DNA of 64,000 nt. Origin: Dermatophagoides farinae. Taxonomy: Eukaryota > Arthropoda > Arachnida > Sarcoptiformes > Pyroglyphidae. Under the pieces are notes generated by a model, which was given only the letters and a program-made list of their open reading frames with translations, was not told the origin of the DNA and searched no databases. Each line of letters begins with the position of its first letter. The first letter of the stretch is position 1. The position numbers and the translations under genes are program-made. Of the stretch, positions 1-64,000 are shown piece by piece. The DNA is taken from contig NC_134677.1 in the NCBI RefSeq assembly GCF_024713945.1, forward strand, positions 4,219,001-4,283,000, given 5' to 3'.

Positions 1-2688
1 TATCGTATTTTTGTTATCGATAATAATAATGATGATGATGATTATGTATAAATGTCCTATGATAATCATCATTAGAAGAAAAAAAAATAAGATCAAAACA
101 AGAATTCCAACACCACCAAATAGCAAACTAGTTTTTTTTGTTGTTGCTTACATCAAGATAAAATAATAAATGAACAAAAAGGGTCGAATAGTTGTATTGT
201 TTACGTACGATGTAGAAGAATAGAAAAAAAATCCCAGAACAATAATGATTGCTGTCCGAAAAAAGGGTCGAATGGGTAAAATTAACCTCAATTAACAATC
301 ATAAATAATAAAAAAAAGGTGAAAAAAACTAAATGTAGTCAAAATGAAGAGAAAAAAGAATTAACAAATAAATGAATATGCTATAATCTGACAAGAATTA
401 TGACCATTTTTGAGGGTAATTGAAAAATGGACACGATCAACAATCAACCATCGACATCATCATCATCATCATCATCATCAAATGTCCTCTTTAAAAAACA
501 ACCACTAAATATCTACCTGTATATTTAGCTATATATATCTACCACATTAGATAAAAATAAAAAAAAATTGATCATTCCAGATCATAAGATTGTTGTTGTT
601 GTTGTTGCCGTAATGACAGAAAGATGATAATATGTAAATTTTCTGAATTTATAATATTTTTTTGCGAGTATAAACAAACAAATAAATGAATCAGAACATC
701 TATATTTCTTTATTCCAACAAATGATCACCGTCACCATCATCATTATTGGTAGTAATATATCTTGTGCGGATTGTTTTGGTCGCCATATGATGATGTTGG
801 TACCATGACTATTGACTATTTTACACAATATTGAATATTTTTCTTTCTGGTCATCAAACGTTTCAGTTTCTTTACCATCATCATGCATATTTTTTTCATT
901 GAGTAAAATTTTGAAAATAAAAATAAAAATAAACAAACAACCTAAGCAAAGTAAAGCAAAGCATCACGATGATCGTTATCATCATCATCATCATGATAAT
1001 ATAGCTAGGTTTTTTTTCATTTTTAACAAAGAATTCTTATTGAAAATTCCGTTTTCAATGAAAAGTTTGTGTTTTTAAATGAAAAATATATAAACAAACA
1101 AACAGACAGACAAATAGACAGACAGATAGACAAATAAACATGAAAAGAATAAATGTAAAGAATTTTTTTCTTATGCTCTACTAAGAAAAATAAATATTTA
1201 CAAGAAGAAGAATAGAAAACGGAAACGGCAGTGTTTGATGGGCCAAGTTATACAATAGAATACTTTCTCTCAAAACAAAATATAACTTATTGAATTGATA
1301 ATAAACCCAAATATTATATTATAATAATTATAATAATCATTCAGACATTGATATTGTTGAATAACATGAAGCAAAGAAAAAAAAATCTTATCGAAACAAA
1401 AACTTTCATTTTTTTTCTACCAAGAATGATGAAAAACGTGGATAGTTTCAGTTGTTACACACAACAACAACAACAACGAAAAAAATTCGGGCTAAATTTG
1501 GACAAAACAAATGCTGCTAAATCCTTTCACATACAAATGGATTTCAAGAGATTGCTTCCTACTTGATTTTTCTTTTTTCTTTTCATTAAACCATTCTAAA
1601 ATATCCAATTTTATTTTTTTATTTTACAGCAAATCTTAACCAAAGTAAAAAAAAAATATGTGTTCATCATGTTGGTGATTTTTTTTTTATTAGCAAACAT
1701 TTTTTTTATATTTCGGATTTATATTGTCATTCTTAAATTTGAACCCAAAATAATTATTACATTAATCATTGTAAGAATGATGATTGAAACTCTGATTTAA
1801 ACCGATATCATTTTTTTTCATTAGATCTTTTGATCCAAGACAACAACAACAAAAAAAATAAAAGAAAAGATAAAATTCAATCTAATGATTGACTGATCAA
1901 CTGATTGATAAATGATGATCAAAACAAAAAAAAAATTTTATCAATGATTGGATGACCATAATTGAAATCCAAATAACAAAACCGATTGATCAAAAAAAAA
2001 ATTCCATGATATCACTGATGATGAATTAACCATAAAACACGATACAGGAAATTCCACATTTTTGTTTGACGTTTTTTTTTGTTTTTTTGCGTGTTTTGAG
2101 GTCAACAAGGAAATGAGGCTATACATTGAAACGAATAAGCAATATTCATATGTGTTCATTAGGTACCGTTATTTTCAAATTCATGATCGATTTATATTCA
2201 TTTATTTATTTATTATTATCAACATTTTTTTCTGGTAGCGGGTATTCTAAAGAAAAAAAAATTTAGTGGTCACGATTCATAAGTTTGAAATGAGTGTTTG
2301 TGTTTGGATAAAAAAAAATATTTTTTTCCCATTATTAAGGGTGAAAAAAAAACATTGAAACAACAATGTAAATTGTTGTAATCAATCTTTGAAAAAGCAA
2401 AAAGATCTTTCTATCCACTCGTAAAATCAAAATGTCTACTTGCTATTTCTTAGATGGTTTTTTTTCATTTGATGATATCAATAGAAACGTGTGTGTTTGT
2501 GTTATTTTTTTTTTTGAAAATCCATTGATATTATGACCACATTTTCATTTTAAAAACCAAATAATTGTTTGTTTAATTTTATGAGTAAAGTATTATATAA
2601 ATGTTTCATTCATCCAATTGATTATATAAACTGAATTTAGGTTAAAAGTAAAATAGGGATTCTTTTCCTTGTTCTGGGATATATATAC
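1..2688. other. Gene-poor AT-rich start of window
   Basis: Poly-A/T, (ATC)n near 460-480, an AAAC/ACAG tetranucleotide patch at about 1090-1140 and GTT repeats near 590-610. Apart from the speculative exon at 745-815, nothing is supportable. Confidence 0.5.
745..815 (-). CDS. Speculative C-terminal exon
   Basis: After GTAAAATAG the minus strand reads SIVMVPTSSYGDQNNPHKIY and then YYQ before a TAA; another frame is also open. The patch is more complex than its surroundings. The pyrimidine tract is weak and phase with 5232-5482 is not satisfied directly. Confidence 0.15.
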
Positions 2689-2731
2689 CATGTTATAGCA
2701 ATAATCAGACAATTTATAACCCCTCCAACAC
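2689..2731 (-). CDS. Speculative downstream exon with hydrophobic segment
   Basis: Acceptor TTTCGAAACAG and donor ATG|GTATAT bound 43 bases whose phase suits the exon ending at 5232. They read VGGVINCLIIAIT, membrane-like. Evidence is limited to sites and phase. Confidence 0.15.
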
Positions 2732-5231
2732 CTGTTTCGAAATGAAGAGATGATGATCATTAATTTTTCGAAACGTGAAAGATACAAATTTTTTTCCACC
2801 TTTCCGATTATCTACACAAGATGATCATAATTCTTTTTTTAAAAATCATCTTTGCGTTCTACATGAATATGAAAGAAAATGGAAATATCGATTTCTTTCA
2901 TCGACAAAGAATTGTTCATATTGGTGTTTTATATATATATTGTTTATGGAATAAAAAATGTTGAGTAGAAATAAACTGTTTTTATCTTTTTTTTTGATGG
3001 TTAATTGTTAATTCTTCCGGATGATATGTAGTTTGTAATGTTTTTTCCATTTACTTCAACCCTCTAACCTAAACAAATAATTTACAGCACAAACAACTAG
3101 GTAACTCAATTCAAAGTGATGTTTGAAATGATCGGATCTCGATATGAACAACCTTGAGGCAATGAAAAGATGCTAAATTAAGTCCTTTAGTTAAAGTTAG
3201 CTTTATGGGACATTGAAAAGAAAATCCAAGCAATGAAGACCAAAAATAATAATAATAAATGATTAGTAATCATAGCCCGTTCAATTTAAGAATGGAAAAT
3301 AATTTATTCTGATGATGGCTGGATTCAGCAAATTAATAAATTCATATCAAAATGAAATGACCATAAGATGGCGCGCATATCAGGCAACCAGAATAAAAAA
3401 AATCGATAAATTATTTAATTTTTCTACTTTTTCTTGACAAGACAATAATGATGATGATGACGATGATGAAATAAACAAGAAATAACAACAACAACAACAA
3501 CGAAAAATATTGAATATAAAGACAAGATATGCAAATTATAATGAGTATATTCTATCTAAAAATAGATTGAAGATCGAGATTATTTATCAGAACACAAACA
3601 AACTTTGCATATATAACAATTCATTGGAAAAATTCATTGGGCGATTTTATTTTTATATGAAAAAAAATTGAAATGAATGAAAAAAAAAACATTTCATAAT
3701 CATTCTAAATAATAATATTATAAATGGCGCGGACCAAAACAACAACAAATGACATACACACAAAACACACACCTAAACATTCACCAGAACAATAGATGGG
3801 GAAAATATTGAATCTTATACACAGACACACTCGATTTGAAGGACGACATGTGGACCCCAATCATTAAATGATGACAATAGATATATAAACATGATCATCA
3901 TCATCATCATTATCAACATAACTGTTGTCATTGTCATAAGAATTTGTTACAATTATTATTACCGTAAAATCGCGACCATAAGACGAATCTTATACAAAAA
4001 AAAATGTTGAAAAATAGTCTTTTACCTTATGGAAAAAATGCCTGCGTATTATATTCTAATATTGCGTCTTGTAGTCGCGATTTTATGGTATATTCTAAAT
4101 AAAAACAAATATAAGCTAAGCGCCATGATGATGAATGATGAGTCAAAAAAAAAGAAAAAGAAAAATGGGTGCGTTACGCTTTGTTGTTCATATGGATATT
4201 TTTAGTCAAATAAACGAAATAGATTAGATTTGCATGTTTAACAAGAATAATATTCAAATTCTATATTTATATAAAATAATAATAATAATTATCTTGTGTA
4301 ATAAATAGATAGACAACATATCGATTTGTTTTGAAATAGGATCGATAGCCTTCAGATAATTGACATTATATAATAATAATAATAATAATTGGGAAATTGT
4401 CATTGTATATTCAATGACAAAATTCAAATTTTGATTAATTTAAAAACTTTGGTTATTCAACAAAAAAAAACAACAACATTTTCTTCATTTATTTACTTGT
4501 TTGATATATGTATTATGATGTGATATATTAAAAAAAAAATCAGATCCAAACCAATCGATTGCCATAGTTGCCAATGTCGGGCAACCAGCAGAAAAAATCA
4601 ATACATCGGATCGGATAAATATATAAAGGATTAATAACAAAAAAAAATCTACAAACACAAAATAAACATTGTTAGTTTCACTATATATATTATTATATAT
4701 CGATACAAGAAATATTTTTTTCCGAACAAAATAAAAATTGGATTTCCATGGCAAATATGAAAAAAAAATCATTGCTGAGATATTAAATTAAAAATAACGG
4801 AATGTTTGTTACTTTATTTTGGGAAACGAAAAATGAAAATCTAACCAAAAATATCCATCAATCAATAAATGATGATGTCGAATGCAATATTGTAGACATT
4901 ATTATTCCTTGTAATGTAATCAATGTGCTTCTGGCAAAAACAACATTTTCAAACATATATAAATTTAAAGAAGAAAAAAAATTGTGACGATCAAAGAAAA
5001 TGATGCTGACAATGTTGAAAAAGTGAAAAAAAATGTCAGCTGTGAATGTTGTAGAAAGAATTTATGTTTTTTTTCTGGGAAAAAAATTTTCTCAAAAACG
5101 ATTGAAACCATATCATAAGAATATCGATATTTTCTTATCATTCGATCAAAAAAAAACAACTTAATGCATAATAGTGTAATAATTCTTTCTCTTTTCGTAA
5201 ATACACTCTAAATTCATAAAGAATTCCTTAC
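2732..5231. other. Non-coding stretch carrying a small inverted-repeat element
   Basis: AT-rich DNA with (AAC)n, (GAT)n and CA repeats plus the 127 bp element at 3962-4088. Longer open frames here, such as around 4485-4770 minus, are hydrophobic chance translations of T-rich DNA without splice support. Confidence 0.5.
3962..4088. mobile_element. MITE-like element, family A copy 1
   Basis: Flanked by TA on both sides. Left end CCGTAAAATCGCGACCATAA and the complement of the right end, CCATAAAATCGCGACTACAA, match at most positions. It is 127 bp with no coding capacity. It shares ends with 17634-17767 and 52130-52160. TA target and terminal inverted repeats suggest a non-autonomous Tc1/mariner/pogo-type element. 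Confidence 0.75.
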
Positions 5232-5482
5232 GGATTGATAACAAGATTGCTGGCAGACTAGGCCGACGAGATCCGGATGAAAATTTTACTGATGATGATG
5301 ATGATGTAGGTAATTGAATAAGATGTTTGATTTGCCCGGTAATGTCTTGACTTCTTCGTCGACATGTTGCCAAAAATGAGGACGACGAAGATGATGATGA
5401 TGAGACATTAGGACGAAAATGATATGAATATGATGATGGCATTCCATGTATATTATTCGATGCAACGACGGCAGCTTGTTCG
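5232..5482 (-). CDS. Ser-rich exon with RRRS/RRPS motifs of the unidentified gene
   Basis: The acceptor is the first AG (ATAAG, 5484-5483) after a very long AG-free pyrimidine-rich stretch. The donor is ATC C|GTAAGG at 5231. It reads EQAAVVASNNIHGMPSSYSY, a nine-Ser run, ATCRRRSQDITGQIKHLIQL and SSGSRRPSLPAILLSIR. The spacing of RRRS and RRPSLP recalls the regulatory region of PDE3-type phosphodiesterases, but with no catalytic domain visible this is only a hint. It ends in phase 1; the next exon is not identified with confidence. Confidence 0.5.
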
Positions 5483-7598
5483 CTTATAAAATTGTTCACA
5501 ACCGGAGAAAACATTTGTGATGATTGAATGAAATGAGTGAACACAAAAAGGAGGAATACAAGATGAAAAAAGATGAAAAATTGACAAAAGCCGAATAGAT
5601 GAATCCAAACCAAAATCAACAAATTTAAGATTATATTATAATGATGATCATCAATGGCAATTGATCGATATTATTCGATCGTGTTTTCGTCAATGCAGCA
5701 TTATAAATGGAAACAAAACAAAAAAATTATTGATGCATTGATATAATTCTTTTATGCCATAATATAATCGTCATCTTTATTATTGTTTTCATTATTGAAT
5801 ATCATAAATCATGTATGGAACAGATAAGATTTGGTCACATATGAAACATACTCATATTTTTTAAGAGTACAGGAATCCTCAATTAATAAATGTGACAAAT
5901 ACATATTACACACACACACACACGCAAACATCAGGAAAAAAGGATGATGACGATGAAACTGAAATCAAATATTATTTAATAAATATAAAAAAAATTCAAT
6001 CATAACACATTATTATCGATACATCATCATCGACATTGAAATATGGAAAAATTCTTTTTATGCACAAGTGTGTGGTTGTAAATAATACCAATGTATAGCC
6101 ATTGTTGTTATTATTAATGTTGTTACCATAGAAGTGGTTTGTGTATGTGTGTGTGTGTGTGTGTGTGTGCGTAAACCATAATTGCCATCTCAATCATCAG
6201 AGAATAAATCAAACAAATAAACAAAAAAAAAATGAGAATTGGATTTCCATACAATCTCGAGATATGCAACAATCAGTCAGATGAACAAAAAAAAATCATT
6301 TATTTATAATAATAAGTACAAACAATCACCTTAACAACAACAAAAAAAGAGAGAAAAACAGCACCCATTCGTTGGTCACACACGGTCACCAATGAGGGTT
6401 TTGATTTAAATGGAAAAAACAGAATTTAATATAGAAAAAAAAATTTCTTGCTGATTCAAAGACAGGTGTACATAATAGGAATGAATGATGATGGTTTATG
6501 AGATTTTTATGAAATAAAACTTGTACATGTGATTAATCAATGGAAAAATAAATTTCATATAATAAAAAAGACATGATTACACACACACATAGAAATATAA
6601 TTATAAACGGGATGTTTATTATTGATTATTATATATTGATCCACATTGATCAAATAGGAAACAAGTTCGGATCAATGTAAAAATAAAACAACAACAACAA
6701 CAACAACAGCTTCATCCACCAAGATCAACAAAACCGACACAACAGACATACAAACACACAAAAAGACATTGAATAGCCAATCTAAAATTACTGTGTATTA
6801 CTGTATTATTATAAATTCAACTAAAATAGTGAAAACGGAAATCCAATCGGTTTTTTTTCTCTTAACATCATCAACATCGTCATTATTATTATTGGGATAA
6901 ATATGAATGGCTCAAAAAAAATGAAAAAATCCAATAATGTGTCAATTAGATTTGATTGAAAAGTTGAAACAACATTGAACATTAACATCAATGATGATGA
7001 TGATGGTAATGATGATGACGACGATGTTCAATGTCGAATGCACGCACGAATAATAATAATAATAATAATGTTGGAAATACATAACCCAAAAGGTTCTGAT
7101 ATCTATTTATTTAATATATAATAGATTCATTCATTCAATCAATCAATTCAAATAATATTTGGTATTCAAACATCATTATTATTAAGCAATATATAAATTA
7201 AGATTAATTTCAAATGACATTTGTTTAGCAGTCGTCTTAAGTTTGTCAAAATGAAAAGTTCGTAACTTGTACTATAACTATTCTATTATTTCTCGTAATC
7301 ATCATCGTGAATAGTATGTTGAAACCGAAAAAAAAATTTCTAAATGTCAACGATACAAATGATTTTTTGAAAATTGTTTGAAAATTCTTTGCTTTCATCC
7401 ACCATCTAATTCATGTTGTGTGTTTTTAGTATATAACATTATATTATGATTATTACCATTAACGACAAAACATGGTACCGGAAAAAAATAACATGAAAAT
7501 GCAAAAAAAACTTGAATCGATTTCTTTTTTTTAACGACAAGAAGACAAAAAAGAAATAACCAAAAAAAAATCATTACTAAATGTCTAGATCTCTTTAC

Positions 7599-8047
7599 TT
7601 ACTCATTGCACATGATGAACATGATTCAAATGAACATGTAGATTCGGAATCAGATTCTGATGATGATGATGTAGAATCCGAATCCAGAATATCATCATGA
7701 TATTTTGATTCATTTGGATCGATCATCACTATTTGTGAACTACGGCGCCATCTAAACGGGCTTAGTGAACGTCGTATAAATGACGAACCGGGAACATGTA
7801 CGGATGAAAATGTGAATAATGAATGACGATTTTGTGATGATTTTTTTGTACAACGACGACGACGACGATGGTGATGGTGATGATGATGATGATGATGATG
7901 ATGACGTCGTACAACAATATTATGATCATCATCAAGATTAACATTATCAATATCATCAATATTATTATTATCATCAATAAATTCCGTTATATTGACCTTT
8001 GGTATCAAACAAGTTTGACCATTCATGTTGGTAAAAAGCATGGTCAT
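7599..8047 (-). CDS. Exon with possible alternative start, His- and Ser-rich, of the unidentified gene
   Basis: The minus-strand frame begins at ATG 8047 with an in-frame TAA just upstream and no good acceptor nearby. It may therefore be an alternative first coding exon. It reads MTMLFTNMNGQTCLIPKVNI, an Asp/Asn stretch, 12 consecutive His, RRRRR, then VHVPGSSFIRRSLSPFRWRR and an acidic Ser-rich end. RRSLSP and RRSSQ are kinase- or 14-3-3-type motifs. The end (GAGTAAGTAAAG) offers two donors 4 bases apart; only the downstream one (exon end 7599) keeps the next exon in frame. Confidence 0.5.
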
Positions 8048-8501
8048 TTAGATTTTTTCAATAATCACATAATAATAACAATGAAAATGAAAACTAGATA
8101 CAAACACTAACAAAAAAAACAATCAATTTAAATTGAGTGAATGAATGAATGAATGAATATCATAAATATAGGGATTGTTGGTGTAACACCGAAAAACAAA
8201 AACAAAATGACGTTGCGTTGTAATCACGATAATCATCGAGTATATAAAATATGAACTAACAATTAAAAAAGCGCAATGAAAAAAAATATCCTTCAAAAAA
8301 AAAATCATAGCAGCGGAAACAATTTTTGAAAAAATTATAATTTCTTCTTTTTGTAATCATCCACACACACATTTACATAAAGAGATAGAGAGAGAGAGAA
8401 TGTGATCAGCTTCACATACTCATCATCATCATCATCATTATTTTAATTTTGTTAGCTTTAAAATTGGAAATGAGTGAATGAAAAAAAAAAATTTTTTTAA
8501 C

Positions 8502-8597
8502 CAGCCAAAATTATAATGACGTCCATCCGGTAGCTTATTCAATTCTCCATATGGCCTGTAGTTGCTGATTGTTGTTCTTCGCTGTGGATAATCATTA
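8502..8597 (-). CDS. Possible exon of the unidentified gene
   Basis: Acceptor GATTTTCAG is good. The frame reads NDYPQRRTTISNYRPYGELN and then KLPDGRHYNFGW, with balanced composition. The donor GTTAAA is weak. The frame joins the preceding exon only if that exon uses its downstream tandem donor. On the plus strand the same segment has a strong acceptor-like TTTTTTTAACCAG, so strand is not certain. Confidence 0.3.
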
Positions 8598-9175
8598 CTG
8601 AAAATCCATAGCAAAAAAAACATGAAATAAAAAGTGAAACCGAAATGAGTTCATTGTGTGAAAGAATCTTAACCCGCAAATCTTTTGATTCTTAGAAAAC
8701 ATCAACAAAAAAAAATAATCAAAACAACATACATCTCAACTATAGTTCCTTGTCCTTAATAAACAGGGTTGTTGTTTTTTTTCCGTTATTTTTTTTCTTT
8801 GTTTAGTTTCAGATACGTGGTTATGTTATAAGTTTGTTATATCGCGTCATTGATCGTATAGCAATCACCCATGTGGTTGTTGTTGTTGTTGTTTTCAGTA
8901 AATTATAAGATCAACTTTCAGTATAATGATGTTCATTACATCCGTTTTTAATTATAATGTTGCCAAATGAAATAAATTTCACATATTCAAGAATCAGATC
9001 AGAAAAAAAAATAAAACAGACATCATCAGTCATTGATATATTTATATCATTATTCTATTTACCAGACTGAAAAATTTCATACAGATCAGATTTTTTTTTT
9101 ACATACGCCTATTATATCTATAATAATAGAATCATCAATTTTGATTTTCAAGTATCGAAACGAAACAAAAATGAA

Positions 9176-9180
<5 letters not shown>

Positions 9181-9210
<30 letters not shown>
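9181..9210. repeat. (GT)15 microsatellite
   Basis: Thirty bases of perfect GT, in the intron just downstream of the 9282-9837 exon. Confidence 0.95.
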
Positions 9211-9214
<4 letters not shown>

Positions 9215-9281
9215 CACTTTCAAGCATCATGTACGCATTGTAAAAAATGAACAAAAACAAAATAATTTTACTACTACTTAC

Positions 9282-9837
9282 GACCACTTGAAGATTGTTG
9301 TTGTTGTGTTTGATAAACAGATGATGAAGTTGATGTTGATGATGAAGATTTTTTAAGAATTTCATGTTGGTGTTGTTGTTGTTGTTGTTGTTGATTTTTA
9401 TCATCATCATTATTCAAACTACTTTGATGTCGTAACGGAACACGACGATAAGGTATTGGAGGACCATTCGGAATATGTGGTATAATGGCACGAGAATTTC
9501 TTGCTGTTGTTGTTGTTGTCGCTGTATTTGTTTTATGTGATGATGATGATGATGAAGGCGATGATTGCTTTATTTGCAGTGAAAGTGTTACAGGTATATT
9601 ATGATTTAATTCATTCATTGCAATATCATTTTCAGCTATTGAACGACGAAATAAATGTCGTGTTTTACTATGATTGGAATTATTTTGATTTGATCCAGAT
9701 CTAGTTAATTTACTACCAGCATTTGAATGAACAGTGATTTCATTGGATTCAGGTCGTTGTTGTTGTTGTTGTTGTTGTTCTTTTGAATGATGTTGATTAC
9801 CTCCTGTACTAATAATTGATGATGATGACAATGATTC
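9282..9837 (-). CDS. Main low-complexity exon of the unidentified gene
   Basis: An excellent acceptor (TTTTTTTTCTTTCAG) at 9838-9839 opens in phase 0, matching the phase-0 end of the 12064-12331 exon. The exon starts ESLSSSSIISTGGN and contains poly-Gln and poly-Ser tracts. It includes conserved-looking islands LTRSGSNQNNSNHSKTRHLF, RRSIAENDIAMNELN and IPHIPNGPPIPYRRVPLRHQ. It ends GGT C|GTAAGT. A second donor lies 4 bases downstream in the same motif (GTAA|GTAG). Its clean splice sites make it one of the most secure exons of this gene. No domain is recognised. Confidence 0.65.
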
Positions 9838-12063
9838 CTGAAAGAAAAAAAATGGTACAGATTAATCATTATGGATCAATAAATTCCAGGTCAAAATGTT
9901 CAATTATTTATTGGGCGTTTTTTCTTCCATCGATCCATTATCAAGTTCAACTGAATTAACTAGGAAAATGTCAACAAAAAAAACGATAATGCTAAGCAAT
10001 AAGAGATCATCAGAACTATACAAGAGATCAAAGTGGGTGTGAAAAATAAAAATAAAAATACAAATGTCAACCATTGTTTTCTGTATGTTCACACCATTAT
10101 TTGCTTTTTTTTATTCATCAATGTCACCATTATAAATTGATAGAAAATTTTACATATAAACAAGTTTCACATTCGTTTGATTTCACACCTCTTTTGATAA
10201 TGATGAGAAAAATAAGGTCGAAAAAATTTTTGCTTCTTTACAGCAATATCTTTTTTGTTCTTGTTTGTGATTTGATCATCGTCATTAGAGTAACGGATAA
10301 TAAAACATCCATAGAATATTATTTGCTGACAATGCTAAATGCTATTATCGTTAACCCAGAATCGTTGTATGAAAAAATCTCCATAGTAATCAATTATTGA
10401 ATATTGGATACTTTATGGCTAGTCATCAATCTTTTAATCAAAATTTTTTCACATACTGACATTGCTGCAAAGAGATTTTAATCCAGTTATTTGTATTTAT
10501 ATGAAAGGGAAAGAGACATTTTCATATTCATAAAAATCATGTTAACTATAAGATTAATGATTCATGACAGAAACAAATTATATAGAATTACAAAAAACTA
10601 ATTGAACTAACCGTTATTTGAAAGAATAAAATTTACAAAAAGAAATGCATCGATAACATAACTACAACACTTCAATGTTTCATTATTATATATTAATTAA
10701 ATCTATACAAACAAAATCAAAAACAAAGAAACGAAATAAAAAAAAATAAGCCAAAGAATTTATCATTATACATGTTCAAAAGCACCAAAATATTAATAAT
10801 TTTTTTTCCTGAAAATAGATTATACCTGACCCATCTGAATAGTTGTCATCATGGCCATAATTCATAGATTACACCATATGTAGTTTGACATTTTTCATTT
10901 TATTTATACCAATAAAAAACTCAGATGATCAGACATAATCCTATAAAAGTTACACCTTTTTTTCATATTTGAATAGAAATTTTTTTTCATTTTTTTTATG
11001 AAAACATGAAAAACCGTAATCACATTGGACAATGGACATTACATTGACCTATTGCATGATTTCCGTTTTTTTTATTTTACTAATGTGACATTGGATAGTA
11101 ACGGAATAGAAAATTTTTTTTTGTCCTAGTTATCAGGGATCTTGATCATAATTCATTCATACCGATATGATTGATTTATTCAGCTAGAATAAAGTCAAAT
11201 GTTAATGGAAACCGTATTCATCCAGGCTGGTATTTATAACTAGAAATTAATTCTTTCATCAACATATGGAAGTAAAAAAAAAAGTAATTGTAAATATATT
11301 TAAAACGAAACATACATGCAACGAAAATAGTGAATAGGAAAACGAAAAGGAAAAAATACGGTATGATTTGGAATAATAGAAAAAAAGTATAGAGATAGAG
11401 ATTATATAAATCAAGCTTGATTGGAATGTTCGGAGAATGTGAACTGAATTTCTTTCATCTGAATACATAGATTCAAAAAATTTATGTATATGTGTACAGT
11501 TATATGGTCATATCGGAATAGTTTTATCATTAATGATGATAGATCATTGAGCATATCAATTATTTTATTGTATGACCGGAAAAAGTTCACATAGCCAATA
11601 TTCATTATATAAATGTTCTCTTTTCTTCATGAAATGGACACCATGACAATAATAATATTAGCAACAAAAAAAAAACCAAAATTATACATTACAGGGACCA
11701 AGGTCTTGCAGGTGTGGTGAAGCGGCAAATAAATATTTCACACCTTATATATTCTTATTTTGATGATTCATGACCAAATTTTTTTTTGGTATATGATTTA
11801 AACATATGAATGATGATGTTATCGGTATAGAAAAATAATAAGAATGATATATAGCAATATGAATCAACAGAAAAAAAATATGAAACAAAAACTTATGTCA
11901 TGAATTTATGAGAATTAAAAAAATGAACCACTATCAAATACTAACGGAGTCATGATCTCGTCAAATGAGAAAGAGATGAAAAAAACAATTAAAGATTAGT
12001 CGGTATTCATCTACATATTGGCTGTACATATACAATTAGATAGCGAAAGAGAACTATACTTAC
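9838..12063 (-). other. Intron of the unidentified gene
   Basis: AT-rich with poly-T. An opposite-strand ATG frame at about 10200-10400 (hydrophobic N-terminus) and a GC-richer patch at 11691-11745 are the only notable contents; neither is supported as a gene. Confidence 0.45.
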
Positions 12064-12331
12064 GGAAAAATTAACGATATGAATTTGAAAATCATCACTA
12101 TACTGACCACTATTATCATCACCATCATCTTGGCCACGTTGATTTTCATGATGATGATTGTAAGGCACCAAAAGTGCCGCTAAAGTGGCCTTTTGGCCAT
12201 CAAAACATTGATGATGATGATTATGATTAATCGTTTGTTGATGAATTTTATTATTATTATCGGAATTAAAATTATGATTTGAAACCAACAACGATGTTGT
12301 TGGCGCTAATGTTGAAATAGTTGATGATTCT
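12064..12331 (-). CDS. Low-complexity exon of the unidentified gene
   Basis: The donor is a strong TCC|GTAAGT at 12063, phase 0. The proposed acceptor AAATCCCAG at 12332 fits the phase of the 15838-15887 exon. The exon reads ESSTISTLAPTTSLLVSN, then Asn/His-rich sequence, DGQKATLAALLVPYNHHHEN and an acidic end. The frame stays open upstream of the acceptor to about 12460 (KLKFSDLFDWCIKRTQIWRE), but no AG there yields a frame without stops. The 5' boundary is therefore uncertain. Confidence 0.45.
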
Positions 12332-14723
12332 CTGGGATTTGTAGCAGTCGTTGATGATGATGATGATGATGGTGATGATTCACGCCAGATTTGAGTGCGT
12401 TTTATGCACCAATCAAATAAATCGGAAAATTTTAATTTCGAAATTTTCGTTCGAATTATGAATTATCACTTGTGAAGAATTTTTAACAACAGAAAAAAAT
12501 AGAGTTGAAGCTTGAATGACACTAATTCTTTTATTTTTTTTTTTACTCCAACAAAATTTTAATTGATTGACTCAACAACTCAAAAAATAATGAATGAAAA
12601 AAATTCATTTCGTAATGGTTTTAGATGCTTGATGGTATATATTCGAATAACAATCGTTAGGATACTGATCAGGATACTTTATGCACAAATAAACAGAAAA
12701 TGGGATAGAAATACATAAAATTGAACCAGATCACAAAATTTTCGAAATGAAAAATTCTCCTATCTCCGAAATTGATTGGTTGTAATAAAAATAAAAAAAA
12801 GGTTTACTGTTATTATCATCAACATCATCAACATACAGTCACAATCTATGACCAAAAAAAAGGATTGTATAAAGAAAAATAACTGGACAATAAATTTTTC
12901 CACATACTCTGCAAGTATAGAATCATGGGTGATAATAGAAAAAGAATCAAAAAAAAAGAAGAATAATAAAAGTATTTGTTGTTGTATGCGCACACTAGAA
13001 TCGATCGGGTCGCCAAAAGTGTATGGTCTGTGGTCGATGGTTGGTGGACGGGTTTAAACGGTGATGATGATGATGATGATGATTACTGTCATCAACCGAT
13101 TTGGTTCAAAATGAAAAATTGTGTGTATTATTTATGATGATGTCAATCGCGCATACACTTACATAAATATTAAACATAAATAACGATAACGATATCTATC
13201 TATCTATCTAGATATCCCGTAAAAAAACGATCACTGTTCAAATGTATATAGTAGTATAGTAGTAAAGATACAGCCTAATTGAACTTTTTTTTTCTTCTTT
13301 CTCACTTTTTATATCTTTTACTATTTTTTCACTATCAAAGCAATAATGTTACAGATTTTTCGGACCCAAACAAATATATGTTGCAGATAAATTCTACTTT
13401 CAATTAGTTGACAATGTTTATTACCGTTAATGTTTGCATGTATGTGTGCGTGTTTGTGTTCAAATGTATTCAAATGTTATATAAATTCAACAAACAAATA
13501 TATGAGGTATCAGTAAAGAAAAAACTCATAAAACTAAAACATTAAACAGAGAAAAATTCAAATAAACCAAACCACCTTTGTTGGTGTTGACATTCATTCT
13601 TTGCTTTTTTCAATATTATTATTCACACCAAACAACACATATAATCATCAAAATGCTTAATTTTAACTAACCGATCCGATTGACCATTTGAAAGAAATTG
13701 TTTCATTATTTTTTTGGCGCCTGTCCATAATGAATGTAACGGCTTTTTTCAACCAAAAAAAATAAAAGTTTTCTATTCCAAAGTTTCAACTCAACTTGAC
13801 CATCATTTTGGTCACTATATCTGTGTGTTTACGGTTATGTGTGGTTCTAAATACAGCAAAAAAACAAGCAATGTTTAGTTACACGTTATAGTTCTGGATC
13901 AAAAAAAACTTGACATAAATTGAGCGAAAACGAACAAACTGAGATAATTGAGGATGAAGAACAAAAAATGGTAACTTTTTTTCTCAACCCATTTTGACGC
14001 GGCCGACAATCCAGAAAAATAAGGATCGAATGGACAACAAGATTGAGAAATAGAGAAAAATTTCAAAACAATGACGTTTTAGTTTTTGTTTCTGGTAGCT
14101 GCTGCTGCTGCTGCTTGATTGATGTTTGATCGGCTGAACATTGTTTTTTTGGTTTGTGTGTGTGTGTGTGTGCAATTGATTTTCGATAACGACAATGATG
14201 ATGGTGATGGTCAACGATATGATGTGTTATCAAACATCACACCCCTCTGAAGAAAAAAAAATATGCCATTTATATAATTGGCACTTGCAACATCACCAAG
14301 AAAGAATTTTTCTTTTGTATGTTCTTGCTTCATAAGCCTGAATTTGACAACTTCGCCTTATTACGATGATTATTTACAGAAAAAAAATAGTTTCTTGAAT
14401 GATAAAACTCAGACATTAGCGAACCAGACAAAATATTTAGCTTAAAAAAAATTGGTAAAGACAACAAAGAATTTGAAAAAAATGAGAAAAGAAATGATAC
14501 GATAAAAGACGACGAAAGGAAATGAAATCAATATATTTGCAAGAAATAGTACAACAGAATCAAAAATAATAATCAATAATGTATGAATAGTACCTAAATC
14601 TACAGATTTTACAGCAATAATTTTGGATGATGATGATGATGATTTGATAATAATTAAAGTTGAAAATGTTGATTATTTTACATTATCGAAACTTTTTTCC
14701 ACCATATATATAGTGGTACATCC

Positions 14724-14782
14724 GTTAACGATATATTCTCGGTTCTATAGGTTTAGGGTCAGAAAGAATTACCATCGTTAAC
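14724..14782. repeat. Short inverted repeat GTTAACGAT
   Basis: Perfect 9 bp arms at 14724-14732 and 14774-14782 around a 41-base, GC-richer centre (TTCTCGGTTCTATAGG, TTTAGGGTCAG). It could be a decayed small element or chance. Confidence 0.3.
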
Positions 14783-15837
14783 AGAAATATCACTGTATAT
14801 AATAATCGTATTAATTTAAAAACAATTCATCCTGTTAAATTTATTTATTCTGAAATAAATCGAAAAGGGATTTTTATTTCTTAAAGTTTAGCTTGTTTCT
14901 AGACAACAATTTCCGGCTCTTCTTTTTTTTGCTATCTTAAATTCATATATACTATTCTCTTCTCAGATAGTATCACTAAATTTTATCATATATCTGATGA
15001 TGGAATCAAATTTTTTTTTTTGTCTGTGTTGTTCAACTTTTTTTTCTATTCTAATCTTTTTTTTCAAACTATATTATTGAATGTCGAACAGGGGAAAAAA
15101 ATTTGCATTTTTTTCCATTGGTGTTCATCAAAAAAAAAAGAAAACTGAAATCTTACACAATAATAATAATTTAATTTGGTACCCAATGAATGATTTTAAC
15201 ATTTTCTAAATTTCAATTTCAGAATTTTTATTTTGAAAAGAACATTCCATCATTGTTATTATTATTGTCAAGAACAACCGAATATCGTTGAATGACAAAC
15301 AAAGAAGACAAAAAAAAATAATAAAAATATTCGGATGCTCATGATATACTAGGAAGACTTTTTATTCTTGCCTTGGTTGAAAGGAAAAAAATCAAGATCA
15401 AATTTCAATGCTGATGATGATGATGATGATTAAATCTTTTTCTTCTACATTCAAAATTCAAAAAGAAACGAGACGAATTTTTTTTATAATTCATCAGTAA
15501 TATTTCTTTTGAAAGAAAAATTTCTCGCTTCACTTGGCAATAATCTTCTTTTTTTCTCCTGAATATCTCCATCAAGTATTTTCATGATTGAGCCATTTTC
15601 TTTGTATCTTTCAATCGATTTTTATCTGTTTTCATTTTTCATTCATTTTTTTGTGTTGGTAAAAAAACCAGATCATTTGCGGAAATGGTGTGAAAAAAAT
15701 GGAAAAAATTTGGCCGAATAAAGTGAGAAACAAATTTCAAGTGAATAAATTGTTTAGTCAATCAATACAAATGATTCAATTGATTACAATGATGGTAATG
15801 ATTATCATGAAAATTGATCATCAAAAAGTTCATTTAC

Positions 15838-15887
15838 CTGAATGATATACGACACGTTGCCAAAACCTCAAACCCAGAGATATTTTC
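15838..15887 (-). CDS. Possible third exon (50 bp) of the unidentified gene
   Basis: Donor TTCAG|GTAAAT is good; acceptor CACATCTAG has a poor pyrimidine tract. In phase 0 it reads ENISGFEVLATCRISF and ends in phase 2, matching the exon at 12331. Another frame (KISLGLRFWQRVVYHSG) also looks protein-like, so this assignment is tentative. Confidence 0.3.
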
Positions 15888-17057
15888 CTAGATGTGCCTG
15901 TTTATAAACTTATTCAAATGTGAACGAAAAAAAATGACAAATCAGCATATAGAAATTGAATTCTAAAACATCAACTGTTTCACTATTGTGGAAATCAGGA
16001 AAATGAATAAATAAACAAACTGACAGACAAACTGAATAAATATAAACAAAAATGATTGGATAGAATCCATAAGACAATCAAAAATCATTCATTTATTTTT
16101 AAGAGTACCAGAAAAAAATATGAAATGAATGGGTAAAAAAAAATTGTCTCCTTCAAACAAAAAAAATGAATTCATCACCATTTTATTCTGAAAATTGTGT
16201 GTGTTTTGCCAATTTTTTCGCTTTTCGGTTTAGTCATGCACACATACACACAGAATAATCATTTCTTTTATTGGTTTAAACTATCATCATCATCATCAGT
16301 TTATTTAAACTAAAAATAGAAAAATATATAGCATTTGCATGGAAATCAATTTTTTAAAAAAATGACCAGAAAAAATTTTAAAGTTCGACAACAATGTAAA
16401 TGATCGATTTTTTTGCCATCCATGGTTAACCTATTAACTGGACACAATAACAACACCAATAGAGAGATAGTTTTATATATATATATATTTACTATAAAAT
16501 AGTAAAGAAAATTCATATCTTGTGTGAAATCAGATCAATGAACAATTGAAATCAAGATCTTATTCTGCTTTTCTTTTCTGCTAAACATGGTATTTTTCGA
16601 TGAAAAAAAACTCAATCAATCATTGCAGAATGTATTTTTTTTTTTTTTTGTGAAAAAAATATAAGCAAATAGAAAAAAAAGAATCATAGAATCGAACGTG
16701 GACAACCAAAATTTTACGTATCATTGAATCTGGATCGCGAATGACGATTAATGATTAATATATATAAGAAACAAAAAATAACCGCTTATATCTCTTATAA
16801 GATCTAAACTTTTTGTCTATTTTTTTTTATTCTATGCTGTTGTGTTAATGGTGAAAGGCCATTTTTCAATCATCGTTTATACACATTTTTCAAAATGATA
16901 AAATTGATAAATGACATTTTTTCATCACAACTTTATTTTGATTCATTCTTTCAAAGCTGGACAGAATTTTTCTAATCTAACATAAATTCAATTGGATCTG
17001 ACTGCCATCTTTTGGCTATTATTGAAAAAAAGTTAAAAAAATAAAAATTGAACTTAC

Positions 17058-17098
17058 CGTTAAAGCAGAACCAGATTTATCATCTAGTGATCCATCTT
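17058..17098 (-). CDS. Second coding exon (41 bp) of the unidentified Ser-rich protein
   Basis: Has a clear TTTTTTTTTCACAG acceptor and an ACG|GTAAGT donor. It completes the split codon from the first exon and reads KDGSLDDKSGSALT, ending in phase 0. Confidence 0.6.
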
Positions 17099-17633
17099 CT
17101 GTGAAAAAAAAATTTAAAAAAAAATGAAGAAGATTCAATGATTTGAATGAGAATATTTAAGAAATTGACAAACAACACTCATAAGATATGAAATAATAAT
17201 TGAAAGTCACAGAAAAAAAAATGACAGACACAAGTGAAAAAGTAATCAATAATAAGAATAATGATTATGATGATGATAATCATGAAACAACTTGTTATGA
17301 TAGCAAATATATATATATTGAGAGACACATACAATTGAATTCTTTCATATACAAAACCATAGCTGTTGCTGTCGTAATTGTGAAAAGTGACGTCAACGTT
17401 TAAAGTTGGAATGATGATGACGACGATGATGATGTTACTGATTTGATGTGTGTGTATATATGATTCTATCGAGATTAATGAAAGAGACAATCAACAAGAA
17501 GAATCCGAATACATAAAGAGAAAAAAAAATAATGTTCATATGATTCTTTCAAACATTTCAATTTTGCAATGACAATGTCAAGTTCATCTTCGAACACATA
17601 TATTCACACACACACACACACACAAATTGTTTA

Positions 17634-17767
17634 TCCTAAAATCGCCATTATAAGACGCGTCTTATACAAAAAAAAGTTGATAAATAGTCTTATTTATAAT
17701 AGTTACTTCATGGGGAAAAAAAATATCTGCATTGCAATAATTGCATCTTATAGTTGCGATTTCAGGA
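17634..17767. mobile_element. MITE-like element, family A copy 2
   Basis: Flanked by TA. Left end TCCTAAAATCGCCATTATAA, right-end complement TCCTGAAATCGCAACTATAA, 134 bp. It contains the palindrome TAAGACGCGTCTTA near the left end and an A-rich centre like copy 1. It lies in the 5' intron between the first two exons of the unidentified minus-strand gene. Confidence 0.75.
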
Positions 17768-18910
17768 TAATTTGAAACTAAATACAAACAAAAGAATTTG
17801 TGTTCCATTTAGTCAATGTAATGAATAAAATCGATTCTATTCATTACAAATCGAACATTTAATCTTTATTATTGTAATTCCTATTTTACTATTGTTTTTA
17901 TTAATCTCTTACACTATATCGTTGATCATGTGGTTATTGTTGACCACAACGGACATTTATCTAATATCCAAGACAGACGTTTGAACATTTATTTATAAAT
18001 TTAAGATTCTCATTTTCGATTAGTAAAAAAAAAAGAGAAAAAAAATTGAATGCGCTTGCGAAAACGTCAAATTGCATTTGATTGCAATTATATTATATAT
18101 CGTAGGTGTGTCAAATCGATATCATCAAATGATTGACTTGGCGTGACCATCGATCGAAACAAATGAATGAGAAAAAAAAATACTTTATTAAATCGATCCA
18201 TTACATTTGGTTTGTGTGTCAGTAACCAAAATCCTTTGCAACATAAACTAAAGATAAATTCTGTTAATGTTTTTCAAACAGAATACTTTTTGTTATTATT
18301 TTCTTTTGTTTATTGACACGAAACCTTAGAAAAATACAAAAATTCTTAGACAAGCAATCCATATTGGAAAATATTATTTTTATTAGATATTTTAATATTC
18401 ATACACGGACATAGGCAATCAATCTGATTGGTTTTCTTCTTTATGATCATAGACATATATAGGTACTGTTTCAAGACTGGGTGATTTGGAAATTTGTATA
18501 TTCGATATACGCGAATAAAGGCTATAAACAAAAGTGAACATAATAAAAAAATCGAGCTGTTGTTTTTTGTAGCTTATAAAAAAAAAAATATAAACACACA
18601 AAAACAACAACAACAAAAAAAACATGTGAATAAAATCATAAGTCAAAATTAAGCAACAACAAAATGAATTTACAAGTGAACAGATTAATGGGACAAATTA
18701 TTATAAATGACAACCGTAATCAAAATCAACATCGAACAGGAAAGTTCAATCATTCATTCAATTTGGATCAATAAAAAAAATCTAGTTCATAAATAAGTGA
18801 AAAAGTGGTAGATACAAATTGACTTTAAATTCAATGAGGCGAAAATGGTTCAGTTTACCTAAATGTTTCATGATCATCATTCATTGGTTTCATTCAAAAA
18901 AAAAACTTAC

Positions 18911-18998
18911 TATTTCGTTTAAATGTTGGTGATGAATCGCTTCGCCTAAGCGAACACTTCGATTCTAACTGTTCGTTTGACGATGATTGTTGAAACAT
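18911..18998 (-). CDS. First coding exon of an unidentified Ser-rich protein
   Basis: Starts MFQQSSSNEQLESKCSLRRS and ends in phase 1 at a strong GTAAGT donor (18910). The basic/serine run LRRSDSSPTFKRN is the first of several RRxS-type sites in this gene. An in-phase exon at 17058-17098 continues it, which supports a real gene. I do not recognise the family. The best weak parallel is the phospho-site-rich N-terminal region of some phosphodiesterases or channels. Confidence 0.6.
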
Positions 18999-21900
18999 TT
19001 TTGTTCTTTTTATTTGGTTTGTTTGTTGATTTGTCTATATTTGTAGTCTGAACCATCAAATTTTGTTTTTTTTATTGTCAATATAATATTAATATTGATG
19101 ATGATGATGACACAGACACGAATATATTATTAATATGATTACAATTAAAAAAAAAATTTCCAATGTTTGGCACATACAAACACAGAATTGTTATCAATGA
19201 TACAATAGTGATGATGATGTAGTATTAGTAATAACTGGATCAAATTACCAACGAATAAACAAGAATTTGAAATAATAAAAAAAACACAATAATAAGTACA
19301 TTAATTGAAATATATATATTGCAACAGAGTGAAACAGCAACAAGAAGAATTATGAAAATCTAAGGAACAAATGCACTTGGAATTGGAAATGAACATACAA
19401 ACCAAACAAGACGCACCAATAAATGATTTTTTTTTGAATCAAAAAGGATAATAATTTTCAAAGCCAATACAAAGCTAACATTGACATAGACATTGAATTG
19501 TTTGGCTTTCTTTCTTCTCCTTTTTCTTATTTCATGTTCGTTACATGGATTAACATTATAAATTTTTGAAGAATATGATTTAAAATCGCACACACACATA
19601 CATATGAACACAATCAAATTAGATGACAAGAATAATTTACTATTCTTCCGAATACATTGCATAGTTGTCGTCGTCGTCGTCGTCGTTGTTGTTGTGCATT
19701 GTTCAGTTGTTCAAAGTACGACAAAGTACATAAATACATGCATCCGATTACTATGAATTCATTCATTGGATGGATTTAACCCTAAAGTCGTTTTGTTCAT
19801 TGAATATTTTTGCAACTACATATACATTGTGATTCTGAGCGATACAAGCAACCAAATTAGACAAAGCAATCGAACCGTGAGACAACTTTTAGTGACTGGA
19901 GAGAAAAAAAATAGAAGAGAGGACAAAGTGGATTAATAAATAAATATACCACAAGCGGGAAAGAACTTAAACATACTCACGATAGAATATGTGATCATAT
20001 CGAGATTATACAATAACGAAACTGAAATATCTTCGACAACAACAAAAAAAAAACACCCACACATACACACAAGAGAGAATAAACAGAATTAGATTCTATG
20101 ATTTCGTCGCAAATACTGAGATGCCAACAACGGAACAAAAATCCATATTCCATATACACAACGAAATATATGTTGTTGAATGGGGATGAAAAAAAAATAG
20201 AATGTTAAATATATCAAATCAAATCAAATATATAAGAATCTTACACACATTTACAATTTAGATAAATGACAAGCATCAAGATTGAAGCTGGAAAAAAAAA
20301 CTTTTTGGCATCAGAATTTTAATTCATTTCATCAAAGAAAAAGTTTTTCTTGACAAACATAAATGAAACTGAATAATGGTTATATGGTGGTATAATGTGT
20401 GTTTGTGTGTGTGTGTGTAATGATGATGAATTTTTTTTCTCTTGTAAAAAATAATAATTTAAACATAACGGGATTTAACTACATAACTTTTATTTGGCAT
20501 TTTTTTTTGTTTCGGCTTTATTTTGTATTTGATCATCATCAACATCATATACTATACCTAATATTAAATGAAAATATGATCACCATCATCATCATAATCG
20601 ACGAATCAAGATGCTATGTGATTGATATGATCATTTTTTTCGTGCCGTTGTCATTCGAAATGAATGCCTGATGAATGTATGGGTCGTATGTGTATAAATA
20701 CACACACACACACACACACACACCAACGTATCAAACAAGAGAATTTACAAAAAAAAATAAACAAAAAAAGAACAACGGCAATGACAACATGGATTATAAA
20801 GAATCGAGATTATGATTCAAGATAAAAAAAATGTTATAAAAAAATAACTATAAATCAATCAGAAGATTATGGTTAATCCAAGTAATGAAACATACTGCAG
20901 AAAAAAAAAGGAAAACATTGCTTCTCCATGTGGAGAGATATAAAATTCAGCCATGATTCAAATGGGTCAAAGCTTTAGAATGAAAATAGTCTGATTGATA
21001 ATGATGATAATTCGAATAAATATATGATGGAGATAGGGAAAAAATCATCAATTTCATTACATTTACTATATTGACAATATTGTCGTCGCCGTTTATATGT
21101 ATATAACTCTTTTATTTCGAATGAATGAATGGAAAAAGAGAAAAAAAGACAAGTTTTTTTTTACTAAGATTCATTAGATGTGAAAGAATTGGCTGTCTTA
21201 GATGAAAATTCTGGATGATAACCGTCTTTGTGGTCATTATTAGATGGAAATTCTCATTCCTTCATCATATATACATACGAAACATTCGAAACTACTTGGC
21301 ATAGAAATTGATAGTTGCAAATTGTCGGCAATAGTGGGTAAAAATTTGGAAAATTTATCAAACACCAGAAAAAAAGGCAAAAACACACAACTACCAATAG
21401 ACACTGAATTAATTAATAATGGCAAGAATGGAATGAAAATTGTCTGTCACCATCAATCGAATCGCAAAAAAAATCATCACTATACCATTTTATAATGCTA
21501 CAATGAAATTGGAGATTCATCCAAAACGATTCGATTAGAATAAATAATTCTTAATCGATCAGAATCGATTTAGAATTGAAATTGATCATCATTTTATTAT
21601 GGTGATGTTGATGATTATATCATCGAAATCAAACAAATGGAAAATAAAAAAAAGGGAGCATTTAATTAACAAAATAAAATATCGCAATAAATAATTCCAT
21701 GATTGTGTTTTCATGAATTCCTTTGAATATAGTAAGACTACGAAGAGAAAAAAAACATCGAATCAATTTACTAAAACGACTAAGTTTATATAATATATCA
21801 TACGACGAGAATGAATGGGAAATGTTTGCTTCTTGCTTGACAGAAGAATAATTTTGGTCTCTGGTATTTTTCTGGTTAACCGTTTTGGCAATATGATGAA

Positions 21901-22885
21901 TTTCCAGATCAGATTATGAATATAATGTGTATGCGCGTATGTCGTTTCAGGTTGAAGTAAATTCTATAAAATGAATAATACAATAAAAATTCTTTGGATG
22001 CCATAGACATACACGCACACACTTACCTAAACAAAACATTTTGAGGTCGGATTATTCTATTTTCATTGTAATTTGTTTCGAACACAAATAATCACAGCAG
22101 TGAATGTTTTGATTATTTTTAAATTTCAGTTTTCCCAGAAATTACTGCAGTTCAATCTGTTCAGATAGCCAGGCATTATTTTTGATATCAAAATTCATGA
22201 AAAGAGACCACAGATGTAAAACTATTGGCCATAATTAATTATAATGTGAATGAGTATGAGAAAAGTTTTTGGAATCGAATCCATTTTGATTACTAAACAA
22301 ATAATCAAACAGAAAGTTTGGACTATGAATCGATTTGGCATCGAAAAAAAGTGATGATATTCAATTCATTGTTATTCGATGATGTTCATATCAAATCGTA
22401 CTTAAAGTGATGAATTAATTTGATTATATCATCATACATTCTCAAACTATTCGATTCTAGTGGATATATGATAAATAAACATGTAACTATGAATGGCCAA
22501 CTTTAATACTATAAATGACGAAAATTGTCTAAACATAAACAAAAGTTCAGAACAATTCTATTTCACTAAATACTTGAGTCATTCATGGATTGTTATTTGT
22601 TTTGATCAATTTAATTCAATAATATCATGACCGGTTCTCGGTTCAAGATATTTTTTCATTTCGATGAATTTGCTGAAAAATTTTAACAAAATACAAAGAT
22701 TTGCCTGACATCTATTGGCCAAATGAATCACTAAAATTCAGGTCACATTGTTTATGAAATGTAAATTCATTTTCACACATGTTATTAAAATTTCACGATT
22801 CTTGTTTTGGAAATTTTCTTTAGAATTATTTTTTACTTGTTTTTTATCATTTTATTTTTTCAATGTTCATTATCTGACCTGTGAA
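18999..22885. other. Divergent intergenic region between the unidentified gene and NOL10
   Basis: About 3.9 kb between two outward-facing first coding exons. It holds (GTC)n near 19665-19685, (CA)n at 20701 and a plus-strand 83-codon ATG frame at 21244-21495 of unknown meaning. Promoters for both genes should lie here, but no core element is clear. Confidence 0.4.
20701..20723. repeat. (CA)n microsatellite
   Basis: About 11 perfect CA units in the intergenic region upstream of NOL10. Confidence 0.9.
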
Positions 22886-25093
22886 ATGCAAGTGGCCGAA
22901 GTGAATGATATTAAAACCTATAATCTTAGCCAGGGGAAAACAATTCCTGAATGGCTTTCTGATCGAAAGAGACGTCTGCTGCTCAAGAAGAATGTCGATC
23001 TTCGACGGCGAATTCAATTGATACAAGATTTCGATATGCCCATCGTTAGCAATACAGTGAATATCTCACCGGATGGACAATATATTATAGCATCGGGCGT
23101 TTACAAGCCAAGGATACGCTGTTTCGACGTTGAACAATTGGCAATGAAATTCGAAAGATGTTTGGATTCTGAAGTGATCAAATGCATTGTTCTGTCTGAA
23201 GATTATGGAAAATTATTATTATTAGAAGCTGATCGATGGATTGAAGTTCATTCACAAGCGGGATTCTATTTTAGAACACGCCTACCGAAATTTGGTCGTG
23301 ATCTTGCTTACAATTATGCTACCTGTGATGCTTTATTTGTTGGCAATAGTTCGGAGATATATCGACTTAATCTGAGTGTGGGCACATTTTTAAAACCATT
23401 CGAAACGAATTGTTTGGCATTGAATGCGATATCAATAAATCCCGAACATAATCTAATTGTTGTTGGCTCGCAAGAAGGTTTTGTCGAAGCTTGGGACCCA
23501 CGAGTTCGAGAAAGAGTCGGCACATTAGATTGTGCTTTGGAAAGTCTACGAAATGATCCGAATAAAGTAAGCAAAATCCCATCAATTACTTCGATCAAAT
23601 ATCGCGATGGTCTAACGATGGGCGTTGGAACGTCTAATGGTCAGATATTACTATACGATATTCGTGCTAATAAACCATTCTTAAATAAAGATCACATGTA
23701 TGGCCTACCGATCAAGACCATTGAATTTCTCGATGGTCCTTTGAATCTAGTTGCAACACTTGATTCTAAAATAATCAAACTATGGAATCGAAATGATGGT
23801 ACACCATTCACAGCTATTCAAGCTGACAATGACCTCAACATGTTAGCAGCCTATCCGGATTCGGGCATGATGTTCGTAGCGAATGAATCACCAAAAATTT
23901 TAACCTATTACATACCGGCTGTTGGACCTGCACCAAAATGGTGTTCATTTTTGGACCGTATAACCGAAGAATTAGAAGAATCAACCGAGAATGTCATTTA
24001 TGATGATTATAAATTCGTTACAGAAAATGAATTAGAAGAACTTGGCCTTAGCGATTTGATCGGTACAAATCTATTGCGGGCTTATATGCATGGATTTTTT
24101 ATCGATATGCGGTTATATCGTAAAGCTTTGGAAATATCCAAGCCATTTGTTTATGAAGAATATCGCAAACAAAAAATTAAAGAAAAAATCGACTCAGAAC
24201 GCATTGATCGTGTACAGATAACCGATGAATTGCCGAAAGTGAATCGTTCATTAGCGGAAAAATTAATTATAGCTGAAAAGGAACATGAAGAGAAAAAGAA
24301 ACAAAATAAGACTGTTAAATACAAACCTAATCCGTTGAAAGATAATCGATTCTCGGCCTTATTTGAAGATCCAAATTTCGAAATTGATGAAACAAGTGAT
24401 GAATTTCGTCTTTTGAATCCAGTATTATCACGATTAACCAAAAACGATTCAAAAAAATCAACTAGTGTCGATAATGATGATGAACAAACCAAACCAATCT
24501 ATGCCGATATATTTGAAGAAGATGATGTTCTCAATGATAGTATTTCATCGGATTCGGATGAAGATTTAATGTTTGGCAGAAAAAATGATGAAGAAGAAGA
24601 TAACGAAGATGAACTAAAAAATGAACACAAAAATTTTTCAAATACTGATGATGATGATGATGATAATTATGTAGATGATAACAGACACGATTTGGAGAAA
24701 AATAAACTACAAAAACGAACAGTGAAAACAAAATTATATCATCTAAAATCTGGTAAGACGTATGATGATCTCTATAGCCACACTAAGAATGATAAAAATC
24801 CAAACCACCATAATGATGGTAATGATCAACAAGTTGAACGTCAAACATTTGAACAACGATTGAAATTGGTGGAAAAAGAGAATAAAAATAACCGATTGTT
24901 ACAAGGTAGTAGTGGTGGTGGCGGTATCAATGGGAATCGTATCATGACTTTTGTACCGAAACAACAACGAAAAACAAAAACAGATGAAGAACAAAATGTT
25001 AACAACAATCGCCAAATTGAACATAGAAAACAGCGAAAAAAATTGGTGAGAAAAACTACGGGATTAAAATTCAATAAGAATGTTTTTGGATAA
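22886..25093 (+). CDS. NOL10: Nucleolar protein 10 (NOL10/Enp2 family), WD-repeat ribosome biogenesis factor
   Basis: Encodes 735 residues with no intron. NOL10 (yeast Enp2) is a nucleolar WD-repeat protein needed for small-subunit (18S) ribosome maturation. The start chosen is the ATG at 22886, because from there the protein matches the family at once: PEWLSDRKRR at about residues 21-30, then IQLIQDFDMP and NISPDGQYIIASGVYKPRIR. The frame stays open further upstream but encodes only hydrophobic, non-homologous sequence. A beta-propeller fills roughly residues 50-380 (YKPRIRCFDVEQL, KFERCLDSE, GFYFRTRLPKFGRD, IYRLNLSVGTFL). A NUC153 motif follows near residue 485 (DNRFSALFEDPNFEIDETSD, then EFRLLNP). 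After it come a long Asp/Glu-rich stretch and a basic tail (RKQRKKLVRKTTGLKF). It is somewhat longer than the roughly 690 residues of vertebrate NOL10, mainly through the acidic linker. Identification is firm. Confidence 0.95.
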   Translation: MQVAEVNDIKTYNLSQGKTIPEWLSDRKRRLLLKKNVDLRRRIQLIQDFDMPIVSNTVNISPDGQYIIASGVYKPRIRCFDVEQLAMKFERCLDSEVIKCIVLSEDYGKLLLLEADRWIEVHSQAGFYFRTRLPKFGRDLAYNYATCDALFVGNSSEIYRLNLSVGTFLKPFETNCLALNAISINPEHNLIVVGSQEGFVEAWDPRVRERVGTLDCALESLRNDPNKVSKIPSITSIKYRDGLTMGVGTSNGQILLYDIRANKPFLNKDHMYGLPIKTIEFLDGPLNLVATLDSKIIKLWNRNDGTPFTAIQADNDLNMLAAYPDSGMMFVANESPKILTYYIPAVGPAPKWCSFLDRITEELEESTENVIYDDYKFVTENELEELGLSDLIGTNLLRAYMHGFFIDMRLYRKALEISKPFVYEEYRKQKIKEKIDSERIDRVQITDELPKVNRSLAEKLIIAEKEHEEKKKQNKTVKYKPNPLKDNRFSALFEDPNFEIDETSDEFRLLNPVLSRLTKNDSKKSTSVDNDDEQTKPIYADIFEEDDVLNDSISSDSDEDLMFGRKNDEEEDNEDELKNEHKNFSNTDDDDDDNYVDDNRHDLEKNKLQKRTVKTKLYHLKSGKTYDDLYSHTKNDKNPNHHNDGNDQQVERQTFEQRLKLVEKENKNNRLLQGSSGGGGINGNRIMTFVPKQQRKTKTDEEQNVNNNRQIEHRKQRKKLVRKTTGLKFNKNVFG

Positions 25094-25212
25094 GAAAAAT
25101 AAAAAAATAAAAATTTCTAATACGCCGATCCATATCCAAATAACAAATAAGTTTTTGAACCATTGATGATTGTGTTTGTATTAAAATGGAAAAATTGTAA
25201 TTTTATCTCACA

Positions 25213-25218
25213 AATAAA
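25213..25218 (+). terminator. Candidate polyadenylation signal of NOL10
   Basis: AATAAA lies about 120 bases after the NOL10 stop codon. Weaker A/T-rich variants occur immediately after the stop, so the position is a best guess. Confidence 0.4.
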
Positions 25219-26504
25219 ATGTTTTTTTCGTTGAAATTTTTTTTTCTTGCAATTGTTCCAATATTGTTTTGCCGGTTGATAATGATGGTAGTTTCTGGGA
25301 AAAAAAATTGATTGTTTTTTTTTTATTTAACGTCGTGATGTGATGAAATGATTTTTTCCCTCTATATATTCGATCCAATATATTTCAAGTAATAGATTAA
25401 ATTTTTTCGTTTTTTTTCTCTCTCATTCAATTGCAATCACGCGTGATGAAATATTCGATTATTACATTACATTATTATCTATGGCGAACATAGATTCTAA
25501 TCACCTTCTACAAGTTTTTTTTTATTTATTTGTTTAGCTAGTTGAAACAACAAGATTGAAAATTGAATCTATGAAGATTTCTAGATCGATCGATACAAGA
25601 AAAATTTAGTTCCGGTATACAGAAAAAAAATTAACAACAACAACAAGTATTTGCACTGAATTAAATGATAATTACAATCATATTTGTTGTATGAAATTAA
25701 TTAACTTTGTTGTTGGCTGATAATTATTATGATTAGAATTAATTATGATGAAACACTATGGCAGTGATGTTGAACAAACAATGAATGATGACAGCAGTCA
25801 TTTCGAATATGATGAAAAGAAAAAATTGATTGTCTATTTTGATTTAGGTAAAAAATATTGGTCATCATTATTGTTGATTTGATTCAATTGATGATAATAT
25901 TGTTGATTTTCTATGTTTATATGGTTATCACCACCATAAAGAGTTTATTTTAACCTGCAGTTTAGTTGTGTTTCTTTGTCAATAATAATGAATTCGAATG
26001 AATTCCATTTATACCGTTTTATATTCGAATGTTTGTTCGTTTATCGGTTCGATACGGTTATCTCACTGGATGGATTCATTCGTCCTGTTTTTCATGATGA
26101 TTAACTTGATTTAGATTTAATTTTTTTCTTTTTTTTTATATAAATCAAACTCGGTCATGATAATGATGGACTGAGCTGAGATGAAATTTTTTCGATGTCA
26201 TGTATTTTATTTGAGCGAAAGTTATTTTTAAGTCTAACCTATGGCCATCATCATTGTTGAACAACTAAACAACAATGATGATCTTTGTGCCATTCTTGTT
26301 GTTGTTGTTGATTTGATTTTAATTACACATACACACAAACACACACAACACAGTTGAAGTCTAAGTCGAATCTGATCTTTTTCTACATTGTTGTTGAATA
26401 ATTTTCTGTCAAAAGTCAGCAAGATATAAGAAAAAAAAAGAGAAAATTGGATTCAGTTCAAATTTTATTTGAAAGGCTTTTTCATTCGATTTTCATTTCT
26501 ATTG

Positions 26505-26506
<2 letters not shown>

Positions 26507-26557
<51 letters not shown>
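26507..26557. repeat. (CAT)n microsatellite, about 17 units
   Basis: Uninterrupted CAT/ATC triplets, the longest perfect non-coding example in the window of the triplet that also builds poly-Ser, poly-His and poly-Asp tracts in the genes. Confidence 0.9.
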
Positions 26558-26912
26558 GGAATCCGAAAAAATAGCATAGATACAAAACTGATGAATAATG
26601 AATGAGTGAAAGTCGCTATATGAAGAAATATACTTAAATTTAGATCATTGAAAACATCACAGAATATACTATGGTAGAGTATGATTGTTCTTTTGGTTTT
26701 TTTCATCTATCGAATTAGATTTTTCATGAATCAACAAGTGTCCTTTTGTTTTGGCAATCATAATATTGTCATTTTATTTATGTTCATCATTTTAACCTGA
26801 AAACTTAATCAATTGGTTCATCATTACCGAATAAAGTAATGACATAATTTTGTTCGTAATTATCACTTTGTTTATCGAATAAAATAATTGAAAATAAGAG
26901 TATCGTATTTAC

Positions 26913-27001
26913 TTGCTAAAAAGTGGTGGAATTTTCGAATCAAATTGATTCAAGATTTGACAGAAGAACGCATACAAAAGTATCAGAAAAATTGTTTGCA
27001 T
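26913..27001 (-). CDS. Possible first coding exon of a small secreted or membrane protein, divergent from the POM121-like gene
   Basis: The minus-strand frame starts at ATG 27001 and reads MQTIFLILLYAFFCQILNQF, a typical signal-peptide or signal-anchor core. It continues DSKIPPLFS up to a plausible donor, GTAAATA, at 26912. The same frame is open upstream of the ATG to about 27166, an unusually long open run for such AT-rich DNA. I could not find a convincing second exon: the nearest good acceptor (TTTTCAG near 26800) gives a stop almost at once. It sits back-to-back with the POM121-like gene, separated by a GC-richer island. It may be chance. Confidence 0.2.
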
Positions 27002-27218
27002 CGTATGAATTTGTTGACATAAAAAAAGCGCGCGCGTCTTTTTTGACCTAGGCGACCATTTCAACTTAACAGGCTTCAAAGCATGTTTTTCTTTTCGCGT
27101 CAAAAAAATGAATAGCTTGATGAAGCTTCGCGAAAAATCCTGGTAATTTTTGAGCCAATTTTCTGAAAATTCCTATAAATCCATTCATAAAAATTAAAAT
27201 ATTTTGATTGTCGCAAAA
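27002..27218. promoter_or_regulatory. Candidate (possibly bidirectional) promoter of the POM121-like gene
   Basis: The segment stands out in an AT-rich background by its CpG-bearing stretches: GCGCGCGCGTC at about 27030, CCTAGGCGACC at about 27047, CTTTTCGCGTC near 27090 and CTTCGCG near 27127. It lies directly upstream of the ATG at 27219, with no splice acceptor between. A divergent ATG begins at its other edge (27001). Promoter function is inferred from position and composition only. Confidence 0.4.
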
Positions 27219-30200
27219 ATGTTTGTTTTCATTGCATTTGCCTTGTGTATATTTATTATTGTTACAATTGTATCATATTATTATCAACATTATTATTCAC
27301 AAAAAAATCGTTGCCGAACAAGATGCTTCAAGACGACCATCGTCCGTCAATCAAATCAAAACAGTATGAATTCATCACCATTTAATGGTAATGACAATAA
27401 AATTATAAAATGCCCTTTTTAAAAATTATTAAATATTCTTTCAGATTCACTAGTTTCTTCACCTTGCAATGCTAGTTTTTCAGGAATTGGCATTTCAGCA
27501 CAAGTTGATGATAATCTCATTCGTAATCGTTTTCGATTCAGAAATTCACAATTGAATTATATTTCTCCGAATTCAATTTATGGATATGTGCCACACAAAA
27601 GTGGTAACAGTATCAAAAATGAAAAACCTAAAGCCACCAGACAGTTTACGGTGAAACTATCACCATTCCCAACTGGAGCTATATCACCAAACACTTTTAC
27701 TAACCGATTGCCTATTGTAAAATCTGAACACAATGACGATTCGATGAAATCTGGTCATAATGCGGGAGAATCAATGAATGAGCATTTAGATATTGTTTCG
27801 AATACAAATGAAACATCGCCCATACGGGTTACAAATTGGGGTACTTCTAACAACAAAAAACGACCGATGATTTTCGTGGATGATCATGAAAATATGTTGA
27901 GTAAGAAATCTCGAAATCGTGAAGATGATTCTGATATAGAAGTGGATGAAGATGATAATATAGAACCCGATTCTCGAGTTTCACCAACACAATCATCAAT
28001 AACGAGCACGAATAAAAATGATAAAACATTAAAACGAAGTACAAATGTTTTGGATAATGAAAATCAATTTATAATACCTAAGAAACGTGTTCGTAACAAT
28101 GAAATATTAAGTTCATACAGTTCAACTAATTCTAACTTACAAAATCAATTGGCTGTCAACAAACGAAAATTTTCACCTGAAACACAATTTTCATCATTAT
28201 CAAATAATAATGTTATGCGTAAAGCGAAAAAACTAAGTCATATTGAAGAATTGGAATTAATGACATCACAAGTGAAACCGTCTTCAATTAGTGTATTTTC
28301 TGCCGTGGCCGATTCTGCAAATGAAATCAGTGACAAGAAAAATACAGATTCTAAAAAGATCATCATTCTGGATGATGATGACGGGGAAGAAAGTAACAGT
28401 GATGACATATTGACTACTGAAATTGAAATTGAAAGTGATGACACTAAAGAACCAGATCCTGTAATTGAATTGAATTCAGAAGATGATGATGCTGTTGAAT
28501 CATCGGCTGTAACCGAAACGGTAAAAAATTTTGTTCCAAACAATGATGAACGTTTATATCCGATACCAACTTATGTATTCTCAATCAAAGATCATGAACA
28601 TGATAAGAAAAAGAATAAAAACCGCTTAAATCGTTTTATGGCAGCATTACAACAAGCAAATCAAGAATTGGATGATAATTCTGATCAAACATCAAATACA
28701 TCAAAGCAATTATTAACATCAACATCTTCTGCATTTCAACCAATTGAACCATTAACTAATTCAACGATAACAACTACTATTGAAGCATTGAAAAGCTCAG
28801 TTGAACCGGAAAAAACATCTAACGATTTATCTGCGATTGCAGGTAATGAACTTTTGCGAAATGTTCCAATTATTCCAAATAATTTACTTAAGTTCAGTTT
28901 AACCACAGCAACTAAACCATCAATTCCGTCATTTTCAACAGCGGTAACAACAACCACTTCGGCTACAGATATTAAATCTTTAAAAAATGATGCGAATGTT
29001 TCATTTTCAATAATTTTACCGGCGGTTACCAAGCCAAATGATACCAAATCATCATCAGGATTTAAATTTGGCGTAACCGATTCTGATTCAGGTAGCACGA
29101 ATAAATCATCGATTGCAACGGACTCATCGTCAGAAGTTAAAGCCAAAACAAATGAAAGTAATGCAACTAATTTCTCATTTGGCAGTTCAACATTTCAATC
29201 GAATTTATCGAATGTATCAGCTACGACAACTGCCCCAGTATCATCTAGCCAATTCAATGTAACAAATTCAACAAATACGACAACTTTTGCTTTGCCTTCA
29301 ACTACTCTATCTGATAATTTGACTAGTTCAACATTTACATTCAAATCATCTCCGATTAATACGCCAACCAGTACATCAAATGTTGCTGTAAATATACCAA
29401 GTAAACCGCTGACATTTACAGCTGAAACTTCAAATCCCGGCACTCTTAGCCAAACGAATGTCAATTCATCGATATTTGGTTCAATGCAATCATCGAATCA
29501 GTCCAAAAGTACAATCAGTCCCTCATCTAATGATAACGAAAATAAACCATCACCGGTTATCATAAGTAATACTGATAATAATATGACCATTCGCAATGTT
29601 AACAATTCATCTTCGATATTTAATTTTGGTGGAAAAACAGGCCAGAATTCAATGGTCTCATCATTTATGCCATCATCGACTACAAATGTGGTTCCACCGT
29701 CTTTGTCGTTTTCGAATTCAACATTTCAATTTTCGACATTAAATCAATCATCTCATAATGCACAACGGCCTGCCATAACGACAAATCCTATGTTAGTTTC
29801 AATACCATCCACATCATCGACAATGTCTAGTGTGAATACAATGTTCAATTATGGAACATCATCAACACCGATTGGTAAATTTAATTTTGGCATAAATAAT
29901 AATAATCAACAACAACAACAACAACAGCAGATGAATACATCGGCATTTTCATTTAATACACCCACATCGAATAAATCGATTCAGCCACCATCATCGACAA
30001 CAGCAGGATTCAATTTTGCAAGCCCTTCAGTGTCGAAAATCTTCTCATTTACATCGCAAACAGCCAATAATAATAACGAAAACAATAATAATGCTAGGAA
30101 TAATACATTGTTTCAAAATTCATTGGCCAAAAGTTCATCGAACATGTTTGCTATCGGATCATCATCGATGTTAAAACCAACACCATCAAGTGGAAATAAT

Positions 30201-30326
30201 ACGGGATTCGATTTTACATCAACCAACATTAATCCGAGCAGTAATAATGGTTTTAATTTCAATGTTTCAAATACATCAACATCATCGCAGCCGAACAAAT
30301 TTACATTTTCTGCAAATCTATCATAA
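27219..30326 (+). CDS. POM121-like FG nucleoporin with an N-terminal membrane anchor
   Basis: Two exons (27219-27387 and 27445-30326), joined across a 57 bp GTAATG...TTTCAG intron in phase 1, encode 1,016 residues. Residues 2-20 form one membrane segment (FVFIAFALCIFIIVTIVSYY), followed by a Cys/Arg-rich stretch. The middle carries basic NLS-like clusters (NNKKRPMIF, PKKRVRN) and a hydrophobic-acidic motif near residue 362 (KIIILDDDDGEE) resembling a SUMO-interacting motif. Around residue 427, YPIPTYVFSIKD precedes a basic helix. From about residue 595 the protein is Ser/Thr/Asn-rich with phenylalanine repeats (FKFG, FSFG, IFG, FNFGG, FNYG, KFNFG) and degenerate FNFN, FTFS and FDFT units. One N-terminal anchor, an NLS-rich middle and a C-terminal FG domain is the layout of POM121, the pore-membrane nucleoporin. 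Nup153 is less likely because no zinc fingers are present. The assignment rests on architecture rather than clear alignment. Confidence 0.7.
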
Positions 30327-30437
30327 GTACAAACACAATCTTCATCATAATCTGGAGTACCAACAACAGTATCATCAACGTTCCCGTTTGGTGGTGTGAA
30401 TAATTCATCTTTGATTTTTCAATTTAGATCCAAATAA
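30327..30437 (+). other. Coding-like in-frame extension after the POM121-like stop codon
   Basis: Directly after TAA 30324-30326 the same frame reads VQTQSSS, a second TAA at 30345-30347, then SGVPTTVSSTFPFGGVNN and a basic end (FQFRSK) before TAA at 30435. The composition and the FPFG motif match the upstream FG domain. It is either a lost C-terminus or a readthrough product. Confidence 0.45.
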
Positions 30438-30740
30438 CTGAGCAGCAATTTATGACAAAGAAGTACTGCAATACTCATTATATTCAAATGAATGTTTTAT
30501 ACGAAATATATCAATGAAATATAATATATTCGATCCCATTGTCATCAAACGAAGACAATATAGTATGGCTTATAGAAAAAATCACTTCAACTTTTTAAGT
30601 TAACCACAAATATTTTTTTTTCATTTAATTTTATTATCGTATCAGATATACAATAGGAATTTTTTGTGTGTTTGTAAATGATCAAATGATGAATGTGTTA
30701 TTTTAATCCGCTAATAATTAATTTGAAATCATATAATAAT

Positions 30741-30746
30741 AATAAA
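30741..30746 (+). terminator. Candidate polyadenylation signal of the POM121-like gene
   Basis: AATAAA about 415 bases after the stop codon; another, GGAATAAAAATG, follows near 30804. The choice between them is uncertain. Confidence 0.3.
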
Positions 30747-31411
30747 TTTACTAAAAAACAAAAGAAAAAGATTTGTAATATTGCAAATGGGAGTGTATTC
30801 GAGGAATAAAAATGTAAGGTAATACTTGTAGAGATGGGTGTGTCGGTGTTCCAGAAGATTCCAGTTGTTGTATAATGGAATAGGATTTTTACATAAAATG
30901 AATGAGAGGAGAGAGAGAGAGATAGAGATCCAAATAAGCGAGAAAGTGAGAATTACATAAATTCGAAATTATTAATAAATGATGATGATCCTATACAAAT
31001 TCGTTCCATTTATGTTTGGGCAAAAGAGGCAGGTGACAAATAATGTTCATATATCAAATATCAATGGATAGATAGTGTAATTGTATTTCATGTTTATAAT
31101 TTAATGATGATTGATAAGAGGAGCCCTGACGTTGATGAATGATTGAATGAATTTTGGTATTTGAGATTGCCTGTAATGTCTAAAGACATTTGAATAATTA
31201 TCAAATAATGGGGAATAAATATTTTCCAGTGATGAATTTATCACTGTAAATGTTCTATATATGAATTTTATGCGGATGATGATGATGATTATGAGCATCG
31301 AGAATATGATGAATACATCAATAAATTAAAAACATGTTGTAGAGAAAATTACGTCCAATATTTTCAAACCAGAAGAATTTTCAATTATTTATGAATTGAT
31401 TGATAAAGGAA

Positions 31412-31417
31412 TTTATT
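31412..31417 (-). terminator. Candidate polyadenylation signal of spalt
   Basis: TTTATT on the plus strand is AATAAA on the coding strand, about 180 bases downstream of the spalt stop. The POM121-like and spalt genes converge here with roughly 1.3 kb between stop codons. Confidence 0.4.
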
Positions 31418-31594
31418 GACAGTCTCTATGTTTGGTTGAATTTAATCAGATTTTTGTGTCACTTTGAAGAAATTGAAATGTATAAACAATAATACAATGA
31501 TGAGACCATTGACTTATTCATTAGAAATAGGCCTATTAAGAAAATGAAGTAGAGTGGCCCTCTGATTAATTCTATTTACTCGCCATAGTTGATA

Positions 31595-34500
31595 TCACGA
31601 AGCAACATCAGCAGTGGTTTTAATTGTAGCCGACATTGAATTGGCAGCAACTGCAGCAGCATGTAAATGCGCTTTGATATGTTCCTCAAATTCCGTTGGT
31701 GAATGACATACCTGGCTACATAAAGTACATTTCAATGGTTTATTTGACCAATCATCAATTGCCTGATCGGAACGAAATGAATGGTTTTCCATTTCCTCTT
31801 CATCATCAGCTTTTTCGTTTTCATTATCAACTCGTTGATTAAATGCGGAATTATTAATTCGACTAGTATTATCATTATTGAGATCGATTTCCGGTTCGCA
31901 GACCAGTTCTTTAGATTCATTGCCATAGCTTTTGTTTTCATTATTACCTTCATCATTTTTTCCACTGTGATTTAAAAGTATTTTATCAGAGTTTTCAGCC
32001 AATTCTACAGGAATCTGTGTCGATGGAGACCGTTGCTGTTGTTGTTGTTGCTGTTGATGTTGACTTGACATCATTTTCATCAACATCATTTGCTGTAATG
32101 CCAATTGACTTGCTTCGGGATTAGCTGCGGCTATATTAAAACATTAAGATTAAATTTGATTCGTAATAATGAAAAAACTTACAGTTAAGAAAATGAGGAT
32201 TTAAAAATCTAAGGAAGAGATCGGGATCGTGATTCTGGTGATTACTCGAGGTGGTCATTTCAGTTGGAGAAATAGCCATCGTTAGTGATGGAGGTGTTGC
32301 TGTTGATGCAGCTGTTGATACTGGTGGTAGAGATGATGGAATTTCAGTCGATTTTTTTCGTTGATAATGTTCGGCCATTGATGAAGAATTATTTTGGACA
32401 ATATTTTCACATAATTTTAAATTCGGTAGATCGATCGACATTCGTCGACCACGTCTTGATGGATTACTATGAGTATAGATATGTGTACCCATATGAACCT
32501 AAAGAATTGGATTTGTATGAATAATCGATGACCATTATGAAGATTTTCAAAATAAAATAAAAATTACCTTTAGATTTCCTTTAGTCGTAAATGCTCGTCC
32601 ACAAACTTGGCATTTGAAAGGTTTGTCACCGGTATGTGTCCTCATATGAATCTATTTACAAATATAATATTTAGATTTTCAATAAAAAAAAATAAATGTC
32701 TTGAAATTACCTGTAAAGCCGAACCACTAGAAAATGGTTTATTACAAATGTTACACATGTGTTTATTCGATGATGATGATGATGAACGAGGTGTTGTGTT
32801 ATTACTCGATTCGGTGGCAGGTGATTCAGTATTACGAAATTTATCTGAATCCATTGAATTACCATTAGGCGTATGTGGACTTGCCACACGGCTACTGCTA
32901 TTTGAATTATTTGAAGATGTAGACACATTGTTTTGATGATGTTGAATATTCATTTGTTTGCCAATTATTTTGGTTATGCTATTACTGGTAAGAAAATTTC
33001 CTAATGTTGTATTATCGGATGGTGATATTGTTGAATATAATTCTTGAGGTAAATCACGGATTTTATGTGTTAACATATGTTGTTTCATATTTCCTTTCGT
33101 AGAGAATCCACGATCACAAACTTCACATTTGAATGGCCTTTTTCAAACAAACATATTGAAATTTTTTTTTATTGAAATTTATTTGAAGGTAGAGTGAAAA
33201 TCTAACCTACCTTTCTTTTGTATGAGAACGATAATGAATTTCCAATGCGCTGAAACAAGCAAACGTTTTCAAACAAATTCGACAAGTAGTGTTTGGCCTT
33301 CCTGTAGGATGATAAGGCAAACCAGCGAACGGTGTCGTTGGATATGGGTTGGTTGTGTCATCGTTCGTTTTAGATGATTGCTCATCATTGATATCAGTCG
33401 TGGGAGTTGAATCGTGTGTAATCTTATGTCCATTTTTGCTCGAATGATATCGGTGTGATTGTGGGCTTATTTCTGCAGTTGATTTTATAACATGATGTTC
33501 CAAAGCACTCAACGTATTCTCCTCATTTTTCTTTTCTTTGTCATCAATTTTTTTCTTTTTTATTGGTGATACAAGTGGTTCCTCTTCAATTTCAGTAGTG
33601 TCACTGATAGATCGAACATCATCTACGGTTGTCGAGACTTTGTTTGGTCTATCGTCATCAGTATCGGTTTTTCTTTTGTCTTTTGATGTATCTGAATCAG
33701 TAGTAGCCAAATCATCATCTTTTTCTGCCAGATCGACATTGGAACATTCATTTGATGAAATTCGCGGAAAATTAGCAGCATTAAAAAGATGAAGCGGTAA
33801 GGAATTAGAATTTTGATTTAAATGTTTAGCTGCCATCTCCGAAAGAAAATTAGGGGAAAATAAACCAGGTGCGGCTCCTGGTGGTAGTGATGGAAATGGA
33901 CCATTGAAACCAACAGGTAAAAATGAACGAGGAAAATTCATATGGCTATTTTTTAATTCATTCAACATTTCAGGCGTAATGTCTGGAGCATTTGATCCGT
34001 TCGGGTCGATAGAATGCAAGCGAATATGTTGCTGTAAAACCTAAGAAATTCATAAATTGATTTTAGATTGATAGAAAAAATCCAAAGTGTAAATACGAAC
34101 CAGGGCATTGGTGAATTGTTTATGACAAATAGGACATTGATGAAGCATACGCAATGGAGGTTTAACTCGATGTACACCCATATGTGTTTTAAGATTTCCT
34201 TTGGTAGTGAATGCTCTTCCACAAATCTTACATTTGAATGGTCTTTCACCTGTATGTGTACGATAATGCATTTGTAATGCACTTTTACAGCTCAACACAC
34301 GTTGACAAATAATACATTGATTGGGATCTTGTAGTTTATGTTCGATATTATCAACCAATTGTTGTAATTTAACCGTTTCCGATGCTTTCTGCACTTCCAT
34401 CAATGTTTCCCATGTGCTATCAGTACTACCTGGTTTAGGTAATAGATTTTGATATAAAATCGGATCTTTAGAAGCTTCTTCTACTAGATCAGATTCGCTC

Positions 34501-37294
34501 ATACTGTCAGACATTCGTGGAAATTGCGCGACGGATGAATTATTTGCAGCCAATGAAGCAGGTAAAGAGACCGAATTGGAAAATCCATTTGCATCCATGT
34601 TCAATGGTAATCCCATTAATCCTTGCAATGAAGTTTTCGATGATATTAAACCTATGGTCATGATGAATGAATGAATGAATTCAAAAAATAAATTTATAAA
34701 CTTACCATATGGAATGCCAAATTCATCTTCATACAATTCATCATCATCATCATCATTCAGATCATCCATATCATCGATTTCATTCACATCATGATGATCA
34801 TCAATTTCACCTCTACTATTTTCATCTTCTATTTTCATTGATTCATTAATTGGTTCATTATTATCTTGATTATTATTTTCACTATTATCATTTTCATGAT
34901 GATCTTTGCTTTTTTTCTTTTTATTTTTATCATTTTCAGATGATGGTTCACGTCGTTGGCTGTCGCCATCATCTGTATCCAGATCTGTATCCGAACTATC
35001 AAATGTTGTTTGATCTGATTTACATTTTTGATTCTTTTTATTTTGTTTTGATTGTTCTTCCTGTTTTTCATCATCCGAATGATGACTACTAATATCGGAA
35101 TGGTCACTTTTGATGGAATCTTTAATATCATTATCATCGTCATTATTGTCGTCATCAGCATCATCATCGTCAATATTATTACCATCATCATCAACAACAT
35201 CATCATCATCATCGTCATCATCATCATCATCATCATCGTCAATATTATTACCATCATCATCATCATTATCATTCACACGGGATTCATTGCCATTTTTATA
35301 GAAATTCGCAAAGTCAAATAGACTTTTTGGTTTTGATTTAGCTTTATCACTATTATTTGAGGATTTATTAATAATGGCATCATCATTTGCATATGGAATC
35401 AATGTAGAGCTGAATATCGCTGGAATGTGTAAAGTATTTGATTGTGAATATGAGGATGATGATGTGGGAGGTGGTGGCGGTGGTGGTGGTGGTGATTGGG
35501 AATTTGATGGTGGTTCTAATGGTGGATGAAATTTATCCAAATGTTCAGGTACCGGATGAGGATTCATCTTTACATGTGGATATTTAGCTTTATGACGTTG
35601 AAAATGAACTTTTAAATTTCCTTTGGTCGTAAAGCGATTGCCACAAACATTACACTTAAATGGACGTTCACCAGTATGTGATCGAATATGTATTTGTAAT
35701 GCTGAATCACTACCGAAAACTTTTCCACAAAATTTACATCGATGTCTATTGGCCGGATCTTCTTTACCATCTTTGCCTTTACGAAAATTAAGTAGTTCAT
35801 TATTATCTGTGGTTGAAAGACCATTTAGAAGAAATGAACCGCCAGACATTGTATTCTGTAATGCTTGTTCGGTATGTTTTTGCAACAATTCCAATGTATT
35901 TGGCTCGTTAAATGATGCTGGTTCAGATGAATCAACTTTAGGTGGGCTCATCATTGGAGGTAATGGTGCATCCGGATTCGTATCCTTTAGATCAAGTAAC
36001 GATGAAATGAGTTTACGGGTTGGATTTGAATTCGTAATCGATTCACTTTCACGATCACTTTTGGGTGATGATGAAGATGATGGCTGACATTGTCGATGTG
36101 TACTATTATCGAGATCACTTTTTTCATCATAATCTTGATCTAATGTTGGTACTTTAGTTTTAGGCTCTATCGTCGTTGATGATGATTCGATATGAGTATC
36201 TTTTTTTATTAAATTTTGATTTGATGATGATGATGTACGAGATATGTGTTTCGAATTATGATGATAATTATGAACCGGTGATTTTTTCTTTTGAATATCA
36301 TTATCATTTAATTGATCTGATGAGACTGACCGATTATTATTCATAGTTAATGATGATGATGATGATGGTGGTGGTGGTAATGTTGATTGTGATTGTGAGG
36401 ACTGATGTTGTGCTGCAGCCGCAGCAGCAATCAATGGAAATGGTGGAATCGGTGATGACGTGCTTGGATGTTGTTGTTGTTGAAGTTGATGCATTTGTTG
36501 TAACATATGAAATAACATCATCTGTTGTGTAAACAAAGCTGCTTGTTGTTGTTGCTGTTCCCTGGTCGATGATGAATCATTCCGTTCTGATTGTGATGAT
36601 GGAATTGGTCCACCGGTAAATAACGGTGTTAATGATTCTAAAAAAGCATTCATATCAGGCATTGAAGTAGCAAAGGATGATGGTGCCGTTGTTGTCGTTG
36701 ATGGAATCGGTGATGTCATCATCAATTCATTAGCGATTGGCCAATGTCCTGATAATACGTTCAATGGGCTTGTGGCTCGTTGTTGATTAACTGTGGATGA
36801 GTTTTCCATGGCGACAGCAGCAGCAGCCGCAGCTGCCAAACTTTCGATTGCCATTATTTTATTTAGATTCTGTTGCTGCTCATCCGATAATGATTGATGC
36901 TGATGTTGAAGTAAGGGATGTGTATGATGAGGAAGTAATTGTGGATGCGGATGTGAATGATGACGAGGATGATGTTGAAAGAGTGATGTTGTATCCGAAT
37001 CATGTAAACCAGTGTCATTTAATAGTAATTTATCATCACCGGTATTGTTATTATTATTATTGTTGCTGCTGATGTTGTTACGTGAAACCGACGACGACGA
37101 TGATGATCCATGATGATCAATAATTGTTCTTGCCGTCGTTGTCGTTGTTGTTGAAGGTAATTTTTTCTTACTTTTGCATGATTTTTTATGACTAATCAAT
37201 GCTGCCAATGTAGCATATGAACCACCGCATTTATCGCATAAATTCTTTCCGGTCGGTGCTATATGAGATTTCATTGTCGTTGACAATAGAGGAA
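31595..37294 (-). CDS. sal: Spalt/SALL zinc-finger transcriptional repressor (seven coding exons)
   Basis: Exons on the minus strand are 37294-34706, 34651-34101, 34040-33211, 33137-32711, 32651-32568, 32498-32183 and 32130-31595. All have GT-AG introns of 52-73 bp and matching phases. Fingers in order: an N-terminal C2HC finger ([20 protein letters not shown]); a first pair near 35.7 kb ([30 protein letters not shown]); a second pair plus single finger at 34.3-34.0 kb ([19 protein letters not shown], then [17 protein letters not shown]); a third pair near 33.2 kb ([20 protein letters not shown]); a fourth pair at 32.8-32.5 kb followed by the SALL hallmark [11 protein letters not shown]; and a last C2H2 finger ([17 protein letters not shown]). 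Paired fingers with TTKGNLK are diagnostic of spalt. The family are nuclear repressors acting in appendage, tracheal and neural development, partly through NuRD. Linkers are greatly expanded with poly-Ser, poly-Gln and poly-Asp. Confidence 0.94.
34652..34705 (-). other. 54 bp phase-symmetric spalt intron without an in-frame stop
   Basis: GTAAGT donor at 34705 and ATAG acceptor at 34653-34652. Removing it restores GIPYGLISSKT, near the conserved GIPYA-type segment of SALL proteins. Because its length is a multiple of three and it has no stop, retention would insert 18 mostly hydrophobic residues rather than break the frame. Confidence 0.75.
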
Positions 37295-40200
37295 CTGGTT
37301 GAAACAAAAAAAAAATATAAACAAATTATCAATAAATGAGACAAAAATCCAATCAAATACAATGCAAATTACAACCATAAACCTGTTTTTTTAAGTTAGT
37401 GGAAAAATTTATAAAAATATCTCTTGCTAAATCAACTAAGATTCTATAAAATTGATCGAAGACAACAACGGATTTGTTCTCATTGAATAAATAAGAGCTG
37501 AACATCAAAAACATAAACACGTAAGCATACATAGGAAAAAATACATAAAAACTTTCAATCGAACAGAATCGGTATTAACGAGCAATCAACAACAAGAAAG
37601 TAGAAAAACAAATTTTTTTAAAAAAAAGACAACTGTAAATTGGTCTGTCTATTTGAATACAATCTAGTTTAATGAAGATGATGATAGTAGAATTAATAGT
37701 TGAGCTAAAATCGGTTAAAATACATCAAATTAGTGTTTCAAGTTTTTTCCAAATTCGTCATCATCAGTTATACCTTCTTCTCTCTCTTTCTAGTTACTAT
37801 TAAGATGTTAAATAGTACTAATCTCAATAAATGAGAAAAAAAGAATGGAGAAAAATAAAGTGGAATCTTTCTAATTTATCGTATATAGAAATTAGACAAT
37901 ATTCAATGTGGAATAATGAAAAAAGGGTTGCATTTTGATATAAGTTTATATATATTTTTCTTTAATACCTATAATGCATTGAACGATTGTTGGTGGAAAT
38001 AAAATCCAAGGCTTATATGATGTGTGTGTGTGTGTGTGTAACGTTTGAAACATTGGACAATCATGATGATTATAATAATGAAAATAATTAATGAATGAAA
38101 TAAAAGAAAATCCTGGATCAAATTTGGTGTATAGAAAAATTACTTTTTTAAAAGGTGCCTATGAATGATATATAATTAATATAATGGATTATCCCAAAAA
38201 GTGACATGGGTTGATTTTCTATACTTGTTTGTCATATTAAACTATATCATGATGATATGACAGTTTCCCTTACTTGCTTATACATTCATCATGTCATCAT
38301 TCATTCACTGAAATGTATGGATATGTACAATATTTAATTAGAATCACTTTAATTAAAATGATTTTCATTGAAAAAAAGCTCAGTATTTTTTTCTGACTTG
38401 ATATTGCTGTATAATGTGGATGAATTGCTGGTGGTACCCTGTATATATTTGTGAGTATGTAAGGACCATGAAAAGATTGAGATGGAGAAAGAAATTATTT
38501 AGCTGATTTTAATCACTTGACATTCTTTCTATATATCAATGGCCACCATATATATAACTCGAAACCGTTCGTTTTTCTTATTGTTTTTCTTTTCTTTTTT
38601 TTGCATCAACATCATCATCATCATCATCGTTGTTGTTGTTGGGTGAAAATGAGAGCTTGAATCATCACTCACGAGAATATATATGTAATTTTAATCATTT
38701 TCTCTCATGAGGGTATGAGGATTAATATTGCTTGAATAAGAAAAATAAAGCTAAAAAAACCCCTTGGAAATAAAGATAACAATTATAATGATGATGAGAT
38801 GATGATGATTTTGGCTCAGGATGTTCATTGAAATGCATATATATTGCATAAATAAATAAATGTATGAACCATATGATTTTCGCATAAATCACACTTGAAT
38901 TAACAAACTAGATCTAGATCTAGATCGTCATTTATCAATCTATATATAAAATGAGCATTGAGAATATATCAAATCGATTATTGGAAGCTACCTTAATCGG
39001 ATACTACTACTACTACTGTTTAGCCATTGGCCTATCAAAACATGAATATTCATTCAAAATGACATGCGTATCACATTTGATGATTTTAGATAAAAAAAAT
39101 AGTTTTGATTTAATACCATTACTCATGATGATGATGATTACGCAAATGATGATTGTGAATTCCAACAAAAAAAACACTAATTAACAAAAAAATCTATTTC
39201 TATGAATTCTATCATCATTATCATCATCATCATCATCATGTTTGTTCATTAGCAAAATAAAAAGCTATATATATGATTATTATTATCCTCATTATTGCCT
39301 ATAAAATAAACGGGAATAATCAACAATGTTGGAAAAAAGAGAAGAAAAAATTCTTTCTATAATGGACATACAAAGCAATAGTGAAAGTTTTGCATACAAA
39401 AAAAATTGAATAAATATTATTGTAATGTCCAATTTATTCCTCAAAAAATTTCAAAATAAAAATTTAATAAATTTTTTCGGATTATGAAGGAATAAATTCT
39501 CATTTTGTTTGTTCCATATTCATATTTTAAGTGCATTGACACACACACACACAAAAAAAAATTCTGATTCACTATTGTAACGTTATTATTTGTAAGAAAA
39601 TATCAAATACATAAATAATTCAGATATATCGATGTACAATACGTGGAAAAACATCAATATATGAATAATTTATTTTTGTTTATTTGATTAACCATACTAA
39701 ATTTGGATTCGTATCGATATACAAGATATAACTGTAACTTGAATAGAAAAAAATATTAAAATTTACTCATGAAAAACGTTGATTTTCATCGTAAAATAGT
39801 ACAAAAGATTCCTAGGTGAAGATTTTTTAAATCAGCAACACATACATTTGTCATTTGTTAACGTTTTCAAAAAAAATATCACTCAATAATAAACGAAAAT
39901 GGAAAACATACGATATGTGTCAACGGTAGGAGGCAGTTTTTTCTAGATTCGATTAGATTGACATTCAATCGACTTTCAAAAGAAAAATATTAATATTATT
40001 ATCATTTCTCATTCTATTCAAACATCTTAAGTTTTTTCGATGAAAAAAAATCAAATATTAAAAAAATTCTTCATTTATTTTTGTTATTAAATTTTTTCGT
40101 TTTCAAGTCATTCCATAGGACAAATATAATAAATTCAAACGAAAACATGATACGAAATGCACATAAACACACACACACACACACTATACATCAAGTTGAC

Positions 40201-40520
40201 GAGAATGAGAAAAAAAAATTTGAATTTGCTTAGAATAAAGTTTACATAGCCTACGATCACTGATTATGTATGTGATGTTACAGGGCATATAATAATAATA
40301 TTTGAAAGAAAATTCAAGATTAGAATATAATGAATGAATAAATGTTATGCATCAATAACTGTAGTAATTTTATTAATATTATCTTGATATATAAGAAAAA
40401 AAAGTGTGGGGAAAAAAAGAAGAGGAAAAAAATTGAAAAAACTCAAAATTTGGTTGGTTAAGTTTCGTTTGTGTGTGTGTGTATGTATGTGATAGAAAAA
40501 CCTAAAACTTTTTTGTATAT

Positions 40521-40600
40521 GACAAGAAAGTGCAGCGCCTGTCAGGTGCTTATCATAGGCCCTCCATTTACACCAGCATCAGCAGTAACAGAACCGTGAT
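40521..40600. promoter_or_regulatory. GC-richer non-repetitive island in the spalt intron
   Basis: About 80 bases (AAGTGCAGCGCCTGTCAGG, TAGGCCCTCCATTTACACC, AGCATCAGCAGTAACAG) of complex sequence in otherwise simple AT-rich DNA. On the minus strand one frame reads GSVTADAGVNGGPMIST then stop, but no acceptor precedes it, so I favour a conserved non-coding element over an exon. Confidence 0.25.
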
Positions 40601-40797
40601 TTTCGTAATTTTATTTTTATTTTATTTCATTTTGATATTAAATATGTTTCGTGTATGCGTATGAGTTTACTATATAATATAAATGTCAATAGTCCAAAAG
40701 GATGGTGTTTTTTTTCATTTATTTTTTTTCCCATTTCTTTAGTTTAGTCTAACTAACTGTGGTCGATTGAATTGAAATCCAAAGTTCCGGTATTCCA

Positions 40798-40847
40798 GAG
40801 CAGAGTCTGCTCCAATTATGAGTGGCTGGTTTTCATAAAGCACTCAT
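40798..40847. other. Two adjacent potential hairpins
   Basis: GAGCAGA-G-TCTGCTC (40798-40812) is a perfect 7 bp inverted repeat. It is followed by ATGAGTG...CACTCAT (arms 40818-40824 and 40841-40847) with a 16-base loop. Both lie within a GC-richer island of the spalt intron. They could form structured RNA or be chance. Confidence 0.3.
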
Positions 40848-43800
40848 AAAAATTATTATATATAAAAAAAATTATTATTATATATATTACTTGTGTGTTA
40901 TTTGAGTATTTGTTCATAATAATTTCAATAAAGTAACCGAAAGAAAAAAAAATTACACTATGAAGAAGAAAAGGAAGTGGTATCTTTCATTGGGCTGTGA
41001 ATGTTGTCAATAACCAAAAGAATATTCGATGTATAATATAAAAAAGATATAAGAAAGAAAAAAATTCCATTTCAAATAAGATTTGCCCTTTGCTCCGCCT
41101 TATTTATTAGATGGGCAAAAAAAAGTGATGATGATGATGATCATAACTTTTTTATAAGTTAAGAAATATTTATAACCATAACTATACAGATTTAATATTC
41201 TATATATATGCTTTTGTGTGGCCCTATGACGCCAAAAAAAAATACATAAAATGGCGTAAGTGTGTGCTACCACTACAATGAATGGTATGAGTTTTAATAT
41301 GAATTATGTAATAGTATACAAACACATACAACCTGAAAAGTATGGTAAGACGAAAAAAAAACAGGCGGGCATTAGTTTAAGTTCAAATGAATGAATGTTG
41401 GCTCCATCATCAACAACAAACCAACCAACCAATCATCAAACCAAAAAAAATAAAAAAATATGAAAAATGTAGAATCCAATCATAGCTAGATGAAGAAGTG
41501 AATAGAAAAAAGAATATATGTGTGCAGCGTTCAGTGATGATGAGGGAGGGCATCATCATCATCATCATCAAAAGCTGTCACACATAGAATAGGCTACAAA
41601 ACTAATACCATAAAGAAAGAAAGAAAGAAGAGAAGCGATGAAAAAATGGGCGCCATTAAAAAACAAGCTCAAATAATTTAAAATTGCAGAAATAGAGAAA
41701 GAGAGAATTAAAAAAAAATTATCGTTGAATGACATTTATGATTGTGCGTGTGTATAATAGGGTTTTTATTCATGGTTGAAATCATTATAAAAAAATATAC
41801 ATAAATAAACAAACACACGGGTCAAATGTCTTGTAAGAGAAAAAAATAAAAACAGGATGAAGACATGGATAAAACCTTGAATACAATGAAAAATCTTATT
41901 ATCCATTCACCAATGATAATGAATAATAATTATTATAGATTCAGCGAGTAATCTTTGTATTGTTTAGGCTCGTAAAGAAACTATTATCATAATGGCCATG
42001 AAGAAATCATCAAAAGCCTGTTGTCATTGTATAGTATTTTATTTATAGAAAACTACAACAACAACAACAAAAAATGATAATTTTTCAAAAGATTAAAAAT
42101 ATTTGATATTAATAAAAAAAAATTTCATTGCATCAAAACGGAAACAATAATAATAAATGTTCATTTGATATGAAAGAAAGATGAACATTGTGATTGAAAC
42201 AAAACCCCAAAATGATGGATGTGTGTATGGAAAATAATGATAAAGGCAGAGAAATGACGAAAAAGTAAAATAAATGACAAACAAATGAAAAATTGGCATC
42301 ATCATATAAAACAAAATAGTGTATACACAAATGTAAATGGATGGATCAAGTCGCCATATTCATGTCATGTTATTAATGCCATGTTGAATAAAGTTTTTTT
42401 CTTCTTCTTTACACTTTTTATCCTTGGGTTCCATTCATGGGTGGCAGTCATTCGCTCTATCTATCTAATATATACATTGCTTCCACATGACAGAGTTTAA
42501 TTTGTCTTCTCAAATTTTTGTTTCTTGTATTTTTTTTCTGTATAATTTTTGTTCCACTAAGATATCTTATTCATTCATTTGTTCATTATTATATTATGAT
42601 TATTATTATATTAGTTTTATTGTTATTTTTGGTATATTATATTTGAATAAAATATTAAGGGAAAAATGATTTGAAATTCGCACTGTTCTCATCTAATAAG
42701 CTCATCATTCAAAACTTGAAATTCTTTCTAGCTATATGTATGCATGAATTCAATGTGTGTGTGTGTGTGAATGATTAAAACAAACAGAATTCAGTAAATG
42801 GAGAATAATAATCAGTTTTTAGTATGGAATAATGTCAATTTTATGACAAAACGACAAAATTACGACGACAAACATTGAACATTGTAAATGATGATGATCA
42901 TAATGTTCAAGCCATAAATGTTGATACCATTTAGTTAGACAAGTTTGCACCAAAATGAGTATATTCATATACTACCAAATTCTGTGTGTTTATTCATGTT
43001 CAATATCACACTTCTTTATTCATTTATCTGCCAGAATTGTCAGCTCATATAATAATGACTTATTTTTATTACGAATAATTTACAAATGACTTTAAATGCA
43101 ACATTGAAATGTTAGATTATTTTTCCAAATAATGACAAAATGATGAAAGTAACAACTAAACTCTTTTCATTTATAATAGTTAAATGTTGTATACATACAT
43201 ATGTTTATAAAGTATAAATGTTAAAATTGTATCAAATTCTGAAGGATGAAAGATTGCCGATTTGTTCACACTCAAACAAACTTCTTGTGTTTCAATTCTA
43301 TATACATTGAACATTTGTATTTTTGTTTTTTTTTCGAAAAAAAGTTGAATAATTGATAAACAGAAAAAAAATTACAATGAAATTATTTTTGTTTATCAAT
43401 TTGAAACCACATATGACCATTAGTTTATATGTGGATCATAGAGTAAATATAGAATTTCCCTATAGGGGTGAAATGAATGAAAAAATTATGAAGAATTATC
43501 CATTCATTCATTTATTCATCAATCCATCTTTTATCTTGATACAAATTATTTCGGATTTAATGTTCATTTGCATACACACACACACACACACACACAAGCA
43601 CATTCTGTCGATTCGACTCATTTAATTTCTAATTATAATTTAAGCCGTAAACCGTTCAATTTTTTTTCTTCATTTTCGTTGCTGCTTAGAATAACTGGAT
43701 GAATAAATATGACAAACGTCGGTATGCCAAACGCAAAAGGGAAAAATCTTGTTCTTGTTGTTGATAAAAATTATTTTCTAAAAATAAATAAATGTTTCTT

Positions 43801-44713
43801 TAATTTTTTTTTCCAACCAAAAACAAAAAATTCTATAACTTTCGGTCAGTGATATAATGAAAACAAACTAACTGATTCTGATATATGAAAATGTAAATGA
43901 TCATAATGATGGTCGATAATCTTATGAGACAAAAATGAATGTCTATAGTTATTTACTGAGAGAAAAAAATATCCGTCTTTCAATCTAAGCATCAATAATA
44001 ATAACAACAACACAAACAAAATGTTTTCAACCACTGGAATAAACATTCATCTGGAACTATACGAAAAAAAAATAATGTTATTCCTTGTTCGTTATTCGTA
44101 GTTCAACTACGGGACTAACTAACTCGGAAAAAATTGAATCAAAAAAAAAACTTTTAGAAAATAAATGAATAAATGAAAAAAAAAATTATGAATTGATGAT
44201 GTGAAACGATCACATTCACAATCTGTGTGTGTGTGTGTGTTTCATAACGGTCTGTTTAAAGTTTTTTTTTACTTGTTCTCGTCTGAGTCATAAAAATTCA
44301 ATTGATATTTATTTTTTCAATCAATATTTATGTTGAAAACATTCAATCGAATCAATATTACCATTATGGAAAACACTATCAATAACAACAAACGAGAAAA
44401 TGATGCAATGAGAGAAAAAAAAATTCATATAAAATAATAACATTTATATAGTCGACAGAATCATTTTTTATGAATGCAAAAAAAAGAGAAAAAAACGAAT
44501 ACGAATACGATTGACATGACGACCCTACCCGTTTTCTTTTCTTTTTTTTTTTTTTTGTTTGTTTATTCGTTGGTATATATGAAACGAACGGAATGAAATT
44601 CATTTGCATTTAAATATATGTACCGGGAGATTCATTTATCCAATGAACTATTTATAAATATTGTGAAGAAATAGAAACGAAAAAAAAGAGAGACCAAAGA
44701 CTTCAACATATAC

Positions 44714-44989
44714 ATGTCGAACCCTGAACTGTATTACTTTCTGTATAAAGCATATGATGATGTCATATATGTTGGACAATTTGATGTTATGATTTTTAAA
44801 TCAATCTATTTATCTATTCATATATTGGTGTTTTTTTTTGTTACGGTTTGTCATCCATTCAAACGTTTGTTTGACTGTTCCGGTTTTGAATTTATTTTGA
44901 AAAGAAAAGTTTTATGGAACAAAAGAGTCTCTCGAACTGAATGGATGTGTGTAGAGCCCATAGAAACATTGAGCCCACTGTTAGTTTAG
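44714..44989 (+). CDS. Hypothetical 91-residue ORF inside the spalt intron (opposite strand)
   Basis: Begins MSNPELYYFLYKAYDD and has one likely membrane segment (IFKSIYLSIHILVFFFVTVC). It ends with a mixed basic region (FILKRKVLWNKRVSRTEWMC). Residue composition is more balanced than in the surrounding chance frames, and a TATAAAT lies near 44653, about 60 bases upstream of the ATG. I recognise no family. It may be a spurious frame. Confidence 0.22.
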   Translation: MSNPELYYFLYKAYDDVIYVGQFDVMIFKSIYLSIHILVFFFVTVCHPFKRLFDCSGFEFILKRKVLWNKRVSRTEWMCVEPIETLSPLLV

Positions 44990-47800
44990 ATTAAATGATG
45001 ATGTAAGATTACAAACTGACATAAACAAACGAAAAGAAATGAAAAAGGGGCATAAATGTCAAACAAGATTGTACAAAAAAAACTGAAGCCGAATTATTGG
45101 TTGTCCCAGATGTCAATTAATTTTTTTCAAATGGAAATATAATGCTCATTTTGGTTATTGTTGTTCATTTTTTTCCCTCAATTACAATAATATATTATGA
45201 TTGATTTGAACTTTAATCGATAAATATTGTACCAAGTAATATCATCAACTGAAAAAGTGAAAAAGAAAAAAAAATTCAATTTTAAGAATACATGGAAACA
45301 AAGGTAGAACACTAATGATTAATTGAAAATTCTTTTCTCCAATATTTTCTGGACAAATGTATTAATTTTTTTCTCATTTCTAATAATCATTGACAACGAA
45401 TAGACAAATTATAAGACATATAAGTACAAACTAATGAATAGATCACGAATGTATGCAAATTGAAAATTTTTCATTGTCTTATTTGTTTGTTTTGTTTGAT
45501 TTCTAATTGAAAAATTTAATTTCCAAACCGATCATCATTATACATAAGGATGTCAAACACACATTACATCTCAATGGTAACTTCATTATAATCGCCAAAA
45601 ACAAAACGAGAAAAAGTTATTAAGGATCAAGAAATAAACTATTCGCCATTCTACAATAGTAATTAATTGATAATGGAAATGATCATTTTGGTTTCGATTT
45701 ATAATGATGATGATCAACTAAGAGAGAAATACAAGATAAATAAGAACAATCGAATCAACGTAAAATAAATGAAAAATAAACAAACATCCTCATCAGCTGA
45801 AAAACAAACAGACATTCTCAATTCATTCAATACATATGTTTGATTGTTTTTTGTCTTGAGTTTTTTTTGCACTAATAATAATATCATAATGAAATAGAAT
45901 CGAAACAATACAATACAGGTAGCTCAAGCCACTTGTGTATATACAAACCATGGTGATGGTCATTTTTCATTGAAATTATTATTATTATTATTATAGCTAC
46001 TTATTATTTTTCTGTGGAAATGGCAATATAAATACATAGGTACATGCCAAATACGGTAGATGCAAGTTTATACTACTAGTGGCTATTAGCTAATATCATC
46101 ATCATTATTATCATCATCATCATACATAATTACCATTATGGCCATATCAATGATGATGATTTTACCTGATGCATTGTAATAAGCTTGGTTGTTGTTGCTG
46201 TTGTTGTTGTTTTTTTTTGTTATCTTAAAAAAAACCATCAATGAATGGATCATCCCGATTTGGATAAATCAAAGTAAATATAACGATAATGATGATGATG
46301 ATGATATCGTGAAATAAGCTAAATACGAATGTTTCACATCATCACAATTCGATTGGAAAAAAATGAATAAAAACAACTACATCGCGAACAAACAAACCAA
46401 ACTGGAAAAAAAATATTTTACCAACGAGATGATGATGATGATTAGAATTGAGATAGATTATTATTATAACATAAAGATATATTTGAATGATTGAAATTGT
46501 TTTTTTCATTGAATGGAAAATCTGACAACAACAACAACAATCAAAGTATAAATAAATAAGGATTCAGATGACCCATCATCAAATCATAATTATAATGCAT
46601 CAATAATTTTATGGCATTGATATTATTATGTCTACAAGCATATATATAAAACATTGTGCATATCTCATTCATATAAAAACTAATCTCTTTTTAATCTTTT
46701 TCTTTATATTAATGTTGTCGCAAAATAGTTTTTTTTTGTTTGTCGTTTCACACACACTCACACACACACACACAAACATTCTGTTGATGGAAATGGAATA
46801 ATAATACAATGATGGCCATTTGTAATCATAATATACAAGTCAATTTTCTATTTTTTTTTTATAAGCCATGATGATCCATAATTCGTATGCGGCCAATTGT
46901 ATATAATTGTAATTTACAATTATTATTACTATTTTTTTCACTATTGCTGAAAATTCTTGATTCTATATGATGATGATCATATCATCCTTGGATATATACT
47001 GTTATTAATTCCATTATTATTATTTGAACATTCTCCATCATCACGATTATTATCCTTTTTTTCGTGTGGGGGCAAAAAAAAAAGAATGACATATGAAAAT
47101 AATACAACAACAATCGAAAGACTACTGAACCGATAAATAAGATACAAAAATTCAATGCTTCATATAAAAGATGGATACATAAATTATAAATGTACATCAA
47201 TTTGAAATAAATCCGTTCTAATCTGTATAACAAACAGTATAAGTGTGTGTGTGATGATTATAATAGGAAATAATAACCTCGAAATTTTCTTTCTTATTTA
47301 TCTAGAGTCAAATATTGTCATGGTGCAATAACATAAATAAAAATAAATAAATAAAAACAATTTGATATTGGTTTTTAAGAACAATGGGTTTTTTCATTTT
47401 GGCAACAATTTCATTCAATCATCCTAATGGTCAAGCAGACAAAAAAAATTTGGCTTATTTATTGAAAAACAAATATATGCCATGTGGAAAGTTGTTTAGA
47501 AAAAAAATCATACAATTTAGAAATTCTTAGCTATGTCGAAATTGTTTTCAAAATGATGATCATAACATAATAATTTTGATCAAATGGAAAAAAAAATTTT
47601 GGATAAATTATAGCCTAGGATTAATTTTTACATATACAAGTCATTCACATAAAGTCTTCTTTATTCATTGAGTATTTTGTTTGTAACAATTATTTTTGTA
47701 GCCGATCCAGAATAAAATTTATGTTTCATATGAGAAGACAAACAACACACACACACACACACACATTGAATGTAACTGAAAATAACAAGAATTAACCTAC

Positions 47801-48751
47801 CGTTCAATATTGTAGACGTTGATGTGGTCGTTGGACTATTGAAACTATTATTATTTGGTGAACAATTAATGAAGTGACTAAAATTATTTTTTCCAATATT
47901 ATTATTGGTTGATGTCGATACGAAAAGATTGTCTTGATTGTTGTTGTTGTTGTTGCTATTATGATAGGATTTAAATTTGACATCAAACATTGATGCCGGT
48001 GAATAGTGATTGATAGTCGATTGATTTGTAAATGTTTTTGCTTGCGTTTGATCCGTTTGATGATGATGGCCGTTTGTTTCTATTGAATTTTTTCGCCTAC
48101 AACTATTACCATCGTGGCCATTGTCGATCGATTCTTGTTGAACATTTTGTTCGAAAGCGGCAATCGTTTCTCGTGTTATAATATCAATCGATGATCGTTT
48201 ATGATGATGAGAATAATCAGATGATATTAATTTTCTTTCAACATCATCGCCATTATTTTGTTGTTGTTTAGCTAAATGAATATTCAATAATTGACAATTG
48301 TTTGTTGTTATCTTTGAATCATTAATTAAATTGTTATTGTCATTATTGCCTTTGTCATGATTATCATTTTCTGTAACATGAGCATCTAATGCAACCAATG
48401 GTTGAATATTAGACTGTTTTTCTTTTTTAAATCGTTTCAAATTAACACTATCAAAATTTTCATTATTAGTCGTTTCATCAATGAAATCATCAATATTTTT
48501 GTCGATATTATTATGATGATGATAATGACCTTTGTCTTGATTATGTTTACGATTTTGATGATTGTTATTATTATTATTATGTTTGTTGAAACGATGATTG
48601 CCTTCGAGCAATGTATCGGTCGAAAGCAATTGTTGTTGTTGTTGTTGTTGTTGCTGTAGATGATGATCAATTTCCGAATTTTGACTTTGCTGATCTTTGA
48701 TGGCTACGGTATTATTATTATCATTGCTCGTTTTTGAATGACCGATTATAT
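47801..48751 (-). CDS. sal: Probable upstream coding exon of spalt (low-complexity Asn/Gln/His-rich)
   Basis: The acceptor is a long pyrimidine tract ending TATATATAG (48753-48752) and the donor is GTAGGT at 47800. The exon starts in phase 1 and ends in phase 1 (AAC G), exactly what the next minus-strand coding exon (from 37294) needs. Joined, the eight exons give 2,093 residues plus stop without a break. The sequence is rich in poly-Asn, poly-Gln and His runs, with islands such as VNLKRFKKEKQSNIQPLVAL, RKLISSDYSHHHKRSSIDI and SPASMFDVKFKSYH, and carries no zinc finger. SALL proteins normally have a long disordered region before the first finger pair. The linkage is inferred from phase, strand and composition. 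Exons between 37.3 and 47.8 kb, or a separate gene, remain possible. It has no start codon of its own, so at least one more 5' exon exists. Confidence 0.6.
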
Positions 48752-51700
48752 CTATATATAAAGAGACAAAATGAAAAAAAAACAATAATAAAAACATTTG
48801 AAACAAACAAATGGTATAATGGTTATCCAAAAAAAATTCGTATGATCAAACAATGGCTACCAATAATTAGATCATTACGATTTTTTTCAGGGGGGGAAGA
48901 GAGGAAGAAGAAGGAAGATAATTTCAAAATGTATTTGAAACAACCAATTTATGATGATGATTGCTAACAATAACAAAAATACTAATAATAATGATTAAAA
49001 CAATCGAAAAAATGAACGTAAACCAAAAGAAACAAAAAAATTTTGTAGATCAATAAAAACTTTCAACGGTGTTCGGATATAATACTATTATAATATAACG
49101 GAGATCAATTTAATATCAATATATTGACGGCTTCATGTATTTGTTTGTTGGCAATTATTGTTGACGCCATTATTGATGTGGTGGTGGTGGTGGTGGCTGG
49201 GAAAATGGGAAGCCTATGGTGGCTAGTTGTATACAGAGTCATTCATATATGGGAATATTATTATAGAATCCATCTCTTTCTCTATATTTATATATTATCA
49301 AATAATGATGAAGATAATTGTCAATTTTATGAACCTGAATTTTGTCCAAATGTGTATATGGTACATTACATTTGTGTATGTGTGTGTGTGTGTGTACATA
49401 TTGCCAAGGGATCCAAATATATCTATATGGACATCATCATCATCATTGTGGAATAAAATTGTGAAAGAAAAAAAAGAAAACCTAATAAACATTTCGTATT
49501 ACATATAATTGTTATTAGCATTATAATAGCCGCAGCAACAATTCGTTTTTTGGATATATTTGATTCGTATTCCATATATCTATTGGTTCATTCATTCAAT
49601 TTCATGATGATGATGATGATGAGCAAATATTTAATGCGTTTGCTGTCTATTTTTTTTTACTTTCGTTTCTGTGTGTGTGTGTGTGTGTGTTGCAGAAAAA
49701 AGTAATATTATATTTGATCATGATGATGATGAGAATAAAAACACACACACACACACCATAGACATTGTATTAATATGGGCTACCGATCACTATCATCATC
49801 ATCATCATCATCATCATTATGGGCACCAAAAGTCATCTTCACCATGAATGATCAAGAAATAAAGAACAAAAAAAAAGAATAACGTAGTGTATCAAAATAA
49901 CAAAGAAAAAAAAATCGAAAACAAATATCAATCTTAATTTTCAATCCGGTAATGTGTATATATTTATGATCATCATTAAAATTGAAAGTCATCATAATGT
50001 CCATGAAGCCAAGCAAAAAAAAATGATGATGAGAATAATGGCAGATCCAATCAATTCAACGCATATTGATTTTTTTTGAAAAGAATCAACATAGAATATC
50101 AAGGCATTTTTTTCTGCTTAGTGTTCAAGCAAAAAAAAAGAGAGAAATAATAGCCATAGAAACGGACAATTTCCGGCATTTTTTTCCGCTACAAAATGAT
50201 CGTCATCATCATATATTTGACACATTCAATATATGAAAAAAAAATTCATAAATTCTATGTGAATAATAATGACGATTATTATTAAGTCACCAATCAAATA
50301 GAGTAAAATAAGATGTCAATTGGTTGTAAACAATGATAGAGGGTAGAGATAAAATCGGGACATATTTTCTATTGCATTATTGCGATAAATGCCTGCCAGC
50401 TCAACAAACTTTTCTATTTTGATGAATCAATATCAATAATATTAATACCACACACACGCATACAGACGTATATAATATTAAAAAAAAAAGATTTTAAAAG
50501 CAAACAAAAATTTCAGACAATTTAAACGATGAGGGTATATATATAATATAAGAATCGTATTCGTGTGTGCCACGTGTAGCTCGTGTGTGTGTGTGTATCA
50601 TATAGCAGCAGTCAATTGAACTAAATCTATTCGGATGCAAATAGATATATATCTATGTTTCCTCAAGCCAATGTGAATGTTGTGAATGTGTCAATCTCAA
50701 TAAAAACTAAACGATTTTTTGTTGTTGAATATATTTGCACAGACACACAAACACACACACACACACACATCGACCACGAATGATGAAAAATAATCCTTGA
50801 ACAAATATGGATATACAATGAGAATTCAATCAGATTTCTTCTTTACTACAACCAAAATGATTAGTTATAATTCAAGTAATATTGAAAATTAATTTCATTT
50901 TTTTTTTGCTCATCTCATAAATAGTTGTTGGTTGATATTGGTCGTTTTATGATTTTTATATACATTATATTTGTCACATTTCAATCAATCCAAAAATGAC
51001 TCAAAATCTATATTGAAGGAACTGGTGTTTTTTTCTGACTAGGATTTCAATATGGTATATTAACATATGAATGTACTCGATTCGATTCGATTCAATCTCA
51101 TCGTTCATAACGTATACCATAAACACACACACACAAAAACACACAAACATATCGAAATAAAACGGATTCTAATTTTCTGGTATATAATAATATTCTATTG
51201 TTATTATTCGAGAGTATATACTATCAAATAAGTGATCCAACCAAAATGAAAAAAAAACGAAATGGTGCCAGGCCATCAAAATAATAATAATAATACCAGC
51301 CAAAAAATGAGAATAAATGAATGAATGAGACAATGGATTTATGTCTGTGTCATATAATTCATACATACATACACAAATAGGAAACAACCATAGTCCGGAA
51401 CAATTTTCAAGAAATGAATCAAATCGAAACCCAGAAAAAAAAGTGGAGAGAATATATATATAAATATTAACCAGAAAGGCAGCAGAGGAAAATGAATTGA
51501 AGAATAGACAATGTAGAATTTGAATGAAGACTGTGGATTATTCGTGCGTAAATTTTAATTTGCCATCTTTTTTCCCTTGTCTTTTGCTTTCTAACTTTAC
51601 TTGTATTTTTCATTTGATACAACAATATATCCTGTATGTGTATGCTCACTGGTTTTCGAATATTACATCTCTCTGCTCTGTTGTTGTTTCGGGTTGTTGG

Positions 51701-52129
51701 AAAACAGAATTTAACAGTATACATGTGTGGCTGAATATTTTTTTCTTTTTTTTTCTCTCTCTCTTTTTCTGATATCGGGGGTGGATGACGGTAGAAATAT
51801 AAAAAGCAGAAATGAATGATCACATTTTACATTCACTGGTGGTTGAATAAATAGCAACAACAACAACAACAACAATGATACACAATTCATTGAGATATCG
51901 GTATATCATACTGTAAATAACGCAATGAATCAGAGTGTAAAAAATTGTATGATAATCTTTATTCAACTACAGAAAAAATAACATCGGACATTGAACGAGA
52001 TCCAATTTGAAAATGTTTTCATACATTGTAAACATTACGAATTGACCATTGAAGAAAATGACTCTAGTAAAGAAATCTATCCAAAAAAAAAAATCATAGT
52101 AAGAAAATTCAATTAGAAATAAAAATAAG

Positions 52130-52160
52130 ACAATTGCGTCTTATAGTCGCGATTTTAGGG
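52130..52160. mobile_element. Solo right end of family A MITE
   Basis: ATTGCGTCTTATAGTCGCGA then TTTTAGGG followed by TA is the right terminus of family A. No matching left end lies within several hundred bases upstream, so the copy is truncated. Confidence 0.6.
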
Positions 52161-55100
52161 TAATTGGTTTTGATGAGAAAAAAAACAACCAAATAATAGC
52201 GAAAGCAAAAAAAGAGAAAAAGACAGAGAAAAAAAACGATAAAATTGATGCACCAATTAAAATGGCGCCAATTTGGTGGTGATGGTTTGCATAAAATTTT
52301 TAAATTCTCAATTTCATTTGACCAATGTAATTTGCGTGTAATAATGTGGCTGGCAAATTTTCAATGATGGTGATGATGTGATATGAACCTCGAAAGTATA
52401 AAGAATGACAACTAAAAAAAAAATCAGAACATTTCAATACTGTGCGTGTGTGGCTTTGAGAAATCTGAATACAACAACGACAATAATCATGATGATGATG
52501 ATGATGAGCATGACAATAAAGATATGTCACATGCATGAATATTTCTTTGTGTGTGTGTGTGTGTGTGAACATGTCACTTATCATCATGTTTATTCGCATC
52601 ATTTAATAGTGTATAAACTGCTATTGTATAATAATTGTTCAACTTCAAATATTCGTATGTGTGTGTGTGTGTGTTGGTGTGCTTATCACAACAATAATAA
52701 ATAAACAGCAGAATGAAAAGCACAAAAAAAATTTTGACAAATAAAATTATTATTATTATTATCATCATGTTCACAGTTGCAATTAATGCGTAAAACAATC
52801 ATTATATTTGTAAAGAATTTCAAATCTTTACCGTCATATTCAGCACATTCATACATAGTACTTATGAAAAGAAAAGATGTGTCGAAAAGAATCTGATCTG
52901 ATCTAAAGAAAATAAATTTTCATCATCATGAGTTCTTCATGTCTATTTCAGAATGAGGAATTCATTTACTACCAATATAAATGTGGAATTTCTTTTTCTA
53001 TACTGTTATTCTGACCAAGAAAAAAAATTGTCGATCAAAAATATTGGCAATCAAAAAGTAATCAAAATACACACACACACACACATAGAGTAGTAATTAG
53101 ATGAAAAAAATTTTTGTCCATACAGAAATCATCGTTTTTTTTGAATAAGATCCAAATGTAATAATTCAGAAAAAAAACAACAACAAATCGACAGCCAAAC
53201 TATGATGATGAAGTAAAAAAAAATTCATTATTACAGCAATAAAAAACAAAAATCATTTGATCATTTTTTTTTCTTTCATTCGCTATTTTTGGCTATTATA
53301 AAAAAAATTTTGGGCAATTTGAAATTTTTTTTTTTTGATTTTCATATATCAATTGAACAGATGATTTCAATGATTGAAATTGTTGTATTTTATTTTTCTC
53401 TTCACATCCCCAAAAAAATGATGATGATGATGAAACATAACTATAGCAATGTCGGCTTATCATATAGAAACATTTATTCATTTATTCTTAGCCCAAATAA
53501 TAACGATCATCATCATCATCATTATTATCAACAACGACGACGACGAAACACACACACAAAAAAAAAACTTGAATTTTATAACATAAACATAGACACAAAT
53601 GTTTCAGCAAACGAAAGGAAAAGAAAAAACAAATTTTTTTACATGTCGAAAAAAAACATTGAAATTCAAAAAAAAAAATATATAATAACAATATCAATAT
53701 CTTCATTTTGGAGAAAAATTTTTTTTCCTTATAAACAAAACACAAACAAACATTCATGAGAATTGTATATTGCCAATTTTTTTCAGAGAAAAAAAAACTA
53801 AAAGAAATATGCAATTGCAAACATTTTCCATAATAATAATAATAATAATAAAATACATATCATTCTATATCTAGAATAATGTTTTATGTCGATTTTTTTT
53901 CATTCGTTTGTGAAGAAGAAAAAAAACAACAACATAAACAACTTAATCATCCAATTCAAATGTTTCATGAAAAAAAATGACGATTTAATTTGTCATTTCA
54001 AATATATATTAAAAAAAATAGAAAGAATTTTGAAATCATAAAGGCGGAGATCAAGGAGAAGGAGGAACGATAATAATAATCAAATAAAAACGTTGATGAT
54101 GATGTGATTGTTTCAATGACAACCGAAACCGTATGTTACAGTTACAAAATCTCATCAAAAAAAAATTATATTAAGTTGAAAATGAAATCAAAAGAAAAAA
54201 AATTGATTCTTTTTCAATGATTTTTTTATTTATTTATTTCCCCATCTGTGTGTCTACATATATACAATTTAAATGGTCATTTATGATGCTGATACCGATA
54301 TTGAATCAAAATCGATAACGAGAAGAAGAAAAAAAAATTTCACAAGCCCGGATATATATCAATATTAATTATGTTCCCGACCTTTATAAATACATCAAAC
54401 AATGGTGAGCATATAACAACACAACAAAGTATAGAAACTAACATAAAGCATCACAATTCATTGTCATAGTATTGGAGACAATCTAAAGGTTCATAATGGA
54501 TGGTCATTAATCATTACGAATGAACCGGCAAGGGATCTATGTCCCAAATGATTTTTTTTTCTTCTTTCATATATACATCCACAATACATCAAACATATGC
54601 ATTTACCATTGTTCAGCAAAATTGTATATATATATACGACACTTTTTTTTATTCAGCCGTATAAGTCATCTTTAAATAAAAATGTAATTTATATCAATAT
54701 TAATAATACACACATACACGAATACAAACAAACAAACAAACAAAAAAAGCGACACATAATTTTAGAGTCCTATGGCTGTTATGATGATGTGAAGCTTTTC
54801 TTTTTTCATTATAATCATCATCATCATTATCACAGATCTAGATTTCAACAAAAAAAAAGATGGTTAAATGAACATTAGTCTAGTAAAAAAAAAATGAAAA
54901 AAAACCAATGAATGTGTATATAATATTAGAATGCTTGGACAGACAATGGACATAGACAATACAAATATATGTATCGAATGACCACCATAAATTGGCACCG
55001 TCAATTGAGTGTCGAAATATACATTTATTTATCCACATAAACACAAAAGAGCGATGTAACAATATATAATATGTATAAATAAAAGTGTGTCCAAGCAACA

Positions 55101-55520
55101 ACAAAAAAAAGATACTCATTCACATCATCATCATCACCATCATCATGATCATCGACAGCAGCATTTAACCCTCAGAAATGAGCAATAAATTATCAAAATG
55201 TCTCGTGTTAAAAAGATCCAGAGTATATCGTATCATGTCGTTATCTCGGTCATATGTGGTGTGTGTGTGTGTGTCTATATCTTGGCATGCTTCTTGTCTG
55301 TATTTGTGTGTGTGTGTGTATTATATTCTGCTTTTATTTCTGGATCACTAAAAAAAATGATGACAACAACCATATATATCGACCGACCAATTTATTAACG
55401 ACGACGACATATACACACACAAGAAGTGTTATGGATTCTCAATGTATGTATTTTTTTCGTTCATTCGAGTAGCCACCGGAATCGAACAATGTTTAACGGT
55501 AGCGATTATTGCTAAAGCTT

Positions 55521-55524
<4 letters not shown>

Positions 55525-55558
<34 letters not shown>
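55525..55558. repeat. (CT)n microsatellite
   Basis: About 17 CT units, with no nearby gene. Confidence 0.9.
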
Positions 55559-55560
<2 letters not shown>

Positions 55561-58075
55561 AATATACACATTTAGCCTCTCATTTTTCTCTTATTTTTTG
55601 TTTTGGCTAGATTGGTGGCAATGGTTTTTTCTTTTTTTTGCGTTTAAGGCAACCCGAAAATGGAAAGCTATTAACTGATGATGATGTGTTTGCCTGGGTC
55701 GCCTGGGTTGACTGGCAACGACTATAACACAACGATAAGTTGTCACATCGTATAAGTATGAAAAAAATAGAAATGAAAAAAAAATGAAAGAAAGAATGGA
55801 AGAGAAAAAATCCAAAGGTTTTTTTTTCATAAGGGGAGGAGGTGATCATCATCATAATTATTATTTATGATCTACTAAATGAAAAAGGCTATATTATGGC
55901 TATAGCCGTTGTCATTGGTGACAACCATTTTACCATGATGATGATGATGGCATACGAGAAAAATGTGTTTTTCTAGATGTTAGATTCTATATTATTATTA
56001 TTATCATTATCATCTATTAATATAAAATGTATTAAGGCATCAATTGATACTTGAAATTTAAGTGTGTGGTAGTCATAATGGCAATGACAATGAAAAAAAA
56101 TGATCATCTTCAATTTTTTTCAAAAATCATCAAACAGAACCAGATCTTGAAAAGTTTATTTTTTTCTGTTGCTTATTGTTTCTATCTGGTTCACTAAAAT
56201 TATTTTCATCATCGTCATTACATTCCGCTACAACCAACCAAACAATTAATCTGAAGCAAAGAGAAATTTTTTCTTGTTGAAGAGTTCAGATCATGATCTT
56301 CATGAAATTTTATGACCATCTTTAAGTTCTTCAACTTTATTTTTTTTCCATTTTTTTGGGGGGGAGGGAGACGAAAAAAAAATTGCCATCAATTTTTTTT
56401 TGTGTTTGTTTGTTTCTAGAATCATTGAATTCAACAACAATGATAAGTAAACATGATGATAAAACAAGTGAACAATTAACCCTTTTTTATTTTTCAAAGA
56501 TTTTCAATCTGTGTGTGTGTGTGTGTAGTTGAGTAATTAAAATACAATCAACATAAAGAAAAACCTAGAAGCCCATCACCATAACTTGGACTCAATTTTG
56601 AAAAAAAGGTCAACTTTGTCACATACACACACACTCGGTACTTGTCATTGAATAAATCATTTCACATATTTGAGAAAATTCTTTTTTTTTATTATAATAA
56701 ATAATTATCATCATCTTCATCATATGCATTTGAAAATTTTTTTTCGTTTTTTTTATGATCAAATAGAATGCATGAATAAACGGGTTAAATTTTTTTTTTG
56801 TTTTGTTTTTCATCTGGTTGTTGTGAACTTTTTTCAGTTTCATTCCCTTGTTTTTTTTGTAAAATTCATTCATTCATTTCATTTTTGTTCATGTCGAGCA
56901 TAAGATCTATGAACAATGAAGAAATGATAATGAAAAAAATGAAGAAAATAAGAGATACGGAAAGGAATTATTATTATCATTATTTTTATTATTGTTGTGA
57001 ATATTCTCTCGAGTCTATTTTCATTCCATTTCATTTTGAAAAATAGAATCATTTTCATAGTTTAGTTGTTCTCACAAACATACCGTCCCCCCTCACAAAA
57101 AAAATATCAGAAAAAAGCCCTTTTTCCACTATCATACAAAAAGTTAATCCTATAGTTCGTCTATAGTTTATATAGACGAATAGATGGAGAAAAAAAAATT
57201 ACAGACAAAATTTTTATGACGACAATTCTAGCGCCTCAATTCTTTTTTTTTCTTTTGGTATTATTATAGATTATTATTATTATATAATATTCATCTCTAC
57301 ATAAACATGAATTCTTTCGATTGTGATGAATCCACTGAATCCAAAATATATATATTTCAAAGCGCTTACCAATGTCAAAGTTGTTGCTATGATGATGGTA
57401 TATGAATCAGGAAAAATTTGTTATAACAAAAAAAAAGTTCTTGTTTTCTTCCCCTCTACACACTTATACGTGTATGATGATGATTTCATTGCCATAATTT
57501 GGATGTATCACACACACATACACGAAAAAGAGTATTTTCCATTTATTCATCCATAAACATATATATATGAATCTGGTGAATATAAATCTTCATAAATGTT
57601 ATATATGTGTGCACAAACATACATAGTGTGTGAATAACAATAATGGTCTTCATATGTATATGAATGGATTTTATGCTCATCATAGAGAGGGAGAAACAAA
57701 AATAATCTGGAACGAGTTTGAAACATTGACAACGAAATAAAAGAAAAAAAACAGGGTGAAGTGGACACACGCGTCGTATGTGACACGTTTTGACAATTGA
57801 ATCATTTTATTATTATTATTATTATCCATAGAATTGATAAAGCATAAAGAACAATAAGATTCATCATCATCGATTCTATCGCTTTCTAACAACTGTTTTT
57901 GAGGATTGAAAAAAAAGTTGTACAAAAAAAAATATTATAACATTGACAATTGACAACTCAATCAAATGAAGAATATTCAATGGTTAATATCACTTTACAC
58001 TGGGCTAATATCTACCAATGAAATGGACATGGTCATTCATAGATGGCATTGATGGTCCATTCAATAATGATTATA

Positions 58076-58274
58076 CAGTAATACCCCGCTTAACGCGGGG
58101 GTTACGTTCCAAAAATTCTGAGCGTTAAGCGAAACAGCGCTAAGCGGGGCTATCTTTACATAATGCATTTTTACCCTTCATATACAATGTAACAATGTAA
58201 TGCAATGTAGGGTAATTATACAGCGTTATATCGAATCAGCGCTAAACGGGGCAGCGTTAAGCGGGGTATGAGTG
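58076..58274. mobile_element. 199 bp MITE with 21 bp terminal inverted repeats
   Basis: TA flanks both sides. The left end CAGTAATACCCCGCTTAACG and the complement of the right end CACTCATACCCCGCTTAACG agree at 19 of 21 positions. The motifs GCGTTAAGCG, GCGCTAAGCGGGG and GCGCTAAACGGGG recur inside, so the element can fold on itself several ways. CAGT ends with a TA target are typical of pogo/Tigger-type (Tc1/mariner superfamily) elements. It has no coding capacity. It is the most GC-rich patch in the right half of the window. Confidence 0.85.
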
Positions 58275-59966
58275 TATATGCATAGGATGATAGATGATGA
58301 TCATTTGAGTCCATATACATACTTATTATATTTCGATAAAATGATGATAATAATAATAACTGACCATTGTTCATATAATAGTACGGTTCTATTGACAGAA
58401 TCCATTTTCCAAAATATCCATGTCCTTGTATTGCATTCATATTATTATTATTATTATGAATCACATTCTAATTGAAACTCAACAAAATATAACATGTGAA
58501 CAACGATCATGACGTTCGTTCATGAATGATGAATAATTTTCATGAATAGTAGTTTCCTTCTCCATCTGATAGAGAATATCTTAGTTTTTTCTTTGATACA
58601 AATTAATATATACACACACACACTTACACACAGGATGTGCAAATGCATTTTGCTTGTATGTAATATTCTACAACTCGCTCATACATACACAATTCATTCA
58701 TTCATTCATTTATTCAGCCAAACTGTCTTTATCAATCTATCTATCTTATTATTCCATCTTTTACTATACTTCAATATGATGAATTTTCATCCCTCATTCT
58801 TTCTTTCCCTATTAGCTTGTATTATATTAAACGTAATCGAAAAAAGATAATTTGTTGTTTTATTGATTAGTGACAGAAATGGAAAAAAAACTGTTCCATG
58901 CAGGAAAAAATGAGTCAACAAAAAAAAAACAGTGGAAAACCACCCCCCATTCCCCAAAAAAGAAAATAAAATAGGAAAGATGCTACATGTAGGAATCTAA
59001 TAACAAGTCTAAATGATGATGAACTACATATTAATGTGCCTGTATCCATATTGAGTATGCAAATAGAGCAAATATTCTCATTCGTACGAAAAAAATAAGT
59101 TCACTTTGAATTGAATGGAAAGAAAGTAGACATACATGATGAAACAAACATTATCATCATTTTTATTTTCATGCCAAAATTATGATGATGATGATTTCGA
59201 TGATGAAAACGATGAATCTAATCGAATTTAATCGAATTGAATGATGCAAAACGAATGAATGAATGAAATAGCAAAAAAAAACACAAGATGATGATTTGGG
59301 AGCAATTATTTTTTTTTCTCGAATATTTATACAATTGATGATGACTATGAAACTGATTGCTTTTGGCTTGGCTTTTCTTTTCTTTTTTTTGTGAATGTAA
59401 AAACCAATTCGATTGGACCGCAAATCACACAAACACACATCCAAATTGGAGAGAATTTTTTTTATTTTACCATAATAAAAAATACTTATATTAACTAATT
59501 TTTCTATTTTCTATTTACATTTATAATTTACATTTACGTTCATTTTTTTTCTATTTTTTGTAAATATGCTTGTTGTTGTTGTTGACTCATTTCTTAAATG
59601 TATGTTCCATATATATAAATAGTGAACAACATACAGACTAACAGACAGTAGCGAGAAATAAATTTTTTTTTTAGAATATTGGATAGAAAAAATGTGGATG
59701 GTATGCATATTATTATTATTTTTTATTATAAGCTTATTATTAAATTTGAATACACTACAATGTTTTTGTGTGTGTGTGTGTGACCAAACTTTCAAAGACC
59801 CGATGGGGAAAAAAACATTCGTATGCATTTAGTTTCATTATTATTATCACCATCATCATCGTCATCAATGGAAGAAGTTTAAATTGTGAAAAAAAAATTC
59901 TATTCTATTCCAGAATCGATAGAAGAATGACTGAATGAATTATGTTCAGGGTTTACTGTATGTATG

Positions 59967-59968
<2 letters not shown>

Positions 59969-60015
<47 letters not shown>
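59969..60015. repeat. (TG)n microsatellite
   Basis: About 23 TG units, the longest dinucleotide array in the window. Confidence 0.95.
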
Positions 60016-60018
<3 letters not shown>

Positions 60019-63000
60019 TACGCATATAAATCAAATAGTAATAGTAATACCAAATTTGTATTTAAATGAGCGAAAATGAATTGAACCAAATAGAAGGCAA
60101 ACACATAATAGACAAACTTTATTGAATGGAAATTTAAATACAAGTATAATTTGAGGTGCAATTATTATGATGTGATATATATATATTCAATATATTAATA
60201 ATGATAAACGTAGCTTATTGTAAAAAAAAATCTTTAAACGATTAAAATCGTGCTTTTTGTAAATTAAATTTTTTCAAAATAAACTTTGGAAAAAAAGGGG
60301 AAAATTGTCGACCTCAAATACAAACCTCAGCATCATTTTAAGGTGGAAAAAAAGGAAAGAGAATGAGAAAGGGAAAAAAGCAAATAAATGTAAAATTATT
60401 AAATTATTTCATCGTTCAATACAGCGTGTGCATACAATCATCATTTTCGGAAATTTATAATGAGAAAAACGAAACCATGATGATGATGATGATGATGAAC
60501 AGAGAGATCATATGTCATCAAAATCAAATTGATCGTATATTTCAAATGAAGAAAAAAAAATGTTTTATTTCATTGTATGTGTTTTTTTCTCGTTTTTGTT
60601 TGTTTGTTTGTTTATTCTGCTTTTTTTTATTTATTTAGTTATTTTTTTTTCATTTGCTCGTTGCTTGATTCATTTCAAATAATAAACTATATATATATAT
60701 TGAATAAATTCATTTACTACTAATGGTGGATGATGATGATGATGATGATGACAAAATTAGCTAAATAACGATTTTTGTTTGTTTGTTTGTTTCACTAGAA
60801 AGAGAAAAATATTCATGATGACGATGATGATCAAAGTTAATTTCAGACTAATTATTATATTATCATTATTATTTTAGGCGTCATCAGGTCGCCACCAATC
60901 ACAAACTCTTGTAATAAAGTGTATGTGTGTATGTATCATATGTTCATTTCAAATTCTCTTCTTTTTTAAAAAGCAAAAAAAAAAATATTTTATCTCAAAT
61001 AAATTCAATTTAAAATCATGGATGAAATGATGAAAAAATAAAAAAAAGTAGTCAATTGTGTATGTGTGTGTGTGAAGGAATTTTTGTTGTTGTTGTTGTT
61101 GTTCTGGATCATCAAATAGAAATGACCAAAAAGAGAGTGAGAATAAAAGAGTCGACAATAAAAACTGTCACTTAACGTATTGACTACCAAGATTTTTTGT
61201 GCCACTTGTCTATGGTCTTTTTTTTCCTATGGTGGTAGCCAATGAGTTAAATGCCATTCACTTGTGTATATGATGATTTTCATTCTTTATTTCAAATGAT
61301 CTCCCCCCCCAAAAAAAACACAACGAATGACTTGGTGGCACATTTTAACCTTTTTATTTTTATTCAATTTTAAAATTCAACAGAAAAAAAATAATGCAAT
61401 CTAAATGAAGACGACGACATATCGACCATCGATGATGATGATGATGGGATATTCAAACCGACCAGTCAACCATTTCATATCAAAGAAATGTATGATGGTA
61501 AAATCAGAATCTAACAGAAAAGAGTGAAAAAAAAATCCAGGCATAAGATATATCATCAATTTATTGCATCATAAAGCAAATTTATGACCCGTTTGTCAAT
61601 TGATCAAGAAGATGATGCAAATGATTCGTGTTACGTTTTTTTTTATATTTATATATGAATAGGAATACTTTGGGTCCACAAATGTGTTTTGTGTATGTGT
61701 ACCGTGTTAGTATCAAGTGAACCAAAGAATCGTTTAATCAGATTGTAGTTATTAAAATATCGAATAAAAACAAAAATAAAAAAAGGCACATTTGAAAGTT
61801 TTTTTTTCAGTGTTGATGATGTCGTTTTTTATAATAATAATATCATCATTACGCATGTATATTGCATAGGAAATAAAATACATTAAATGGATTTAATAAT
61901 CTGAATATAGTAATGAATCTGATATATGAATATGTATGTTATACAAGATATATGAGATGAGCAGAATAAATCTGTCTCCAGAGATCTCAAGAGAAGCAAA
62001 AAAAAGTGAAAAATGCATGATTGAACAATGTGAACGATGATGAAAATATTGAAGCTGAACTTTTTTTTGGGTGAAAGTTCCTTCGTTTTTTTCTCTTTTG
62101 TTTTGTTTTGTTTCAAATGTTCATTTTTTTCCAGCCAAATTATTGTTGTTCCATAATGTTAAATGTTCATCTATCACAATGATTATGACAATGAAAGTTT
62201 TTTTTTCATAATGCCATCATGTCATCAATGTTATTCAATGTGTATGTGTAGAATGTGTACACTAATTATAGATTTACAAAGTACAGATACAATAAACAAT
62301 ACACTTTGATATGAAAGAATTTCCAAAACGGCTACTTGAATTTTCTTTTTTCTTTTTCTGATTCTTACAATGATGATAATTATCCATTATGGACAGTCAT
62401 CATAATAATAATTGTTTACCATCATCATCATCATCATCATCATAATCGGTTTCTGGGTTAAGAGAAAAAAATGTTTGTCATTTGAGACATATTACGAACA
62501 GCTTAGAGGAAAAAAACTGGTCCAAACATTGATGACATGCGACGACAATGACGACGACGATGATGACGATGATGACACGAGCCATATAATTCATCAAGCC
62601 GGAATAAATTGTTTTCTAAGCTATGCTAAATGAATTTATAAATATAAGAATAGAGTAAAGAATTCAAAGCTAAAACTTTAGTCAACAAGCAAGAAAAAAA
62701 ATAATGTTTCCTGAAAGTTAAACTAACTGTACTTGGTACCACATACATGGCCGAATGATCGAAACATCAATGATGATGATGATGATCACATTCATTTCAT
62801 TTCTATACTGGACTTTTCATTGACATTTTCTGATTCTATACGGAAACTAACTATTAATAATAACAATTCATGTGTATGAAAAAAAATAAAACAAGAACAA
62901 TGAAATCAGAAGAAAAAATAAATAAATATATAGCAAATATAAAGGCAACCATTTTTTGCCATTAACGATACATAAATAATTTTAACAATGAACACAATCA

Positions 63001-64000
63001 TACAATGAATGACTTGTTCGTAGAGAAAGAGACAGCAAAAAAAAATGAGATTGTTGGATTTAGTTGTCAAATAATTATGTTTCTGGAACGCAAAACAACA
63101 ACAACAATTGTCGTTGTCAACAATGTCATCGTTGACAATTTTCAAACAATAATAATAATGACAACATCAAAAACGAGAAAACATATAAGTATAAATCATA
63201 TTATACATGTGGCATAAATCAGAGTCGGAAGAAATTTTCATGCTTGTTTTACCGATTATAACTTTCTTTCTAAAACGATAATCGTAATGGAGAAAATAGG
63301 AATGCCAAAAAAAAAATATGAAAAAGATTTACAGAAATCACTTATTTCAGGAAATAGTAACATCACAGAAATACAGTTTCGTGAATTTTGGTTAATTGAA
63401 ATCTTTTCTATACTGTATGGAAAATATATGGAAAAAAATCTAAAATTTGAACAATAATTTATCAAAAAAAAAAAAAAAAAAACAGAAACGATTTTCGGTA
63501 TCTGATTATATTCATTTATTTTCTTATATAAAATTCATTTCAATTCATACAAGAGTTTTTTTAAAATTATTTTTTTTTCTGCTAGAATGGCAATGAATTA
63601 TGATCAACATTTGAACATTATTATGGCGTCCCCATCATACACGATCTTTACAAGGTGAAAATTAGTTTTTCTTTTGAATACCTTTTTGATGTGTGGGTCT
63701 TGCTTTTCATACGAATAATATGAATGTTCATCATCGTCATTTTTTTTAATATTATTTTTTTTCGACACACACACACACACATGTACACACGCCCGATGAG
63801 ATCGTACATTGCCATCGAATTGAACGAATATCACGACTGAACGATTCATTCATTTGATTCTATTTGATGATAAATGCCAGAAAAATTAGCCCGTTCAACA
63901 TTCAACAAATCAAATTCATTCACACACACACACACACGATAAAGACACTGTGGAAAAACCTGTTCATATTTTTTTTCTTATTTTTCAATCATTTTTGGCC

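Follow-up and report, generated by a model that had tools for sequence, protein, structure and literature searches.

Vertebrate POM121 (Pfam family PF15229) is a pore-membrane nucleoporin that binds NUP155 and the Y-complex and has an early role in interphase pore assembly, according to passages in two sources (PMC13242641, PMC8700311). Most papers describe it from vertebrates or chordates. In the passages that concern POM121, Neumann et al. (2010) present it as vertebrate-restricted, with none in the dipteran, tunicate and nematode genomes analysed, and its distribution has served as an argument in the debate over open versus closed mitosis (PMC2951903); likewise, a 2016 paper has it emerging in vertebrates (PMC4888837), a 2018 analysis places it in chordates only (PMC6371224) and a 2022 paper describes C. 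elegans as lacking it (PMC9296133). Two reviews from 2021, however, include statements that POM121 is ‘more widely found’ (PMC8421043) or ‘more widely conserved’ (PMC8700311), and a Tetrahymena protein, TtPom121, bears a name that, by its description, rests on architecture and localisation: an N-terminal membrane segment, a suggested NLS and a C-terminal FG tail (PMC5450191). A sequence-only reading of the locus reported here had called this architecture one usually described from vertebrates, which holds for most of these papers but not for the Tetrahymena protein or the reviews. A profile library from 2023 used a human POM121 seed, as was its stated practice where a Drosophila protein was unavailable (PMC10034585). 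In the titles and abstract openings of the papers listed for POM121 outside vertebrates, we found no report of an arthropod POM121.

The gene described here lies in a 64,000-nucleotide stretch of DNA (the window; G000:C1:4219001-4283000) of the mite Dermatophagoides farinae, whose genome was searched as 62.4 Mb in 22 contigs. Its open frame runs on the forward strand from an ATG at 27219 to a stop at 30326 and encodes 1016 amino acids in two exons; an in-frame stop at 27195 lies upstream of the ATG. Exon 1 (27219..27387) carries the start codon, a membrane segment and a basic flank (residues 1-56 and the first base of codon 57), the intron (27388..27444) is 57 bp long and reads GTAATG...TTTCAG, and exon 2 (27445..30326, stop included) encodes residues 57-1016. 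The gene is real and its structure is as given here, so that the two-exon model with a 57 bp intron proposed earlier was right. Residues 1-490 are single copy, with no second match in the whole genome at E 0.001.

We propose that this gene is probably a highly diverged arthropod orthologue of POM121 that anchors FG repeats at the pore membrane. Like the Tetrahymena protein as described, the mite protein has an N-terminal membrane segment, NLS-like sequence and a C-terminal FG tail. With vertebrate POM121 it shares a single N-terminal membrane segment with a basic flank and, in the same order, a bipartite NLS-like block, an SSYSST block, a P-x-P..[YF]-S-I motif followed by a helix, and the FG tail. 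It differs in falling below Pfam detection, in having almost no residues ahead of the membrane segment, in an FxF-rich tail with 5 FG and in an anchor that itself has no detectable similarity; it is also without the basic C-terminal end that we take human POM121 to have. Hydropathy and motif counts bear out the architecture as it was first described, namely one N-terminal membrane segment, NLS-like patches and a C-terminal FG domain.

The hydrophobic membrane segment occupies residues 1-20 (27219..27278, forward strand). The best mean Kyte–Doolittle (KD) value, 2.98, is that of residues 1-19, and each of the eight highest-scoring 19-residue windows begins within residues 1-8; a single-sequence AF2 model places a helix at residues 2-47 (block-mean pLDDT of 95 and 97 over residues 1-20). 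Directly C-terminal of the segment, residues 20-45 have a net charge of +6. By the positive-inside rule, a basic flank after such a segment places the N-terminus in the lumen and the remainder on the pore or cytosolic side, and the N-terminus of the mite protein is thus predicted to be lumenal, with the rest toward pore or cytosol. At the sequence level this is the POM121 arrangement of a single N-terminal membrane segment with the remainder predicted on the pore side. The vertebrate POM121 anchor does not match the mite one: of 2707 decoys, 377 equal or beat its best place in the mite protein. Because hydrophobic frames are common in AT-rich DNA, we measured how often such an anchor occurs in a 200 kb sample of this genome, which holds 1088 acceptor-like sites: an in-phase first exon with an accepted donor and a KD of at least 2.9 lies upstream of 3 of these sites, and a hydrophobic in-phase first exon at the weaker threshold of at least 2.0 is found at 25 of them.

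Profile searches do not place the protein in the POM121 family. PF15229 matched neither the mite protein nor its pieces at E up to 10 (a threshold to be read with the HMMER filters in mind, which drop most matches above E about 0.1), and gave nothing at E 0.001 against the whole genome. Since the family cut-off is not reached, we file the gene as a diverged candidate orthologue of POM121 and not as a confirmed member. In Pfam, the whole protein had chance-level matches only, one each, and the best match among four pieces (Flavodoxin_5, E 0.013) fell under that family’s cut-off and was taken as chance. Residues 1-437 had no phmmer match in the PDB, 340 residues of a provisional human POM121 sequence searched against the six-frame translated genome found nothing at E up to 10, and a hidden Markov model built from provisional human and rat sequences did not score the mite protein above its own shuffles. 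The HMM–HMM comparison with POM121 (hhalign) fell short of significance (probability 2.2, E 0.021), although its sole match fell exactly at the YPIPTYVFSI block. The same genome had no match to PF09531 (NDC1) at E up to 1, and of 45 pattern stretches on contigs from bacteria and archaea, none was confirmed.

How much these blanks weigh can be judged from a second gene, which serves as a test case for profile sensitivity, being Nup153-like yet unseen by Pfam’s Nup153 model. This locus (L028; G000:C1:3535109 and 3535361, reverse strand) has two zinc fingers scored by the genome search, and by eye four W-x-C-x2-C motifs together with FxFG repeats. We read it as the mite Nup153 because of its zinc fingers, its FxFG repeats and its alignment to human Nup153. 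Pfam recognised two RanBP2-type zinc fingers in it and missed the Nup153 family, and PF08604 (Nup153), run against the whole genome at E up to 1, found nothing. As a profile can overlook a gene that reads as Nup153, such blanks prove little, and the POM121 profile misses deserve less weight accordingly.

We compared sequences by gap-tolerant, end-to-end alignment, chosen because such proteins consist of disordered, low-complexity sequence. The human POM121, rat POM121 and human Nup153 sequences used were provisional and were partly checked: against PF15229 the human sequence scores 366 bits (a check that covers human residues 306-539 only) and the rat sequence 362 bits, Nup153 scores 868 bits against PF08604, and a 30-residue POM121 stretch, the one that pairs with the mite NLS block, matches the POM 121 chain of PDB 4yi0_A. 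Two null models were used, shuffles within ten-residue blocks and natural mite frames. Residues 57-490 align to these POM121 sequences with z 5.30 (human) and 4.95 (rat), the top rank among 49 segments. The natural decoys, 46 in number, are overlapping stretches cut from open frames of 350 aa or more on either strand, with parts of the Nup153-like and Nup98-type genes among them; their mean z is 0.01 (human) and −0.08 (rat), with s.d. 1.27 and 1.03 and maxima of 3.70 and 2.80; the reversed mite segment reaches 0.74 and 0.31, and the mite tail 0.27 and −0.64. Repeat runs at the same setting gave human and rat z of 4.78 and 4.35, 5.00 and 4.67, and 4.40 and 4.38, in which the score was reached by 0 of 400 shuffles each, by 0 and 1 of 200, and by 1 and 0 of 300, respectively. 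The settings for this whole-region alignment were our own choice; across 12 scoring settings, the one used included, z ranged from 4.3 to 6.5 for human and from 2.6 to 4.4 for rat. Plain local alignment gave a weaker signal: z was 3.29 for human and 1.33 for rat, the latter equalled or exceeded by 19 of 200 shuffles.

Collinear similarity in the central region comes mainly through one block and is weaker with rat. This block, B6 (residues 427-475; 28554..28700, forward strand), consists of LYPIPTYVFSI followed by a helix and aligns to human LPPPPQLGYSI..LEKKASLQWFNQALEDKSD. Alone it has z 4.84 (human) and 3.42 (rat); among 3055 decoys, drawn as six-frame stretches from 303 kb, none was as good or better for human and one was for rat, and with stricter gaps B6 is the sole block that none of 2707 decoys matched. 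The YPIPTYVFSI region that the sequence-only reading had singled out as the place to look for POM121 relatedness thus carries most of the collinear signal. Its predicted helix (residues 441-467; 28596..28676, forward strand) is moderately amphipathic (hydrophobic moment 0.29-0.46); in the single-sequence AF2 model, block-mean pLDDT is 91-92 over the middle and the whole piece has a mean of 66. The bipartite NLS-like block (residues 194-219; 27855..27932, forward strand; KKR..IFVDDHEN..KKSR) aligns to human POM121 KKRT..QIFLDGQENKRRR, where the human sequence used here has its own bipartite NLS. With the human query no decoy of 3055 was as good, narrowly (44.0 against 43.0 for the best decoy); with rat 23 of 3055 were as good or better, and with stricter gaps 30 of 2707. 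For the SSYSST ... KAKKLSHIEEL block (residues 275-326; 28098..28253, forward strand), decoys as good or better numbered 0 of 3055 for human and 6 for rat, and 8 of 2707 for a shorter block with stricter gaps. These blocks, which were picked after inspection, follow POM121 order; under stricter gapping, the best placements of POM121 blocks B1, B2 and B4 break that order. Pieces without B6 are not significant alone (human and rat z of 0.89 and 0.45 for residues 57-190, 1.70 and 0.99 for 180-345, and 0.66 and 0.90 for 345-420), and residues 57-420 taken together have z 2.68 and 3.24, scores that 8 and 4 of 1000 shuffles attained.

For comparison, the mite Nup153-like gene aligned with human Nup153 has global z of 2.79, 3.42 and 4.45, so that the POM121 signal is about as strong as that of the Nup153 pair. 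The two proteins do not cross-match: the window protein has global z of 0.75, 0.36 and −0.29 against human Nup153, and the Nup153-like gene has −0.03 and 1.05 against human and rat POM121. In sequence, the middle of the window protein is collinear with POM121 and not with Nup153. The two mite proteins are alike in being disordered and in carrying FxFG; the RanBP2-type zinc-finger motifs belong to the Nup153-like gene, and Pfam finds zero zinc fingers in the window protein. A best match to a soluble Nup153-type protein, which had been named as an outcome that would speak against POM121, is accordingly not favoured, with z at most 0.75 for Nup153 against 5.00 and 4.67 for POM121 and a separate Nup153-like gene in the genome.

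Other nucleoporin identities were considered. Nup153 was rejected for the missing zinc fingers and similarity (global z at most 0.75), Nup98 because Pfam finds no autoproteolytic domain in the mite protein, and the Nup50, Nup214 and Nup62 types because Pfam finds no folded domain in it. Nup98-type domains (PF04096) occur elsewhere in the genome, at L023 (G000:C10) and L024 (G000:C16); one lies near FG-rich sequence, with 19 FG in a 704-residue frame (a fetched fragment), and the other has 1 FG in a 927-residue frame. The frame with 19 FG indicates that FG repeats have not generally been lost in this lineage.

The strongest competing account is convergence, in which an anchor exon joined an FxFG protein independently in the mite lineage, giving a protein that works like POM121 by separate descent. 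Profile-level similarity is absent, most of the POM121 signal is a single block, the anchor shows no similarity, hydrophobic first exons are not very rare (the 25 of 1088 sites noted above), and the Tetrahymena Pom121, as described, was named from architecture and localisation (PMC5450191). These points favour convergence; the collinearity of the middle region with POM121 and not with Nup153 speaks against it, and we regard convergence as unlikely. The earlier POM121 reading is supported in part: the architecture stands, the HMM–HMM support it looked for was not significant, and the more tolerant collinear comparison with natural decoys is clearly positive.

A second alternative is a soluble nucleoporin, in which the anchor exon is unused and transcripts start from another upstream exon or within exon 2. 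Mammals have soluble POM121 variants with the middle region and FG tail and without the anchor, as a passage in one paper describes (PMC4888837); the mite gene model differs from them in having one. By codon usage, exon 1 cannot be told from background (−0.231, where background has −0.290, s.d. 0.135), and Met157, the first in exon 2, could begin a shorter protein. However, the part of exon 2 before Met157 has a right-frame coding score of 0.189 (equal-length background mean −0.288, s.d. 0.103, maximum 0.117); this signal extends to the start of exon 2 and precedes Met157, so translation should begin upstream, which calls for a further exon there. Of the 6 YAG acceptors between 27421 and 27560, 4 keep the anchor in frame, those alternative to the modelled one ending at 27453, 27483 and 27498 (forward strand), and an equally strong anchor occurs at only 3 of 1088 sites. 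We infer that the anchor exon is used, and consider a soluble product improbable.

Basic NLS-like patches lie at residues 194, 210, 269, 296, 315 and 444, and the FG motifs are FKFG at 596, FSFG at 633, FG at 734, and FNFG at 782 and 869. The tail (residues 596-1016; 29061..30323, forward strand) is low in complexity and rich in S, N and T. Over residues 560-1016, FxFG occurs 4 times (0.1 expected) and FxF 12 times (2.7 expected), numbers that none of 5000 shuffles attained in either case; plain FG stands out less (5 occurrences, 1.3 expected; 38 of 5000 shuffles reach that number). The FxFG tail is non-random, and the C-terminal FG repeats of POM121 have their counterpart in this FxFG enrichment, though total FG is 5. 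A Ser/Thr/Asn-rich membrane or secreted protein with FG motifs by chance would fit the tail’s composition and low FG total, but the FxFG and FxF enrichment, the several NLS-like patches and the POM121 similarity make this very improbable.

If the gene is a POM121 orthologue, analogy with the vertebrate protein suggests how it may work. The N-terminal segment would act as a single signal anchor whose N-terminal end lies in the nuclear-envelope lumen, leaving the long disordered portion on the pore side, and importins recognising the basic patches would carry the protein to the inner nuclear membrane. The middle region (NLS block, SSYSST block and YPIPTYVFSI plus helix) may dock the scaffold nucleoporins, Nup155 and the Nup160 complex; the genome does contain a gene with a strong Nup155-type propeller match (PF08801, 239.7 bits). 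The FxFG/FxF tail would thereby be held in the channel, where it would bind transport receptors.

We lean towards a broader account, in which POM121 was already an anchored FG nucleoporin with the same docking blocks in the ancestor of arthropods and vertebrates, was hidden by fast change in arthropods and was genuinely lost from nematodes and possibly from flies. Under this ancestral origin, the YPIPTYVFSI-helix block would be the most conserved functional part of POM121. A copy in an arthropod would notably extend the known range of POM121 without being a new kind of protein. If correct, it would move the origin of POM121 back to at least the protostome–deuterostome ancestor, warn that profile-based absence calls are unreliable for disordered pore proteins, and mark the short YSI-helix block as the part of POM121 under strongest constraint and a direct target for binding tests.

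Some features surrounding the gene were also recorded. Beyond the stop at 30326, the same frame reads on through a second stop as FG-like coding sequence (30327-30437, forward strand; SGVPTTVSSTFPFGGVNNSSLIFQFRSK), which could reflect a recent shortening of the tail, unannotated splicing or a misassembly. A NOL10 orthologue with Pfam NOL10 domains and NUC153 lies on the same strand, upstream of the gene (22886-25090). Downstream on the opposite strand (34053-37325) is a C2H2 zinc-finger gene, probably spalt-like, and the adjacent frame at 33207-34040, which has no Pfam family, may be another of its exons. Elsewhere in the genome, the group 2 allergen locus (C1:893099-893464) agrees with the structurally solved Der f 2 chain (1ahk) at all but 1 of 120 residues and scores lower against Der p 2; this near-identity to Der f 2 identifies the source as a Dermatophagoides farinae-like mite, in keeping with its initial description as an apparent arthropod.
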